Of a stretch of 64,000 bases of DNA, positions 1 to 64,000 are shown piece after piece. A program made the position numbers and the translations under genes. Below the pieces are notes generated by a model. That model made no database searches, was not told the DNA's origin, and saw nothing but the letters and a program-made list of their open reading frames with translations. Source of the DNA: Bradyrhizobium canariense (GTDB taxonomy: Bacteria; Pseudomonadota; Alphaproteobacteria; Rhizobiales; Xanthobacteraceae); assembly GCF_900105125.1 (NCBI RefSeq), contig NZ_LT629750.1, forward strand, positions 5,979,001 through 6,043,000, read 5' to 3'. The stretch's first letter is position 1, and each line of letters begins with the position of its first letter.

Positions 1-648
1 CGGCTGATAGCCGCGCGCATGAGCTATGAGGATCCGATCCGGATCGCACAATTAAAGCTTGCCGAATGCGACATCGTTGCCGATCCCACGCACGTCCAGC
101 CAACCAGCGACAGGCGAAAGTTCCGGATCGATGAGTTGATCGGGGCGCTTCCCGCCGTGGCCGCCGAACCGGTACTCGATGTGCTCGAATGGATGAACTG
201 GACCCACGCCCCGGTCTCGATCCGTTACAGCGCGGCTAACCGTTGGGGGATTCGCCGCCTGAAGATCGAAGCGGCCCTGCGGCGATGGCGGCTGTTTTCG
301 GTGCGCTATGCCGAGGAGCGGGTCTGGGTCGAGCGCTGGCTGCATATGATCGACCGCAGCCTCCTCAAGCAGCCGGCCGCCACATCGGCAATCGTTCAGA
401 CCGCGACGATGATTCAAGGGTATGGCGACGTCTATCGTCAGGGTCTTGCCGACTGGCATGCCATCATTGACGGCCTCGTCAAGCCGACCTTCGACGGCGT
501 GTTGCCGCTGCCCGATCTTGCCGGCGCCATCGCCGAGGCACGCGCCGCTGTGCTGCCTGATCCGCGGCAGATCGCACTCAAGCGCCGGATCGCGGAAATC
601 AGGGCGCGGGCGCAGTCCGAGGCGCAGCTCGCCAGCACCCCGGCCTAG
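1..648 (+). CDS. Indolepyruvate oxidoreductase-like protein, C-terminal part (5' end outside window)
   Basis: The reading frame is open from base 1 (codons before the first ATG at 19 read RLIAAR), so this is most likely the last 215 residues of a longer protein cut by the window edge. Stretches such as RVWVERWLHMIDR and YGDVYRQGLADW resemble, from memory, the helical C-terminal region that follows the pyruvate-oxidoreductase gamma domain in alphaproteobacterial indolepyruvate oxidoreductase beta-family proteins, which turn aryl-pyruvates into aryl-acetyl-CoA. No cofactor-binding or catalytic part is visible, so the family call rests on the tail alone. The alternative is a small stand-alone protein starting at ATG 19, but no Shine-Dalgarno sequence precedes that codon. 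Confidence 0.55.
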   Translation, partial: RLIAARMSYEDPIRIAQLKLAECDIVADPTHVQPTSDRRKFRIDELIGALPAVAAEPVLDVLEWMNWTHAPVSIRYSAANRWGIRRLKIEAALRRWRLFSVRYAEERVWVERWLHMIDRSLLKQPAATSAIVQTATMIQGYGDVYRQGLADWHAIIDGLVKPTFDGVLPLPDLAGAIAEARAAVLPDPRQIALKRRIAEIRARAQSEAQLASTPA

Positions 649-1157
649 GGCCGGGATACCTCAGGCGCTTTGCGCGGTTTTGACAACCACAACATTGTCG
701 TCGTGCGCATGCCGCTTGAGGTGATCGCCGCGAAGGCCGATCTCGTCGCGCACGAGGCGCGGTGGTTAGTCTGCGCGACGGCACCATCTCCAGAACGCGG
801 GCACGCTGCGCCGCCATAATGGCTGCCAGGATCGCCCAGGCGAGATCGCAAATATCTAAAAAAGAACGATAATTCTGCGATGATATGCCGCTCCCGGTTG
901 ATTGCAAATCAGGCTGATCGGTAACGATATCCCGGGGAAGCCGTGGAAGGACGTCACGCCGCTATCGCTGTTGGGCCACACTCCCGGTTTTTCGGGCGCA
1001 CCGGAGGTGCATTCCGGCGTGGGAGGTGTCATAAATACCACCGCCGGTCGAATTATCCGGTTTGAGAAGATGTTGTTCTGACGCCGTAGTTCTTCGTTCT
1101 CGTCTTGTCGTTTCAGATCAGTCCCAGCAAAGGGCGTCAGCTTTGTTGTTTCCCGCA
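649..1157. other. 509-bp stretch without a recognisable gene
   Basis: No reading frame here looks like a known protein. On the minus strand, just upstream of a TGA at 661-663, a short frame reads LVRDEIGLRGDHLKRHAHD and then DNVVVVKTAQSA before the stop. It has protein-like composition, but a stop codon shortly upstream breaks it, so it may be the end of a decayed gene. The rest, including an AT-richer patch around 850-880, shows nothing I can name. Confidence 0.4.
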
Positions 1158-1544
1158 ATGTCATCCTCGGTTCCGGTAGGTGCGCTGGTCGGATGGATGC
1201 TCGTTCTCACCTTCAAGCACGTCATCGCCGATTTTGTCCTGCAGACCTCCTGGATGGCGCTCGGCAAGGATCAGAAAACCGGATGGGCGCTGCCGCTGCT
1301 GGCGCACTGTCTGGTACATCTTGCGGTTGCAATGGCGCTGATCCTGGCGATCGCGCCGCGCTTCTGGTTCGTCGCCTTGATCGATTTCGCCATTCACATC
1401 ACCATCGATCGCGCCAAGGGGTTTTGTGCGTCCACCTTCGACGTCACGCTGGAGCATCCGTGGTTCTGGACCTTGATCGGGGTCGATCAGGCGCTGCACC
1501 ATCTGACCGGATTCGGTCTGTCGATTTTCATGGCGGCGAATTGA
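1158..1544 (+). CDS. DUF3307 family small membrane protein
   Basis: This 128-residue protein is hydrophobic nearly throughout, with about four likely membrane segments. It carries conserved polar residues typical of the DUF3307 family: HVIADF at residues 21-26, His50 and His54, DFAIHITID at 76-84 and DQALHHL at 110-116. The function of this family is not known. I chose the ATG at 1158 because residues encoded upstream of it are low in quality and the hydrophobic family core starts just after it. It stands alone between a gene-poor stretch and a convergent GNAT gene, so the context does not suggest a role. Confidence 0.7.
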   Translation: MSSSVPVGALVGWMLVLTFKHVIADFVLQTSWMALGKDQKTGWALPLLAHCLVHLAVAMALILAIAPRFWFVALIDFAIHITIDRAKGFCASTFDVTLEHPWFWTLIGVDQALHHLTGFGLSIFMAAN

Positions 1545-1634
1545 TCCTGCTGGCGTCCAGCGTTTTTGCGCGAGGAGGATACCGGTTCGTCTCGAGAAAC
1601 GCGTCAAAGCAAAGATGGGTGCCTCGGCTCTGAT

Positions 1635-2120
1635 TCAATCAGAACCGGGCGGACTGCGGTCCCGGATCAGCACGTTCATATGATGTGGTCCGATATCCCG
1701 TTCGACCACAGCCCAGTCCAAGCCCTCGTAATAACCTGAACGCAGCGGCCGGGCGCACAGATAGACGCGGCGGACCCCGAGCGCGAAGCAATCCCGCGTG
1801 GCGCGATCGACCAGCGCGGCGCCGATCCCATGGCCGCGCGCCTGCGGCTCGACCCACACCGCTGCGACCCAGGGCGTGAATTGTGGACGTTCCGCCAGAT
1901 CGGATGCGATCACCGAGGCGGTACCGAGAAACGCTCCGCCGTCATGCGCGACCAGCGCGAATGGAATCGGGGTCGCATTCATGTTGTCGCGCAGGCGGCC
2001 GGAAATATAGTCGAGCGGATGACCGCTTTCCTTCCACCACGCCTGCCAGATCCGGTCCGCGACGGTGTCGAAAAACGCCGGACACTGGCGCAGGTCGGAG
2101 ATTGAAAAGGAAAGCGGCAT
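1635..2120 (-). CDS. GNAT family N-acetyltransferase
   Basis: A single-domain acetyl-CoA-dependent acyltransferase of about 161 residues. The diagnostic piece is VWVEPQARGHGIGAAL, the beta4 strand followed by the R/Q-x-x-G-x-G/A pyrophosphate-binding loop that holds acetyl-CoA. It is followed by the helix DRATRDCFALGVRRVYL and the C-terminal piece GYYEGLDW, also usual for the fold. The substrate cannot be told from sequence. An ATG 30 bases upstream (2150) is possible, but MPLSFSISDLRQCP at 2120 fits a normal start of such proteins. It is transcribed away from the haloalkane dehalogenase gene, and the two share a 60-bp promoter region. Confidence 0.8.
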   Translation of the reverse strand: MPLSFSISDLRQCPAFFDTVADRIWQAWWKESGHPLDYISGRLRDNMNATPIPFALVAHDGGAFLGTASVIASDLAERPQFTPWVAAVWVEPQARGHGIGAALVDRATRDCFALGVRRVYLCARPLRSGYYEGLDWAVVERDIGPHHMNVLIRDRSPPGSD

Positions 2121-2180
2121 TGAGTTGCGTCCAGCGCCATCGCGCGGCATGTTGGTTCAATCGTGGAGGCCGCGAAATCA

Positions 2181-3062
2181 ATGACAGAACAAGTGCTGAC
2201 AAAAAAGACCATCGATGTGCTCGACGCCCGCATGGCCTATCACGAGCGCGGCGAGGGCGCGCCGGTTTTGTTGCTGCACGGCAACCCGACCTCATCCTAT
2301 CTCTGGCGCGACGTCATTCCTGAACTGAAGGGGCTTGGCCGGCTGATCGTACCGGATCTGATCGGCATGGGCGATTCCGCCAAATTGCCCGATCCGGATG
2401 CCGACACTTACCGCTTCACGACCCACCGTAAATATCTCGCCGCGTTCATCGATGCGGTGATCGGTCCCACGCAATCCATCGCGCTCGTGGTGCATGATTG
2501 GGGCTCGGCGCTGGGTTTCGACTGGGCCAACCATCACCGCGATCGCGTTCGCGGCATCGCCTATATGGAAGCGATCGTGCGGCCCGTCGCCGGCTGGGAA
2601 GAATGGAGCGCGGCGGCGACGCCTATTTTCCAGGGTTTTCGCTCCGACAAGGGCGAACAGATGATCCTCGACCGCAACATGTTCGTGGAACGGGTGTTGC
2701 CGGGGTCGGTATTGCGGAAACTGACCGAGGCCGAGATGGAGGAATACCGCAGGCCTTTTTCCGAGCGCGAGGACCGCTGGCCGACGCTGACCTGGCCGCG
2801 GCAGATTCCGATCGCGGGTGAGCCGGCCGATGTGGTGCAGATCGCGGCGGATTATTCGCAATGGATGGCGCAAAACGACCTCCCAAAGCTGTTCATCAAC
2901 GCCGAGCCCGGTGCGATCCTGATCGGTGCAGTCCGGGATTTCTGCCGAGGCTGGAACAACCAGACCGAAGTGACGGTGCCGGGGTCGCACTTCATTCAGG
3001 AAGATTCCGGGCCGGCGATCGGCCAGGCGGTCGCGGCGTGGATGAAGGCGAACTCGCTCTAG
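2181..3062 (+). CDS. dhaA: Haloalkane dehalogenase, HLD-II-like alpha/beta hydrolase
   Basis: The enzyme hydrolyses carbon-halogen bonds of haloalkanes to an alcohol and halide. Counting from ATG 2181, the sequence shows the halide-binding Asn35 in HGNPTSSYLWRD, the nucleophile Asp106 followed by the second halide-binding residue Trp107 in VVHDWG, and the catalytic base His270 in GSHFIQED. Glu130 in AYMEAI is at the place where subfamily II enzymes such as DhaA, LinB and DbjA carry the catalytic acid. A 293-residue length is normal. GGAGG at 2165-2169 supports the start. Nothing else in the window suggests a halocarbon pathway, so the natural substrate is open. General alpha/beta hydrolase activity is the alternative. 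Confidence 0.85.
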   Translation: MTEQVLTKKTIDVLDARMAYHERGEGAPVLLLHGNPTSSYLWRDVIPELKGLGRLIVPDLIGMGDSAKLPDPDADTYRFTTHRKYLAAFIDAVIGPTQSIALVVHDWGSALGFDWANHHRDRVRGIAYMEAIVRPVAGWEEWSAAATPIFQGFRSDKGEQMILDRNMFVERVLPGSVLRKLTEAEMEEYRRPFSEREDRWPTLTWPRQIPIAGEPADVVQIAADYSQWMAQNDLPKLFINAEPGAILIGAVRDFCRGWNNQTEVTVPGSHFIQEDSGPAIGQAVAAWMKANSL

Positions 3063-3233
3063 CGGCGGACTCATCGCTTGTCTCGTCGTTCGATCATGAT
3101 CCCTGTGGTCATGATCCCCGCCGAAGCCGGTTCCCGCATTTTTGGGATCGTGCGCGGTGCCAAACGGCGGCGAGTCGCGGTTCCGATTCGCGCGAAACTG
3201 GCAAGGACCCCGTGTGACTACCGATCTCCGTGG

Positions 3234-3248
3234 TTAACCTTTCGTTAG
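3234..3248. promoter_or_regulatory. CtrA-like box
   Basis: TTAA-N7-TTAG, one base away from the CtrA consensus TTAA-N7-TTAA, about 40 bp before the start codon of the 133-residue hypothetical gene. One such match is expected to occur by chance fairly often, so this is only a candidate. Confidence 0.25.
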
Positions 3249-3286
3249 AGCATTGCACTGCATCTTCCCGGACAGGGGGAACTGCA

Positions 3287-3688
3287 ATGTTTTCAAGTCG
3301 CGAAGCCTTCGAGAACGATTTCTGCCCGGTCCGAGAGGAATTGCTCGGTGAAATGTATCGCGCCAACGAACATGGCCTGGCTAGATTGGTCGAGAGCGTC
3401 TCTTCCGACGTCCGGGCCATGCTGGCGCTGTTCTGCTATCGCAGAAGCCATCTGTACTCGCTGGCGCTTTCGATCGCGGCCAGTTGCAGCGAGCGCGAAT
3501 TGATTCAGCTCGGCGGACGTGTCGGGTCGGCGTTGTACGCGCTGTCCCGGGAACCGACCGCGCGCGCTGCCCCGTCATCGTCCGGCCATCGCAAACCGAT
3601 CACGCTGTCGACCAAGCCGCTCAGCACCTTCTCGCCGCTCGCGGACGAACCCGACGACGAATATTTCGTGGAAGCCGTTCCGGCTTGA
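3287..3688 (+). CDS. Hypothetical protein, 133 residues
   Basis: I do not recognise this family. The N-terminal two thirds are likely helical and well conserved in appearance (FSSREAFENDFCPVREELL, then SSDVRAMLALFCYRRSHLYS). The last 40 residues are low-complexity, rich in Ser and Pro, and end acidic (ADEPDDEYFVEAVPA). There is no signal peptide or membrane segment. The ATG at 3287 is preceded by a good purine-rich ribosome site (GGGGGA), which supports translation. A CtrA-like box lies about 40 bp upstream. It is probably a genus-restricted cytoplasmic protein. Confidence 0.65.
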   Translation: MFSSREAFENDFCPVREELLGEMYRANEHGLARLVESVSSDVRAMLALFCYRRSHLYSLALSIAASCSERELIQLGGRVGSALYALSREPTARAAPSSSGHRKPITLSTKPLSTFSPLADEPDDEYFVEAVPA

Positions 3689-3710
3689 CCGTCCCGTCTT
3701 AGTTTTTTCC

Positions 3711-3811
3711 CGTCATTCCGGACGACGCGGAGCGGCGATCCGGAATCTCGAGATTCTCCGATGTGCAATTGCACATCGTAGTTCGATGCTTTGCATCACC
3801 CCCGAATGACG
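3711..3811. repeat. REPIN-like palindromic element with an extra 20-bp palindrome
   Basis: Begins CGTCATTCCGG and ends with CCGAATGACG, the outer ends of the window's main repeat family. The first unit closes with ATCCGGAATC. Inside lies a perfect 20-bp palindrome at 3759-3778 (half site CGATGTGCAA). The same third hairpin occurs in the copy at 23344-23458, so these two form a subfamily. Confidence 0.85.
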
Positions 3812-3828
3812 ACCGTACTTGATGGTTG

Positions 3829-4164
3829 CTACGAAGCCGGAAACCGGACCAGCGCCGGCAAGCCGTAGCGCCGCCGCGCCATCGCGCATTCGGGATCGCC
3901 GGGCATGCAGGTGCGGCAGACTTCGGGCCGCACCGCATAAATCCCGCAAGCCGTCTTGACGCCGATCTGGCCTGACAGGGCGCAGCAGCGTTCGCCATCG
4001 CAGCGCATGCCCGACAGTTTCGTGTTGACGAACTGTTCCGGGATCAGATCGAGCGCCGCATCATCCTCGGTGGTGAAGCGAGGCCAGTTCGACGAATAGG
4101 CGCAGCACGCCCCGCAGGACTGGCAGAGGGCTTCCGCATCAAAGGCTGGATCGCTTGTTTCCAT
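3829..4164 (-). CDS. YkgJ-type cysteine cluster protein
   Basis: A 111-residue zinc- or iron-sulfur-binding domain protein. Near the N-terminus it carries C14-x2-C17-x2-C20-C21 (CQSCGACC), followed by further cysteines in MRCDGERCCAL, TACGIYAVRPEVCRTC and DPEC, the pattern of the YkgJ / CxxCxxCC family. The PEVCRTC piece with an aromatic residue upstream is the usual second half of this motif. The biochemical role is unsettled; members have been proposed as metal-binding or iron-sulfur proteins. It lies beside, and is transcribed in the same direction as, the WYL regulator gene (54 bp gap), but no functional link is evident. Confidence 0.8.
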   Translation of the reverse strand: METSDPAFDAEALCQSCGACCAYSSNWPRFTTEDDAALDLIPEQFVNTKLSGMRCDGERCCALSGQIGVKTACGIYAVRPEVCRTCMPGDPECAMARRRYGLPALVRFPAS

Positions 4165-4218
4165 GCTGGACCGTGTAGCGCGGAATGACGGGATCGGCCA
4201 GCTAACAACGCAGATGTG

Positions 4219-4917
4219 TCAGGTATCGCTCGGCCGTTCCCAGACCAGGCTTTGCCGCCATTTCGCGCGCAGCACGTCGCGCCGCTCCGGATATTTCTCG
4301 CCGAGATAGTCCGCATCGACGACACGGTCGGTTCGAAAGCTGCGAAAGTCGTTGCGCAGTTCGCACCATGCCGCCAGCAGCCGCACCGCCTCGAGATAGC
4401 CGATCGCGACCGGCCAGATCGTGCGTTCACTGTCACGGCCTTGCTCGTCGCGATAGCGCAGCGCGATCTTCCTTCCTTCGTGAATTTGCGCGCGCGTCCG
4501 CACCATGTCGATGCGGTCAGGTTCGCTGCGCCAGACCGGCCGGGCGCGGCTGGCGGGCTCCAGCACAAACGGTCGCAGCCGCTCGGGGACGGTGTCGGCG
4601 ATTTTCGCAATGAGGTCGTCAGCGGCGCGGGACAATGTCGGATCGGCGTGGCCCGCGACCCATTGCGCGCCGAGCACCGCCGCTTCGATTTCGTCGGGCG
4701 TGAGCATCAAGGGCGGCAGGTCGAATCCCTTCTCCAGGATATAGCCCATGCCGGCTTCGCCGCGGATCGGCACCCGCTGTCCGATCAGGGTCGCGATGTC
4801 GCGATAGATCGTCCGCTTCGAGGTCTCCAGTTCGGCGGCGATGGCGTCTGCCGTCAGCGGCTTGCGGGTACGCCGGAGCACCTGAATGATCTGAAACAGC
4901 CGGTCGGCGCGTCTCAT
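4219..4917 (-). CDS. YafY-type HTH and WYL-domain transcriptional regulator
   Basis: A 232-residue DNA-binding regulator. Residues 1-60 form a winged helix of the DeoR/HTH_11 type (RLFQIIQVLRR, then TSKRTIYRDIATL). The C-terminal half carries a WYL-like ligand-binding domain (KIALRYRDEQGRDSERTIWP, then AIGYLEAVRLLAAWCELR). WYL regulators sense small molecules or nucleic acids; the ligand here is unknown. The gene is divergent from a short ORF and a GST gene, and both promoter regions contain the same imperfect inverted repeat (4951-4972 and 5268-5289). That suggests autoregulation and control of the GST gene. Confidence 0.85.
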   Translation of the reverse strand: MRRADRLFQIIQVLRRTRKPLTADAIAAELETSKRTIYRDIATLIGQRVPIRGEAGMGYILEKGFDLPPLMLTPDEIEAAVLGAQWVAGHADPTLSRAADDLIAKIADTVPERLRPFVLEPASRARPVWRSEPDRIDMVRTRAQIHEGRKIALRYRDEQGRDSERTIWPVAIGYLEAVRLLAAWCELRNDFRSFRTDRVVDADYLGEKYPERRDVLRAKWRQSLVWERPSDT

Positions 4918-4950
4918 GGGAGGTCTCTTTTTTCACGGCGGCGCTGTCGA

Positions 4951-4972
4951 TGCTGACAGCATGTTGGCAGCA
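4951..4972. promoter_or_regulatory. Candidate operator of the WYL regulator, copy 1
   Basis: Imperfect inverted repeat TGCTGACA-N6-TGGCAGCA (one mismatch between arms), 34 bp upstream of the regulator's start codon. A second copy with identical arms is found at 5268-5289. Confidence 0.55.
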
Positions 4973-5019
4973 GGTGGCGGCTATATCGGGACAACACTTC
5001 AAACGAAGGGAATTTGTCC

Positions 5020-5301
5020 ATGATGAATCTTCACATGTTGGCCGTCCGGGAAGGTTTCGGATCGCTCTGGCGCGCCCAGACCTTTGTATTGGTGCGTCTC
5101 ACCTCATTCAACTGGGACGCCGGCGACGTCCGCGGGGCGATTATAGCACTGGCCTTGCATTCACTCAGCGCCGCCTGCGTTTTCGGGCAAAGGCAATTTA
5201 GCCTGTGGGCCCGGAACGTCATGCGTCGCGCCTGGCAGGGGGCGCGTTTTGCGGCCGAGATCACCGATGCTGACAGTATGGTGGCAGCAGGGGGCAGGTA
5301 A
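5020..5301 (+). CDS. Hypothetical protein, 93 residues, uncertain
   Basis: A short frame between the two operator-like repeats. It starts at ATG 5020 (another ATG directly before at 5014-5016 is less likely) with a GAAGGGA ribosome site about 9 bp upstream. The product has an arginine-rich middle and C-terminal part (FSLWARNVMRRAWQGARF) and one weakly hydrophobic stretch (GAIIALALHSLSAACVF). I recognise no family. The last residues (TDADSMVAAGGR) are simply the translation of the second operator copy, which lowers confidence that this is a conserved gene. It could be a leader or a remnant of a regulated gene. Confidence 0.35.
   Translation: MMNLHMLAVREGFGSLWRAQTFVLVRLTSFNWDAGDVRGAIIALALHSLSAACVFGQRQFSLWARNVMRRAWQGARFAAEITDADSMVAAGGR
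5268..5289. promoter_or_regulatory. Candidate operator of the WYL regulator, copy 2
   Basis: TGCTGACA-N6-TGGCAGCA, with the same arms as the copy at 4951-4972, 48 bp upstream of the GST start codon. Two near-identical 22-bp sites flanking the divergent genes are unlikely by chance. Confidence 0.55.
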
Positions 5302-5337
5302 GCGTCAGCCGTCGTTCCACGAGATCAGGAGCCCAAT

Positions 5338-6066
5338 ATGATTACCCTTTACGGCTTTGGCCAAGGCTTCGGCCTGCCCGAAATCAGCCCTTTCGTGACC
5401 AAGACCGAAGTCCAGTTGAAGATGGCGGGTCTGGCCTATCGCAAGGAGCGGGCGATGCCTCCGGCCTCTCCCAAGGGGCAATTGCCCTTTATCGCCGATG
5501 ATGGCCGCAGCATTGCCGACTCGACCTTTATTCGCGCTCATATCGAACGCAAATACGGCTTCGATTTCGACGCGGGCCTGGATTTGCAACAGCGTGCGCA
5601 AACCTGGGCGTTCGAGCGGATGATCGAACATCACATCTATTGGGCGCTGGTCGGCGCGCGTTGGGTCGATCCGGACAACTTCGCCAAGGGGCCGACGCAT
5701 TTCTTTGATGGTGCGCCCGAGCATGTCCGCGAGAAGCTTCGCGAGGATGCGCAATTCCGCGTTGCCGAGAACTATCTTTTGAGCGGCCTCGGCCGCCACG
5801 CCCCGGATGACGACATTGAGCTTGCCGTTCGATCATTGTTTGCGCTGTCAGTCCAGCTCGCGGAGAAACCATACCTGATGGGCGACACCCCCTGCGGAAC
5901 CGACGCCACCGCCTTCGGCGCGATTGCCGGCATCCTGACGCCGTTCTTCGATTCCAAATTGCGTGAACGCGCCGAGCAATTCCAGAATCTCACGGCCTAT
6001 GTCGACCGGATGATGCTGCAATATTATCCCGACTTCGCCTGGACGCCGCTGCAACAGGCTGCCTGA
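5338..6066 (+). CDS. Glutathione S-transferase family protein
   Basis: A 242-residue protein with an N-terminal thioredoxin-like domain (MITLYGFGQGFGLPEISPF, then KGQLPFIADDGRSIADST; the PF-x-x-D-G and IADS pieces form the glutathione gamma-glutamyl binding site). It is followed by an all-helical C-terminal domain (RMIEHHIYW onward). The overall shape resembles the Fax/metaxin-like GST branch, which often lacks a clear catalytic Ser or Cys. The reaction is unknown; detoxification by glutathione conjugation is the family default. It lies directly downstream of a WYL-regulator operator copy, so it is probably induced by that regulator's ligand. Confidence 0.8.
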   Translation: MITLYGFGQGFGLPEISPFVTKTEVQLKMAGLAYRKERAMPPASPKGQLPFIADDGRSIADSTFIRAHIERKYGFDFDAGLDLQQRAQTWAFERMIEHHIYWALVGARWVDPDNFAKGPTHFFDGAPEHVREKLREDAQFRVAENYLLSGLGRHAPDDDIELAVRSLFALSVQLAEKPYLMGDTPCGTDATAFGAIAGILTPFFDSKLRERAEQFQNLTAYVDRMMLQYYPDFAWTPLQQAA

Positions 6067-6069
6067 AAT

Positions 6070-6699
6070 CTAGTTCGCCGGAGCGGGCTGGCGCTTCAAT
6101 GCGGCCAGTTCCGCTTCCAGTTCCGCGATGCGGCCATCGCGGACAGCGAGTGCAGCCGCGACATCGCCGGCATCGAATTTCTGCGGGATGTGCTGCGGGC
6201 AGTTGGTGTCCCACGCGGTGATCTTGAACAGGATCACCTGCTCGGGCCGTGCCCTGTAGCCCTGCGGCATCAGCGACCGCGTCAGTGCGGGATCGTCATC
6301 GACCACGCGCGCCTCGCCCCAGATCTTGACGCGGCGGCGATGGGCATAATCCATCACGAACATATGCGCCTTGGGATTTTCCGAGAGGTTGCCCTGGCTG
6401 ATGAACTGGCGGTTGCCGCTATAATCGGCGAACGCCAGCGTGCTCTTGTCCAGAATCTTGATGAAACCTTTCGGCCCGCCGCGATGCTGGATGTAGGGTT
6501 GGCCGTCGGCGCTGGCGGTGGCGAGGTAGAAGCTGTTGGTCTGCGCCAGGAAGCCCGCGAGATTCTCGTCGACCTCGGTGCGCCAGCCGCCATTCTCTTC
6601 GACATGCGCGTAGGCGTCGCGCGACCCTTTTCGCGCCTGGATCGCTTTCACCGCCGGGGTGAAGGCGACGTCGCTGGAATAGATGTGAGCGTCTGACAT
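6070..6699 (-). CDS. Pyridoxamine 5'-phosphate oxidase-family flavin protein
   Basis: A 209-residue protein with a split-barrel FMN-binding fold. Characteristic pieces are FYLATASADGQPYIQHRGG (the first beta hairpin, with the polar substrate/FMN loop), LAFADYSGNRQFISQGNLSE and RRRVKIWGEARVV, close to general-stress or PNPOx-like proteins. The C-terminus ends in a short coiled-coil-like helix (RIAELEAELAALKRQ). The substrate is unknown; related proteins reduce or bind flavins and heme. It converges on the GST gene (3 bp apart) and is divergent from a LysR regulator, a common arrangement in which the regulator controls the enzyme. Confidence 0.8.
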   Translation of the reverse strand: MSDAHIYSSDVAFTPAVKAIQARKGSRDAYAHVEENGGWRTEVDENLAGFLAQTNSFYLATASADGQPYIQHRGGPKGFIKILDKSTLAFADYSGNRQFISQGNLSENPKAHMFVMDYAHRRRVKIWGEARVVDDDPALTRSLMPQGYRARPEQVILFKITAWDTNCPQHIPQKFDAGDVAAALAVRDGRIAELEAELAALKRQPAPAN

Positions 6700-6795
6700 C
6701 GGAGGATCCTTGATTCACCCGGGGGCGCTGAGCCCGTGTCCCCCGCCCACAAAAATGGATCTTTTTGAGATTTTCACAATCGATCGGATTGACAC

Positions 6796-6816
6796 TTCAT
6801 TGTTGCGATATATGAA
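6796..6816. promoter_or_regulatory. LysR-type operator candidate in divergent promoter
   Basis: TTCAT-N11-ATGAA, an inverted repeat that fits the T-N11-A LysR-box rule. It overlaps a TTGACA hexamer at 6789-6794 and a TATGAA hexamer at 6811-6816. Those promoter elements end only about 8 bp before the LysR start codon, so either the regulator mRNA is leaderless or the real promoter lies elsewhere. Confidence 0.4.
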
Positions 6817-6824
6817 ATAATGCC

Positions 6825-7718
6825 ATGGATCGTATCGATGCCATGCAGGCTTTTGTCGCGGTGGCCGATGTCAAGGGTTTTGCGCCGGCGGCCCGCAAGC
6901 TCGGCCTGTCGCCCTCAGGCGTGACGCGGCTGATCGCCGCGCTGGAAGATCGCCTCGGCGCCCGGCTGTTGCAGCGGACCACGCGGAAGGTCGCGCTGAC
7001 CGACGTCGGCACGCGCTATCTGGAGCGTGTCAGGCGCATCCTTGCCGATGTCGAGGAGGCCGAAGGTTCGGCCGAGGGCGAACGCACCCGGCCGGGCGGA
7101 CGGCTGGTGGTCTCGGCGCCGCTGGGTTTTGGGCGCCTTCACGTCAGTCCGGTGATGTCGGCGTACCTGAAACGCTATCCCGAGGTGACCGGTGAACTGC
7201 GGCTGTCCGATCGCATGATCAACCTTGTCGAAGACGGCGTCGATCTCGCCGTCAGGATCGGCCATCTTCCCGATTCCAGCCTGGTCGCGCGTCAGGTCGG
7301 CGAGATGCGTCGGATCGTGGTCGCCTCGAATGGCTACCTCCAGGAACACGGCGAGCCGAAAACGCCCGAGGCGATCAATTCGCACCAGACGATTCAGTTT
7401 GGCGCCATGGCGATCCCGCCGGACTGGCGCTTCGTCAGGGACGGGCGCGAGGTTCGCGTCAACGTCACGCCGCGTTTCGTCACCAACAGCGCCGACGCCG
7501 CGATCCAGTATGCCGAGCAGGACGGCGGCCTGACGCGGGTGATGGCCTATCAGGCGGCCGACGCGATCAAGGGCGGGCGGCTCAAAATCGTGCTGGCGAA
7601 ATTCGAGCAGCCGGCATTGCCGATCCATATCGTCTACCCGACGTCGCGGCTGCTGTCAGCCAAGGTGCGTACGTTCATCGATCTCGTGATCGAGATCAGC
7701 GATTGGCATTTCGGTTAA
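6825..7718 (+). CDS. LysR family transcriptional regulator
   Basis: A 297-residue LTTR. Residues 1-60 are the winged helix-turn-helix (MDRIDAMQAFVAVADVKGF, then AARKLGLSPSGVTRLIAALE). The rest is the periplasmic-binding-protein-like effector domain (GRLVVSAPLGFGRLHVSPV, VEDGVDLAVRIGHLPDSSLVA), close to the branch that often regulates oxidoreductases. The effector is unknown. Its stop codon overlaps the stop of the convergent thioesterase gene by 4 bp. The divergent neighbour is the PPOX-family gene, its most likely target. Confidence 0.88.
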   Translation: MDRIDAMQAFVAVADVKGFAPAARKLGLSPSGVTRLIAALEDRLGARLLQRTTRKVALTDVGTRYLERVRRILADVEEAEGSAEGERTRPGGRLVVSAPLGFGRLHVSPVMSAYLKRYPEVTGELRLSDRMINLVEDGVDLAVRIGHLPDSSLVARQVGEMRRIVVASNGYLQEHGEPKTPEAINSHQTIQFGAMAIPPDWRFVRDGREVRVNVTPRFVTNSADAAIQYAEQDGGLTRVMAYQAADAIKGGRLKIVLAKFEQPALPIHIVYPTSRLLSAKVRTFIDLVIEISDWHFG

Positions 7719-8146
7719 GGCTGTAGCTGCGGTATCTTCGGCACCACGCGAAACGTCCCATTGGCGCGCGCGATCGTAACATCGTTGGCCTTGATCAGGC
7801 TTTGCGCGAAGCAGATCGTGCTGCCGGTCCGGATCACGTCGCTTTCGACCGCAAGCCATTGTCCGACCTTCGCGGTGCCGATGAAGTCGACTGCGAGGCT
7901 GATCGTCACCAGCGATGACGTTCCACCCAATTGCTGCGCGCAGCTATGGCCCATCGCGTTGTCGGCGAGCGCGGCAATCAGCCCGCCATGAATCAAGCCG
8001 CGGCCATTGGTGTGGGGTTTTGCCAGTCTCAAGCCGATGATCACGGCTTTGTCTGTCCGCTTCGAATAGAGCGGTTCCCAGGGATCGGTGAGCGGGCTCT
8101 GCCGAAAGTGACGCTCAAAGCCTTCAGGAATATCGGTGACGGTCAT
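7715..8146 (-). CDS. PaaI-type hotdog-fold thioesterase
   Basis: A 143-residue single hotdog-domain protein. The central helix region is GRGLIHGGLIAALADNAMG; the HGG followed by an acidic Asp a few residues later is the pattern of PaaI-like acyl-CoA thioesterases. The closing strands are SLAVDFIGTAKVGQWL and FRVVPKI. It would hydrolyse an acyl- or aryl-CoA in the cytoplasm, substrate unknown. It sits between the LysR gene and pobA but is separated from pobA by 239 bp of repeat sequence, so a role in the 4-hydroxybenzoate pathway is possible but not shown. Confidence 0.8.
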   Translation of the reverse strand: MTVTDIPEGFERHFRQSPLTDPWEPLYSKRTDKAVIIGLRLAKPHTNGRGLIHGGLIAALADNAMGHSCAQQLGGTSSLVTISLAVDFIGTAKVGQWLAVESDVIRTGSTICFAQSLIKANDVTIARANGTFRVVPKIPQLQP

Positions 8147-8269
8147 GCGCGGCTCGGGTGATGGCGATACATGGCGTCATTAACGCGAAGTGAAGGCGAA
8201 ATGCATCGCCTACAAAGTTTTAAACGGAATTTCGGTGGTTGTTTGAAACGCCGCAGATCGGGCCTGCCC

Positions 8270-8384
8270 CGTCATTTGCGAGGGCCACCGGGTCGGCGCA
8301 CAGCGCCGCCCGATGACAGGCTCCGCGACGGAGCAATCCAGTCTCCAACGTCATTCCGGGTTCGCTTTGCTCCCCGAAATGACG
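8270..8384. repeat. Mosaic of two palindromic repeat families at pobA 3' end
   Basis: First a degenerate GTCATTTGCGAGG...GAGCAATCCAG unit. Next comes a single CGTCATTCCGGG...CCCCGAAATGACG hairpin at 8349-8384, ending one base from the pobA stop codon, where it can also act as the mRNA 3' hairpin. Confidence 0.75.
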
Positions 8385-8385
8385 T

Positions 8386-9570
<1,185 letters not shown>

Positions 9571-9618
9571 CTATCGTAGGTTTGGCCGCCATCGCGCGTT
9601 GCCGCGCAGTCTTGCAAT

Positions 9619-9641
9619 GATAATTATATCATATAACAATG
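9619..9641. promoter_or_regulatory. Candidate MarR-type operator, site 1 (pobA / TRAP divergent region)
   Basis: GATAATTAT-N5-ATAACAATG. Each arm matches 7 of 9 bases of the perfect repeat at 13383-13405, with the same 5-nt spacing. A separate overlapping perfect palindrome, ATGATA-N4-TATCAT, is at 9617-9632. The site lies 42 bp before the TRAP binding-protein start and 64 bp from the pobA start. Confidence 0.5.
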
Positions 9642-9682
9642 CGCGCAAAGAGCCTTTCAATGGCGATCTCGGGAGGGAGACG

Positions 9683-10699
9683 ATGCCGATGAGAAAAGCG
9701 TTTTTGGCGTTGCTGTTGGCCGCCAGCGTGACACCCGCGTTCGCGCAGGACAAGACCGTCAATTTGAAAGTGTCGCTGTGGGTACCGCCGGCCCATCCCC
9801 TGGTGCCGGCCACGCAGGCCTGGGCCGCCGATATCGAGAAAGCGTCGGGCGGCACCATCAAGGTGTCCGTGTTCCCCTCCGAGCAGCTCGGCAAGGCGTT
9901 CGATCATTACGACATGGCGCGCGACGGCATCGCCGACGTCACTTACGTCAATCCCGGTTATCAGCCCGGCCGCTTCCCGATCGCGGCCGCGGGTCAGCTT
10001 CCGTTCGTATTCTCCGACGGCAAGAAGGGCACGCTGGCGCTGAACGAATGGTACCACAAATACGCGCCGACCGAGATGAAGGACACCAAGCTCTGCTTCG
10101 CCTTCATTCACGATCCCGGCGCGTTGCACGGCAAGAAGAAGATCCTGGTGCCCGAGGATCTCAAGGGCGTGAAGGTGCGCCCCGCCCAGAGCACGATCGG
10201 CGAAATGGTGAAAATGTTCGGCGGCACCAATGTGCAGGCCTCGGCGCCGGAATCGCGCGACGCGATCGAGCGCGGCGTCGCCGACGAGATCACCTTCCCC
10301 TGGGGCTCGATCTTCCTGTTCGGCATCGACAAGGTCGTCAAGTATCACATGGACGTGCCGCTCTACACCACCGTGTTCACCTACAATATGAACCTCGCCA
10401 AATATAATTCGATGTCGGACGCGCAGAAGAAGGTGATTGACGATCACTGCACGCCGGAATGGGCTTCGAAAGTCACCGATCCCTGGACCGAGTTCGAAGC
10501 CAATGGCCGCGTCAAGATGAAGGCCTTGCCCGGTCACGAGGTCTATCCGCTGACGCCCGACCAGCTCGCCGAGTGGAAGAAGGCGGTCAAGCCGTTGCAC
10601 GACAGTTGGGCCGAAGCGGTGAAGAAGGCCGGCGGCGATCCGGTGGCGATCGATGCCGATCTACAGGCGACGCTGAAGAAATACGAGGCGGGGATTTAG
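9683..10699 (+). CDS. TRAP transporter periplasmic binding protein (DctP/TarP type)
   Basis: A 338-residue periplasmic solute-binding protein with a clear Sec signal peptide (MPMRKAFLALLLAASVTPA, cleavage after AFA). The mature part contains DctP-family pieces such as VSLWVPPAHPLV, WAADIEKASGGTIKVSVFP, MARDGIADVTYVNPGY and VPEDLKGVKVRPAQSTIGE. In the latter, the Arg usually salt-bridges the ligand's carboxylate. The GGGAGG site 7 bp upstream of ATG 9683 fixes the start. Context (feruloyl-CoA synthase, thioesterase, pobA) suggests an aromatic acid ligand, as for R. palustris TarP. A REPIN-like element separates it from dctQ. Confidence 0.88.
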   Translation: MPMRKAFLALLLAASVTPAFAQDKTVNLKVSLWVPPAHPLVPATQAWAADIEKASGGTIKVSVFPSEQLGKAFDHYDMARDGIADVTYVNPGYQPGRFPIAAAGQLPFVFSDGKKGTLALNEWYHKYAPTEMKDTKLCFAFIHDPGALHGKKKILVPEDLKGVKVRPAQSTIGEMVKMFGGTNVQASAPESRDAIERGVADEITFPWGSIFLFGIDKVVKYHMDVPLYTTVFTYNMNLAKYNSMSDAQKKVIDDHCTPEWASKVTDPWTEFEANGRVKMKALPGHEVYPLTPDQLAEWKKAVKPLHDSWAEAVKKAGGDPVAIDADLQATLKKYEAGI

Positions 10700-10705
10700 C
10701 AACAC

Positions 10706-10802
10706 CGTCATTCCGGGGCGCGCGTCAGCGCGAACCCGGAATCTCGCACCAATCATCTCTGGATTCCGGGTTCGCTCGCGGGGCGAGCGCCCCGGAATGA
10801 CG
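10706..10802. repeat. REPIN-like paired palindrome between TRAP P and Q genes
   Basis: Two inverted hairpin units: CGTCATTCCGGGGCG...CGAACCCGGAATC, a spacer, then GGATTCCGGGTTCG...CGCCCCGGAATGACG. It begins 6 bp after the binding-protein stop codon, so it may stabilise the upstream message and allow more binding protein than membrane subunits. Confidence 0.9.
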
Positions 10803-10828
10803 CTTTCTGGAAGCGACTAGTCAGCATC

Positions 10829-11395
10829 ATGACCGCCAATCCCGAAATCACACAAGAAGGCGTCATCACCGGTCCGCCCGAGCCAGTGCGCAAGAATTTC
10901 ATGGACCGCTTCATCGATTCCATCGAATGGATCGCGGCGTTCTTTGTCGGCATTGTCGCGCTCAATACCTTTACCGCAGTGTTCATGCGAAAATTCTTCG
11001 CGGTGACGATTCCCGATTACTATAATTTCGGCCAGTTCCTGCTCGGCATTCTCATCTTCTGGGGCATCGCCGCCACCAGCTATCGCGGCACCCACATCAC
11101 CGTCGATCTGGTCTGGGCCAATGCGACGCCGAAATACCAGCGCTGGATCGACGTGTTCGCAACCCTGGTGCTGTTGTTCGTGGTGACGGTGCAGACCTAT
11201 ACGCTGTTCGACAAGGTGGTGAGCACCCGCGCCGAGCATATCGTCACCATGGATCTGCAAGTGCCGATCTGGCCGTTCTTCCTGGTGTCATGGATCGGCG
11301 ACGTCTCGGCGGTGCTGCTGATCGCGATCCGGACCTGGCGGCTGATCTTTCATCCCGAAGATATTCATGACGCCAAAATCAAGACGGCGGAGTAG
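10829..11395 (+). CDS. TRAP transporter small permease (DctQ/TarQ type)
   Basis: A 188-residue integral membrane protein with four likely membrane helices (IEWIAAFFVGIVALNTF, NFGQFLLGILIFWGI, WIDVFATLVLLFVVTV, WPFFLVSWIGDVSAVLLI). The conserved loop AATSYRGTHITVDLVW after the second helix is the usual Q-subunit signature. It partners the large permease to form the sodium-driven TRAP membrane complex. It is followed after 6 bp by the dctM gene, so the two are co-transcribed. The long cytoplasmic N-terminus (about 30 residues) is normal for the family. Confidence 0.88.
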   Translation: MTANPEITQEGVITGPPEPVRKNFMDRFIDSIEWIAAFFVGIVALNTFTAVFMRKFFAVTIPDYYNFGQFLLGILIFWGIAATSYRGTHITVDLVWANATPKYQRWIDVFATLVLLFVVTVQTYTLFDKVVSTRAEHIVTMDLQVPIWPFFLVSWIGDVSAVLLIAIRTWRLIFHPEDIHDAKIKTAE

Positions 11396-11401
11396 GCCGC
11401 G

Positions 11402-12706
11402 ATGAGCAACGAGGCCGTTGCCTTGATCGGCTTTGTCAGCCTGTTCACGCTGATGCTGCTGCGCGTGCCCGTCGGCATGGCGATGGGGCTCGTCGGCATC
11501 ACCGGCTTTGGTTATCTCACCGGCTTTGCGCCGGCGCTGAAGCTGGTCGGTCAGACCACCATGCGCACGGTGACGGATTATTCCTTCGGCGTGATCCCGA
11601 TGTTCCTGCTGATGGGCGCGTTCGTGTCGGTCTCCGGCATCAGCCGCGAACTGTTTCGGGCCGCCAACACCTTTGTCGGCCACTGGAAAGGCGGCTTGGG
11701 CATCGCCACCATCGCCGCCTGCGGCGGCTTTGCGGCGATCTCGGGCTCGTCGGTCGCGACCGCGGCAACGTTCTCAGCGGTGGCCTATCCGGAAATGCGG
11801 CGCTTCGGCTATCCGCAATCCTTTGCCACCGGCGTGATCGCGGTGGGCGGCACGCTTGGCGCAATGTTGCCGCCGTCGACGGTGCTTGCGGTCTACGGCA
11901 TCATCACCCAGCAGGATATCGGCAAGCTGTTCATCGCCGGCATCGTGCCGGGATTGCTGGCGATCGTGATGCACATGATCACCATCGGCATCATCGGTGT
12001 CGTACGGCCGGGATTCTTGCCAGCCGGCCCTCCCGCATCATGGAAGGAAAGGTTGCTGGCGCTGCGCGATGTGTGGTCGCCGCTGCTGCTGTTCGTGTTC
12101 GTGATCGGCGGCCTCTATGGCGGCTTTTTCATTCCAACCGAGGCTGGCGCGGTTGGCGCCGTCGGCGCCTTCATCATCGGTATCCTCAGGGGCAAGCTGA
12201 CCAGGGAGGGCATCCTGCAATCGCTGCTGCAGGCGACGCGTACGGCGGCGGCCGTGTTCACCGTGCTGATCGGCGCGTTGTGCTTCGGCTATTTCCTCAC
12301 CATCACCCAGACACCGCAGAACGTGACTGAATTTCTGACCGGCCTTGGCATCGGTCCTTACGGCGTGCTGGCCCTGATCCTGTTGATGTATCTGGTGCTG
12401 GGCTGCCTGATGGACGCGATGGCGATGGTGATCCTGACCGTGCCGATCGTATTTCCGGTCGTGACGGCGCTCGGCTTCGATCCGATCTGGTTCGGCATCG
12501 TCATCGTTATGACCGTCGAGCTTGGATTGATTCATCCGCCTGTCGGTATGAACGTGTTCGTGATCAAGAGCGTCATCAAGGACGTCAACATGTCGACAAT
12601 CTTTGTCGGCGTGCTGCCGTTCGTGGTGACCGACCTGATCCGGCTGGTGATCTTGATACTGTTTCCGTTGCTGGCGACCTGGTTGCCACAACGGATGATC
12701 GGATAG
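11402..12706 (+). CDS. TRAP transporter large permease (DctM/TarM type)
   Basis: A 434-residue membrane protein with about 12 helices, the transport-pathway subunit of the TRAP system. Family landmarks are LRVPVGMAMGLVGITGFGY near the N-terminus, AACGGFAAISGSSVATAATF (sodium-site region, residues 100-120), GGTLGAMLPPSTVLAVYGI, and near the C-terminus ELGLIHPPVGMNVFVIKSV. The length is typical. It completes the P-Q-M set starting at 9683. A short pyrimidine/purine repeat lies between its stop codon and the DUF3237 gene. Confidence 0.92.
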   Translation: MSNEAVALIGFVSLFTLMLLRVPVGMAMGLVGITGFGYLTGFAPALKLVGQTTMRTVTDYSFGVIPMFLLMGAFVSVSGISRELFRAANTFVGHWKGGLGIATIAACGGFAAISGSSVATAATFSAVAYPEMRRFGYPQSFATGVIAVGGTLGAMLPPSTVLAVYGIITQQDIGKLFIAGIVPGLLAIVMHMITIGIIGVVRPGFLPAGPPASWKERLLALRDVWSPLLLFVFVIGGLYGGFFIPTEAGAVGAVGAFIIGILRGKLTREGILQSLLQATRTAAAVFTVLIGALCFGYFLTITQTPQNVTEFLTGLGIGPYGVLALILLMYLVLGCLMDAMAMVILTVPIVFPVVTALGFDPIWFGIVIVMTVELGLIHPPVGMNVFVIKSVIKDVNMSTIFVGVLPFVVTDLIRLVILILFPLLATWLPQRMIG

Positions 12707-12713
12707 CTTTTCA

Positions 12714-12830
12714 GCCCCCTCCCCCTGAAAGGGGGGGGTTGGGGTGGGGGTCTCTCTCCAGGGAGCAAACTTCCACCCGATAGCGCGCGTTCCGACCTCT
12801 CCCTTTCAGGGATAGGGGGAGCAAACCAAA
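12714..12830. repeat. Degenerate CCCCCTGAAAGGGGG-type repeat
   Basis: Contains the hairpin CCCCCTCCCCCTGAAAGG followed by GGGGG, then a second CTCTCCCTTTCAGGGATAGG unit in the reverse sense. Such elements recur in the window (compare 18940-18960 and 41014-41182). It may also act as a weak terminator or processing hairpin after the TRAP genes. Confidence 0.6.
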
Positions 12831-12848
12831 GCGGGTGAGGCAAATTCA

Positions 12849-13310
12849 ATGACCCCTGTTCTCCAGACCAGATATGTCTTCACCATCACCGCCCATATCG
12901 GCGCCGTGACGTCGGCCGGCGAGATCGGTCACGGTGTCCGCCGCATCATTCCGATCACCGGCGGCGAAGTCAGAGGCGATGATATCAACGGCAAGGTCTG
13001 TGCGTTCGGCGCTGACTTTCAGATCATTCGTCCCAACGAGCTGATCGAGCTCGAAGCGAAATACGCGTTCGAGACCGATGACGGCGCGGTGGTCTATGTC
13101 GAAAACAAGGGCATCCGTTTTGGACCGATCGAACTGCTGCAGAAGTTGAAACGCGGCGAGCCTGTCGATCCCAAACTGATCTATTTCCGCACCGTGCCGA
13201 AGTTCGAAACCGGCAGTGAAAAATACCGCTGGCTGATGGAAAACCTGTTTGTCGGCTCCGCCGCGCGCCATGCCGACCGCGTCGTCATCGACGTGCATCA
13301 GGTGCTGTAA
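12849..13310 (+). CDS. DUF3237 domain-containing protein
   Basis: A 153-residue protein matching the UPF0311/DUF3237 family: VFTITAHIGAVTSAGEIGHG at the N-terminus, RRIIPITGGEVRGDDING, EAKYAFETDDGAVVYVENKG, and the C-terminal ENLFVGSAARHADRVVIDV. The family forms a compact beta-barrel and has no established enzymatic activity. Here it sits between a TRAP transporter and CoA-dependent aromatic degradation genes, in the same direction, so a role in handling an aromatic acid or a CoA intermediate is a reasonable inference, not a demonstrated one. Confidence 0.85.
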   Translation: MTPVLQTRYVFTITAHIGAVTSAGEIGHGVRRIIPITGGEVRGDDINGKVCAFGADFQIIRPNELIELEAKYAFETDDGAVVYVENKGIRFGPIELLQKLKRGEPVDPKLIYFRTVPKFETGSEKYRWLMENLFVGSAARHADRVVIDVHQVL

Positions 13311-13331
13311 GAGGAGCGGCGAACTCTACCC

Positions 13332-13363
13332 CGTGTCGTCCCGGCGCACGCCGGGACGACACG
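13332..13363. repeat. Perfect 15-bp hairpin, REP-like
   Basis: CGTGTCGTCCCGGCG-CA-CGCCGGGACGACACG, 22 bp after the DUF3237 stop. No T-run follows, so it is more likely a REP-like unit or a 3' stabiliser than an intrinsic terminator. Confidence 0.7.
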
Positions 13364-13382
13364 AAGCATTGACTCCCGCTCC

Positions 13383-13405
13383 AATAGTTATAAAACATAA
13401 CTATT
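13383..13405. promoter_or_regulatory. Candidate MarR-type operator, site 2 (crotonase promoter)
   Basis: A perfect inverted repeat, AATAGTTAT-N5-ATAACTATT, 14 bp before the crotonase start codon in an otherwise GC-rich region. It is the best of the three related sites (others at 9619-9641 and 22723-22745). Confidence 0.65.
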
Positions 13406-13419
13406 CTGAACGGGACATA

Positions 13420-14223
13420 ATGAAGCCCATGGGAAACGCCGCTACCGCCGATCGGGCCGCGCTGCTCGAGATCGAGACGTCAGGCTCGGTCCTGACCGTG
13501 GGCCTCAACCGTCCGGCCAAGCGCAACGCGCTGAACGACGGCATCATCCTCGCGATCCAGGATTGTTTCTCGAATCTTCCTGATGGCATCGGCGCTGTCG
13601 TCATTCATGGCATCGGCGATCATTTCTCCTCCGGCCTCGATCTTTCGGAACTGACCGAGCAGGACGCGACCGAAGGCCTGCGGCATTCGCAGATGTGGCA
13701 TCGGGTGTTCGACCGGATTCAATATAGCCGTGTTCCCGTCATCGCGGCGCTCAAGGGCGCGGTGATCGGCGGAGGACTGGAGCTGGCTTGCGCCGCGCAT
13801 ATCCGCGTCGCCGAGCCGTCGGCCTATTTCGCGCTGCCCGAAGGCCAGCGTGGTATATTCGTCGGCGGCGGCGGATCGGTGCGGCTGCCGCGGCTGATCG
13901 GCGTCGCCAGGATGACGGACATGATGCTGACTGGCCGGGTCTATTCCGCGACCGAAGGTGCATCCTATGGTTTCGCGCAATACCTCACCGAAGAAGGGGG
14001 CGCATTGCCCAAGGCGATGGAGCTTGCCGCCAAGGTCGCGAGCAACGCGCCGCTGACGAATTTCGCCGTGCTGCAGGCGTTGCCGATGATCGCCGAAGCC
14101 AACCCGCAGACGGGATTGCTGATGGAATCGTTGATGGCAACCGTCGCGCAGAGCGACAAGGAAGCCAAGCTCAGGATACGCGCGTTCCTCGACCGCAAGA
14201 CCGCCAAGGTGAAGCCCACCTGA
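13420..14223 (+). CDS. Crotonase-family enoyl-CoA hydratase (hydroxycinnamoyl-CoA hydratase candidate)
   Basis: A 267-residue crotonase-fold enzyme. The oxyanion hole residues lie in HFSSGLDL (69-76) and IGGGLELA (116-123). Both acid/base glutamates of true hydratases are present, Glu121 (GGGLE) and Glu141 (LPEG), exactly 20 residues apart as in rat mitochondrial hydratase. From family knowledge, hydroxycinnamoyl-CoA hydratase-lyase keeps only the second and has Ser at the first, so this protein looks like a hydratase rather than a retro-aldol lyase. It starts at ATG 13420, just after a perfect operator-like palindrome, and its stop is 1 bp before the feruloyl-CoA synthase gene. Confidence 0.82.
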   Translation: MKPMGNAATADRAALLEIETSGSVLTVGLNRPAKRNALNDGIILAIQDCFSNLPDGIGAVVIHGIGDHFSSGLDLSELTEQDATEGLRHSQMWHRVFDRIQYSRVPVIAALKGAVIGGGLELACAAHIRVAEPSAYFALPEGQRGIFVGGGGSVRLPRLIGVARMTDMMLTGRVYSATEGASYGFAQYLTEEGGALPKAMELAAKVASNAPLTNFAVLQALPMIAEANPQTGLLMESLMATVAQSDKEAKLRIRAFLDRKTAKVKPT

Positions 14224-14224
14224 C

Positions 14225-16123
14225 ATGAGCGCAAAACCCGACATATCGGCCACGGCCGGCAAGGGCGATGCGCTGGCGGGCGCTTCGAAGGTTCATCCGC
14301 TGCGCGCGATCTCGTTCGGCGATCCCGCCGTGTCAATCGACCGGCGCGCCGACGGCACCATCTATCTCAGGCCTAAAGCCGCGCTCGGCGACTATCCGGT
14401 TCGGCTGACCGATCGCCTGCATCATTGGGCCAAAGCCGGACCAAACCGCATCTTCATGGCCGAGCGCAGCGCCGGCGGCTGGCGCCAGATCACCTACGCG
14501 CAATTGCTGGCCTCGACCCGGCACATTGCCTCCGCACTGCTGGCGCGCGGGCTGTCGGCGGAGCGGCCGATTGTCATTCTCTCCGGTAATTCGATCGACC
14601 ACGCGCTGGTGGCGTTCGGCGCGCTCTATGCGGGGATTCCATTCTGTCCGGTTTCGGCGGCCTATTCCTTGATTTCGAAGGATTACGGCAAGCTCGCTTT
14701 CCTGATGAAGCTGCTGACGCCGGGCCTGGTATTTGCCGACGACGCCGGCAAATTCTCCGATGCGCTGTCCGCCAACGTTCCCGATGAAACCGAAATCGCG
14801 GCATCACACGGCGCGGTGCCCGGCCGACGCGTGACGATGCTGGCTGATCTCCTGGCGACGCCGGAACATCCCGGCCTTGATGCAGCGCATGACGCGATCG
14901 GTCCCGACACGATTGCAAAATTCCTGCTGACCTCGGGCTCGACCGGCAATCCGAAGGCTGTGATCAACACCCAGCGGATGATCTGCGCCAATCAGGTGAT
15001 GCTGCGCGAGACACTGGCGTTCCTGAAGGACGAACCGCCCGTCATCGTCGACTGGCTGCCGTGGAACCATACCTTTGGCGGCAACCACAATATCGGGCTG
15101 ACGCTGTTCAATGGCGGCTCGATGTATCTCGACGAAGGCAAGCCGATGCCCGGCGGCATCGAGGAGACCGTGCGCAATCTGAGGGAGATTTCGCCGACGG
15201 TCTATTTCAATGTGCCGAAAGGCTATGAATCGCTGCTGCCTTATCTGCGCGACGATCAGGCGTTGCGCGAAAAATTCTTCCATCGGCTGCATGCGATGTT
15301 TTTCAGCGGAGCTGCGTTGTCGCCCCATGTCTGGAACAGCCTTGATGCGCTTGCGGTGCAGGAAAAAGGCTACCGCGTGCCTGTTCTCACCGGCCTCGGC
15401 GCCACCGAGACCGCGCCATTCTTCATGTCGGTGCGGCCGGATACCAGCCGTTCCGGCCACGTCGGGCTTCCGGTGCTGGGCAACGACGCCAAGCTTGTTC
15501 CGAACAACGGCAAGTGGGAGGTTCGCGCCAAGGGGCCGAACGTCACGCCGGGTTATTGGCGTCAGCCGGAACTGACCGCGGCCGCGTTCGACGACGAAGG
15601 CTTCTACAAGTTCGGCGACGCGCTCAAGCCCGCCGTGGCGGATGATTTCAGCGCCGGCTTCGATTTCGATGGCCGCATTGCCGAGGATTTCAAGCTGGCC
15701 AGCGGCACCTGGGTCAGTGTCGGCCCGCTCCGGGCACGCCTCGTCGCGGCCTGCGCGCCGATGGTGCGTGATGTGGTGATCGCCGGCATCAACCGCGACG
15801 AGGTCTCGGCGCTGGTGGTGCTCGATCTCGACGGTTGCCGTCTCATCAATCCGGCGCTTGCCGCCGACGACATCGCGGCAGCGGCGTCCGATGCAAAGAT
15901 CCGCGAAGCGCTTCGGCAGCGGCTGACCCAATTTCTGGCGACAGCGACCGGTTCCTCGAACCGGATTACGCGTGCGATCCTGATCGATACGCCATTGTCG
16001 ATCGATCGCGGCGAAGTCACCGACAAGGGCTCGATCAATCAGCGCGCCGTGCTCGAACATCGCGGCCGGCTGATCGAGGATTTATACGCGCCGACGCCGG
16101 CGGCCAACGTGATCACGCTTTAG
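14225..16123 (+). CDS. fcs: Feruloyl-CoA synthase (hydroxycinnamate-CoA ligase)
   Basis: A 632-residue ATP-dependent acyl/aryl-CoA ligase of the ANL superfamily that activates ferulate or p-coumarate. The phosphate loop reads LLTSGSTGNPKAV (about residue 235), and later motifs are VDWLPWNHTFGGNHN, LTGLGATETAPF (A5) and GFYKFGDALK. The last resembles the feruloyl-CoA synthase branch, which lacks the ordinary YRTGD and the usual C-terminal lysine motif arrangement. Its ATG lies 1 bp after the crotonase stop, so translation is coupled. The SDR gene follows 32 bp later. The substrate preference within hydroxycinnamates cannot be read from sequence. Confidence 0.9.
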   Translation: MSAKPDISATAGKGDALAGASKVHPLRAISFGDPAVSIDRRADGTIYLRPKAALGDYPVRLTDRLHHWAKAGPNRIFMAERSAGGWRQITYAQLLASTRHIASALLARGLSAERPIVILSGNSIDHALVAFGALYAGIPFCPVSAAYSLISKDYGKLAFLMKLLTPGLVFADDAGKFSDALSANVPDETEIAASHGAVPGRRVTMLADLLATPEHPGLDAAHDAIGPDTIAKFLLTSGSTGNPKAVINTQRMICANQVMLRETLAFLKDEPPVIVDWLPWNHTFGGNHNIGLTLFNGGSMYLDEGKPMPGGIEETVRNLREISPTVYFNVPKGYESLLPYLRDDQALREKFFHRLHAMFFSGAALSPHVWNSLDALAVQEKGYRVPVLTGLGATETAPFFMSVRPDTSRSGHVGLPVLGNDAKLVPNNGKWEVRAKGPNVTPGYWRQPELTAAAFDDEGFYKFGDALKPAVADDFSAGFDFDGRIAEDFKLASGTWVSVGPLRARLVAACAPMVRDVVIAGINRDEVSALVVLDLDGCRLINPALAADDIAAAASDAKIREALRQRLTQFLATATGSSNRITRAILIDTPLSIDRGEVTDKGSINQRAVLEHRGRLIEDLYAPTPAANVITL

Positions 16124-16155
16124 CTAATCGAAGAAGTATATCGAAGGAGAGAGCC

Positions 16156-16917
16156 ATGCAGTTAAAGGATCAGGCCGCCATCGTCACCGGCGGCGCTTCG
16201 GGATTGGGTGCCGCAACCGCGCGCAGGCTTGCGGCGCAGGGTGCCAAGGTCGCCGTGTGCGACCTCAACGCCAAGCTCGCCGAAACCGTCGCCGCCGAAA
16301 TCGGCGGCGTTGCAGTTGTCTGTGATGTCGCCGATTCCGCGTCAGCCGAAGCCGCCGTGGCTCAGGCTTCGAAATCCCATGGTCCGGCACGCGTGCTGGT
16401 GAATTGCGCCGGCATTGGCGTTGCCAAGCGGGTGATCGGTCGCGACGGTCCGATGCCGCTGGCTGATTTTGAAAAGGTGATCGAGATCAATCTGATTGGC
16501 ACCTTCAACATGCTCCGGCTGGCGACCGCCGAGATGACGAAACTTGAGCCGCTGTCGACGGGCGAGCGTGGCGTCGTCATCTGTACCGCGTCGGTCGCGG
16601 CCTATGATGGCCAGATCGGACAATCGGCCTATTCGGCATCGAAGGGCGGCATTGTCGGGATGACGTTGCCGATCGCGCGCGAGCTGGCGCAGTTCGGCAT
16701 TCGCGTGCTGACGATCGCGCCCGGCCTGTTCCTGACGCCGCTGTTGGCCAATTTGCCGCAGGAAGCACAGGACAGCCTCGCCGCGGCGATTCCGTTTCCG
16801 CGCCGGCTCGGCCATGCCGACGAGTTCGCCTCGCTGGCGCTGCACATGATCGACAATCCCTATCTGAACGGCGAGGTGGTGCGGCTTGATGCGTCACTCC
16901 GCATGGCGCCGCGCTGA
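16156..16917 (+). CDS. SDR dehydrogenase, type II 3-hydroxyacyl-CoA dehydrogenase-like
   Basis: A 253-residue short-chain dehydrogenase. The cofactor site is TGGASGLGAATARRLAAQGA (residues 11-30) with Asp in VAVCDLN favouring NAD. The catalytic Ser and Tyr-x3-Lys lie in CTASVAAYDGQIGQSAYSAS (the Lys follows). The C-terminal part, PGLFLTPLLANLPQE and DEFASLALHMIDNPYLNGEV, closely resembles HSD17B10-type 3-hydroxyacyl-CoA dehydrogenases. In this operon it would oxidise the 3-hydroxy product of the crotonase to the 3-keto thioester. GGAGAGAG upstream of ATG 16156 supports the start. Generic SDR activity is the fallback. Confidence 0.85.
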   Translation: MQLKDQAAIVTGGASGLGAATARRLAAQGAKVAVCDLNAKLAETVAAEIGGVAVVCDVADSASAEAAVAQASKSHGPARVLVNCAGIGVAKRVIGRDGPMPLADFEKVIEINLIGTFNMLRLATAEMTKLEPLSTGERGVVICTASVAAYDGQIGQSAYSASKGGIVGMTLPIARELAQFGIRVLTIAPGLFLTPLLANLPQEAQDSLAAAIPFPRRLGHADEFASLALHMIDNPYLNGEVVRLDASLRMAPR

Positions 16918-16961
16918 GCGTGATGATCGATATGAAGTTAGCGCGCGCCGTGATCTTCCCA

Positions 16962-17115
16962 CCTCTCCCATGGGGAGAGGTCGGCGCGAAGCGCCGGTTG
17001 AGGGGTTACGCTCTATCGATAGACCGTACTCCCTCTCCCATCTAAGTCGGATATATCCGACTTCGGCAATATAAAATGCCCAACTCGGGTAGACCCGAGT
17101 TGGGTGGGAGAGGGA
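16962..17115. repeat. Composite repeat with a nested pair of palindromes
   Basis: CCTCTCC-N5-GGAGAGG at 16962-16980 is followed by CCCTCTCCCA (17031-17040), which pairs with TGGGAGAGGG (17104-17113). Between those arms sit a perfect 20-bp palindrome (17044-17063, half site AAGTCGGATA) and a perfect inverted repeat with 12-bp arms and a 2-bp loop (17079-17104, arm CCCAACTCGGGT). The inner block looks inserted into the outer repeat. Confidence 0.75.
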
Positions 17116-17150
17116 GCCACCCGCGCTAGCAAGGGAAGAGGGGGAGAGGC

Positions 17151-17570
17151 ATGTTCGTCCACCGGCGCGATGTGCAGATCCAGTGGGGTGACTGCGACCC
17201 CGCCAACATCGTCTATTACCCGCGTTATTTCGAGATGTTCGACGATTCGACGTCGATCATGTTCGAGGCCGCCGGCTTCCCCAAGCAGGACATCGTCAGG
17301 AAATATGGCCTGGTCGGTATCCCCATGGTGGATACCCGGGCCAAATTTCATATCGCCTCCACGCATGGCGACTGGATTACGATTGAAAGCCGGGTCGAGA
17401 GTTTCAAGCGTTCAAGCTTCGAGGTCACCCACAGGGTGTTCAAGGCCGAGGCGCTGGCGATCGAGGCGTTCGAAACAAGGGTGCTGGTCGGGCGTCATCC
17501 GGATGATCCGGCGCGGCTGAAATCGGCGCCTGTGCCGGCGGAAATCATTGCCAGGTTCATGCAGGGTTAA
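17151..17570 (+). CDS. 4-Hydroxybenzoyl-CoA thioesterase-type hotdog protein
   Basis: A 139-residue hotdog-fold acyl-CoA thioesterase. The N-terminal active-site segment QIQWGDCDPANIVYYPRYFE carries the Asp of the D-x-x-G/A-I-V-Y pattern, which in Pseudomonas 4-hydroxybenzoyl-CoA thioesterase is the catalytic Asp17. The remaining strands (TRAKFHIASTHGDWITIESR, SFEVTHRVFK) fit the same family. It would release 4-hydroxybenzoate or vanillate from the CoA ester at the end of hydroxycinnamate chain shortening, feeding PobA. It follows the SDR gene after a 233-bp repeat-rich gap in the same direction; the GGGGGAGAGG repeat tail supplies the ribosome site. Confidence 0.85.
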   Translation: MFVHRRDVQIQWGDCDPANIVYYPRYFEMFDDSTSIMFEAAGFPKQDIVRKYGLVGIPMVDTRAKFHIASTHGDWITIESRVESFKRSSFEVTHRVFKAEALAIEAFETRVLVGRHPDDPARLKSAPVPAEIIARFMQG

Positions 17571-17717
17571 CGCATGATCCGGAACCGGCGGGGCCGCGTT
17601 AGCGCAAGGCGGGAGCCGTTTTCCCGGGCTGACTCAGCCACCTACATCGCCTAAAGAGGGGGGCTGAATTGCCAGCCGAATTTTGCTTTTAGAAAATAAG
17701 ATCCAAGGGAGGAATGA

Positions 17718-18869
17718 ATGAAGCAAGTTTACCTGTCTGCCGCGGCGGTCGCGGCGGCCCTCGCATTGTCGGGCCTGCCCGCGCGCGCGCAGAGCAATGA
17801 AATCACCATCGGTATCTCGATCTCGACCACCGGCCCGGCTGCGGCGCTCGGCATTCCCGAGCGCAACGCGCTGGAATTCGTGGCCAAGGAGATCGGCGGC
17901 GTGCCGCTCAAGGTCATCGTGCTGGACGACGGCGGCGATCCGACCAACGCCACCACCAATGCCCGCCGTTTCGTCACGGAATCCAAGGCCGACGTCATCA
18001 TGGGCTCATCGACGACTCCGCCGAGCATCGCCGTCTCCAACGTCGCCAACGAGGCGGGAATTCCCCATATCGGCCTGGCGCCGTTTCCGATTACGCCGGA
18101 GCGGGCCAAGTGGTCGGTCGATATGCCGCAGCCGGTGCCGATCATGGGCAAGGTGCTGTACGAGCACATGAAGGCGCACAACATCAAGACCGTGGGCTAT
18201 ATCGGCTATTCCGATTCCTATGGTGACCTCTGGTTCAACGACCTCAAGAACCAGGGTGTTCCGATGGGCATGACCATCGTCGACGAGGAGCGCTTCGCGC
18301 GGCCCGACACGTCCGTTGCGGGACAGGTGCTGAAACTGGTCGCAGCCAATCCCGACGCGATCCTGATCGGTGCGTCCGGCACCGCGGCGGGATTGCCGCA
18401 GCAGGAGCTTCGCGACCGCGGTTACAAGGGCCTGATCTACCAGACCCACGGGGCCGCCAGCATGGACTTCATCCGCATCGCCGGTAAGTCGGCCGAAGGC
18501 GTCATCATGGCGTCCGGTCCGGTGATGGATCCGGAAGACCAGCCCGACAGCGCGCTGACCAAGAAGCCGGGCCTCGCGCTCGATACCGCCTATGAGGCCA
18601 AATACGGCCCCAACAGCCGCAGCCAGTTCGCCGGACATTCCTACGACGCCTTCAAGGTGCTCGAGCGCGTGATCCCGGTGGCGTTGAAGAAGGCCAAGCC
18701 GGGCACGCCGGAATTTCGCGAAGCCATTCGCGAGGCGTTCCTGAGCGAGCATGAAATCGCGGCGACCCAAGGCGTCTATAATTTCACCGAAAAGGATCGC
18801 TACGGTCTCGACGACCGCTCGCGCATCCTGCTCACGGTGAAGGACGGTAAATACGTTCCGGCGAAGTAA
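17718..18869 (+). CDS. ABC transporter aromatic-acid-type periplasmic binding protein
   Basis: A 383-residue type I periplasmic binding protein (Peripla_BP_6) with a Sec signal peptide (MKQVYLSAAAVAAALALSGL, cleavage after ARA). The mature start is EITIGISISTTGPAAALGIP, with further pieces GGVPLKVIVLDDGGDPTNAT and VIMGSSTTPPSIAVSNVANE. It resembles R. palustris CouP-type proteins that bind hydroxycinnamates, and it is encoded beside the feruloyl-CoA synthase operon. Its membrane and ATPase partners are encoded convergently at 19088-22631. AAGGGAGG precedes ATG 17718, and an intrinsic terminator follows at 18904. Confidence 0.85.
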   Translation: MKQVYLSAAAVAAALALSGLPARAQSNEITIGISISTTGPAAALGIPERNALEFVAKEIGGVPLKVIVLDDGGDPTNATTNARRFVTESKADVIMGSSTTPPSIAVSNVANEAGIPHIGLAPFPITPERAKWSVDMPQPVPIMGKVLYEHMKAHNIKTVGYIGYSDSYGDLWFNDLKNQGVPMGMTIVDEERFARPDTSVAGQVLKLVAANPDAILIGASGTAAGLPQQELRDRGYKGLIYQTHGAASMDFIRIAGKSAEGVIMASGPVMDPEDQPDSALTKKPGLALDTAYEAKYGPNSRSQFAGHSYDAFKVLERVIPVALKKAKPGTPEFREAIREAFLSEHEIAATQGVYNFTEKDRYGLDDRSRILLTVKDGKYVPAK

Positions 18870-18903
18870 GGACATAACCGCTCAGACGGAGCGACAGTGA
18901 TTG

Positions 18904-18938
18904 AAGCCGGCCTCTTATCGAGGGGCCGGCTTTTTCTT
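18904..18938 (+). terminator. Intrinsic terminator after the binding-protein gene
   Basis: AAGCCGGCC-N11-GGCCGGCTT with an inner CCTC/GAGG pair, followed by TTTTTCTT. It lies 34 bp after the stop codon. Confidence 0.85.
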
Positions 18939-18990
18939 ACCCTCCCCTGAAGGGGGAGGGTCGGCTGCGTTGGGCGATGCGTAGCAAATA

Positions 18991-19083
18991 GTAGGGTGGG
19001 CAAAGCGAAGCGTGCCCACCACTTGAATTATATCTTTTCCAGAACGGTGGGCACGGCGCGAAGAGCGCCTTTGCCCACCCTAC
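18991..19083. repeat. Paired palindromic element, GTAGGGTGGGC family
   Basis: Outer inverted repeats GTAGGGTGGGCAAAG (18991-19005) and CTTTGCCCACCCTAC (19069-19083) are perfect. Inner repeats CGTGCCCACC (19011-19020) and GGTGGGCACG (19046-19055) are perfect as well. It has the same two-unit inverted design as the CGTCATTCCGGGG family but a different sequence, and sits between two convergent genes. Confidence 0.85.
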
Positions 19084-19087
19084 GTTT

Positions 19088-19819
19088 TCAAACCGCACTC
19101 GCGCCTTCGTGCTGAAAGCCGAGATAGCTGGCGGCGACGCGTTGGTTGGCCGCGATCTCCTTGGCCGATCCGTTCAGGATGAATTCGCCGAGCTCCATCA
19201 CATAGGCGCGGTCGGCGATCTGCAGGGCGGCCTTTGCGTTCTGCTCGACCAGCAGCACCGAGACGCCGCTGGCGCGCAATTCGCCGATGGTGCGGAAAAT
19301 ATCCGCGACGATGATCGGCGCCAGCCCGAGGCTCGGCTCGTCCAGCATCAACAGCCGTGGCGTGCCCATCAAGGCGCGGCCCATCGCCAGCATCTGCTGC
19401 TCGCCGCCGGATAATGTGCCGGCCAATTGCTTGCGCCGTTCCTTCAGCCGCGGGAACAGCGTGTAGACCCGCTCGAAGGCATTTGCCGTGGCGGCCTTCG
19501 GCAGCCGGAACGCGCCGAGCTGAAGATTGTCCTCGACGTTCATGGTCGAGAACAATTCGCGATGCTCCGGCACCAGGCTCAGGCCTGCCATGACGCGATC
19601 CTCGATATCGAGCCGGGCCATGTCCTGGCCTGCGAAGTGGGCGGCGCCCTTGAGCGGCAGGATCCCCATGATGGCGTTCAACAGCGTGGTCTTGCCGGCG
19701 CCATTGGCGCCGATGATGGTGACGATCTCGTTGTCGGCGACATCGAGCGACACCGCGCGCACGGCCTCGACCTTGCCATAGGCCACGTGAACGTCGGTGA
19801 CCTTCAGCAACGTACTCAT
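19088..19819 (-). CDS. ABC transporter ATP-binding protein, LivF type
   Basis: A 243-residue ATPase of the branched-chain amino-acid/aromatic-acid importer class. Walker A is GANGAGKT (residues 38-45), the ABC signature LSGGEQQM starts at 136, and Walker B LLMLDEPSLGLAP starts at 157. The LivF-specific piece LVPEHRELFSTMNVEDNL is present. Its start overlaps the end of the LivM-LivG fusion gene by 4 bp. It pairs with the ATPase half of that fusion to drive uptake, with the binding protein at 17718-18869 as the likely ligand donor. Confidence 0.92.
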   Translation of the reverse strand: MSTLLKVTDVHVAYGKVEAVRAVSLDVADNEIVTIIGANGAGKTTLLNAIMGILPLKGAAHFAGQDMARLDIEDRVMAGLSLVPEHRELFSTMNVEDNLQLGAFRLPKAATANAFERVYTLFPRLKERRKQLAGTLSGGEQQMLAMGRALMGTPRLLMLDEPSLGLAPIIVADIFRTIGELRASGVSVLLVEQNAKAALQIADRAYVMELGEFILNGSAKEIAANQRVAASYLGFQHEGASAV

Positions 19820-21585
19820 GCCACCGCTCCGAGGTAGGCCTTGATCACATCGGGATTGGTCTTGATCGCGGCCGGCGTGCCCTCGGCGATCTTGGTACCG
19901 AAATCGAGCACGACAATGCGGTCGGCGAGATCCATCACAAATCCCATGTCATGCTCGACCAGCAGCACCGACATGCCGCCATCGCGCAACTGGCGCAGCA
20001 GCGCCGCGAGCTGCTGCTTCTCCATATGCCGCAATCCCGCGGCCGGTTCGTCGAGCAGCAGCAGCATCGGATCGACGCACAACGCGCGGGCGATCTCGAC
20101 AATGCGCTGCTGGCCGAGCGACAGGCTGCCCGCCAATTGGTTGATCTGCTCGCTCAACCCGACGCGCTCGATCTGCCGCGCCGCCTCCGCCAGCAATTTC
20201 GCTTCATCGGCGCGATCAAGCCGCAACATGCTGGCGACGGCGCCGGCGTGACCGCGCAGATGGGCGCCGATCGCGACATTCTCCAGCACGCTCATATCAG
20301 GCACCAGCTTGACATGCTGGAAGGTGCGGGCGACGCCCAGCTTCACCACCTCCTGCGGCGGCGCGTTATTGATGTTCTTGCCGAGCACCGAGATCCTGCC
20401 GCCCGATGAGGTCAGCACGCCGGTGACCAAATTGAAGGTCGTACTTTTGCCGGCGCCGTTGGGGCCGATCAGCGCGACGATCTCGCGCGTCTGCACGTCA
20501 AAGGAAACATCGTTGACCGCGACCACACCGCCGAACTGCTTGCGCGCGTGATCGATCTGCAGGAGCACGCCAGGCGTTTCCGCCGCTCGCGGTCGTGCCG
20601 GCAAGGTCAGGGACGTATCCGGCCGCCTGCGGTTCGGCTTTAACGGGATGCGCGCCATCAGCCAGGGCCACACGCCGGTCGGCGCGATCTGCAGCAGCGT
20701 CACCAGCAGGATGCCGAACACGATGGTTTCGAGCTGACCTTCGCCGTGAAATACATAGGGCAGGTAGCTCTGCAGAATCTCTTTCAGGATGACGACGATG
20801 GCGGCGCCAAGCACGCCGCCCCAGACATAGCCGGCGCCGCCGACGACGGCGACGAACAGATATTCGATGCCAGCCTGCGCGCCGAACGGCGTCGGATTAA
20901 CGGCGCGCTCGAAATGCGCGTAGAGCCAGCCGGAGAGACCGGCCAGCACCGCCGCATAGATGAAGACCAGAAGCTTGGCGCGCGGCGTCTGCACGCCAAA
21001 GGCTTCGGCGGCGATGTGGCCGCGGCGCAGCGCGCGAATGGCGCGGCCGGTGCGCGAGTCCAAAAGGTTCATGGTGAGCAGCGCGCTGACCAGAACCGCG
21101 ATCCAGATCGCGAAGTAGATCGTTCCGGGATCGATCATTTTGAGCGAGCCGATCGACAAAGGCGGAACGCCGGAAATCCCGTCATTGCGGCCGAGGAATT
21201 CGAGCTTGCTGAACAGATAGAACAGGCCGATGCCCCAGGCGATGGTGCCGAGCGGCAGATAATGGCCGGATAGCCGTACCGTGATGAGGCCGAGTACGAC
21301 TGCGGCGAGGCCGCTGACAATAAGAGAAAGCGGCAGCGCCAGCCATGGCGACAGGCCGTAGGCGGTGGTGAGCACCGCCGTGGTGTAGGCGCCGAAGCCG
21401 CAAAACGCCGCCTGGCCGAATGAGGTGAGGCCGCCGACGCCGGTCAACAGCACGAGCCCCATCGCCACCAGCGCGGAGAGCCCGATATTGTCCAGCAGCA
21501 CGATCCAGAATGGCGGCATGCCCGGGATGAACGGGATCACCGCCATCACCAGCGCAAACAGCATGATTGGCAGCCGCTGCGGCAT
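19816..21585 (-). CDS. ABC transporter permease and ATP-binding fusion (LivM-LivG)
   Basis: A 589-residue fusion. Residues 1-312 are a LivM-type permease with about eight to nine membrane helices (signature [20 protein letters not shown] at 185-204). Residues 313-340 are a proline/arginine-rich linker. Residues 341-589 are a LivG-type ATPase with Walker A GPNGAGKS (374-381), the LSLGQQRI signature (a slight variant of LSGGQ), and Walker [16 protein letters not shown]. The start at ATG 21585 follows the livH stop after 5 bp. The fusion replaces the usual two genes; none of the key nucleotide-binding residues seem lost. Confidence 0.9.
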
Positions 21586-21590
21586 CGCGA

Positions 21591-22631
21591 TCAATCCTTC
21601 TCTTCCTCGACCGCTGGCGCCGCCAGCGATCGCAGCACGAGAACCGGAATGATCAGCGTGAAGACGATGACTTCCTTGAAGTTGCTGGCGAAGAACGAGG
21701 AGAAGGCTTCGACCACGCCGACCAGCAGTGCTGCGATCGCGGTCAGCGGATAGCTGACGAGGCCGCCGATGATTCCGGCGACGAAGCCTTTCAGTCCGAT
21801 CAGGAATCCGGTGTCGTAATACAGCGTCGTGATCGGCACGATCAGGATCCCCGAAATCGCGCCAATCAGCGCAGCCATCAGGAATGCGATCTGTCCCGCC
21901 AATGTCGTCCTGATCCCCACCAGGCGCGCGCCCAGGCGATTGACGGCGGTGGCGCGCAACGCCTTGCCGGTCAGCGTGTGGCCGAAAAACAGCCAAAGCC
22001 CGATCATGAACGCAACGGTGATGACATAGACGGCGATGCTCTGTCCGGTGAAGCGCAGCGGGCCAACGGTGAAAGCCGCGGTCGAAATCGGCGGCCCGCG
22101 CTGGCCTTCGGCGCCGAAAAACACCAGGCCAAAACCCTGCATCGCGAGATGGCAGCCGACCGAGGCGATCAGGAGCACCAGCACGGACGTTTGTGCGATC
22201 GGCTGAAACGCGATGCGATAGAGAAACAGCCCGATCGCCGCGACGATCAGCAGCGACAGCGCGATGTTGATCGCGATCCCGCTCTGGTGCCCGGCCGACC
22301 AGTACGTCAGCGCAAAGATCACCGAGGGCAGCACGATGTTGACCACGAGCGCGCGCCCGACCAGCCGCCGGTGCAACGATCGGCGGCCGACATAGATGTC
22401 GAGGCAGAACGCCACGATGCCCATCGCCACTGCCAGCCGCGCGGTGCCCGGAAACTGGCCCGCTGACAGCGAGGCATAGGTGAGCGCGCCATAGGTGACG
22501 AACTCGCCTTGCGGAATCAGGATCACGCGCGTGACGGCGAACACCAGCACCAGCGCGAGGCCGAGCAACGCATAGATCGCGCCGTTGGTAATGCCGTCCT
22601 GCACCAGGAACAGCATGATCGTCGTGTTCAA
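21591..22631 (-). CDS. ABC transporter permease, LivH type
   Basis: A 346-residue membrane protein with about nine to ten helices, beginning LFLVQDGITNGAIYALLGLA as usual for LivH. The EAA-like cytoplasmic loop is KALRATAVNRLGARLVGIRT, followed by GLKGFVAGIIGGLVSYPLTA. It forms the translocation pore with the LivM half of the fusion. It is the first gene of the livH-livMG-livF operon and is divergent from the marR gene; a candidate operator lies between at 22723-22745. The ligand is inferred to be an aromatic acid such as p-coumarate. Confidence 0.9.
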   Translation of the reverse strand: MNTTIMLFLVQDGITNGAIYALLGLALVLVFAVTRVILIPQGEFVTYGALTYASLSAGQFPGTARLAVAMGIVAFCLDIYVGRRSLHRRLVGRALVVNIVLPSVIFALTYWSAGHQSGIAINIALSLLIVAAIGLFLYRIAFQPIAQTSVLVLLIASVGCHLAMQGFGLVFFGAEGQRGPPISTAAFTVGPLRFTGQSIAVYVITVAFMIGLWLFFGHTLTGKALRATAVNRLGARLVGIRTTLAGQIAFLMAALIGAISGILIVPITTLYYDTGFLIGLKGFVAGIIGGLVSYPLTAIAALLVGVVEAFSSFFASNFKEVIVFTLIIPVLVLRSLAAPAVEEEKD

Positions 22632-22722
22632 GACCGGACGCTCCCCCTCAGACGCCGGGCCGATCGCGCGCCGGCGTGGCTGCCCGACGGTCCGATAACA
22701 GCAGTTGAAACATGCTGCCGGT

Positions 22723-22745
22723 ATTTGATATGATGGATAACAATT
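22723..22745. promoter_or_regulatory. Candidate MarR-type operator, site 3 (livH / marR divergent region)
   Basis: ATTTGATAT-N5-ATAACAATT. The right arm matches 8 of 9 and the left 6 of 9 bases of the perfect site at 13383-13405, with identical spacing. A short perfect repeat GATAA-CAA-TTATC overlaps it at 22736-22748. Confidence 0.5.
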
Positions 22746-22820
22746 ATCGATTATAATCTCAAGGCCCGCATCCGTTGCAGAGGGGCCATATCAATCTACA
22801 GGGATTGCGAGCCCCGAGCG

Positions 22821-23336
22821 ATGACTGTTTCCAAAACCGCCGTCGATCCCAAAGGCTCGCGTGCCGCCCGCAAGGAACAGGCCGAGGGCGCGACTGAGGG
22901 CGCCGCGCTGCAGATGGGCGAATTGTCCGAACTGCTCGGCTATTCGCTCAAGCGCGCGCAGTTGAAGGTGTTCGAGGACTTCCTGCACTGCGTTGAGCCG
23001 CTGCAACTGACGCCGGCGCAGTTCTCGGTTCTGCTGCTGCTCGACAAGAATCCCGGGCGCAATCAGACCGAAATCGCCAATACGCTCGGCATTCTCAGGC
23101 CGAATTTCGTCGCGATGCTCGATGGCCTCGAGAGCCGCGACCTCTGCGCGCGAATGCGCTCGACCAATGATCGGCGCTCTCATATCCTTGTGCTGACCGA
23201 CAAGGGCCGCGCGGTACTGGCACGCGCCAAGAAGCTCGTCGCCACCAAGCATGAAGCGCGTCTCAACGAATTGCTGGGCCCCGCCAACCGTGCCGCACTG
23301 CTGGCGATGCTGGCCACGATTGCTCGGGAGTTTTAG
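22821..23336 (+). CDS. MarR family regulator, likely hydroxycinnamate-responsive
   Basis: A 171-residue winged-helix repressor. The core is LQLTPAQFSVLLLLDKNPGR, NQTEIANTLGILRPNFVAML (recognition helix) and the wing MRSTNDRRSHILVLTDKG, with the conserved D-x-R. A charged 30-residue N-terminal extension precedes the dimerisation helix. By position, divergent from the aromatic-acid ABC transporter and near feruloyl-CoA synthase, it resembles R. palustris CouR, a MarR protein released from DNA by p-coumaroyl-CoA. Three similar inverted repeats in local promoters are its likely sites. The effector is inferred. Confidence 0.85.
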   Translation: MTVSKTAVDPKGSRAARKEQAEGATEGAALQMGELSELLGYSLKRAQLKVFEDFLHCVEPLQLTPAQFSVLLLLDKNPGRNQTEIANTLGILRPNFVAMLDGLESRDLCARMRSTNDRRSHILVLTDKGRAVLARAKKLVATKHEARLNELLGPANRAALLAMLATIAREF

Positions 23337-23343
23337 AGCCTCT

Positions 23344-23458
23344 CGTCATTCCGGGGCGATGCAAAGCATCGAACCCGGAATCCAGAAGTTGCGGCGTGAG
23401 ATTCTCCGATGTGCAATCGCACATCGTAGTTCGCGCTGAAGCGCGCCCCGGAATGACA
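23344..23458. repeat. REPIN-like element with extra palindrome, after marR
   Basis: Opens CGTCATTCCGGGGCGATG and closes GCGCCCCGGAATGACA. It contains the third hairpin CGATGTGCAA-TCGCACATCG, one base different from the one in the copy at 3711-3811. Confidence 0.88.
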
Positions 23459-23470
23459 GTGAACCTAAGC

Positions 23471-24751
23471 CTAATCCACCAGGATCACCCTGACGTCATT
23501 GACGTTGGTGAGCGTCGGGCCGGTCAACAAGAGATCGCCGGTTGCGGCAAAGAACGCCGTGGCGTCGTTGTTGTCGAGGTAAGCCTTGGGATCGAGGCCC
23601 AGCGATTTCATTTTCGTAAAAGTGGTCTGATCGATCATCGCGCCGGCTGGATCGGTCGCGCTGCCCGCGCCGCCGTCGGCGCCATCGGTATCGGCCGCCA
23701 GCGCCGATATGCCTGGTGTCTGATTGAGAAGGCCGGCCAGCGCCAGCGCATATTCCTGGTTGGGGCCGCCGCGCCCGTTGCCGCGCACGGTCACGGTGAG
23801 CTCGCCGCCCGACAGGATCGCGACGCGCCTGCCCTCGGCGCGCGCCTGCAACGCGAGCTTTGCATGATCGGCCGCAACATCCCTCGCTTCGCCTTCGAGA
23901 TCGGCGCCGAGATCGATGATGTCGTATCCGGCGTCCTTTGCGAGCTTGATCGCGGCATCGAGCGAGGCCCTCGGCCGCGCGATCAGCTCGAAATGCGCGC
24001 GGGCAAAGGCGGGATCGCCGGGCTTGCAGCTTTCGTTGTTGGCGTCGTCGAGCGCGCGGCGGATAGCATCGTCGACTTCAAGGTTGTATTTCGCGACGAG
24101 GGCGCGGGCATCCGCCAGCGTGGTCGGATCCGGCACTGTCGGTCCCGATGCGATTGCGGATGGATCGTCGCGGGGAACGTCGGATATCGCCAGCGTCACG
24201 ATCTCGGCGCGCTGGCCGGCGCGCGCGAGCCGGCCGCCCTTGATGCGCGACAAATGCTTGCGAACGGTGTTGACCTCGCCGATCGGCGCGCCCGAGCGCA
24301 GCAGCGCGCGCGTCACCTGTTGTTTCTGCGCGAACGTAATGCCCTCCACCGGCGCGATCCAGTTGGCGGAGCCGCCGCCCGTCAGCAGCACCAGCAAGAG
24401 GTCATCGGCCTCGGCGCTCTGCGCTAGCCGCAACGTATCTTCCGCGCCCTTTAGTCCGGCCTCGTCAGGCACGGGATGACCGGCCTCGACCACCTTGATC
24501 CGCCGTGTCGGTAGGCCGTGACCGTGACGGGTGGTCGCGATGCCCACTAGGCGAGAGGGCTCGAGCTTGAGTTCGTCGAGATAATGACGTTCCGCGGCGA
24601 CGGCCATGGCGGCGGCGCCCTTGCCGGCGGCAAGGCAGATTACCCGCCCCTTGGGCACCGGGCGCAGATGCGCCGAGAGCACGACGTCGGGGTGGGCGGC
24701 GGCAACGGCGGCATCGAAGAGTGCGCGCAGGAGAGGGCGTCTATCAGTCAT
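23471..24751 (-). CDS. Glycerate 2-kinase, DUF4147/MOFRL family
   Basis: A 426-residue protein of the class II glycerate kinase family (older name hydroxypyruvate reductase TtuD), which phosphorylates D-glycerate to 2-phosphoglycerate. Landmarks are LAAGKGAAAMAVAAERHY (about residue 40), VEAGHPVPDEAGL, LVLLTGGGSANW, ALLRSGAPIGEVNTVRKHLS, and the MOFRL domain with ILSGGELTVTVRGNGRGGPN and LAADTDGADGGAGSATDPAG. It is alone between the marR gene and a repeat-containing gap, so the pathway (serine cycle, tartrate or glyoxylate carbon) cannot be told from neighbours. Confidence 0.9.
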   Translation of the reverse strand: MTDRRPLLRALFDAAVAAAHPDVVLSAHLRPVPKGRVICLAAGKGAAAMAVAAERHYLDELKLEPSRLVGIATTRHGHGLPTRRIKVVEAGHPVPDEAGLKGAEDTLRLAQSAEADDLLLVLLTGGGSANWIAPVEGITFAQKQQVTRALLRSGAPIGEVNTVRKHLSRIKGGRLARAGQRAEIVTLAISDVPRDDPSAIASGPTVPDPTTLADARALVAKYNLEVDDAIRRALDDANNESCKPGDPAFARAHFELIARPRASLDAAIKLAKDAGYDIIDLGADLEGEARDVAADHAKLALQARAEGRRVAILSGGELTVTVRGNGRGGPNQEYALALAGLLNQTPGISALAADTDGADGGAGSATDPAGAMIDQTTFTKMKSLGLDPKAYLDNNDATAFFAATGDLLLTGPTLTNVNDVRVILVD

Positions 24752-25049
24752 CGCTTCACGGGATTTGAAATGGAGTGACGAGAATGCCGGTTATCCATCC
24801 AATCGGCACAAAAGAAAACCCCTGTTCGTGCTCGATCCCGCAGGGTGGAAAACCGCTTCGAAGGTCAGATAAAAGGCCGCAGAGTCTGATTCAGGGATCT
24901 GAATCAGACTCTGCGCTTTTCCAGTGCAGTGGCTTCATCGCTTGAGACGGCGCTTTCGCGCCTCCTCAGGATGAGGCCCTGTCAGCCGCAAGGCTGAACG
25001 CGGCACCGCCGCGCGTCTCCTTCAGGGCCTGCCGGGCTGAACAACCGCG
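24752..25049. other. Intergenic region with terminator and decayed repeat
   Basis: Besides the strong hairpin at 24878-24915, the part from about 24930 to 25030 holds a degenerate CGCCTCCTCAGGATGAGG-type repeat and GC-rich short palindromes. No gene is visible. Confidence 0.5.
24878..24915 (-). terminator. Long perfect hairpin, probable terminator of the binding-protein gene
   Basis: 16-bp perfect arms (CGCAGAGTCTGATTCA and its complement) with a 6-nt loop. On the minus strand it is followed by GGCCTTTTA. It lies 135 bp downstream of the stop codon at 25050. Confidence 0.65.
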
Positions 25050-26279
25050 TCAGCCGGCAACATCCGCGTCGATCACGTCGCCGAACAGGTTCCATCGCTC
25101 GCCCTTGAATCTCATCAGTTGAAGCGAGGAAATCGGGGCGAAGTCGGTCGGGCTGGTGTTGATCTTGATGCCGGGCAGCAGCACTCCGGTCCGGAAATCC
25201 TTGAGGCTTGCCGCCTGCTTCATGATGTTTTCGCGGGTGAGGTCATCGCCGCACTGCTTCAGCACCTGGACCAGCGTTTGCGAAACGGCGAAGCCGACCA
25301 CGGTCCCCTGGTCTTGCTTGTTGCCTTCCGGGAAATCCTTCGCCATGAACTCGTAGAACTGCTTCATGCCGGCATCATTGTCCCACTGCGGATCGGAGGC
25401 GTCCTTCAGGTAAGCCGCGGAAATGATGTCCTGGGCATTTTCAAAACCGGCCGGCTTGATGACGGTGGCGACCGATGCCGAGACGTTGTTGAGGAAATGC
25501 AGCGGCTTCCACTCGATTTCGGCCATTTTCTTGATGGCCTGCGCCGCGAATTTCGGCGTCGTGATGTTGACGAAGATATCGGCGCCGCTCGACTTCAGCT
25601 TGACGATATGGCCATCGACCGAAGGTTCGGTGGTCTCATAGCTCTCCTCGGCGACGATCATCGAGGCGGCCTTGGCACCGAGTCCGTCTTTGAGCCCTTT
25701 CAGATAGTCCTTGCCGTAGTCGTCGTTCTGATAGAGCACCGCGATCTTGGCGTTCGGCTTTTCCTTCAGGATGTACTTCGCGTAGATCTGCGTTTCGCTC
25801 TGGTAGCTCGGCTGCCATCCCATGGTCCATGGGAAGTTCTTGGGATCATTCCATTTGGTGGCGCCGGTGGCGACGAAGAGCTGCGGCACTTTCTTCGAGT
25901 TCATGTATTTTTGGATGGCGGAATTCGGCGGCGTGCCGAGCGAGTTGAAGATCAGCAGCACCTCGTCGCTTTCCACCAGCTTGCGCGCCTGCTCCACGGT
26001 CTTCGGCGGGCTATAGGCGTCGTCATAGCTGATGAAATTGATCTTGCGGCCGTTGATGCCGCCGGCATCGTTGATCTTCTTGAAATAGGCCGCTTCGGTC
26101 CGGCCGATCACGCCATAGGCGGACGCCGGGCCGCTGTAAGGCATGATGTTGCCGATCTTGATTTCAGTGTCGGTGGCGCCGACATCGTATTTCTTCTGCG
26201 CGAGCGCTGCGCTGCTGGTCGCAACAAGAATCGCGAGGGCAGCCGTGAAGGCTCCCGATCGCCAATGGATAGCGGGCAT
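25050..26279 (-). CDS. ABC transporter binding protein, Liv type (second copy of a tandem pair)
   Basis: A 409-residue periplasmic binding protein with a Sec signal peptide (TAALAILVATSSAALAQ). The mature part starts KKYDVGATDTEIKIGNIMPY and continues GGINGRKINFISYDDAYSPP, typical of Liv-type proteins of the large RPA-like subfamily. It is clearly paralogous to the neighbour at 26476-27708 (long identical runs such as MPYSGPASAYGVIG). A terminator separates the two, so it is probably expressed from its own promoter. Homologues beside pim genes in R. palustris are reported to bind fatty or dicarboxylic acids; the ligand here is inferred. Confidence 0.88.
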   Translation of the reverse strand: MPAIHWRSGAFTAALAILVATSSAALAQKKYDVGATDTEIKIGNIMPYSGPASAYGVIGRTEAAYFKKINDAGGINGRKINFISYDDAYSPPKTVEQARKLVESDEVLLIFNSLGTPPNSAIQKYMNSKKVPQLFVATGATKWNDPKNFPWTMGWQPSYQSETQIYAKYILKEKPNAKIAVLYQNDDYGKDYLKGLKDGLGAKAASMIVAEESYETTEPSVDGHIVKLKSSGADIFVNITTPKFAAQAIKKMAEIEWKPLHFLNNVSASVATVIKPAGFENAQDIISAAYLKDASDPQWDNDAGMKQFYEFMAKDFPEGNKQDQGTVVGFAVSQTLVQVLKQCGDDLTRENIMKQAASLKDFRTGVLLPGIKINTSPTDFAPISSLQLMRFKGERWNLFGDVIDADVAG

Positions 26280-26384
26280 CTTGATCTCCCTGGATCGCGG
26301 TTGAATGTGTCATTTTTTTATTGAGAGCACTTTGCGGCCCCTCCGCGTATCGAATACCTGCCGGCGTTGGGCAGCAACAAAAAA

Positions 26385-26409
26385 CCCCCTGCGACGAGGT
26401 CGCAAGGGG
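26385..26409 (-). terminator. Intrinsic terminator between the tandem binding-protein genes
   Basis: On the minus strand, CCCCTTGCGA-N4-TCGCAGGGGG followed by TTTTTTG, 66 bp after the stop codon of the gene at 26476-27708. Confidence 0.85.
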
Positions 26410-26475
26410 CGTTATTTAGTCGAACAGACTTGGGTCAAATCGACTGACCTAATCGGTTCTCTCGGCTGGCAAAAC

Positions 26476-27708
26476 CTAGCCGCCGACCTCGCCGCTGATG
26501 ACGGGGCCGAACAGGTCCCACTTCTGGCCTTTGAACTGCATCATCTGAAGCTGCTCGATCGGATAGAAGTCGGTTGCGCTGGTATTGATCTTCACGCCGG
26601 GAAGCAGCGTGTCGGGCGCAAAGTCCTTCAGGCTGGCGGCCTGCTTCATGATGTTCTCGCGGGTCAGATTGTCGCCGGCCTGCTTCAACACCTGGACCAT
26701 GGTCTGCGCCTGACCGTAGCCGAACACGACCGATCCATCAGCCTTGTTGGCCTCGGGGGCGTATTTGGCGAGGAAGGCATAAAATTTCTTCATGCCCTCA
26801 TCATTGTCCCACTGCGAATCCGCGCCGTCCTTGGCATAAGCCGCGGAGAGAATGCCCTGGGCATTTTCAAAACCTGCGGGTTGCAGCACGGAGCCGACGG
26901 AAGCGCCGACATTGCTCTGGAAGTACATCGGCTTCCAGCCGATCTCGGCGACTTTCTTGATGCTCTGGGCGGAGAACTTCGGCGTGGTCATGCTGAAGTA
27001 GACGTCGGCGCCGCTCGATTTGAGCTTGACGATATGGGAGTCGATGGTCGGCTCGGAAACTTCATAGCTCTCTTCAGCCACGATCATTGACGACGCCTTG
27101 TCGCCGAGACCGTCCTTGAGGCCTTTCAGCAGGTCCTTGCCGAAATCGTCGTTCTGAAATATGACCGCGACCTTGGCATCGGGCTTCTCCTTCAGGAGAT
27201 ATTTCGCATAGATCCGGCCCTCGCTCTGATAGGGCGGCTGCCAGCCCATGGTCCAGGGAAAATCCTTGTACTCGCCGAATTTGGTGGCGCCGGTCGCGAC
27301 GAAAAGCTGCGGCACTTTCTTGGAGTTCAGATATTTCTGAATCGCCGAGTTCGACGGTGTTCCCAGCGGACTGAACAGCAGAAGAACCTCGTCGCTCTCC
27401 ACCAGCTTGCGCGCCTGCTCGACCGCCTTTGGCGGGCTGTAGCTGTCGTCATAGCTGATGAAATTGATCTTGCGGCCGTTGATGCCGCCCTGTTCATTGA
27501 TCATCTTGAAGTAGGCTTCTTCGATCTTGCCGATCACGCCATAGGCCGAAGCCGGGCCGCTATAGGGCATGATATTGCCGATCTTGATTTCAGTATCGGT
27601 CGCGCCGGTGTCGTATTTCTTCTGGGCGAATGCGCTGCTGCCGGTGGCCGCAAAGGCGATGACCGCCGTGGTGAACGCGGCGGTTCGTAATTGCTGTCTA
27701 GAAAGCAT
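26476..27708 (-). CDS. ABC transporter binding protein, Liv type (first copy of a tandem pair)
   Basis: A 410-residue periplasmic binding protein with a Sec signal peptide (TAVIAFAATGSSAFAQ). It shares KKYDTGATDTEIKIGNIMPY, ARKLVESDEVLL and VPQLFVATGATK with its downstream paralogue but differs along the ligand cleft region (TTPKFSAQSIKKVAEIGWKP versus TTPKFAAQAIKKMAEIEWKP), so the two may have different ligands. It follows the livM gene after 15 bp, making it the last cistron of the livG-F-H-M transporter operon before the terminator at 26385. Confidence 0.88.
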   Translation of the reverse strand: MLSRQQLRTAAFTTAVIAFAATGSSAFAQKKYDTGATDTEIKIGNIMPYSGPASAYGVIGKIEEAYFKMINEQGGINGRKINFISYDDSYSPPKAVEQARKLVESDEVLLLFSPLGTPSNSAIQKYLNSKKVPQLFVATGATKFGEYKDFPWTMGWQPPYQSEGRIYAKYLLKEKPDAKVAVIFQNDDFGKDLLKGLKDGLGDKASSMIVAEESYEVSEPTIDSHIVKLKSSGADVYFSMTTPKFSAQSIKKVAEIGWKPMYFQSNVGASVGSVLQPAGFENAQGILSAAYAKDGADSQWDNDEGMKKFYAFLAKYAPEANKADGSVVFGYGQAQTMVQVLKQAGDNLTRENIMKQAASLKDFAPDTLLPGVKINTSATDFYPIEQLQMMQFKGQKWDLFGPVISGEVGG

Positions 27709-27723
27709 TATGGGTGTTTCTCC

Positions 27724-28746
27724 TCAGTTTTTCTTGAATTTACCGATCGCTTGCTGGGCCATCATTGCCACCTGTCTGGCGCCATGCGGCATCAGGAAGA
27801 TGACAACGAACAGGAGGACGCCGAACACGGCGCCAGAAAGGCCTTTCGAGATTCCTTCCGCGATGTTCGGCACGAAGATGATGAAGGCCGAACCCACGAT
27901 CGATCCGGGCAGCCATCCCACGCCACCGACGACCATGCCGAGAAACAGCGCGATCGCCAGCGTGATGGTGTAGCTGTCGGGCGCGACGAACTGCACGGCG
28001 ATCGCGCCGAGCGCGCCGGCGACACCGGTGATCCCAGCGCTGACGCCGAACGCCAGCGTCTTGTAGAGCGCAACGTCGATGCCCATGGCGGAGGCCGCGA
28101 TCTCGTTGTCGCGGATCGCCATGAAGGCGCGGCCGGAGCGCGACCTCAACAGATTGACGGAGAAAATATAGATCGCGATCGTGACCGCCAGCGTGAAGTA
28201 ATACAGCCACATGTCCTGGGACATCGGCAGCCCGAACGGCGCGTCAGGCTTGGTCACAACGAGGCCTTGCACGCCGCCGGTCCAGGGCTCGAACACGTTG
28301 AGCTTCAATAGCTGCGGCATCGCGGTTGCCAATGCGAAGGTCGCGAGCGCGAGGTAAACGCCGCTCAGACGGAGCGCCGGCTGGCCGAACAGGAAACCGA
28401 ACGCAAAGCACACCACCCCGGCGACCGGCAGCGTCAGCGCGTAGTTGACGTTGAAGGTTTCCATCAGGATCGCCGAGGTATAGGCGCCGACGGCGTAGAA
28501 TGCGCTCTGGCCCAGCGAAAACTGCCCGCTGCCGCCGGTCAGGATGTTCAGCGCCAGCACCGCGAGCGCATAGATCAGCAACATCGTCAGCTGGAAGATG
28601 ATGAAGTTCTTCACGAACAGCGGAATGATGATCAGCAATGCAAGCACGGCCAATGAGGTTCCGTAGCCGAGCGTCATGGCCCTCTTGGGAACGGCCTCGA
28701 CGGCGGGCGCTTCGGTGACGACTTCCTGGATTGCGCTCATGATCAA
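27724..28746 (-). CDS. ABC transporter permease, LivM type
   Basis: A 340-residue membrane protein with about nine helices and a charged 25-residue cytoplasmic N-terminus. The family signature loop is SGRAFMAIRDNEIAASAMGI (about residue 205), preceded by LRLSGVYLALATFALATAMP. It pairs with the LivH protein encoded directly upstream; the two genes overlap by 4 bp (ATGA). Part of the transporter next to the pim-like operon, so a dicarboxylate or fatty-acid substrate is inferred. Confidence 0.92.
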   Translation of the reverse strand: MIMSAIQEVVTEAPAVEAVPKRAMTLGYGTSLAVLALLIIIPLFVKNFIIFQLTMLLIYALAVLALNILTGGSGQFSLGQSAFYAVGAYTSAILMETFNVNYALTLPVAGVVCFAFGFLFGQPALRLSGVYLALATFALATAMPQLLKLNVFEPWTGGVQGLVVTKPDAPFGLPMSQDMWLYYFTLAVTIAIYIFSVNLLRSRSGRAFMAIRDNEIAASAMGIDVALYKTLAFGVSAGITGVAGALGAIAVQFVAPDSYTITLAIALFLGMVVGGVGWLPGSIVGSAFIIFVPNIAEGISKGLSGAVFGVLLFVVIFLMPHGARQVAMMAQQAIGKFKKN

Positions 28747-29621
28747 ACTCGCTTCACGATGGCCCGGCCGAACAGGCCCGCCGGTTTGACGACCAATACG
28801 ACGATGATAAGCGCCAGCGCGATCGGCAGTTTCAATTCATTGCCGACGCCGGGGATATAGGTCCCGGCGAGATTTTCGAAGATGCCGACAAGAAAGCCGC
28901 CAATGACCGCACCGAACGGACTTGTGAGCCCGCCAAGAACGGCGGCGGCGAATCCGTAGATCAGCACGCCACCCATCATGTTCGGCTCCAGAAACACCAC
29001 CGGCGCGATCAGCATGCCGGCGATGGAGCCGATCGCGGCCGCCATGCCCCAGCCGAGCGCAATCATCCAGCTGGTGTTGATGCCGACGAGCCTGGCCGAT
29101 TCCGGCAGCGACGCGGCGGCGCGCATCGCAAGGCCGATCCGCGTGAAGCGGAAAAAGAAGAACAGCAGCACCAGCAACAGCAGCGTCACGCCGATCATGC
29201 CGGCCTGATGGGTCGAGACCAGCTGGCTGCCGAGAAACGGCGACGAGCCGAACGGCGTCGGAAACTGCTTGATCGTGAAGTCCCAGATCAGGCCGGCCGA
29301 GCTGTTGATGATCGAGAACAGCGCGATAAAGCCGGCGACGTTGGTCAGGATCGGCGCCTTCGCCAACGGCTTGAACAGCAACCGCTCGATGGCGATGCCG
29401 CCGATGAAGGAGAATACCAACGTGATCAGGAATGCTCCCCAGTACGGCACCCCCCATTGCATCAGCTGCCAGGCGATGAATGTCGAAAACATCGCCATCT
29501 CGCCCTGGGCGAAATTGAGATGATCGATTGCCTGGTAGATCATGACGACGGCGAGCGCCATGCAGGCATAGATCGCGCCGGTGGCGATGCCAGCCAGGAT
29601 CTGGTTTGTAAAAAGCTCCAT
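28743..29621 (-). CDS. ABC transporter permease, LivH type
   Basis: A 292-residue membrane protein with about eight helices. It begins LFTNQILAGIATGAIYACMA and contains the LivH hallmark HLNFAQGEMAMFSTFIAW, the loop GLAMRAAASLPESARLVGIN, and GGVLIYGFAAAVLGGLTSPF. I chose ATG 29621 over an upstream in-frame start at 29636 because the family begins at this methionine. The start lies 11 bp after the livF stop codon, and the 3' end overlaps livM by 4 bp. It forms one half of the membrane pore. Confidence 0.92.
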   Translation of the reverse strand: MELFTNQILAGIATGAIYACMALAVVMIYQAIDHLNFAQGEMAMFSTFIAWQLMQWGVPYWGAFLITLVFSFIGGIAIERLLFKPLAKAPILTNVAGFIALFSIINSSAGLIWDFTIKQFPTPFGSSPFLGSQLVSTHQAGMIGVTLLLLVLLFFFFRFTRIGLAMRAAASLPESARLVGINTSWMIALGWGMAAAIGSIAGMLIAPVVFLEPNMMGGVLIYGFAAAVLGGLTSPFGAVIGGFLVGIFENLAGTYIPGVGNELKLPIALALIIVVLVVKPAGLFGRAIVKRV

Positions 29622-29632
29622 GGCGGCGCTCC

Positions 29633-30346
29633 TCAATATCCAAGATAGGATTTACGAACGTCTTCGTTATTCGCGATCTCGGTGGCTTTTCCGGACATGA
29701 CGATGCGGCCGGTCTCGATCACATAGGCCTGGTCGGCGAGTTCCAGCGCCAGCTGCGCATTCTGCTCCACCACCAGAATGGTGACCTTGTCCTCGCGATT
29801 GATCTTGCCGAGGATCTTGAACAGGTCGCGTACGATCAGCGGCGCGAGCCCGAATGACGGCTCGTCCAGCAACATCAGCCTCGGGCGCAGCATCAGTGCG
29901 CGAGCAACCGCTAGCATCTGCTGTTCACCGCCCGAAAGCGTGCCGGCCTGCTGGGTATGCCGCTGCTTCAAAACCGGAAAATGATCGTACATGCGCTCGA
30001 TGTCGGACACGACACCGGCCTTGTCCTTGCGGGTGATGGCGCCGAGCTGGAGATTCTCCTCCACCGTCATGGTCGTGAACGTGCCGCGGCCTTGCGGCAC
30101 ATGGGCGATGCCCAGGCGAACGATGTTTTCGGTCGAACGGCCGGTGAGAGGCGCGCCGTCGAATTCGATCGATCCGGTCGAGCGCACCATGTTGCAGATC
30201 GCGCGCAAGGTCGTGGTCTTGCCGGCGCCGTTGGCGCCGAGCAGGGTGGTCAGGCTTCCTTCGTTAAGGCCGAATTCCAGGCCGTGAAGCGCCTGCACCT
30301 GGCCGTAATAGGCGCGCAGGTCCCTTACGTTGAGCATCGCCGTCAT
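29633..30346 (-). CDS. ABC transporter ATP-binding protein, LivF type
   Basis: A 237-residue ATPase with Walker A GANGAGKTT (about residue 37), the LSGGEQQM signature and Walker B RLMLLDEPSFGLAPLIV. The LivF-type piece HVPQGRGTFTTMTVEENL precedes the signature. It overlaps the livG gene by 4 bp, so the two ATPases are translationally coupled and act as a heterodimer on the LivH/LivM permease pair. Confidence 0.92.
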   Translation of the reverse strand: MTAMLNVRDLRAYYGQVQALHGLEFGLNEGSLTTLLGANGAGKTTTLRAICNMVRSTGSIEFDGAPLTGRSTENIVRLGIAHVPQGRGTFTTMTVEENLQLGAITRKDKAGVVSDIERMYDHFPVLKQRHTQQAGTLSGGEQQMLAVARALMLRPRLMLLDEPSFGLAPLIVRDLFKILGKINREDKVTILVVEQNAQLALELADQAYVIETGRIVMSGKATEIANNEDVRKSYLGY

Positions 30347-31140
30347 TGGTCCTTGCTCCCCAGATAGGCCTTGATGACGTCGGGATCGGATTGCACCGTG
30401 GCCGGCGTTCCCTCGGCGAGCTTGCGGCCGAAATTGAGCGCCACCACGTGGTCGGCGATCGACATCACGAGGCCCATGTGGTGTTCGACAAGCAGCACGG
30501 TCATCTTGCGCTCGTCGCGAATGCGGCGGATCAAATCGCCAAGCACGTAAACTTCTTCATGGTTAAGGCCGCCGGCCGGCTCGTCGAGCAGCAGGATTTT
30601 CGGATCCGCGGCCAAGGCGCGCGCCAGTTCCACACGCTTCTGGGTACCGAACGGCAGACCGGAAACCGTGACATGGGCGACGTCTTCGAGGTCGAGATAA
30701 CCGAGGATCTCATGAACGCGCTTATTGAGCCTGGCTTCGCCGTTGCGGACCCAGGGCAACCGCAACGAGTCGCTGACGATGTCGCTGGAGGTACGGGCAT
30801 GGGTGCCGACGCGGACGTTGTCGAGCACCGAAAGGTTGGCGAACAATGCGACGTTCTGGAAGGTGCGGCCGATGCCGATCTCGGCGATCCGGTGCGGTGG
30901 CCGCGACAGGATGCTCTGGCCTTCCATCAGGATGTCGCCGGCGCTCGGCTGGTAGAGCCGGCTGAGGCAGTTGAACAGCGTGGTTTTGCCCGCTCCGTTC
31001 GGCCCGATCAGGCCGAGGATCTGACCTTGATGCATGTCAAAGGACACGCCGTTCAATGCGATAATGCCGCCGAACACGACGCTGACGTCGCGAACCGCGA
31101 GCAGGGGATATTGTCCCCGCGCGACCTGTGCCTGCGTCAT
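30343..31140 (-). CDS. ABC transporter ATP-binding protein, LivG type
   Basis: A 265-residue ATPase with Walker A GPNGAGKTT (about residue 43), the LivG-specific GIGRTFQNVALFANLSVLDN, and Walker B ILLLDEPAGGLNHEEV. The usual LSGGQ signature is replaced by LPFGTQKRVELARAL, a variant common in LivG proteins of this group. It is the first transporter gene downstream of the IclR regulator, 69 bp away, and all six genes from 31140 to 25050 run in the same direction. Confidence 0.92.
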   Translation of the reverse strand: MTQAQVARGQYPLLAVRDVSVVFGGIIALNGVSFDMHQGQILGLIGPNGAGKTTLFNCLSRLYQPSAGDILMEGQSILSRPPHRIAEIGIGRTFQNVALFANLSVLDNVRVGTHARTSSDIVSDSLRLPWVRNGEARLNKRVHEILGYLDLEDVAHVTVSGLPFGTQKRVELARALAADPKILLLDEPAGGLNHEEVYVLGDLIRRIRDERKMTVLLVEHHMGLVMSIADHVVALNFGRKLAEGTPATVQSDPDVIKAYLGSKDQ

Positions 31141-31209
31141 TTCGTTGCGCCCGCCTGTATCAGACGGGATTGACCACGCGAGTCTGTTCGCATGTCAAAT
31201 TGACGCGGA

Positions 31210-32079
31210 CTATCTGATCCCCTCAACCACACGTGCAACTTTCCCTCCTGGTCTCACCCTTTTGCCTTCTTCTTTTTTTGATTGCGGCATCGTTACACCA
31301 CCTAACGCCGCTTCTATGTTCCTTACCATCGCCACGAGACGAGGTCCAATATCACTGCGCAATCGATCTTCCGTGAAACGGAATGCAGGCGCGCCGCAGT
31401 TAAACGCATAAGGACCCGTTCCGTCATTAAGCTTTAGTGCTACGCCGACCGCATGAACGTCGTCCTGCCACTCGCCGGCCGAGATCGTGAAGCCGTATCG
31501 CGCCACCGTTTCGCCGGAGCGCTCGATGCCGTCGCGCATTCGCGCCCAGCGGCTGCCATAATGGTCGCGGAGGTCGCGCAATAAAGAGGCACGCTCGTCA
31601 TCAGGCAGTGCCCAAATATACGCCCGCCCCATCGCGGTGGTTGCGATCGGGATTCGCGAGCCGACGTCCAGTTGAACGCCCAGCGTGAGCCCGTTGCGGC
31701 TTTGCCCGAAGTAAATCATGCTGTGACGGTCGCGCCCGCCGACGGCGACGGCGCCGCCGGTCTCGCGCATGACTTCCTCGCGGAACGGCTCAGACAAATG
31801 ACGAACGCCGAGATTGGCAAGCGCGGCATAGCCGAGCGCCATCGCCGACGGCGCAAGCTGATATTTCTCGAACCGCGGAACAGGTGTAAGGTATCCCAGT
31901 TTGGTCAGCGTATAGGTCAGCCGGGAAACGGTGGGCTTGGGTAATTTCGTACGGGCCGCAATCTCTTGATTGCCAAGAAGCCCGTCATTGGGTTGGAATG
32001 CGCGCAATACATCGAGACCGCGGGAAAGCGCGACAACGAAGCTGCGATCGGTCGCCACTTTCTTGCCTGGACGTTTCAT
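31210..32079 (-). CDS. IclR family transcriptional regulator (PimR position)
   Basis: A 289-residue regulator. The winged helix (residues 10-75) contains SRGLDVLRAFQPNDGLLGNQ and LPKPTVSRLTYTLTKLGYL. The C-terminal effector domain includes GTGPYAFNCGAPAF and TISAGEWQDDVHAVGVALK. I chose ATG 32079; an upstream TTG at 32109 is in frame. It lies between the transporter operon (same strand) and the divergent beta-oxidation operon, the place of the IclR-type pim regulator in R. palustris. A GGAATT-A-AATTCC palindrome in the divergent region is its likely operator. A second small repeat, GTCAA-A-TTGAC, is at 31194-31204 before livG. Confidence 0.88.
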   Translation of the reverse strand: MKRPGKKVATDRSFVVALSRGLDVLRAFQPNDGLLGNQEIAARTKLPKPTVSRLTYTLTKLGYLTPVPRFEKYQLAPSAMALGYAALANLGVRHLSEPFREEVMRETGGAVAVGGRDRHSMIYFGQSRNGLTLGVQLDVGSRIPIATTAMGRAYIWALPDDERASLLRDLRDHYGSRWARMRDGIERSGETVARYGFTISAGEWQDDVHAVGVALKLNDGTGPYAFNCGAPAFRFTEDRLRSDIGPRLVAMVRNIEAALGGVTMPQSKKEEGKRVRPGGKVARVVEGIR

Positions 32080-32143
32080 CGACTTCAGCTGCGCGGACCT
32101 CGTTGACAACGGACGTGCTTCAAAATAACCCTCGCTGTCAAGA

Positions 32144-32162
32144 TGTGGAATTAAATTCCGCA
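32144..32162. promoter_or_regulatory. Candidate IclR-type operator before pimF
   Basis: TG-t-GGAATT-a-AATTCC-g-CA, a 19-bp near-perfect palindrome centred 49 bp upstream of the pimF GTG codon and 67 bp from the IclR ATG. The GGAAT half sites fit known IclR-family operators. Confidence 0.55.
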
Positions 32163-32201
32163 GTGCGAAATTGATAAAAACGGGTATCCAAGGAGAGTGC
32201 C

Positions 32202-34298
32202 GTGAGCGAAGTGGTCAAACTCGAGCGTCATGACGTTGTTGCCATCGTCACCGTCAACAGCCCTCCGGTCAATGCACTGAGCGCCGCGGTCCGCGGCGGT
32301 ATCCTGGAATGCATGAAGAGCGCGATCGCCGATCCGGAAGTGAAGGCGATCGTTCTGACCTGCGCCGGCCGTACTTTCATCGCTGGCGCCGACATCACCG
32401 AATTCGGCAAACCGCCAAAACCTCCGGGTCTGCACGAAGTGCTGACCGTAATGGAGAACAGCTCGAAGCCGATCGTGGCCGCTATCCACGGCACCGCGCT
32501 CGGCGGTGGTCTCGAGGTCGCGCTCGCCTGCCATTTCCGCGTCGCCACCAAGGATGCAAAGCTGGGCTTGCCCGAAGTGAAGCTCGGCCTGCTGCCGGGT
32601 GCGGGCGGAACGCAGCGTTTGCCGCGCGCGGTCGGGCCCGAACTGGCGGTCAAGATGATCGTCGGCGGCGATCCGATTGCCGCCGCCGAAGCCCTCAAGA
32701 ACGGCTTGATCGAGGAAATCGTCGAGGGACCGGCCACAGGCGGCGAGGCTTTTGCCCGCAAGGTGCTGGCCGAGAAGCGTCCGTTGCGCAAATTGCGCGA
32801 TGACGACAGCAAGCTCGTGGCCGCGAAGGCCGACCGCTCGATCTTCACCAACGCGGTCGCCGCCATGACCAAGAGGGCGCGCGGGCTCGAAGCGCCGTTT
32901 GCTGCCGCCGACGCAGTGGGCGCCGCCATCGATCTGCCGTTCGACGAAGGGCTGAAGAAGGAACGCGAAGGCTTCCTCAAGCTGGTCGCGAGCGATCAGT
33001 CGAAGGCGCAGCGTTACGCCTTCTTCTCCGAGCGCGAGGCGGCCAAGGTCGCGGGCGTACCTGAGGGCACCAAGCCGCGCAATGTCGAGCGCGTCGCCAT
33101 CATCGGCGCCGGCACCATGGGCGGCGGTATCGCAATGTCGTTCGCCAATGCCGGTATTCCGGTGACGCTGATCGAAACCGGCGAAGAGCAGCTCAAGCGC
33201 GGCATGGGCGTGATGCAGAAGAATTATGAGGCCACCGCGGCCCGCGGCGGTATTCCGGCGGATGCGCCGGCCAAGCGCATGGGTCTGATCACGGGTGTGG
33301 TCGGGCTCGAGAACGTCAAAGACGCTGACCTGATCATTGAAGCCGTGTTCGAGACCATGGCGATCAAGAAGGAAGTGTTCACCGCGCTTGATAAATACGC
33401 CAAGCCGGGCGCGGTGCTTGCCAGCAACACCTCCTACCTCAACATCGATGAAATTGCGAAGGTGACAAAACGTCCGCAGGACGTGCTCGGCATGCACTTC
33501 TTCAGCCCGGCCAACGTGATGAAGCTGTGCGAGATCGTGCGCGCGGAGAAGACCGCGCCGGACGCGTTGACCACGGCGGTCGCCGTGGCGCGCAAAATTG
33601 CAAAAGTGCCGGCGGTGGTCGGCGTCTGCGACGGTTTTGTCGGCAACCGGATGCTGGCGCAGCGCGGCAAGCAGGCGGAGAAGCTGCTGTTCGAAGGCGC
33701 ATTGCCGCAGCAGGTCGATGCCGTCGTGACGAAATTCGGCATGCCGATGGGACCGTTCGCGATGGGCGATCTCGCCGGCCTCGATATCGGCTGGCGCTCG
33801 CGCAAGGATCGCGGCATCAAGTCGGAAATCGCTGATGCGCTGTGCGAAGCGGGGCGCTTCGGCCAGAAGACCGGCAAGGGCTACTACAAATACGAGGCGG
33901 GTTCGCGCGCACCGCTGCCCGATCCCGAAGTCGAGAAGCTGATCGACGAGACCTTGCAGCGGCTGGGGCGCAAGCGCCGCGTCGTCAGCGACGACGAGAT
34001 CCTCGAGCGCATGATGTATCCGATGATCAACGAGGGCGCCCGCATTCTCGAAGAGAAGATCGCGGCGCGTCCGAGCGACATCGACGTGATCTGGCTCTAT
34101 GGTTATGGCTGGCCGATCTATCGCGGCGGCCCGATGTTCTATGCCGACCAGGTCGGCCTCAAGCACATCGCCGACCGGTTGTCGTATTACGCCAAGGAGA
34201 CCAACGATCCTTCGCTCGAGCCCGCGCCGCTGCTCAAGCGGCTGGCGGCCGAAGGCAAGACGTTTGCATCGCTGGCGCAGACGGCGAAAGCGGGCTGA
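32202..34298 (+). CDS. pimF: Bifunctional enoyl-CoA hydratase / 3-hydroxyacyl-CoA dehydrogenase (PimF-like)
   Basis: A 698-residue fusion for two beta-oxidation steps. The hydratase domain (residues 1-190) has the oxyanion pieces AGADITEFG (61-69) and ALGGGLEVALAC, with both catalytic glutamates, Glu105 and Glu125. The NAD-binding fold is VAIIGAGTMGGGIAMSFA (298-315), followed by the dehydrogenase pieces ASNTSYLNIDEIA, HFFSPANVMKLCEIV and GFVGNRM. It begins with GTG 32202, AAGGAGA upstream. It is the first gene of a set in the order of the R. palustris pimFABCDE operon, so dicarboxylyl-CoA such as pimeloyl-CoA is the expected substrate class. Confidence 0.88.
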   Translation: MSEVVKLERHDVVAIVTVNSPPVNALSAAVRGGILECMKSAIADPEVKAIVLTCAGRTFIAGADITEFGKPPKPPGLHEVLTVMENSSKPIVAAIHGTALGGGLEVALACHFRVATKDAKLGLPEVKLGLLPGAGGTQRLPRAVGPELAVKMIVGGDPIAAAEALKNGLIEEIVEGPATGGEAFARKVLAEKRPLRKLRDDDSKLVAAKADRSIFTNAVAAMTKRARGLEAPFAAADAVGAAIDLPFDEGLKKEREGFLKLVASDQSKAQRYAFFSEREAAKVAGVPEGTKPRNVERVAIIGAGTMGGGIAMSFANAGIPVTLIETGEEQLKRGMGVMQKNYEATAARGGIPADAPAKRMGLITGVVGLENVKDADLIIEAVFETMAIKKEVFTALDKYAKPGAVLASNTSYLNIDEIAKVTKRPQDVLGMHFFSPANVMKLCEIVRAEKTAPDALTTAVAVARKIAKVPAVVGVCDGFVGNRMLAQRGKQAEKLLFEGALPQQVDAVVTKFGMPMGPFAMGDLAGLDIGWRSRKDRGIKSEIADALCEAGRFGQKTGKGYYKYEAGSRAPLPDPEVEKLIDETLQRLGRKRRVVSDDEILERMMYPMINEGARILEEKIAARPSDIDVIWLYGYGWPIYRGGPMFYADQVGLKHIADRLSYYAKETNDPSLEPAPLLKRLAAEGKTFASLAQTAKAG

Positions 34299-34320
34299 TG
34301 CGGCACCGCAGTTACCACGT

Positions 34321-34406
34321 GTCGTTCCGGGATGCGCCACTTGGCGCAGACCCGGAACCTCGAGATTCCGGGTTCGCTCGCAAAGGGCTCGCGCCCCGGA
34401 ATGACG
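34321..34406. repeat. REPIN-like element between pimF and pimA
   Basis: GTCGTTCCGGGATGCG...GACCCGGAACC, a short CTCGAG spacer, then ATTCCGGGTTCG...CGCCCCGGAATGACG. It ends 7 bp before the pimA start codon. Confidence 0.9.
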
Positions 34407-34413
34407 GCCAAGC

Positions 34414-36105
34414 ATGACCCATCCCGGCGAACAGTTCTATCCCGAAGGCGTGCACTGGAACGATCCGATTGCGCGCGGAACATTGCCCGACCTGTTATCG
34501 CAGGCGGCGGCTGAATATGCAGCGCGGCCGGTGATCGAATTCCGCGATCGCCCGATCAGCTTCACCGAGTTGGAAGCGATGGTCGAGACGGCTGCGGCCG
34601 CCTTCCTGCGTGCGGGCTACAGCAAGAACAGCTCGGTCGCGCTTTTTCTCGGCAATACGCCGGATCATCCCACCAATTTCTTCGGCGCGCTGAAGGCCGG
34701 CGCGCGGGTGGTGCACCTCAGCCCGCTCGATGGAGAGATCGCGCTGTCGCACAAGCTCTCGGATTCCGGCGCACGGGTGCTCGTCACCAGCAATCTCTCG
34801 GCGCTGTTGCCGACCGCGTTGAAATTTCTCGACAAGGGTTTGCTCGATCGCCTGATCGTGTGCGAGGACGACCGCTGGGGCAAGGTCGGCACGCCGCAGA
34901 CACAGCTTCCCGACAATCCGGCGATCGTCACCTTCCAACAATTCATCGATGGCGCGACAAAACCTGCGCGATGGCCCGAGATCAGCGCCGACGACGTCGC
35001 GCTGCTGCAATATACCGGCGGCACCACTGGCCTGCCGAAGGGCGCGATGCTCAGCCACGGCAATCTGACCTCCGCGGTATCGATCTACGATGTCTGGGGC
35101 AAGAAGGCGCGCGCCGAGCGCAACGCGGTCGAGCGCGTGATCTGCGTGCTGCCGCTGTTTCATATTTATGCGCTGACGGTGGTCCTGCTGTCCTGCATCC
35201 AGCGCGGCAATCTGATCTCGCTGCATCAGCGCTTCGATGTCGAAGCCGTGATGCGCGACATCGAGGTGAAGCGCGCGACCGCATTCCCCGGCGTGCCGAC
35301 GATGTGGATTGCGATCGCAAGCCTGCCCGATCTCGAAAGCCGCGATCTGTCGTCGCTGGTGAGCTGCGGATCGGGCGGCGCGCCGCTGCCGGTCGAGGTC
35401 GCGAGGATCTTCGAGCGCAAGGTGAACATGAAGCTCAAGAGTGGCTGGGGCATGACCGAGACCTGCTCGCCCGGCACCGGCCACCCGCAGGAAGGCCCGG
35501 ACAAGCCGGGCTCGATCGGGCTGATGCTGCCGGGCATCGAGATGGACGTGGTCTCGCTGGATGATCCGAAGCAGGTCATGCCGGTCGGCGAGGTCGGTGA
35601 AATCCGCATCCGCGGTCCGAACGTCACCAAGGGTTACTGGAACCGGCCGGTGGAGACCGCGGAAGCCTTTGTCGGCGATCGCTTCCTGACCGGCGATATC
35701 GGCTACATGGATAATGACGGCTATTTCTATCTGGTCGACCGCAAGAAGGACATGATCATCTCCGGCGGCTTTAACGTCTATCCGCAGATGATCGAGCAGG
35801 CGATCTACACCCACCCTTCGGTGCAGGAAGTGATCGTGATCGGCATATCAGACGAATATCGCGGCGAGGCGGCCAAGGCTTTTGTCAAATTGCGCGCTGG
35901 CGCCAAGGCTTTCACGCTGGAAGAGCTGCGCGCTTTCCTCACCGGCAAGCTCGGCAAGCACGAGCTTCCCGCGGCGCTCGATTTCGTCGAAGAGCTGCCG
36001 CGCACGCCGGTCGGCAAGCTGTCGCGCCACGAGCTGCGCAACCAGCAGAAATCTTCAGACCAAACCGCACAGCCCAAACAACAACTCGCAACAGGAGGTC
36101 GTTGA
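34414..36105 (+). CDS. pimA: AMP-forming acyl-CoA ligase (PimA-like)
   Basis: A 563-residue ANL-superfamily ligase that activates a carboxylic acid to its CoA thioester with ATP. Motifs are [17 protein letters not shown] (phosphate loop, about residue 192), [14 protein letters not shown] (A5), [20 protein letters not shown] (A7) and [16 protein letters not shown] (A8). The C-terminal lysine lies in [15 protein letters not shown]. The ATG is only 7 bp after a REPIN-like element and lacks a strong ribosome site, which may limit its translation. Its position second in a pim-type operon points to dicarboxylic or medium-chain fatty acids. Confidence 0.85.
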
Positions 36106-37292
36106 TGACCGACGCCGTAATCGTTTCCACCGCCCGCACCCCGATCGGCAAGGCCTATCGCGGCGCGCTTAACGCCACCGAAGGCGCGACCCTGCTCGGC
36201 CACGCCATCGGCGAAGCCGTCGCCCGCGCCAAGGTCGATCCTGCGGAAATAGAAGACGTGGTGATGGGCGCAGCGCTGCAACAGGGCTCGACCGGCGGCA
36301 ACATCGCCCGCAAGGCGCTGCTGCGCGCGGGCCTCCCCGTGACCGTCGGCGGCACCACGATCGACCGGCAATGCGCCTCGGGCCTGCAGGCGATTGCGCT
36401 CGCGGCGCGCTCGGTGATCTTTGATGGCGTCGAAATCGCGGTCGGCGGCGGCGGCGAGTCGATCAGCCTGGTGCAGAACGATCACGCCAACAAGTTTCAC
36501 ACCCAGGATCCGGCACTGTTGAAGATCAAGGGCGAAGTCTACATGCCGATGATCGACACCGCCGAAGTCGTGGCCAAGCGCTACGGCATTTCGCGCGAAC
36601 GCCAGGATGAATACTCGCTGGAGAGCCAGCGCCGCACCGCGGCAGCTCAACAAGGCGGCAAGTTCAATGATGAGCTGGCGCCGATCACTACCAAGATGGG
36701 CGTCGCCGACAAGGCCACCGGCGAAATCTCGTTCAAGGACATCACGCTGTCCAAGGACGAAGGCCCACGTCCCGAAACTTCCGCCGAAGGTCTCGCCGGC
36801 CTCAAGCCGGTGCGTGGCGAAGGTTTTACCATCACCGCCGGTAACGCCAGCCAGTTGTCGGACGGCGCCAGCGCTTCTGTGATCATGAGCGACAAGGAAG
36901 CCTCCAGGCGCGGCCTGAAGCCGCTCGGCATCTTCCGCGGCTTCGTCGCCGCCGGCTGCGAGCCCGATGAAATGGGCATCGGCCCGGTGTTCGCGGTGCC
37001 ACGTCTGCTCAAGCGTCACGGCCTCAAGATCGACGATATCGACCTCTGGGAATTGAACGAGGCCTTTGCCGTGCAGGTGCTGTATTGCCGCGACAAGCTC
37101 GGCATCGATCCCGAGAAGATCAACGTCGACGGCGGCGCGATCGCGGTCGGCCATCCCTACGGCATGTCGGGCGCGCGCCTCACCGGCCACGCGCTGATCG
37201 AAGGCCGTCGCCGCAAGGCCAAATACGCTGTCGTGACCATGTGCGTCGGCGGCGGCATGGGCGCGGCCGGTTTGTTCGAGGTGTTGCAGTAA
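36105..37292 (+). CDS. pimB: Acetyl-CoA acetyltransferase / thiolase (PimB-like)
   Basis: A 395-residue thiolase that cleaves 3-ketoacyl-CoA to acetyl-CoA and a shortened acyl-CoA. The acyl-accepting Cys90 lies in [15 protein letters not shown], the histidine in [17 protein letters not shown], and the second cysteine in [16 protein letters not shown]. The start is ATG 36105, one base overlapping the pimA TGA (TGATG), with AGGAGG upstream. It is the only thiolase in the window and might also serve the hydroxycinnamate route, though it is far from those genes and probably under separate control. Confidence 0.9.
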
Positions 37293-37300
37293 GGGGTTTT

Positions 37301-37402
37301 CGTCATTCCGGACAGGCGCGCAGCGGCTGATCCGGAATCTCGAGATTGTTGCAACGGTGGCGAGATTCTGGGTTCGCGTTTTCAACGCGCCCCGGAATGA
37401 CA
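37301..37402. repeat. REPIN-like element between pimB and pimC
   Basis: CGTCATTCCGGACAGGCG...TGATCCGGAATC, spacer with GTTGCAAC, then GATTCTGGGTTCGCG...CGCCCCGGAATGACA. The second unit has one base change in its inner arm. Starts 8 bp after the pimB stop codon. Confidence 0.9.
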
Positions 37403-37450
37403 GGAAAATTCCGAAGCCGGCGCAAGCGGCTTTCATGACAGGAGGATCCG

Positions 37451-38644
37451 ATGGATCTCAGTTTCAGCAAGGAAGAAGTGGCGTTTCGCGACGAGGTGCG
37501 GACCTTCTTCAAGGAAAACGTGCCGCCGGCGACGCGGCAGAAACTGCAGGAAGGCCGTCATCTCAGCAAGGAAGAGATGATCACCTGGTGGCGCATCCTC
37601 AACAAGAAGGGTTGGGGCGTATCGCACTGGCCGAAGGAATATGGCGGCACCGGCTGGAGCTCGGTGCAGCATTACATCTTCAACGAAGAGCTGCAGATGG
37701 CGCCGGCGCCGGCGCCGCTGGCCTTCGGCGTCAGCATGGTCGGCCCGGTCATCTACACTTTCGGCAACGAGGCGCAGAAGAAGCAATATCTGCCGCGCAT
37801 CGCCAGCGTCGACGACTGGTGGTGCCAGGGATTTTCCGAGCCGGGTTCGGGCTCCGATCTCGCCTCGCTGAAAACCAAAGCCGAGCGCAAGGGCGACAAA
37901 TACATCATCAACGGCCAGAAGACCTGGACCACGCTGGCGCAATACGCCGACATGATCTTCTGCCTGTGCCGCACCGATACCACTGCGAAGAAGCAGCAGA
38001 TGGGCATCTCCTTCATCGTGTTCAGCATGAAGTCGAAAGGCGTCACGGTACGCCCGATCGAGACCATCGACGGCGGCCACGAGGTCAACGAGGTCTTCCT
38101 CGATGACGTCGAGGTGCCGGTGGAGAACCTGATCGGCGAGGAAAACAAGGGCTGGGATTACGCCAAATTTCTGCTCGGCAACGAGCGCACCGGCATCGCC
38201 CGCGTCGGCGTGTCCAAGGAGCGCATCCGCCGCATCAAGGAGCTGGCCTCCAAGGTCGAGTCCGGCGGCAGGCCTGTGATGGAAGACCAGGGTTTTCGCG
38301 AAAAACTTGCCGCGGTCGAGATCGAGCTGAAGGCGCTGGAGCTGACGCAGCTTCGCGTCGTCGCTGACGAAAACAAGCACGGCAAGGGCAAGCCCAACCC
38401 GGCATCGTCGGTGCTCAAGATCAAGGGCTCGGAAATCCAGCAGACCACCACCGAATTGCTGATGGAAGTGATCGGCCCGTTCGCCGCGCCCTATGACGAG
38501 CATGGCGACGACGGCAGCAACGAGGCGATGGACTGGACCGCGCAGATCGCGCCGAGCTATTTCAACAACCGCAAGGTCTCGATCTACGGCGGCTCCAACG
38601 AGATCCAGCGCAACATCATCACCAAGGCGGTGCTGGGGCTTTAA
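37451..38644 (+). CDS. pimC: Acyl-CoA dehydrogenase (PimC-like)
   Basis: A 397-residue FAD enzyme of the acyl-CoA dehydrogenase family. It starts MDLSFSKEEVAFRDEVRTFF and carries WCQGFSEPGSGSDLASLKT (FAD/substrate loop), YIINGQKTWTTLAQYADMIF, and the C-terminal SIYGGSNEIQRNIITKAVLG, which ends in the family's FAD-binding motif. The insert KKQQMGISFIVFSMKSKG is typical of the large-subunit members. With the next gene it would form a heteromeric dehydrogenase for (di)carboxylyl-CoA, as proposed for R. palustris PimC and PimD. AGGAGG is 6 bp upstream of the ATG. Confidence 0.9.
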   Translation: MDLSFSKEEVAFRDEVRTFFKENVPPATRQKLQEGRHLSKEEMITWWRILNKKGWGVSHWPKEYGGTGWSSVQHYIFNEELQMAPAPAPLAFGVSMVGPVIYTFGNEAQKKQYLPRIASVDDWWCQGFSEPGSGSDLASLKTKAERKGDKYIINGQKTWTTLAQYADMIFCLCRTDTTAKKQQMGISFIVFSMKSKGVTVRPIETIDGGHEVNEVFLDDVEVPVENLIGEENKGWDYAKFLLGNERTGIARVGVSKERIRRIKELASKVESGGRPVMEDQGFREKLAAVEIELKALELTQLRVVADENKHGKGKPNPASSVLKIKGSEIQQTTTELLMEVIGPFAAPYDEHGDDGSNEAMDWTAQIAPSYFNNRKVSIYGGSNEIQRNIITKAVLGL

Positions 38645-38673
38645 TCGCAACTGCCATTCCGCGTTCCCACCTT

Positions 38674-38772
38674 CGTCATTCCGGGGCGTGCGGAGCACGA
38701 GCCCGGAATCCATAACCACCATCGTGAGTATGGATTCCGGGCCTGCGCCAAGAGGCGCATCCCGGAATGACG
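38674..38772. repeat. REPIN-like element between pimC and pimD, apparent deletion derivative of the GIY-YIG element
   Basis: CGTCATTCCGGGGCG...CGAGCCCGGAATCCATA, a 14-nt spacer (ACCACCATCGTGAG), then TATGGATTCCGGGC...TCCCGGAATGACG. Read on the other strand the spacer is CTCACGATG plus GTGGT. These match the 9 nt left (one mismatch) and 5 nt right that border the gene inside the element at 42832-43231. Confidence 0.9.
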
Positions 38773-38806
38773 GCGACAGTTGTCTTGGATACGAGGAAGT
38801 AAAAAA

Positions 38807-39949
38807 ATGGATTTTGATTTGTCCGAGGAGCAGCGGCTTCTCAAGGAAAGCGTCGACGGACTGCTGACGGATTCCTATGATTTCGACCAGCGCAAGAAAT
38901 ACATGGCGGAGAAGGGCGGCTGGAGCAAAGCGCTCTGGGGCAAGCTTGCCGAGCAGGGCCTGCTGGGCCTGCCGTTCTCCGAAGAGGATGGCGGCTTCGG
39001 CGCCGGCGGCGTCGAGACCATGATCGTGATGGAGGCGCTGGGCAAGGCACTGCTGCTCGAGCCGTATCTCGCGACCGTCGTGATCGGCGGCGGCTTCCTG
39101 CGCCATGGCGGCTCGGCCGAGCAGAAGGCCGCGCACATTCCCGGCATCATCGACGGCAGCAAGACCTTTGCCTTCGCGCAGTTGGAGAAGAATTCGCGCT
39201 ACGACCTCCACGACATCGCGACCGCGGCCAAGAAGAAGGGTTCGGGCTGGGTGATCGACGGCGAGAAATTCGTCGTGCTCAACGGCGAGACCGCCGACAC
39301 GCTGATCGTAACCGCGCGCACCAAGGGCGGCCAGCGCGACAAGAACGGCATCGGCGTGTTCCTGGTGCCCGGCAATGCCAAGGGCATCGCGAAAAAGGGC
39401 TATCCGACCCAGGACGGCCTGCACGCGGCCGATATCACCTTCACCGGCGTCGAAGTCGACGGCAGTGCCGCGATCGGCGACCCCGAGAACGGCCTGCCGC
39501 TGATCGAGCGCGTGGTCGATGAAGCCCGCACCGCGCTGTGCGCCGAGGCGGTCGGTGCGATGGATGAATCGCTCAAGACCACCGTCGAATATCTGAAAAC
39601 CCGCAAGCAGTTCGGCGTGCCGATCGGCAGCTTCCAGACCCTGCAGCATCGCGCCGCCGACATGTTCGTCGCGGTCGAACAGGCCCGCAGCATGTCGATG
39701 TTCGCCACCATGGCGTCCGACTTCGACAACGCCAAAGAGCGCGCCACCGCAATCGCCGCGGCGAAGGTGCAAATCGGCAAATCGCTGAAGTTCGTCGGCC
39801 AGCAGTCGATCCAGCTCCACGGCGGCATCGGCATGACCCAGGAAGCCAAGATCGGCCACTACTTCAAGCGGCTGACCATGATCGAGAACACGCTGGGTGA
39901 TACCGACTACCACCTCCGTCGCGTCACCGACAGCGGTGGGCTGGTTTAG
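38807..39949 (+). CDS. pimD: Acyl-CoA dehydrogenase (PimD-like)
   Basis: A 380-residue member of the acyl-CoA dehydrogenase family, smaller-subunit type. It starts MDFDLSEEQRLLKESVDGLL and includes GLLGLPFSEEDGGFGAGGVE, FAQLEKNSRYDLHDIAT in the FAD loop (less conserved than in pimC), YLKTRKQFGVPIGSFQTLQH, and QLHGGIGMTQEAKIGHYFKR near the C-terminus. AGGAAG lies 9 bp upstream of ATG 38807. The gene is separated from pimC by a 160-bp gap that contains a REPIN-like element. Confidence 0.9.
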   Translation: MDFDLSEEQRLLKESVDGLLTDSYDFDQRKKYMAEKGGWSKALWGKLAEQGLLGLPFSEEDGGFGAGGVETMIVMEALGKALLLEPYLATVVIGGGFLRHGGSAEQKAAHIPGIIDGSKTFAFAQLEKNSRYDLHDIATAAKKKGSGWVIDGEKFVVLNGETADTLIVTARTKGGQRDKNGIGVFLVPGNAKGIAKKGYPTQDGLHAADITFTGVEVDGSAAIGDPENGLPLIERVVDEARTALCAEAVGAMDESLKTTVEYLKTRKQFGVPIGSFQTLQHRAADMFVAVEQARSMSMFATMASDFDNAKERATAIAAAKVQIGKSLKFVGQQSIQLHGGIGMTQEAKIGHYFKRLTMIENTLGDTDYHLRRVTDSGGLV

Positions 39950-39954
39950 TTCTT

Positions 39955-40077
39955 CGTCATTCCGGGCGCTGACTTAGTCCCGTCATTCCGGGGCGATGCG
40001 AAAGCATCGAACCCGGAATCTCGAGCTTATAACTTCTAGATTCCGGGTCTGCGCCAAGAGGCGCATCCCGGAATGAC
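39955..40077. repeat. REPIN-like element plus a truncated unit after pimD
   Basis: A truncated CGTCATTCCGGGCG unit at 39955-39978 is followed by a complete copy at 39981-40077 (CGTCATTCCGGGGCG...GAACCCGGAATC, spacer, TAGATTCCGGGTC...TCCCGGAATGAC). Confidence 0.88.
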
Positions 40078-40085
40078 TGCAAGAT

Positions 40086-40170
40086 CGTCATGCCCGGCCT
40101 TGTGCCGGGCATCCACGTCTTTGCGGAAGAAAGTAAGGCGTGGATGCGCGGGTCAAGCCCGCGCATGACG
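40086..40170. repeat. REPIN-like element of a second family (CGTCATGCCCGG)
   Basis: CGTCATGCCCGGC-N5-GCCGGGCATCCACG, spacer, CGTGGATGCGCGGG-N4-CCCGCGCATGACG. Same paired inverted-hairpin design as the main family but with different stem sequence, directly next to it. Confidence 0.85.
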
Positions 40171-40219
40171 AGCGGAAAACAAAACCAACATCGAATAAAA
40201 CAAAAAAGGGAGCACCACC

Positions 40220-40993
40220 GTGAAAAACACCCCGTTCGATCTCACCGGCAAAGTCGCCGTCGTCACCGGTTCGAGCCGCGGCATCGGCCGCTCGTCGGCT
40301 GAACTGCTGGCGAAGCTCGGCGCCAAGGTGGTGATCTCCAGCCGCAAGGCGGATGCCTGCCAGGAAGTCGCTGATGGCATCAACAAGGCCGGCGGCGAGG
40401 CCCATGTCATTGCCTGCAACATTTCGCGGCGCGCCGAAGTCGAGGCGCTGATCTCGGGCGCGACAAAACATTTCGGCAAGATCGACATCCTCGTCTGCAA
40501 CGCCGCGGTCAATCCCTATTACGGCCCGCTGCTCGACATCACCGACGAAGCCTTCGACAAGATCATGGGCTCCAACGTCAAGAGCAACATCTGGCTGTGC
40601 TCGCTGGCGATCCCGCAGATGGCCGAGCGTGGCAACGGCTCGGTCGTCATCATCTCCTCGATCGGCGGACTTCGTGGTTCGACCGTGATCGGCGCCTACG
40701 GGATTTCCAAAGCGGCGGATTTTGCGCTGTGCCGTAGCCTCGCCGGCGAATGGGGCCCGAAGGGCGTGCGCGTCAATTGCGTAGCACCTGGTCTGGTCAA
40801 AACCGATTTCGCCCGTGCGCTGTGGGAAGACGAGGAGCGCCTGAAGCGCCGCTGCGCCACCACACCGCTGCGTCGGATCGGCGAGCCCGACGAGATCGCC
40901 GGCGCCGTGGCCTATCTATCCTCCGACGCCTCCACCTTCATGACCGGCCAGACCATCGTGGTCGACGGCGGCGTGACGACCGCGTCGGTCTAG
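40220..40993 (+). CDS. SDR family oxidoreductase at the end of the pim-like operon
   Basis: A 257-residue short-chain dehydrogenase. The cofactor-binding site is VTGSSRGIGRSSAELLAKLG (residues 16-35), with NAAVNPYYGPL as the NNAG-like motif. The catalytic residues are in ISSIGGLRGSTVIGAYGISK (Ser, Tyr-x3-Lys). The C-terminus is TGQTIVVDGGVTTASV. It starts with GTG 40220, with AAAGGGAG upstream. It could reduce or oxidise a 3-keto or 3-hydroxy acid. It stands where a sixth pim gene would be, but I cannot confirm that it corresponds to pimE. A 270-bp repeat-filled gap separates it from pimD. Confidence 0.82.
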   Translation: MKNTPFDLTGKVAVVTGSSRGIGRSSAELLAKLGAKVVISSRKADACQEVADGINKAGGEAHVIACNISRRAEVEALISGATKHFGKIDILVCNAAVNPYYGPLLDITDEAFDKIMGSNVKSNIWLCSLAIPQMAERGNGSVVIISSIGGLRGSTVIGAYGISKAADFALCRSLAGEWGPKGVRVNCVAPGLVKTDFARALWEDEERLKRRCATTPLRRIGEPDEIAGAVAYLSSDASTFMTGQTIVVDGGVTTASV

Positions 40994-41013
40994 CGAGGGC
41001 GTCACCTTATCTT

Positions 41014-41182
41014 CCCCTCTCCCGCTTGCGGGGGAGGGTGCCTTCGCGGAGCGAAGGCGGGAGGGGGAAAGCCACACGCGCAGCTTCTTCCGGATCCGCA
41101 CGCTACTTGACTGCTATTCAGTTAGACGAATCCCGATGTGGCTTGCCCCTACCCCAACCCTCCCCCGCAAGCGGGAGAGGGG
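41014..41182. repeat. Large inverted repeat, CCCCTCTCCCGC family, in the SDR-glpK gap
   Basis: 26-nt perfect inverted arms at 41014-41039 (starts CCCCTCTCCCGC) and 41157-41182 (ends GCGGGAGAGGGG), with an inner CCTTCGCGGAGCGAAGG hairpin. The remaining bases of the 316-bp gap between the SDR gene and glpK show no gene. Confidence 0.8.
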
Positions 41183-41309
41183 GCCCAGCTCGCGTGTGGC
41201 GAACAAGCCGTCGTCTCATCTATATTGACCTTCCGCTCCCAATCCGCTTGCCTTGGCGCAACACCACCTGAATAAACACCCCGGGAAGCAACGCCAGGAA
41301 TCACCGCAA

Positions 41310-42815
41310 ATGTCTTTCGTGCTGGCCATCGATCAGGGCACCACATCCTCACGCGCGATCGTGTTTCGCTCCGACATCTCCATCGCCGCATCCGCGCAGC
41401 AGGAATTCCCGCAGCATTTTCCGGCCTCGGGCTGGGTCGAGCACGAGCCGGAGGACATCTGGACCTCGACGGTGGCGACCTGCCGCGAGGCGCTGCGGAA
41501 AGCCGGTATCGGTGCCAAGGACATCGCCGCCATTGGCATCACCAACCAGCGCGAAACCACCGTGGTGTGGGACCGCGCCACCGGCACCGCCGTGCACCGC
41601 GCCATCGTCTGGCAGGACCGCCGCACCGCCGACATCTGCGCCAAGTTAAAGAGTGAAGGCCACGAGCCGGCGATCTCGGCGAAAACCGGCCTGATCATCG
41701 ATCCCTATTTCTCCGGCACCAAGGTCGCCTGGATCCTCGATCACGTGCCCGGCGCCCGCGCGCGCGCCGAGCGCGGCGAACTGATGTTCGGCACCGTCGA
41801 TTGCTATCTGCTGTGGCGGCTGACCGGCGGCAAGGTGCACGCGACCGACGCCACCAACGCCTCGCGCACGCTGCTGTTCAACATCCACACCGGCGAGTGG
41901 GACGATGAACTGCTGAAAATCCTGCGCGTGCCGCGTTCGATGTTGCCCGAGGTCAAGGACTCCTCGGCAAAATTTGGCGACAGCGTGGCGGATTTGTTTG
42001 GCGGCGTGATCGCGATATCAGGCATCGCCGGCGACCAGCAGGCGGCGACCATTGGGCAGGCCTGCTTTTCGCCCGGCATGATCAAATCGACCTATGGCAC
42101 CGGCTGTTTTGCCCTGCTCAACACCGGCGCGACGCCCGTGGCCTCGAAGAACAAGCTGCTGACGACGATTGCGTATCAGTTGAACGGCAAACGCACCTAC
42201 GCGCTGGAAGGCTCGATCTTCGTCGCCGGCTCCTCGGTGCAGTGGCTGCGCGACGGCCTCGGCATCATCAAGCAGGCCAGCGAGACCGGCCCGCTCGCCG
42301 ACCAATCCGATTCCACGCAGTCGGTCTATCTGGTGCCGGCCTTCGTCGGCCTCGGCGCACCCTACTGGAATCCGCGGGTGCGCGGTGCGCTGTTCGGGCT
42401 GACGCGCAACACCGGTCCGGCCGAGTTGGCGCACGCCGCGCTGGAAAGCGTCTGCTACCAGACTTTTGACCTCTGGGCCGCGATGCGCGACGACTGGCCG
42501 GAAGCCAAAGCTGCGAACATCGTGCTGCGCGTCGACGGCGGCATGGCCGCCTCCGACTGGACCATGCAGCGCCTTGCGGATTTGCTCGACGCGCCGGTCG
42601 ATCGCCCGATGATCCAGGAAACCACCGCCCTGGGCGCCGCCTATCTCGCCGGCCTCAACGCCGGCGTCTATCCCGAGCCTTCAAAATTCGCCGACAACTG
42701 GCGGCTGGAGCACCGCTTCAAGCCCAACATGAGCCAGGCCACGCGCGAGCGAAAACTGAAGGGCTGGGCGCGGGCGGTGAAGGGCGTGCTGGCGAGCGAT
42801 GAGGGGGAGGGGTGA
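41310..42815 (+). CDS. glpK: Glycerol kinase
   Basis: A 501-residue FGGY kinase that phosphorylates glycerol to glycerol 3-phosphate. Visible are the N-terminal ATP-binding segment [17 protein letters not shown], the glycerol-binding [15 protein letters not shown] and [12 protein letters not shown], the Asp in [14 protein letters not shown], the FGGY signature region [15 protein letters not shown], and [20 protein letters not shown] near the C-terminus. ATG 41310 was chosen because the family begins at MSFVLAIDQ; the extra upstream residues are not family-like. No glycerol facilitator or glpD gene is nearby. Confidence 0.95.
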
Positions 42816-42831
42816 GCTACTCACCTATTGT

Positions 42832-43231
42832 CGTCATTCCGGGGCGACGTGAAGCGTCGAGCCCGGAATCCATACTCCCGATGTCAATTTGAGATACCGG
42901 GATACAGATCGACCCACTCCGGATTTTGCTCCTCAATCAAACGAATTTTCCAGTCGCGCCGCCATTTCTTCAATTCCTTTTCTCGGGCAATAGCGGTTGC
43001 AATGTCGTCGTAGATCTCAAACCACACCAGCTTGTCGACGCCATATTTTGTCGTAAAGCCGCCGATCGCCTTGCTGCGGTGTTCGTAGCCGCGACGCACG
43101 ATATCGCTTGTCACACCGAGATAGAGTGTGCCGTGTTTTCTGCTCGCAAGGAGATAGACGTAATATGACATCGCGAGTGCGGTGGTTATGGATTCCGGGC
43201 TCGCTCGCGTTGCTCGCGCCCCGGAATGACG
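42832..43231. mobile_element. GIY-YIG-carrying paired-palindrome element
   Basis: Outer ends CGTCATTCCGGGGCG (42832-42846) and CGCCCCGGAATGACG (43217-43231) are perfect 15-bp inverted repeats. Inner arms GAGCCCGGAATCCATA (42859-42874) and TATGGATTCCGGGCTC (43187-43202) are perfect 16-bp inverted repeats. Each end is thus a complete REP-like hairpin unit, and the 312-bp interior is almost exactly one gene. This is the design of REP-flanked RAYT loci, with a GIY-YIG protein in the RAYT place. That it is mobile is inferred. Confidence 0.65.
42884..43171 (-). CDS. GIY-YIG single-domain nuclease inside a palindromic repeat
   Basis: A 95-residue protein of the stand-alone GIY-YIG (UPF0213/YhbQ-like) group. 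The GIY part is YYVYLL (residues 3-8), the YIG part TLYLGVT (15-21), the catalytic arginine Arg26 in SDIVRR, then EHR (30-32). The catalytic glutamate Glu64 lies in AREKELKKWRR, and Asn83 in NPEW. All expected catalytic residues are present, so it is probably active on DNA with a metal ion. The start codon is 15 nt from the right-hand repeat and the stop 9 nt from the left-hand one. No ribosome site is obvious, so the repeat is its 5' leader. Confidence 0.88.
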   Translation of the reverse strand: MSYYVYLLASRKHGTLYLGVTSDIVRRGYEHRSKAIGGFTTKYGVDKLVWFEIYDDIATAIAREKELKKWRRDWKIRLIEEQNPEWVDLYPGISN

Positions 43232-43411
43232 AACAAATAATCCCCCTTTTCCTCTTCGCATTCAACAAAGAGCTGCGGTTGTTGGCGCGAGTTCTGATTC
43301 AGTGATTCGGCTGTCCAGCCCTGTTTCGAAAATTTCTTCGCTTTTCTGCCGAGGCAAATCAGTTGCCTATCGCTGCCGTTCTGTCCCGAACGAGGGGCGT
43401 ATCGCGATCGT
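43232..43411. other. Short gap with no feature seen
   Basis: Between the GIY-YIG element and the structured repeat I see no gene, hairpin or known site. Confidence 0.4.
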
Positions 43412-43830
43412 CACGAACGCGGGATGGAATGCGATGGACGCGGCAGCGTCGGGCGCGCTTCGGCGCGCAGACGACCGGCGCTGAGTGCGGACGGCGAAGC
43501 CGTGTGGTCCTGACGCCCCGACGCTGGCGTCAAGTCGGTCGATGATGCCTGCGCATCACGCAAGTGATGTCGCTTCGCATCACACCGACGACGGTGGCAA
43601 GAAAGCCCGATCACCGGGGAGAGCGCGGAATAGACCGTTAAAACCATTGCGCAGGGAAGGCCGGGTGTTCCGGTGAACCTGTGGTGACGACACTCGTGTG
43701 CTTCCAACACTTTGCGCACGAGGCTGCGGGTGCAGCGGGCACCCGGCTTTCCCTGCGCCCTCCATTTTCGAGGGGCGGACTGCATAACAACTCGGGCGGT
43801 CAGCGCCGCGAGAATGCGAGCGTGTGCCCC
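43412..43830. repeat. Approx. 420-bp structured non-coding repeat
   Basis: No convincing gene. A long-range stem pairs GCGCAGGGAAGGCCGGGTG (43649-43667) with CACCCGGCTTTCCCTGCGC (43740-43758), 19 pairs with one G-U. Inside it CTCGTGTGC (43693-43701) pairs with GCGCACGAG (43714-43722), again with a G-U wobble. From memory, similar stretches recur in Bradyrhizobium and relatives and are often mis-annotated as short proteins. Boundaries are approximate. Confidence 0.5.
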
Positions 43831-43837
43831 ATAGTGT

Positions 43838-43925
43838 GTCATTGCGAGGAGCGAAGCGACGAAGCAATCCAGAACTTTTCCTCGGTGTTCGGCCCTGGAT
43901 TGCTTCGCTTCGCTCGCAATGACGG
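43838..43925. repeat. Paired palindrome, GTCATTGCGAGGAGCG family
   Basis: GTCATTGCGAGGAGCGAAGC...GAAGCAATCCAG, a spacer, then CTGGATTGCTTCGCTTCGCT...CGCAATGACGG. Same two-unit inverted design; a decayed unit of this family is at 8270-8345. Confidence 0.85.
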
Positions 43926-43971
43926 TCATGCTCTTTGAAAGTTGAATCGGGAATTGAACGAAGGTGCTCAC

Positions 43972-44101
43972 TCCCTTCTCCCCTTGTGGGAGAAGGTGAC
44001 GCGGACGAAGTCCGCGGCGGATGAGGGGTTCTTCGCTGCGGAGAGGAACCCCTCACCCGCCCTCGCTTCGCTCAGGCACCCTCTCCCGCAAGGGGAGAGG
44101 G
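43972..44101. repeat. CCCTTCTCCCC / GGGAGAGGG repeat before metH 3' end
   Basis: CCTTCTCCCCTTGTGGGAGA at one end and CCCTCTCCCGCAAGGGGAGA at the other, with AGGGGTTCTTCG / GAGGAACCCCT pairing inside. It ends about 8 bp from the metH stop codon and may act as its 3' hairpin. Confidence 0.7.
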
Positions 44102-44109
44102 AAGAAAGC

Positions 44110-48003
<3,894 letters not shown>

Positions 48004-48006
48004 CGA

Positions 48007-48921
48007 TCAGGCAGCCTTCTGTGCAGCCTGCGGGCGGATGCCGAGCAAATGGCTGATCGCGAACACGAGGTCCGCGCGGTTCATGGTGTAGAAGTGAAAG
48101 GTCTCGACGCCATGCTTGGCGAGCTTTTGCACCTGGCCGGCGGCCACCGCCGCCGCCACCAGCTTGCGGGTCTCGGGATCGTCGTCGAGGCCTTCGAATT
48201 TCTGCGCCAGCCAGTCCGGCATGCTGGCGCCGGCGCGCTTGGCGAAATTCGCCGCCTGCTTGAAGTTCTGCACCGGCAAAATGCCCGGGACGATCGGGAT
48301 CTCGATGCCGCGGGCGCGGACGCGGTCGAGGTAGCGGAAGTAGAGGTCGTTATCGAAGAAGAACTGCGTGATCGCCCGCGTTGCACCGGCGTCGACCTTG
48401 GCCTTGAGCATATCGATATCGGCGTCGAAATCAGTGCTTTCGGGATGCCGCTCGGGATAGGCCGACACCGTCACTTCGATATCGCTGTGCCGGCGCTTGA
48501 TCGAGGCGACGAGATCGGCGGAGCTGCTGTAGCCTTCCGGATGCGGGGTGTAGACGCCGCCGATGCCGCTGGCGGGATCGCCGCGCAGCGCGACGATATG
48601 GCGGACGCCGGCCGCGTGATATTGCGCAACCACGTCATCGACATTGGCGCGGGGCGCATCGACACAGGTGAGATGTGCGGCCGGCGTCAGGCTGGTCTCG
48701 GACAGAATGCGGGCAATGGTCGAATGGGTGCGCTCGCGGGTCGACCCGCCGGCGCCATAGGTCACCGAGACGAAATTGGGGGCCAGCGGCGCCAGCCGTT
48801 TGATGGTTTCCCACAGGCTGCGCTCCATCTCCTCGGTCTTCGGCGGGAAGAACTCAAACGAGATTGCGGGCAGGTCATGCGGTCGGTGCCCATTGGGCGC
48901 GGAGGGCGTATTCTCGGTCAT
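48007..48921 (-). CDS. metF: 5,10-Methylenetetrahydrofolate reductase
   Basis: A 304-residue FAD-dependent TIM barrel that makes 5-methyl-tetrahydrofolate, the methyl donor for MetH. Visible are ISFEFFPPKTEEMERSLWET (with the conserved catalytic Glu), PNFVSVTYGAGGSTRERTHS, AAHLTCVDAPRANVDDV, RHIVALRGDPASGIGGVYTP and ITQFFFDNDLYFRYLDRVR. I chose ATG 48921 because the upstream in-frame extension to 49032 is not family-like. It precedes metH with a 3-bp gap, so methyl donor synthesis and use are co-expressed. Confidence 0.95.
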   Translation of the reverse strand: MTENTPSAPNGHRPHDLPAISFEFFPPKTEEMERSLWETIKRLAPLAPNFVSVTYGAGGSTRERTHSTIARILSETSLTPAAHLTCVDAPRANVDDVVAQYHAAGVRHIVALRGDPASGIGGVYTPHPEGYSSSADLVASIKRRHSDIEVTVSAYPERHPESTDFDADIDMLKAKVDAGATRAITQFFFDNDLYFRYLDRVRARGIEIPIVPGILPVQNFKQAANFAKRAGASMPDWLAQKFEGLDDDPETRKLVAAAVAAGQVQKLAKHGVETFHFYTMNRADLVFAISHLLGIRPQAAQKAA

Positions 48922-49316
48922 GATCCCACAAACTCCACTCGGACGCCCGGACGTCAGGCTTGGCTGCCAGGACCCTAAAATAGGCCAAACGAGGCTCCTC
49001 AAATAGCCCATTGGGAATGGGAAATTGCCCAATAAACCCTTATATATTTCGATGCAAGGCGGGTTTAAGAGATATGTGGGCAGAGTTTGATAAAAGCATT
49101 TGGTGCGGCAAATACGGCATTATAAGGCAAAAACTAGCACATTGGAGCCCTGCAGCACCGGATATGAACAGTGGGCAAAACCTGATTTATGACATTTGCT
49201 TTACATTCATCCCACCTGCGTCGGCTGGCGCGAGCTATTCCCGGCTCTGCCAGCGCGCGCCTGATCTGCACGGCGAGGCTCTTTGTGGCGCGGAAATGGC
49301 GCACTAGCTTGTGGCC
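48922..49316. other. Divergent promoter region of metF and the LLM oxidoreductase gene
   Basis: A 395-bp region that is AT-richer around 49040-49200. It contains a small perfect repeat CCCATT-GGG-AATGGG (49007-49021) and two similar pieces upstream of metF on the minus strand, GGGCTATTTGAGG and GGCCTATTTTAGG. I looked for a SAM-II-type riboswitch before metF and did not recognise one. A short frame at 49011-49307 looks non-coding. Confidence 0.45.
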
Positions 49317-50336
49317 ATGATTCCTCTCTCGGTCCTCGATCTCTCCGTCGTCACCACAGGCACCAAGCCGGCCGCCGCGCTGCGCAACAGCATCGATCTG
49401 GCGCGCCACGTCGATCAGCTTGGCTATGTCCGGTATTGGCTGGCTGAACATCATAACCTTGCCTCCGTGGCGAGCCCCGCGCCCGATATCATGATCGGGC
49501 AGATCGCCGCCGTAACCAGCCACATCCGGGTCGGCTCCGGCGGCGTGATGCTGCCGAACCATGCGCCGCTGGTCGTGGCCGAGCGCTTCAAGATGCTGGA
49601 GGCGCTGTTTCCCGGCCGGATCGACCTCGGACTTGGCCGCGCGCCGGGCACCGATGGCGCCACGGCGTATGCACTGCGCAGCCGGCTCGACCGCCGCGAG
49701 GGCGACGATTTTCTCGAGCGGCTGCACGAATTGACGCTGTGGGAGACGCGCGATTTTCCGGCCGACCATCCCTATAACAAGGTGATCGCGATGCCGGACG
49801 ACACGCCGCTGCCGCCGATCTGGCTGCTCGGCTCCAGCGATTACAGTTCAGAATTGGCAGCCCAGGTCGGGATGGGCTTTGCGTTTGCGCATCATTTTGC
49901 GTCCTATGACGCGATCGCAGCGCTGACCAATTATCGTCAGCGCTTCAAACCTTCGGGCTGGCGCGCGACGCCAAGCGGCATCCTCGCGGTCGCGGTGGTC
50001 GCAGCGGAAACCGATGCGGAAGCAGAGCGGCTGGCGTCCTCGATGGATCTCAACCGGTTGCGCCGGGACCGCGGGGAATACCTGCCGCTGCCCAGTGTCG
50101 AGGAGGCCTTGGCCTATCCCTACACCGATGCCGACCGCGCCCTGATCGCGCGCAATCGCTCGCGGCTGTTCGTCGGCAGTCCGGCCACTATCATGGCGAA
50201 GCTGCAGCCGATGATCGCGGCCAGCCAGGCCGATGAGCTGATGATCATCACCGCGGTGCACGATCACGACGCACGCAAGAAGTCATATAGCTTGCTGGCG
50301 GATGCGTTTGGGCTGGGGAAGAGCGCGGCGGCGTAA
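49317..50336 (+). CDS. LLM class flavin-dependent oxidoreductase
   Basis: A 339-residue bacterial luciferase-like TIM-barrel protein. The start [20 protein letters not shown], then [40 protein letters not shown] and [18 protein letters not shown], are typical of the MsnO8/alkanal-monooxygenase-like group. Substrate and partner flavin reductase are unknown. ATG 49317 was preferred over a GTG six bases upstream (49311). The gene is divergent from metF with no evident functional link, and a single REP-like hairpin follows its stop codon. Confidence 0.85.
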
Positions 50337-50349
50337 CGATTACTCGCGC

Positions 50350-50388
50350 CGTCATTCCGGGGCGCGCGTTAGCGCGAACCCGGAATGA
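50350..50388. repeat. Single REP-like unit
   Basis: CGTCATTCCGGGGCGCGCGT...CGCGAACCCGGAATGA. Only one of the two inverted units of the REPIN family is present, placed between the convergent LLM and pheA genes. Confidence 0.85.
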
Positions 50389-50400
50389 GGTCTCTCCAAT

Positions 50401-51261
50401 TCAATCCTGCTTCTCGCTGAACGTCGCGCGGAACGGATGGCCGGGATAGACGCCTACGATGCGGAATTCGCGCGAGAAGAATTTCAATTCCTCCAGCGCG
50501 AAGGCGAGATTCCTGTCCTCGGGGTGGCCGTCGACATCGGCGTAGAATTGCGTGGCGAAGAAATTGCCGTCGACCATGTAGCTTTCCAGCTTGGTCATGT
50601 TGACGCCATTGGTGGCGAAGCCGCCCATCGCCTTGTAGAGCGCGGCCGGCAGGTTGCGCACCCGGAAAACAAACGTGGTGACCAGCGGTCCCGAGCCTTG
50701 GCTGGCCCAGTTCGGCTCACGCGCCAGCACCACAAAGCGGGTGGTGTTGTGGGTCTCGTCCTCGACATCCTCGGCCAGGATATCCAGGCCGTGGATCTCA
50801 GCCGCGAGCCGCGAGGCAATCGACGCGCAGCTCTTGTCGCCGCGCTCGGCTACGATCCGCGCGCTCCCGGCGGTGTCGCCCGACACGATCGGCCTGATGC
50901 CGAGCTTGCGGATGATGCGGCGGCATTGTCCGAGCGCGTGGACATGGCTCTCCACCGTCTTGATGTCAGCCAGTTTGGCCCCGCGCGGCGCCATCAATTG
51001 ATGATGGATCGGCTCGAACCATTCGCCGACGATGAACAGGCCGGATTGCGGCAGCAGATGATGAATGTCGGCGACCCGGCCGGCGACCGAGTTCTCGATC
51101 GGGATCATCCCCAGATCCGCCTCGCCCGAGGAGATCGCGGCCAGCGCGTCTTCGAAGGTTGCGCAGGGCAGCGGTTCGGCGTCGGGATAGGCTCCGACGA
51201 TGGCGATGTGGGAATTCGCGCCTGGCTCGCCCTGGAATGCAATTTTCATGGTTTTTGTCAT
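50401..51261 (-). CDS. pheA: Prephenate dehydratase
   Basis: A 286-residue monofunctional enzyme that converts prephenate to phenylpyruvate in phenylalanine synthesis. The catalytic domain begins KIAFQGEPGANSHIAIVGAY and includes GEADLGMIPIENSVAGRVAD, VESHVHALGQCRRI and the Thr-Arg-Phe active-site piece HNTTRFVVLARE. A C-terminal ACT domain (TTFVFRVRNLPAALYKAMGG, then GVNMTKLESYMV) would bind phenylalanine for feedback control. ATG 51261 was chosen because the upstream frame to 51477 is arginine-rich and lies inside kdsB. It follows kdsB on the same strand after 19 bp. Confidence 0.95.
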   Translation of the reverse strand: MTKTMKIAFQGEPGANSHIAIVGAYPDAEPLPCATFEDALAAISSGEADLGMIPIENSVAGRVADIHHLLPQSGLFIVGEWFEPIHHQLMAPRGAKLADIKTVESHVHALGQCRRIIRKLGIRPIVSGDTAGSARIVAERGDKSCASIASRLAAEIHGLDILAEDVEDETHNTTRFVVLAREPNWASQGSGPLVTTFVFRVRNLPAALYKAMGGFATNGVNMTKLESYMVDGNFFATQFYADVDGHPEDRNLAFALEELKFFSREFRIVGVYPGHPFRATFSEKQD

Positions 51262-51280
51262 AGCGCCTTGTACCAACAGC

Positions 51281-52021
51281 CTAGGTTTTAGCCAGTATGC
51301 GCCGGGCGGTTTCGAGGTCGGCCGGCGTGTCGACGCCGCGCGGGACGGTGTCGACCACGGTGACGTCGATCCGCATCCCGGCCTCGAGGGCCCGAAGCTG
51401 CTCCAGTTTCTCCTGCCGCTCCAGTGTCGAGGGCGGGAGCGCCACGAAACGCTCCAGTGCCGCGCGGCGATAGGCATAAAGGCCGATGTGGTGGTAGCGC
51501 GGCCCGTCGCCCCAAGGCGCGGTTGCGCGGGTGAAGTAGAGCGCGCGCATTCGCCGCCCGCTTACAGTCGAACCGACCACCTTCACCACGTTCGGATTGG
51601 TGCTTTCCTCCTCGGTATGGATTTCGGCCGCCAGCGTCGCGATGTCGACCGCGGGGTCGGCGAGGGGGCCCAGCACGCTGCTGATATTGTCGGGGTGGAT
51701 GGTCGGAAAGTCACCCTGCAGATTGACGACGATTTCGGCGCGGCCATCCGGGTCCAGCGTACGAAGCGCCTCGTAAATCCGGTCCGACCCGGAGGGGTGA
51801 TCAGCTTGGGTCATGACCGCTTCGCCGCCATGGGCTTTTACGGCTGCCGCGATTTCCGGCGTGTCGGTGGCGACCGCGACGCGGCCAATGTGCGCCGCCT
51901 CGGCGCTGCGCAGCACGTGGACGATCATCGGCAGGCCGGCGATGTCCAATAGCGGCTTGCCGGGCAGGCGCGTGGCCGCCATGCGGGCGGGAATGAGCAC
52001 CAAAGTGCGGTTTTCGGTCAT
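51281..52021 (-). CDS. kdsB: 3-Deoxy-manno-octulosonate cytidylyltransferase
   Basis: A 246-residue nucleotidyltransferase that makes CMP-Kdo for lipopolysaccharide core synthesis. Landmarks are [20 protein letters not shown] (nucleotide binding), [51 protein letters not shown] with the metal-binding Asp, and [20 protein letters not shown]. The usual wording QGDEP is here QGDFP, with Phe in place of Glu. The start is ATG 52021. It is divergent from cycM, and this kdsB-pheA pairing with cycM upstream matches what I recall from Bradyrhizobium genomes. Confidence 0.93.
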
Positions 52022-52227
52022 CCGAGCGGGCTCAGGGCGGGTCAATAACGGGCCGGAAATGATGGGGATTGGGCGAAAGCTGGCGCGTTTATACGGGTTG
52101 CCAGAGCGCGGGCAAACCGATATCTCATCGCTGCGCGGGGTGCGGTGCGAAAGCCTGATTCCTCGTGCCATCCGCGGCCGTTCAGTCGGCCTAAAGTCGA
52201 CCTGTAAGGCCTGGAGCCTGATCCGAA

Positions 52228-52779
52228 ATGGACTCCTTCGAACTCAATAAAATTCTGGGCGCCGTTCTGGGCACCTGCCTTGTTGTTTTGGCGACCAGCT
52301 TCGCAGCCGGCGCAATTTTCTCGCCCGTGATGCCGGAAAAGCCGGGTTACGAAATCGCGGTGAAGGAAGCGGCGCCCGCCGGCGGCCCGGAAGCCGCGGC
52401 CGCACCGACCGTGCCGATCGAGAAACTGTTGCAGACCGCCTCGGCCGAGAAGGGCGCTGCGGCCGCCAAGAAATGTCAGGCCTGCCATACCTTCGAGAAG
52501 GGCGGCCCCAACCGCGTCGGTCCGAATCTCTACGGCATCGTCGGCGACAAGAGAGGCGAGGATCGCGGCGGCTTCAATTTCTCTGCCGCCATGAAAGCCA
52601 AAGGCGGCACCTGGACCATTGATGACCTCAACCAGTTCATTACCAATCCCAAGGGCTTCATCCCCGGCACCGCGATGGGCTTTGCCGGCATCCCGAAGGA
52701 TAGCGAGCGCGCCGACGTGATCGCCTATCTCAACACCCTGTCGGACAATCCGGCCCCGCTCCCGACGGCGGCGAAGTAA
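52228..52779 (+). CDS. cycM: Membrane-anchored cytochrome c (CycM)
   Basis: A 183-residue class I cytochrome c anchored by an uncleaved N-terminal helix ([20 protein letters not shown], residues 9-28), followed by an Ala/Pro-rich linker. The heme-binding motif is CQACH (Cys83, Cys86, His87) and the distal ligand is Met150 in [10 protein letters not shown]. Length and layout match Bradyrhizobium CycM, which carries electrons from the bc1 complex to the aa3-type oxidase at the periplasmic face. A strong intrinsic terminator follows 25 bp after the stop codon. Confidence 0.93.
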
Positions 52780-52804
52780 CGCCCTCGCAGTGGACTTTCA
52801 TGTG

Positions 52805-52837
52805 AACGGCCAGGCATTGCCTGGCCGTTTTCGTTTA
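52805..52837 (+). terminator. Intrinsic terminator after cycM
   Basis: Perfect 12-bp arms AACGGCCAGGCA and TGCCTGGCCGTT with a single central base, followed by TTCGTTT. Confidence 0.85.
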
Positions 52838-52985
52838 AACGCCTCGCGCTTTTGTTATTGGGACGTTTCGCCGCAGAAACCCCCGGTTCCAGGTGCCTAT
52901 CATTAGGAAAAAGCAACATAATCTGTCGAACCGTTGCCTTATATTGCGTCCTCAATAGAGCGCCGTAACAGCAGGGATTTCTCCT

Positions 52986-54881
52986 TTGGCAATTACCCGA
53001 CGACACCTTTTGCAGAGCGCAGCCTCCACCGTGATCGCCCCGGCACTGGGAGCAGCAGCAGGTTTTCCTGCGATCAACTCGGCGCATGCGCAATCGACGG
53101 CAAGCGAGCCGGCCTGGCGTCACGCGTTGTCGCTGTTCGGGGACGTCAAATATCCGGCCGACGTCAAGCACTTCGACTACGTCAATCCGGATGCCCCCAA
53201 GGGCGGCATGGTGCGCCAGATCTCGATCGGCACCTTTGATAATTTCAACATCGCCGTGTCGGGCGTGAAGGGCAAAATCGCGCCGGCGATCGGGCTGATC
53301 TACGAAACCCTGACCAGCGGGGCGCAGGACGAGATCGCGACCTATTACGGTTTGCTGGCCGAATCGTTCGCCTATCCCGACGATTTCTCGTGGGCCAAAT
53401 ACCGGTTGCGCAAGGAGGCGCGCTGGCAGGACGGCAAACCGGTGACCCCGGAAGACGTGCTCTTTTCGCTCGAGGTCTTGCGGAAATACAATCCGATGTA
53501 TTCCGCCTACTACCGTCACGTCGCCAAAGCGGAGAAAACCGGCGAAGGCGAGGTCACGTTCACCTTCGACTCCCCGGGAAACCGCGAATTGCCGACGATC
53601 GTCGGCGAAATCACGGTGTTGCCCAAGCATTGGTGGGAGGGCGTCGACAGCGACGGCAAGAAGCGCGACATCTCCGCAACCACGCTGGAAAAGCCGCTTG
53701 GCTCCGGTCCTTATCGGATCAAGGATTTTACGGCCGGCCGCTCGGTCGTGCTCGAGCGCGTGAAGGATTACTGGGGCGCCAATCTGCCGGTGCAGGTCGG
53801 CACCAATAATTTTGATGAGCAGCGATTCGAATTCTTCCGCGACAATCTCGTGGCGCTGGAGGCCTTCAAGGCTGACCAGGCGGACTGGATCCTGGAGAAC
53901 TCGGCCAAGCAATGGGCGACGGCCTATGACTTTCCGGCGGTCGCCGAGAAGCGCGTCATCAAGGAACAATTCCCGATGCGCAGCGTGGGCCGGATGCAAG
54001 GCTTCATCTTCAATCTGCGCCGCGATCTGTTCAAGGACGTGCGGCTGCGGCGCGCCTTCAACTATGCTTTCGATTTCGAGGAGATGAACAAGCAGTTGTT
54101 CTACGGCGCGTATAAGCGGATCAACAGCTACTTCTCAGGCACCGATCTTGCGAGCTCCGGCCTTCCTGAAGGTCAGGAGTTGCAAATCCTGGAAACCGTA
54201 CGCGACAAGGTTCCGGCCGAGGTCTTCACGACGCCCTACACGAATCCGGTCGGCGGCAACCCGGAAGCCGTGCGCGCTAATTTGCGCGAAGGCGTCAGGC
54301 TTCTGAAGGAAGCCGGCTTCGAGATCAAGGACGGCAAGCTGGTCGATGCGTCGGGAAAGCCTGTCAGCGTCGAGTTTTTGACAAGCGAGCCGCCGATGGA
54401 ACGCTTGATGCTGTTCTACAAACCGTCGCTCGAACGTCTCGGCATCACCGTTTCGATCCGGACCATCGACGATGCTCAGTATGAGAATCGTTTGCGCAAT
54501 TTCGACTTCGATATCGTTACCGACGTATGGGCGCAGTCGCTGTCACCGGGCAACGAGCAGCGCGACTTCTTCGGATCGCAGTCGGCGGACAGTCCCGGCG
54601 GCAAAAACACTCCCGGCATCAAGAATCCCGCGGTCGATGCCCTGATCGATCGCATCATCTTCGCAAAAAATCGCACCGAACTGGTCGCCGCCTGCAAGGC
54701 GCTCGATCGGGTGTTGCTGTGGAATTTCTATGTCGTGCCGCAGTACGGCACAGACTCCTGGAATTTCGCGCGCTGGGATCGCTTCAGCCACGCCGAGCCG
54801 CTGCCGAAATACGCTATCTCCGGTTTCCCGACGGTGTGGTGGTGGGACGCTGAAAAAGCTGCCAAGGTCGGCAAAGCGTGA
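52986..54881 (+). CDS. yejA: Peptide/microcin-C-type ABC binding protein 1 (YejA-like)
   Basis: A 631-residue family 5 solute-binding protein. It begins with TTG 52986 and a twin-arginine signal (TRRHLLQSAASTVIAPALGA, Arg5-Arg6), cleaved after AHA, so it is probably exported folded through Tat. The mature part contains YGLLAESFAYPDDFSWAKYR, FRLRPEAR-type pieces (YRLRKEARWQDGKPVTPEDV), LGSGPYRIKDF and KNTPGIKNPAVDALIDRII. It delivers oligopeptides or peptide-like antibiotics to the YejBEF importer. Its stop overlaps the next gene by 4 bp. Confidence 0.88.
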   Translation: MAITRRHLLQSAASTVIAPALGAAAGFPAINSAHAQSTASEPAWRHALSLFGDVKYPADVKHFDYVNPDAPKGGMVRQISIGTFDNFNIAVSGVKGKIAPAIGLIYETLTSGAQDEIATYYGLLAESFAYPDDFSWAKYRLRKEARWQDGKPVTPEDVLFSLEVLRKYNPMYSAYYRHVAKAEKTGEGEVTFTFDSPGNRELPTIVGEITVLPKHWWEGVDSDGKKRDISATTLEKPLGSGPYRIKDFTAGRSVVLERVKDYWGANLPVQVGTNNFDEQRFEFFRDNLVALEAFKADQADWILENSAKQWATAYDFPAVAEKRVIKEQFPMRSVGRMQGFIFNLRRDLFKDVRLRRAFNYAFDFEEMNKQLFYGAYKRINSYFSGTDLASSGLPEGQELQILETVRDKVPAEVFTTPYTNPVGGNPEAVRANLREGVRLLKEAGFEIKDGKLVDASGKPVSVEFLTSEPPMERLMLFYKPSLERLGITVSIRTIDDAQYENRLRNFDFDIVTDVWAQSLSPGNEQRDFFGSQSADSPGGKNTPGIKNPAVDALIDRIIFAKNRTELVAACKALDRVLLWNFYVVPQYGTDSWNFARWDRFSHAEPLPKYAISGFPTVWWWDAEKAAKVGKA

Positions 54882-56767
54882 GCAATCCCGCACGGATAAT
54901 GTCGCTCTCGCGCCGGCATGTGCTCGGGCTTGGCGTCGGCGCACTGGGTGCCATGCGGTTTCGGCCTGCGACGGCCGCGACCGACGGCAATGCGGAAGTT
55001 CACGGGATATCGGTGTTCGGCGACCTGAAATATCCCGCCGACTTCAAGCATTTCGACTATGTCAACATCGCGGCGCCGAAAGGGGGAGTGTTCTCATTCA
55101 TTCCCTCGCAGCGCGCTTTCAACCAGTCGTTCCTTACGTTCAATTCGCTTAACGCCTACATCCTGAAGGGTGAAGGCGCGCAGGGCATGGACATGACCTT
55201 TGCGACGCTGATGGCGCGCGCGAACGACGAGCCGGATGCGATGTACGGTCTCGTTGCCAAGTCGGTACAGATATCGGCTGACAAGACCAGCTATCGCTTC
55301 ACCTTGCGTCCGGAGGCGAGGTTTCACGACGGCTCAAAACTGACGGCGCATGACGCCGCCTTCTCGCTGACCACGCTGAAGGCAAAGGGTCATCCCCTCA
55401 TTCTGACGCAGATGCGCGACATGATGAAGGCCGAAGCGGTCGATGACGCCACGCTGGTTGTTACCTTCGCCGAAAAGCGCGCGCGCGACGTACCGCTTTT
55501 CGTTGTCAGCCTGCCGATATTCTCACAAGCCTATTACGCGACGCGGCCGTTCGACGAATCGACGCTCGATACGCCGCTGGGATCGGGGCCGTACAAGGTC
55601 GGCAAGTTCGAGGTCAATCGCTACATCGAGTTCGAACGGGTAAAGGACTGGTGGGCTGCCGACCTTCCAGTCAACCGCGGAAGCTACAATTTCGATATCG
55701 TGCGGTACGAGTTCTACCGGGATCGCGATGTTGCCTTCGAAGGCTTCACCGCGAAGAACTATCTGTTCCGTGAGGAGTTCACCGCGCGGGTATGGGCGAC
55801 GCGCTATGATTTTCCGGCGGTCAAGGATGGCCGGGTGAAGCTCGAAACATTGCCCGACGATACGCCGTCAGGTGGCCAGGGCTGGTTCATGAATACCCGC
55901 CGTGAGCAGTTCAGGGATCCGCGGGTACGCGAAGCGCTGATCCAGGCGTTCGATTTCGAATGGACCAACAAAAGCATCATGTACGGCGCCTACAAGCGCA
56001 CTGTTTCCCCGTTCCAGAATTCGGACATGGTGGCGGAGGGACCGCCGTCGCCGGAAGAGCTCAAGCTGCTCGAGCCGTTTCGCGGCAAGGTACCGGACGA
56101 GGTGTTCGGGATGCCGTTCGTGCCGCCGGTGTCTGACGGATCGGGCCAGGACAGGACGCTGCTGCGCAAGGCGTCGCAATTGTTGCAGGACGCCGGGTTC
56201 GTCATCAAGGACGGCAAGCGACTATTGCCAAATGGAGAGGCGTTCAAGATCGAGTTTTTAAGCGACGATCCCACGTTTCAGCCGCACCATGGGCCCTTCA
56301 TCAAGAATCTCGGCACGCTGGGGATCGACGCCACGTTGCGGATTGTCGATCCCGTGCAATACCGGGCTCGGGTAGAGGATTTCGACTTTGACATCACCGT
56401 CGAGCGGCTGCCGGCGCTGGCGACGCCAGGGGACGCTGTGCGGCCATTCTTCTCATCGCAGGCCGCCGCGACCAAGGGCTCTTATAACCTTGCCGGGATC
56501 TCCGATCCCGTGATTGACGCGCTGATCGAAAAAATTCTCGCCGCCGACAACCGCGCCGATCTGACGATCGTGTGTCGTGCCTTCGACCGGGTGTTTCGTG
56601 CCGGACGCTATTGGGTGCCGCAATGGTATCGCGCCACACACCCGATCGCCTATTGGGATGTTTTCTCTCATACGGAAAAACCGCCGCGTTACGCGCAGGG
56701 CGTCGGCGCGCCGGAAAACTGGTGGTCCGATCCGACCAAGGTCGCCAAGGTCGAGCAGGCGAAATAG
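54878..56767 (+). CDS. yejA: Peptide/microcin-C-type ABC binding protein 2 (YejA-like)
   Basis: A 629-residue paralogue of the preceding binding protein. It starts with GTG 54878 inside the overlap GTGA, and has its own twin-arginine signal (SRRHVLGLGVGALG, Arg12-Arg13). Shared pieces include SVFGDLKYPADFKHFDYVN and LGSGPYKVGKFEVNRYIEFE. The middle and C-terminal parts differ, so ligand preference may differ. Two binding proteins for one permease set suggests a broader range of peptides. It is followed after 3 bp by yejB. Confidence 0.88.
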   Translation: MSNPARIMSLSRRHVLGLGVGALGAMRFRPATAATDGNAEVHGISVFGDLKYPADFKHFDYVNIAAPKGGVFSFIPSQRAFNQSFLTFNSLNAYILKGEGAQGMDMTFATLMARANDEPDAMYGLVAKSVQISADKTSYRFTLRPEARFHDGSKLTAHDAAFSLTTLKAKGHPLILTQMRDMMKAEAVDDATLVVTFAEKRARDVPLFVVSLPIFSQAYYATRPFDESTLDTPLGSGPYKVGKFEVNRYIEFERVKDWWAADLPVNRGSYNFDIVRYEFYRDRDVAFEGFTAKNYLFREEFTARVWATRYDFPAVKDGRVKLETLPDDTPSGGQGWFMNTRREQFRDPRVREALIQAFDFEWTNKSIMYGAYKRTVSPFQNSDMVAEGPPSPEELKLLEPFRGKVPDEVFGMPFVPPVSDGSGQDRTLLRKASQLLQDAGFVIKDGKRLLPNGEAFKIEFLSDDPTFQPHHGPFIKNLGTLGIDATLRIVDPVQYRARVEDFDFDITVERLPALATPGDAVRPFFSSQAAATKGSYNLAGISDPVIDALIEKILAADNRADLTIVCRAFDRVFRAGRYWVPQWYRATHPIAYWDVFSHTEKPPRYAQGVGAPENWWSDPTKVAKVEQAK

Positions 56768-56770
56768 CTC

Positions 56771-57877
56771 ATGAGCGCTTATATCGCCCGCCGGATTCTT
56801 CTGATGTTCCCGACGCTGTTGGGCATCCTGTTCGTCTCGTTTGTCGTGGTGCAGTTCGCGCCCGGCGGTCCGGTGGAGCGTGTGATCGCGCAGCTCAGCG
56901 GCGCGGATACCGGCGGCACCTCCAGGATTTCGGGCGGCGGTGGCGATTTCGGCGCGCGCGGCCAGGTCAATATATCCGGCGATGCCGTCGGATCGAAGTA
57001 CCGCGGCGCGCAAGGGCTCGATCCTGAATTCGTCAAGAGCCTGGAAAAACAGTTCGGCTTCGACAAGCCGGCGCCGGAGCGTTTCGCGCTGATGGTGTGG
57101 AATTTCTCGCGCTTCGACTTCGGCAAGAGCTATTTCCGCGATATCAGCGTGCTGCAACTGATCAAGGAGAAGCTGCCGGTTTCGATATCGCTCGGAATCT
57201 GGATGACGCTCCTGACCTATCTGATCTCGATTCCGCTCGGCATTCGCAAGGCGGTGCAGGACGGCTCGAAGTTCGATACCTGGACCTCCGCAGTGGTCAT
57301 CATCGGATTCGCGATACCGGGATTTCTGTTCGCAATTCTGTTGATCATCCTGTTCGCCGGCGGTTCGTTCTTCAATATTTTTCCATTGCGCGGTCTCACC
57401 TCGGATGGTTGGTCGCACTTCCCCTGGTACTGGAAAATCCTGGATTATTTCTGGCACATCACGCTGCCGCTGATCTCGATGGCGCTCGGCGCCTTCGCCA
57501 CCATGACGCTGCTGACCAAGAATTCGTTCCTGGATGAGATCCGCAAACAATATGTGATGACCGCGCGCGCCAAGGGCTGCAGCGAGCGTCAGGTGCTCTA
57601 CAATCACGTCTTCCGCAATGCCATGCTGATCGTGATCGCCGGTTTTCCGGGCGCCTTCATTCACGCCTTCTTCTCCGGCTCGCTCCTGATCGAAACCATT
57701 TTCTCGCTCGATGGCCTGGGCCTGCTCGGTTTCGAAAGCGTGCTGAACCGCGACTATCCGGTGGTGTTCGGAACGCTGTTCATCTTTTCGCTCGTCGGCC
57801 TTGTGGTCAATTTGATCTCCGATCTGGCGTATATGTGGATCGATCCGCGGATCGATTTCGAGGCGCGGGAAGTCTGA
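56771..57877 (+). CDS. yejB: Peptide ABC transporter permease YejB
   Basis: A 368-residue inner-membrane permease with about six helices. It begins YIARRILLMFPTLLGILFVS, then carries a long periplasmic loop (residues 45-115) with a Gly-rich segment (SGGGGDFGARGQVN) typical of YejB. The conserved EAA loop is QYVMTARAKGCSERQVLYNH, followed by GSLLIETIFSLDGLGLLGFE. It forms the pore with YejE; the stop codon and the yejE start overlap by one base (TGATG). Confidence 0.93.
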   Translation: MSAYIARRILLMFPTLLGILFVSFVVVQFAPGGPVERVIAQLSGADTGGTSRISGGGGDFGARGQVNISGDAVGSKYRGAQGLDPEFVKSLEKQFGFDKPAPERFALMVWNFSRFDFGKSYFRDISVLQLIKEKLPVSISLGIWMTLLTYLISIPLGIRKAVQDGSKFDTWTSAVVIIGFAIPGFLFAILLIILFAGGSFFNIFPLRGLTSDGWSHFPWYWKILDYFWHITLPLISMALGAFATMTLLTKNSFLDEIRKQYVMTARAKGCSERQVLYNHVFRNAMLIVIAGFPGAFIHAFFSGSLLIETIFSLDGLGLLGFESVLNRDYPVVFGTLFIFSLVGLVVNLISDLAYMWIDPRIDFEAREV

Positions 57878-59055
57878 TGACCGTGATCGCGCCGCCCCCG
57901 ATCGAAACCACGACGCAATCGCCGCTCGGCGAAGCCGTGCCGATGACGCGCCATCGTTTCAGCCCGTCGCCGCTCAACCGCCGCCGCTGGCAGAACTTCA
58001 AATCGAACCGTCGGGGTTACTGGTCGTTCTGGATTTTCCTGATCCTGTTCTTCATTTCGCTGTTCGCCGAGCTGATCGCCAATGATCGGCCGTTCCTGAT
58101 CAAATATGACGGGCATCTGTATTGGCCGGCCTTCGTCAGCTATCCCGAAACCGCGTTCGGCGGCGATTTTCAGACCGCGGCAGACTATCGCGATCCGTAT
58201 TTGCAGAAGCTGATCGCGGACAAGGGCGGCACCATCCTCTGGCCGCTGATCCGCTATTCCTACGATACGCACAACCTCGACCTGCCGACGCCGGCGCCAT
58301 CGCCGCCGACCTGGATGCTGACAGAGGCGCAGTGCAAGGAAGTGGTGCAGCGCAAGGGCCTGAAGAGCTGCCGCGACCTCGAATACAACTGGCTCGGCAC
58401 CGATGACCAGGGCCGCGATGTGGTCGCGCGCCTGATCTACGGCTTTCGCCTCTCGGTGCTGTTCGGCCTGACGCTCACCATCATCTCGTCGATCATCGGC
58501 GTCGCCGCCGGCGGCATCCAGGGCTTTTTCGGCGGCTGGATCGATTTGACGTTCCAGCGCGTGATCGAGGTGTGGACCGCGATTCCTTCGCTGTATCTGC
58601 TTTTGATCCTGTCGTCGGTGCTGGTGCCCGGCTTCTTCGTACTGCTCGGCATCCTCTTGCTGTTCTCATGGGTATCGCTGGTTGGTCTGGTGCGGGCGGA
58701 ATTCCTGCGCGGCCGCAATTTCGAATATATCCAGGCGGCGCGTGCGCTCGGCGTATCCAATGGCGTGATCATGTTCAGGCATCTGTTGCCGAATGCCATG
58801 GTCGCGACCATGACGTTCCTGCCATTCATCGTCTCCTCATCGGTGATGACGCTGACCGCGCTCGACTTTCTCGGCATGGGATTGCCGCCGGGCTCGCCAT
58901 CGCTTGGTGAGTTGCTGTCGCAGGCGAAGGCCAATGTTCAGGCGCCGTGGCTCGGCTTCACCGGCTTTTTCGCGGTCGCCATCATGCTGTCGCTACTGAT
59001 CTTCATCGGCGAAGCCGCGCGCGACGCCTTCGATCCGCGCAAGACATTCCGATAG
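57877..59055 (+). CDS. yejE: Peptide ABC transporter permease YejE
   Basis: A 392-residue inner-membrane permease. It has a 45-residue cytoplasmic N-terminus, a first helix (YWSFWIFLILFFISLFAELI), a large periplasmic loop (about residues 70-175) typical of YejE, and then five helices. Family pieces are YNWLGTDDQGRDVVARLIYG and the EAA loop EYIQAARALGVSNGVIMFRH, followed by LDFLGMGLPPGSPSLGELLS. I chose ATG 57877, which overlaps the yejB stop, over an in-frame ATG within yejB at 57835. Confidence 0.93.
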   Translation: MTVIAPPPIETTTQSPLGEAVPMTRHRFSPSPLNRRRWQNFKSNRRGYWSFWIFLILFFISLFAELIANDRPFLIKYDGHLYWPAFVSYPETAFGGDFQTAADYRDPYLQKLIADKGGTILWPLIRYSYDTHNLDLPTPAPSPPTWMLTEAQCKEVVQRKGLKSCRDLEYNWLGTDDQGRDVVARLIYGFRLSVLFGLTLTIISSIIGVAAGGIQGFFGGWIDLTFQRVIEVWTAIPSLYLLLILSSVLVPGFFVLLGILLLFSWVSLVGLVRAEFLRGRNFEYIQAARALGVSNGVIMFRHLLPNAMVATMTFLPFIVSSSVMTLTALDFLGMGLPPGSPSLGELLSQAKANVQAPWLGFTGFFAVAIMLSLLIFIGEAARDAFDPRKTFR

Positions 59056-59064
59056 GCAGGTCGC

Positions 59065-60702
59065 ATGGACGCCATCAACCAGCCGCTGCTCCATGTCCGT
59101 GATTTGTCGGTGGCGTTTCATCAGCCGAGCGGCACTTCGGTTGCGGTCGACGGCATTTCGTACGACATCAAGCGCGGCGAGTGCGTGGCGCTGGTCGGCG
59201 AATCCGGTTCCGGAAAATCCGTCAGCGCGTTGTCGATCCTGAAGCTATTGCCGTATCCGACCGCTTCGCATCCGTCAGGCAGTATTCAGTTCAAGGGACG
59301 CGAACTGCTCAATTTGTCGGAACGCGAGATTCGCGGCATCCGCGGCAACGACATCTCGATCATCTTCCAGGAGCCGATGACGTCGCTTAATCCGCTGCAT
59401 ACGATCGAGTCCCAGATTGGAGAGATCCTGCAGCTTCACAGCGGAGTCCGCGGCGCCATGGCGCGCGCGCGAACGCTCGAGCTGCTCACGCAGGTCGGCA
59501 TTCCCGATCCGGAAACGCGGCTCGCGAGCTATCCGCATCAATTGTCCGGCGGCCAGCGCCAGCGGGTGATGATCGCGATGGCGCTCGCCAACGAGCCTGA
59601 TCTCCTGATCGCCGATGAGCCGACCACGGCGCTCGACGTTACCGTACAGGCGCAGATCCTGACCCTGCTCGCCGAAATTCGCGCGCGGCTCGGCATGAGT
59701 CTGCTGTTCATCACCCACGATCTCGGCATCGTGCGCCGCATCGCCGATGTGGTCTGCGTCATGAACAACGGCAAGATCGTCGAGCAGGGGCCGGTCGAAC
59801 AGGTCTTCACCGCGCCTAAACATCCGTACACCCGCGCCTTGCTTGCGGCCGAGCCGAAGCCCGATCCGGCGCCGCCCCGTCCTGAGTCACCGGTCGTGAT
59901 GTCGACCGATGATCTGAAGGTCTGGTTTCCGATCAAGCGCGGTGTGCTCCGCCGTACGGTCGGACATATCAAGGCGGTCGATGGCGTCAGCCTCTCGGTG
60001 CGCAAAGGCGAAACGCTCGGCGTTGTCGGCGAATCCGGCTCCGGCAAGACCACGCTGGGGCTCGCGTTGCTGCGTCTGATTTCATCAGACGGGCCGATCG
60101 TGTTCCTGGGCAAGGACATCCAGGGCCTGCGTTTCAAGGCGATGCTGCCGTTCCGCCGTGACATGCAGATCGTGTTTCAGGATCCGTTCGGCGCGTTGAG
60201 CCCGCGCATGTCGGTCGGTGATATCGTTGCCGAAGGTCTGACCGTGCATCAGCGCGGGCTTTCGGAATCCGAACGCGAAACGCGGGTGATCAAGGCGCTC
60301 AGGGATGTCGGCCTCGATCCGGCGACGCGGTTTCGCTATCCGCATGAATTCTCTGGCGGCCAGCGCCAGCGCATCAGCATCGCCCGCGCGGTGGTGCTGG
60401 AGCCGAATTTCGTCGTGCTGGATGAGCCGACCAGTGCGCTTGATATGCTGTTCCAGGCACAGATGGTCGATCTGCTGCGCGAATTGCAGCGCAAGCGCGA
60501 CCTGACCTACATGTTCATCTCGCATGACCTGCGCGTCGTCGCCTCGCTCGCCAGCCACCTGATCGTGATGCGGCACGGCAAGGTAGTGGAGGAGGGGGCG
60601 GCTGCGGAGCTGTTCCAAAACCCGAAGAGCGATTACACGCGCGCGCTGTTTGCGGCTGCGTTTCGGCTCGAAGCCGCTCCCGGTGGCGCCGTCGCGGATT
60701 GA
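59065..60702 (+). CDS. yejF: Peptide ABC transporter ATP-binding protein YejF (two ATPase domains)
   Basis: A 545-residue protein with two ATPase domains in one chain. Domain 1 has Walker A GESGSGKS (45-52), the [15 protein letters not shown] signature and [14 protein letters not shown]. Domain 2 has Walker [10 protein letters not shown] (about 322-330), [15 protein letters not shown] and [13 protein letters not shown]. Oligopeptide-specific pieces follow each domain ([40 protein letters not shown]). It powers the YejBE permease and closes the five-gene operon. Confidence 0.94.
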
Positions 60703-60801
60703 CTTGGCTCAACGCGTTGTCGGGCGAAATCCTGCTCCGCACCGGCTACGGGCTGGAGTCCGGTTCGCGTGGAGAAACGCGTTAAACAAAAACGACAGCC
60801 T

Positions 60802-60822
60802 GGTTCCGACCCGGTCGGAACC
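60802..60822 (-). terminator. Hairpin between yejF and the convergent pilus gene
   Basis: GGTTCCGAC-CCG-GTCGGAACC, perfect 9-bp arms. On the minus strand a TTTTTG run follows about 9 nt later, so it is a possible terminator of the pilus gene. On the plus strand no T-run follows. Confidence 0.45.
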
Positions 60823-60831
60823 GAACCGGTT

Positions 60832-61329
60832 CTAATTGGTGGATTTGCTTGCGCCGCCGGCTTGGGTGGAGAGCGTACCGGCCTGGTCCATCGTCTGCTT
60901 GAAATAGCTATCGCCATCGCCGAGCGTGACCCGGCGCTGGCAAATCGGCATGCAGCTATAGGACTCCCGGTCGACACCGCGATAGACCGTCACGAGCTGG
61001 TCGGTGGGGCCCTCGACCTGGATGACGCGGTCTACCAGTACCTCGCCGCCGCGGTCCATGGCGATGAAATTGGTCGCCCCGTAGCCCTTGCCGGTGACAA
61101 CGACGATCCCGCCGCTCTGCAGCGTGACGTCGGCGATCAAAGGATTTCCGACCACGATGGTTGAAACACGGGCGGGGAGTTTGACGAGCTTCGCCTGATC
61201 GACATTGACCGCGATGGCGTCAGGATGCGGCTCGGCAAAGGCAACGGCCGGCAACAGCAGAACTGCCGCCGCCAGCGAGCGGAGTCCGGAAAAGGCGCGT
61301 GTGCGCGTACGCAGGCACTTGAACGACAT
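60832..61329 (-). CDS. Pilus assembly protein, CpaC N-terminal-domain-like
   Basis: A 165-residue secreted protein with a Sec signal peptide (RSLAAAVLLLPAVAFA). Its mature part is a single secretin N-terminal-type domain (AIAVNVDQAKLVKLPARVST, VVGNPLIADVTL, then VVVTGKGYGATNFIAMD), as at the start of CpaC/RcpA secretins and in short PF13629-type proteins. The secretin barrel is absent. A cysteine pair lies in SYSCMPICQRR. It may line or modulate the Tad secretin channel. It faces away from the cpa genes 1.5 kb further on. Confidence 0.78.
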   Translation of the reverse strand: MSFKCLRTRTRAFSGLRSLAAAVLLLPAVAFAEPHPDAIAVNVDQAKLVKLPARVSTIVVGNPLIADVTLQSGGIVVVTGKGYGATNFIAMDRGGEVLVDRVIQVEGPTDQLVTVYRGVDRESYSCMPICQRRVTLGDGDSYFKQTMDQAGTLSTQAGGASKSTN

Positions 61330-61439
61330 ACTCTACTCCGGGACGTTGACTAGCCGGCTGAGGCGATATGCAGCGGAACCGGCGCCCGACCTGGCTAACC
61401 TGACTTCAATTGGTGAACGAACTGCAAACGGAGCTGAAA

Positions 61440-62288
61440 TTACGTTCGCCCTTCGCTGATCCATTGCCGGAACGGATAGGCGATTTGCCCGACGATTTCG
61501 GATGGGATGGCATCTTCCTTGCCGTACGCCTGCGGCAGCTCGCCCTCAGGCATCCGGAACGTGCCGAACAGGATGTCCCACAGCGGAAAAGTCCCGGCAA
61601 AATTGGTGTTACCGCCCTCTTCCAGCGCCGTATGGTGCCAGCGGTGGAAGACCGGCGTCGCCAGCACGTATCTAAACGGTCCAAGCGTCCAGTTGAGGTT
61701 GGCGTGGACGAACGCGGAATGGAACAGGTTGAAAGGTCCCACCCAAAGCATGATGTTCGGCGAGATGCCGGCCATCAGCAGGATGACATCCACCCCGATG
61801 GTTCCAAGGAACAGGTTCACCGGATGGAAACGCGCCGCCGAAATCCAGTCCAGCTCTTCGGACGAATGATGGATCGCGTGATATTTCCAGAAGCCGCCGC
61901 CGTGAAACAGGCGGTGCAGCCAATAGAGCATGAAATCCGACAAAGCCAGGAACAGCAGCGCCTGCAGCCACAACGGCAACGTCGCGAGCGGGCCGTGGCC
62001 ATTGTCGTAAAAGGCAATCAGCTGATCGGCATCACGAATATTGAAGACGAAGCTGGCGCCGACCACCAATAGCCCGATCCGCAACACGCGACCAAATAAC
62101 GGCACGAAGAACCAGTAACAGACGTCGGTCACCAACTCGCGCTTGCGCCACCATGGCGTTCCGGGATTGCACGCCCAGAAGTGGCTGAGCACCGAAAACA
62201 CCACAGCCACCACGATGGTAAGGGGAACCACTTTGGCGATCGTCTCACCAAGCATCCCGACGATTTCCAACACCACGTTCGACATCAC
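61440..62288 (-). CDS. Sterol desaturase / fatty-acid hydroxylase family protein
   Basis: A 282-residue integral membrane di-iron enzyme of the FA_hydroxylase family. The histidine clusters are all visible: HRLFH (His125-His129), HAIHH (His137-His141) and HRWHH (His215-His219), flanked by membrane helices. It hydroxylates or desaturates a lipid substrate, which cannot be told from sequence; ornithine lipids, carotenoids and fatty acids are known targets in bacteria. It stands alone between two pilus-related parts, without evident connection to them. Confidence 0.85.
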   Translation of the reverse strand: MMSNVVLEIVGMLGETIAKVVPLTIVVAVVFSVLSHFWACNPGTPWWRKRELVTDVCYWFFVPLFGRVLRIGLLVVGASFVFNIRDADQLIAFYDNGHGPLATLPLWLQALLFLALSDFMLYWLHRLFHGGGFWKYHAIHHSSEELDWISAARFHPVNLFLGTIGVDVILLMAGISPNIMLWVGPFNLFHSAFVHANLNWTLGPFRYVLATPVFHRWHHTALEEGGNTNFAGTFPLWDILFGTFRMPEGELPQAYGKEDAIPSEIVGQIAYPFRQWISEGRT

Positions 62289-62607
62289 CGCCTCATCTGA
62301 CCAGAGATATCAACGGTTACGCGTCCATGTTTAAGGAGCCATGAAGAAGACGCGGCGAACGTTGTTCACAATGCTCATGATGACGTGATCACAGCCTGTT
62401 TCGCCTTGTAGCAAAGGCCTTAATCCGAAATTTACTCTGCTCGAGAGCAACCGATTCCAGCCGCGTTTTCGCCATCGAATTAACGACGCTGAAATTCGCC
62501 GACCTTAGGGTGAACAACTCGTCGAAATAATCGGCGTTCAAGGCCGATTGTCGAAGGCCTCCGATCCCGGAGCCTTTTGTTTCCACCGCAAATGCGACGG
62601 CGTACAT
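62289..62607. other. 319-bp gap upstream of the pilus genes
   Basis: No convincing gene. At 62341-62388 a 15-codon frame (MKKTRRTLFTMLMMT) has a well-placed AAGGAG ribosome site, which is unusual for random sequence but too short to judge. A 72-codon minus-strand frame at 62389-62607 has no family resemblance. Confidence 0.35.
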
Positions 62608-62751
62608 ATGCGTAAACCCGATGCCGCCTCGGCCGCGGCCAGAACAGTACCCTCAGCGGGCAACCGCAGTGAAGCGCCCGTGGAACTGGTCTGCCTGGCG
62701 CTGGCCTTGGCGATTCTCGTGCTCGCGATGCGGATCGTGAGTATCTGGTGA
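62608..62751 (+). CDS. Possible small single-pass membrane protein, 47 residues
   Basis: From ATG 62608 the frame gives a polar 28-residue N-terminus followed by one clear membrane helix (VELVCLALALAILVLAMRIV) and a short tail. It has the shape of small pilus-locus or membrane-stress proteins, but I recognise no family, and there is no strong ribosome site. It lies 90 bp upstream of the prepilin peptidase gene in the same direction. Confidence 0.35.
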   Translation: MRKPDAASAAARTVPSAGNRSEAPVELVCLALALAILVLAMRIVSIW

Positions 62752-62841
62752 TCCTCGATGCGTTTCCCGATTGTTCATATCTGACAATTAAAATCGGGCG
62801 ATGCTCCGACCTCGCGCCAGCAGCACGGGCTGTGTAATCCC

Positions 62842-63366
62842 ATGATCCTCGACATCGCTCGGCTTCTGCTGTTTCCGGCCCTGATGGCATTCGCCGCCGC
62901 AAGCGATCTTTTCACCATGACGATTTCCAACCGGGTGTCGCTGGCCCTTGCGGCGGGATTCCTGGTTCTCGCTTTGTTAAGCGGCATGGGACCCTACGAT
63001 ATCGCCACACATGTGGGAGCCGGCGCCAGCGTACTCGCGGTCGCTTTTGCCTGCTTTGCCATGGGCTGGATCGGGGGCGGGGACGCCAAGGTCGCGGCTG
63101 CCGCAGCGCTATGGTTCGGCTTCGGCCATCTGCTGGACTATCTGCTCTATGCTTCGCTGTTTGGCGGCGTCCTGACGCTGTTGCTGCTCCAGTTCAGACA
63201 ATGGCCGTTGCCCTACGCCCTGGCCGGTCAGGCCTGGTTACTCAGGCTGCACGCCAAGGAAAGCGGCATTCCCTACGGCGTCGCGCTCGCCATTGGCGCA
63301 TTGATGATCTATCCCGACACGGATTGGATCAGGGTGGTCGATCTCGCTCACTTCGCCGTCCCCTGA
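62842..63366 (+). CDS. cpaA: Prepilin peptidase CpaA (A24 family)
   Basis: A 174-residue membrane aspartyl peptidase that trims Flp pilin precursors for the Tad pilus. The two catalytic aspartates are Asp22 in AAASDLFTMTISN and Asp81 in WIGGGDAKVAAA (the GGGD motif). About six hydrophobic segments are present, and the N-terminal methylase domain of PilD is absent, as usual for CpaA/TadV. cpaB follows after 126 bp. Confidence 0.9.
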   Translation: MILDIARLLLFPALMAFAAASDLFTMTISNRVSLALAAGFLVLALLSGMGPYDIATHVGAGASVLAVAFACFAMGWIGGGDAKVAAAAALWFGFGHLLDYLLYASLFGGVLTLLLLQFRQWPLPYALAGQAWLLRLHAKESGIPYGVALAIGALMIYPDTDWIRVVDLAHFAVP

Positions 63367-63411
63367 TCTCGCCGGATAAACCCGGCGTTAAGGCGATTTA
63401 GATACGCCTCA

Positions 63412-63426
63412 TTAACCATGCTTTGA
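63412..63426. promoter_or_regulatory. CtrA-like box upstream of cpaB
   Basis: TTAA-N7-TTGA, one mismatch from TTAA-N7-TTAA, 67 bp before the cpaB start. CtrA controls pilus genes in Caulobacter, so the site is of some interest, but a single near-match is weak evidence. Confidence 0.3.
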
Positions 63427-63492
63427 CGAATAACTGGTCAACTCCCATCACGGCGACGGAAGCGTCGCGGCGTAATGTGGAAAGTGAAGCGT

Positions 63493-64000
63493 ATGAATAC
63501 CGCACGCATTGTCGTCCTGACCGTCGCTATCGGTGCTGGCGGCATTGCCGCGTACCTTGCGAGCGGATCCGACAAGCCGATTCCGCAGGCCGCACCGGTG
63601 GCGCAGCTGCAAACCGTGGATGTGCTGATTGCGAAGTCCGATATCGCACTCGGCCAGACCGTCAAGCCCGAAGACCTGCAGTGGCAGACCTGGCCCCAGG
63701 CGACCGCGAGCAACACTTTCATCCGCCGCAACGATCGCCCCGACGCCACAACGCAGATCGCCGGTTCGATCGCGCGCGCGCCGTTCATTGCAGGCGAGCC
63801 GATCCGTGAGCAGAAACTGGTCAAGGGCAATGGATCTGGCTTCATGGCGGCGATCCTGCCTTCGGGGATGCGCGCCGTCTCGACCGAAATCTCGCCGGAG
63901 ACCGCCGCCGGCGGCTTTATCCTGCCGAACGACCGCGTCGACGTCATTCTTTCGAAACACGAGAAAAATCCGGACCACGCCTCATCGAACGATGTGGTCG
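63493..64000 (+). CDS. cpaB: Flp pilus assembly protein CpaB (3' end outside window)
   Basis: The first 169 codons are visible and the frame is still open at the window end. It has an N-terminal membrane anchor (ARIVVLTVAIGAGGIAAYLA, residues 4-23) and then a SAF-like domain (DVLIAKSDIALGQTVKPEDL, AGEPIREQKLV). The RcpC/CpaB core follows: LPSGMRAVSTEISPETAAGG, then FILPNDRVDVIL. CpaB sits in the periplasm and helps assemble the secretin CpaC of the Tad pilus. The start is ATG 63493; cpaA lies just upstream, and the rest of a cpa operon is expected beyond the edge. Confidence 0.9.
   Translation, partial: MNTARIVVLTVAIGAGGIAAYLASGSDKPIPQAAPVAQLQTVDVLIAKSDIALGQTVKPEDLQWQTWPQATASNTFIRRNDRPDATTQIAGSIARAPFIAGEPIREQKLVKGNGSGFMAAILPSGMRAVSTEISPETAAGGFILPNDRVDVILSKHEKNPDHASSNDVV

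Follow-up and report, generated by a model that had tools for sequence, protein, structure and literature searches.

A GIY-YIG nuclease gene between inverted CGTC-tagged REPs as a candidate analogue of the REPtron

A gene for a predicted GIY-YIG nuclease of 95 residues lies between two inverted CGTC-tagged REPs in Bradyrhizobium canariense, and its homologs, both in relatives and across phyla, have repeats of this class at their borders much more often than chance would allow. We consider it fairly probable that such a REP-gene-REP arrangement represents a mobile unit driven by its nuclease, with the CGTC REPINs as its short derivatives, that is, an analogue of the REPtron built around an unrelated enzyme. 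The locus was found in a stretch of 64,000 nucleotides (hereafter, the window), in which the following features were assigned.

10707 to 10801, no strand: gene-less REP pair (REPIN) with outward tags (motif scan, fold)
23345 to 23457, no strand: gene-less REP pair (REPIN) with outward tags (motif scan, fold)
38675 to 38771, no strand: gene-less REPIN whose spacer matches leader plus trailer (CCATAACCAC-CATCGTGAGTATGG, trailer one base off)
39982 to 40077, no strand: gene-less REP pair (REPIN) with outward tags (motif scan, fold)
42831 to 42874, plus strand: left CGTC-tagged REP unit with outward tag and gene-facing CCA tail, its fold being an 8-bp stem that encloses an inner hairpin
42870 to 42883, minus strand: trailer CATCGGGAGTATGG, directly after the stop codon, recurring in some short REPINs
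42884 to 43171, minus strand: predicted GIY-YIG nuclease gene, 95 aa plus stop (open reading frame, Pfam match, alignment A1)
43182 to 43191, minus strand: leader CCATAACCAC, 5' of the start codon, overlapping the tail of the right REP and recurring in some short REPINs
43187 to 43232, minus strand: right CGTC-tagged REP unit, inverted relative to the left one (sequence, arm pairing, fold)
50351 to 50364, plus strand: single REP of the same family as the REPs around the gene (motif scan)

The window locus and its repeat family

The gene is read from the minus strand, with codons running from 43171 to 42887 and a stop codon at 42884-42886. Its open frame (42884-43261) extends through the right REP to 125 aa, and the homologs point to 43171 as the probable start; many of the 120 database homologs listed are 107-163 aa long, perhaps owing to start sites over-extended through a REP. 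The protein matches Pfam PF01541 (E 4.7e-15; 56.1 bits, above the gathering cut-off of 22.6), and V5, Y6, Y17, G19, T21, R27, H31, E64, and N83 are invariant across 26 aligned sequences (alignment A1), among them the Tyr, Tyr, Arg, His, Glu, and Asn that we take to be the conserved GIY-YIG motif residues. Together with the paired arms described below, this confirmed the two central statements of the initial annotation, namely that inverted REP-like units enclose a 95-residue GIY-YIG gene and that the expected motif residues are present. A PADLOC defence-system search with the protein gave no match and NCBIfam assigned no family to it; in the NCBIfam comparison, TIGR01453 matched the related gene L002 alone, under its cut-off.

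Each REP unit reads TCGTC-ATTCCGGG...CCCGGAAT-CCA, with the TCGTC tag outside, an 8-bp stem, an inner hairpin, and a CCA tail facing the gene. The outer arms (42831-42846 and 43217-43232) pair over 16 bp and the inner arms (42858-42874 and 43187-43203) over 17 bp, both with 100 % complementarity; the perfect pairing reported earlier thus stands, whereas the lengths given for it (15 and 16 bp) were one base short each. The gaps between gene and REPs, 9 nt (42875-42883) and 15 nt (43172-43186), are as had been stated. Across the genome of 7.84 Mb, GTCATTCCGGGGCG is present in 57 + 58 = 115 copies, while the pattern read backward gives none. The claim that gene-less copies of the paired palindrome lie elsewhere in the window was likewise borne out by four REP pairs with outward tags, in two of which one partner mismatches at 2 of 14 positions. 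Among REP neighbours at most 500 bp apart in the window, the order +/- occurs five times (the gene-bearing pair counted), +/+ once, and -/+ never.

CGTC-tagged palindromes were described from five phyla in a 2013 survey by Di Nocera et al., which characterizes them by an unpaired CGTC or TGTC tag, a stem of 8-9 bp starting with AT, a CCA tail, and mainly head-to-head dimers, and includes Neisseria dRS3 and Rickettsia RPE-4/RPE-6 in the superfamily (PMC3733652). The window REPs share the CGTC tag, 8-bp stem, CCA tail, head-to-head dimers, and high copy number; their loop, that is, the inner hairpin, is longer than the usual 4-5 bp, and deviant loops are mentioned in the same text for Bradyrhizobium CGTC-1 (PMC3733652). 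According to the survey, the repeats "apparently lack a dedicated transposase", and a few fortuitous associations aside, no transposase gene was found flanked by CGTC REPs (PMC3733652), whereas here a GIY-YIG gene is associated with them.

Five GIY-YIG matches were found in the window genome. The window gene and L002 (66 % identical) are both bordered by type-A REPs and L004 (50 % identical to the window gene) by a type-G REP, CGTCATTGCGAGG...GAAGCAATCC, so that each of these three related genes has its own REP type on both sides. L001 encodes a different small GIY-YIG protein and has no flanking inverted repeat, and the fifth match, in a 693-codon frame, would by its size be UvrC. Only one weak Y1_Tnp/RAYT-like match (E 1.4e-4) was detected, L006 at 3794590-3794916; the motif GTCATTCC is absent from its 3.3-kb locus, and by eye the gene lies between GTAG-tagged palindromes (GTAGGGTGGGCAAAG...). 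A RAYT as driver of the CGTC repeat was set aside, since this sole candidate has palindromes of the GTAG type and no CGTC motif. A putative HUH enzyme with GTAG REPs and a GIY-YIG gene with CGTC REPs offer a built-in comparison within the same genome.

Association in relatives and across phyla

Sixty genomes were searched, the window genome included, and 52 of them hold a GIY-YIG match, often several. Outside the window genome, 102 matches had E values up to 7.5e-24, 96 of which were fetched with flanks of up to 1 kb; left out were a fragment in G019, three genes with an internal stop (G043, G034, and G012), and two that share a short contig of G015. Together with the three genes of the window genome, this gave 99 homologs, for each of which the best inverted repeat between the 150 bp upstream and the 150 bp downstream was compared with 494 sham windows. 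Seventy-seven homologs lay above the 99th percentile of the shams and 22 failed this threshold. The sham windows are mostly coding DNA, and cold-shock genes, as small solitary genes, represent the fairer control: none of 28 exceeds this threshold (two further loci of the 30 were not orientable). In a formal test for GTC-tagged hairpins, 60 of the 99 homologs carry them on both sides and 73 on at least one, compared to 0 and 10 of the 28 cold-shock genes, respectively. The repeats vary by clade and, among the loci read, are mostly of the GTCAT/GTCGT...CCA kind.

Five GIY-YIG genes of other subfamilies, L001 and the weaker matches L133-L136, had been chosen as negative controls, three of which (L134, L135, and L136) proved positive for flanking inverted repeats. 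These three, members of a distant subfamily with 33-36 % identity of which four genes were fetched, carry tagged palindromes (CGTCATCCTGAGG...CCTCGAAGGATG), and L133 is without them; we regard the palindromes of this subfamily as a lead.

When the REPs were typed, 64 of the 99 genes had the same type on both sides, 24 a type on one side, and 11 none; seven of the one-sided genes combine type C with the related C2 on the other side, and types B and I face each other across the genes L055, L056, and L072. Grouping by flanking DNA resulted in 43 locus groups, 33 of them typed (one-sided types counted, C and C2 merged). On the protein tree of these groups, the types require 18 changes as compared to a shuffled mean of 30.1, with none of 200 shuffles as low, in a test that treats "none" as a group and uses a quick tree with 20 of its 40 inner branches open. 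Each of the types A, G, and H occupies one side of a branch, and D, K, and J are partly clustered. Repeat type thus follows gene clade, albeit imperfectly, as types B, C, and F show no clustering among the 43 groups.

The association reaches well beyond these genomes. Named GTDB contigs were scanned with alignment A2, and the best 80 of at least 590 confirmed stretches were kept, with 78 of them usable; the 80 derive from Proteobacteria and other phyla, including candidate phyla, Chloroflexi, Planctomycetes, Nitrospirae, and Bacteroidota. Fifty-three of the 78 exceed the 99th percentile of 468 shams (25 lie below), and a score of at least 15 is reached by 41 homologs and no sham. GTC-tagged hairpins stand on both sides of 47 of the 78 homologs versus 1 of 448 shams, and on at least one side of 69 versus 32 of 448. 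Homologs elsewhere are therefore flanked by the same repeat class far above chance (77 of 99 and 47 of 78, against shams), in line with the initial annotation. Among 15 hand-picked genomes of the GTDB-wide set, the commonest-type pattern occurs in 12, five of which have 24-146 copies and seven 1-9, and is absent from three, with a backward control of 0. A plasmid collection yielded 33 records with a match, and all eight inspected by eye, those of Azospirillum and Neisseria gonorrhoeae among them, have palindromes on both sides. The repeats around the Neisseria gonorrhoeae homolog resemble dRS3 by eye, which the 2013 survey equates with CGTC-1 (PMC3733652). On a plasmid of Azospirillum lipoferum (L218), the unit has sufB on one side and sufC on the other, inside the suf operon, and a 67 %-identical homolog on an IMG/VR contig filed as viral (L197) has REP-like palindromes on both sides by eye.

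Unit borders and site histories

One clear case, in genome G030, reveals where the unit ends. Two copies at distant places, L113 and L117, are 88 % identical over 458 bp; the homology runs from the GTCGTCCC tag on the leftmost REP to the end of the right REP, and the flanks are unrelated. Terminal inverted repeats bounding a unit, a classical trait of IS elements and MITEs, are thus displayed here, and the pair favours movement of the unit as a whole.

The spacer of the REPIN at 38675-38771 corresponds to the leader of the window gene joined directly to its trailer, with one base different, and 36 of 60 genus genomes contain leader-trailer spacers of this kind, with 1-14 copies per genome and none for the pattern read backward; some of these spacers are identical to leader plus trailer. 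Their length is 24 or 25 nt among the matches listed, the search permitting 22-42. Among the type-A genes read, the window gene alone has the trailer found in the REPINs, the others having the leader alone or neither. A leader-trailer REPIN may be either a unit without its gene or the kind of REPIN that the gene entered.

We propose that the nuclease recognizes and nicks or cuts its own REP family, in the form of either a folded hairpin or a duplex. Repair or replication by the host would then place copies of the unit, or of the short pair lacking the gene, elsewhere in the genome; alternatively, the gene might be copied into an existing REP pair. The short CGTC REPINs, comprising two ends and no gene, would be non-autonomous derivatives on which the nuclease could act in trans.

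Empty and filled pairs were sought at three sites, glpK-metH, dnaN-recF, and lepB-groEL (neighbour-gene names that we presume from the sequences). No fresh insertion was caught at the sites compared, and no target-site duplication was seen by eye, the sole REP-free site (L378) being too diverged for its junction to be read. Downstream of lepB, 30 loci from the 60 genomes were compared, of which the closest 22 were treated as orthologous sites and the other eight as outgroup, with states assigned by eye. Nine of the 22 contain a GIY-YIG gene with REPs, five a single symmetric REP, two a REP fragment, one a long REPIN, and three another palindrome (two of these also with a REP fragment); one is clean and empty (L378) and one unrelated. 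This third palindrome, TAGCCCGGATGGAGCG..., occupies the lepB-side spot in L367, L370, and L381, twice beside a cut-off type-A REP. In the lepB DNA tree, the gene-bearing state is basal (L386, L387, and L384) and the other states are scattered, which makes repeated decay at this site likely; repeated gain is possible.

L386 and L387 are sisters on this tree, with lepB-like genes 93.8 % identical over 417 bp. Between like REPs, they contain different gene lineages in opposite orientation (by eye), with an internal stop in L387 and a damaged 5' part in L386. Over 410 bp, the L386 element shares 86 % identity with its counterpart at L366; the lepB genes of these two are only 76 % identical, and gene and lepB distances correlate weakly overall (Mantel r 0.28, a value reached in 177 of 5000 permutations). 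At dnaN-recF, of 52 loci (50 drawn plus two known carriers added), 11 carry a GIY-YIG gene and 22 a DUF559 gene, 17 lack both, and two are unreadable; one of the 17, L181, has a GIY-YIG unit with most of its gene deleted, between the same genes. Among 30 glpK loci fetched, metH lies beside glpK only at the window locus and L145, and the glpK-metH spacer of G071 contains, at a position of its own, another GIY-YIG gene (53 %) set in a CGTC REP of a different kind.

GIY-YIG homing endonucleases are known (I-TevI type, Seg), and the window protein resembles them in its predicted fold and in possibly being copied into a cognate site. That sister lepB sites contain different genes in opposite orientation favours a homing-like copying of genes between REP arms. 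In its strict form, homing would mean that a free-standing endonuclease targets the REPIN spacer, that the break is repaired via the REP arms, and that the REPs are spread otherwise; a palindromic target would take a gene in either orientation, as the sister sites suggest, and the closeness of the L386 element to that of the distant L366 would be explained. As the sole process, however, we judge homing rather unlikely: the G030 unit, REPs included, is present at two places with unrelated flanks, and the spread of the REPs would be left without a cause, the 2013 survey knowing of no transposase flanked by CGTC REPs beyond its fortuitous few (PMC3733652). Homing-like gene copying and movement of whole units are compatible, and both may be true for the nuclease-driven unit that we favour. 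Unlike the homing endonucleases that we are aware of, the window protein is a stand-alone domain of about 95 aa with neither a visible intron nor a separate DNA-binding domain, and its candidate site is a high-copy palindrome.

Known systems, selection, and abundance

With the REP/RAYT system as described in two studies, there are two likenesses, a single gene between inverted REPs accompanied by many gene-less REP pairs and a distribution of REP types by enzyme subclass (PMC6006769, PMC3733652). The differences are that the enzyme belongs to the GIY-YIG family and not to the HUH tyrosine transposases, and that the REP tag is CGTC and not GTAG. The window locus therefore resembles a REPtron without being one: its gene lies between inverted REPs, but HUH enzyme and GTAG tag are missing. 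RAYTs are furthermore described as single-copy and vertically inherited (PMC8049555), whereas the GIY-YIG genes described here are multi-copy. The repeat-propagating system analogous to REP/RAYT that the initial annotation had envisaged is partly supported, in its anatomy and association, with the spreading of the repeat by the nuclease being the step that we infer.

More far-reaching, and in our estimate evenly balanced between true and false, is the idea that the GIY-YIG family is the missing dedicated enzyme of the whole CGTC-REP superfamily in many phyla, Neisseria dRS3 and Rickettsia RPE-4/6 included. The propagation of REPINs would then have been invented independently a second time, by means of a small nuclease whose fold is unrelated to that of RAYT transposases, and populations of REPIN-like repeats would have two or more origins involving unrelated nucleases. 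A 95-residue one-domain enzyme tied to its own repeats would also answer the question of the missing transposase posed in the 2013 survey (PMC3733652). Such a nuclease-REP pairing would moreover offer a minimal cut-and-copy system that is directly testable with oligonucleotides.

The protein is, judged from its coding sequences, under purifying selection: for the nine lepB-site genes (one with a stop, one partial), dN/dS has a median of 0.065 and a maximum of 0.11, with 29 of 36 pairs giving values. This would suit a nuclease that has been domesticated by the host and employs the REPs either to regulate itself or as sites of repair, with RAYTs or other transposases spreading the repeats, and one weak Y1_Tnp/RAYT-like match is indeed present in the genome. 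A domesticated nuclease, which had been suggested from the outset, is nonetheless improbable and fits less well because the gene is patchy and multi-copy, and one site seems to have lost it repeatedly and also shows its replacement; the RAYT-like gene L006, too, lies by eye between palindromes of the GTAG type, and its locus lacks GTCATTCC.

Repeat abundance, whose relation to the gene the initial annotation had made a condition, gives a weak result. Repeat A is present in all 36 same-genus genomes and in none of the 24 others. Its median copy number is 144 in the 15 genomes with a type-A gene (listed by hand, in agreement with the REP-type labels) and 66 in the 21 without, among which G019 with its type-A-like fragment was counted; the two sets overlap widely, the genomes without a type-A gene having 11-192 copies, and the one-sided p of 0.0035 is uncorrected for kinship among non-independent genomes. 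The expected relation between abundance and gene is thus seen as a higher count, and its weight is small because the repeat is found in 36 of 36 genomes of the genus, gene or not, and the genomes are not independent. That a small gene merely came to lie in the intergenic space of a REP-rich genome, conceivable given the abundance of REPs and the 10 of 28 cold-shock genes with a tagged hairpin on at least one side, was rejected as highly improbable by means of the sham windows and the cold-shock control, none of whose 28 genes is bordered on both sides, and is also at odds with the clustering of repeat types and the presence across phyla.

Among the matches listed from an open-access collection, none connects GIY-YIG genes to REPs, REPINs, or CGTC repeats; this covers passages of PMC9465073, PMC5896051, PMC8049555, and PMC6006769, with most subscription journals and bioRxiv outside the scope. 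Two solved structures matched by sequence, the UPF0213 GIY-YIG proteins with PDB entries 1zg2 and 1ywl, are annotated as hypothetical.

Small endonuclease genes of the DUF559/Vsr-like kind were observed in the dnaN-recF spacer (L171, L175, L177, L183, L184, L189-L191, L194, and L196) and in the window genome (L217), and those read are bordered by another palindrome, CCCTCTCCCCTTGTGGGAGAGGG. In a test of the DUF559 family, 6 of 23 usable genes (30 loci) lay above the 99th percentile, with 4 of 320 shams reaching 15; this result is weak, and a second nuclease-palindrome pairing is possible as a lead only.
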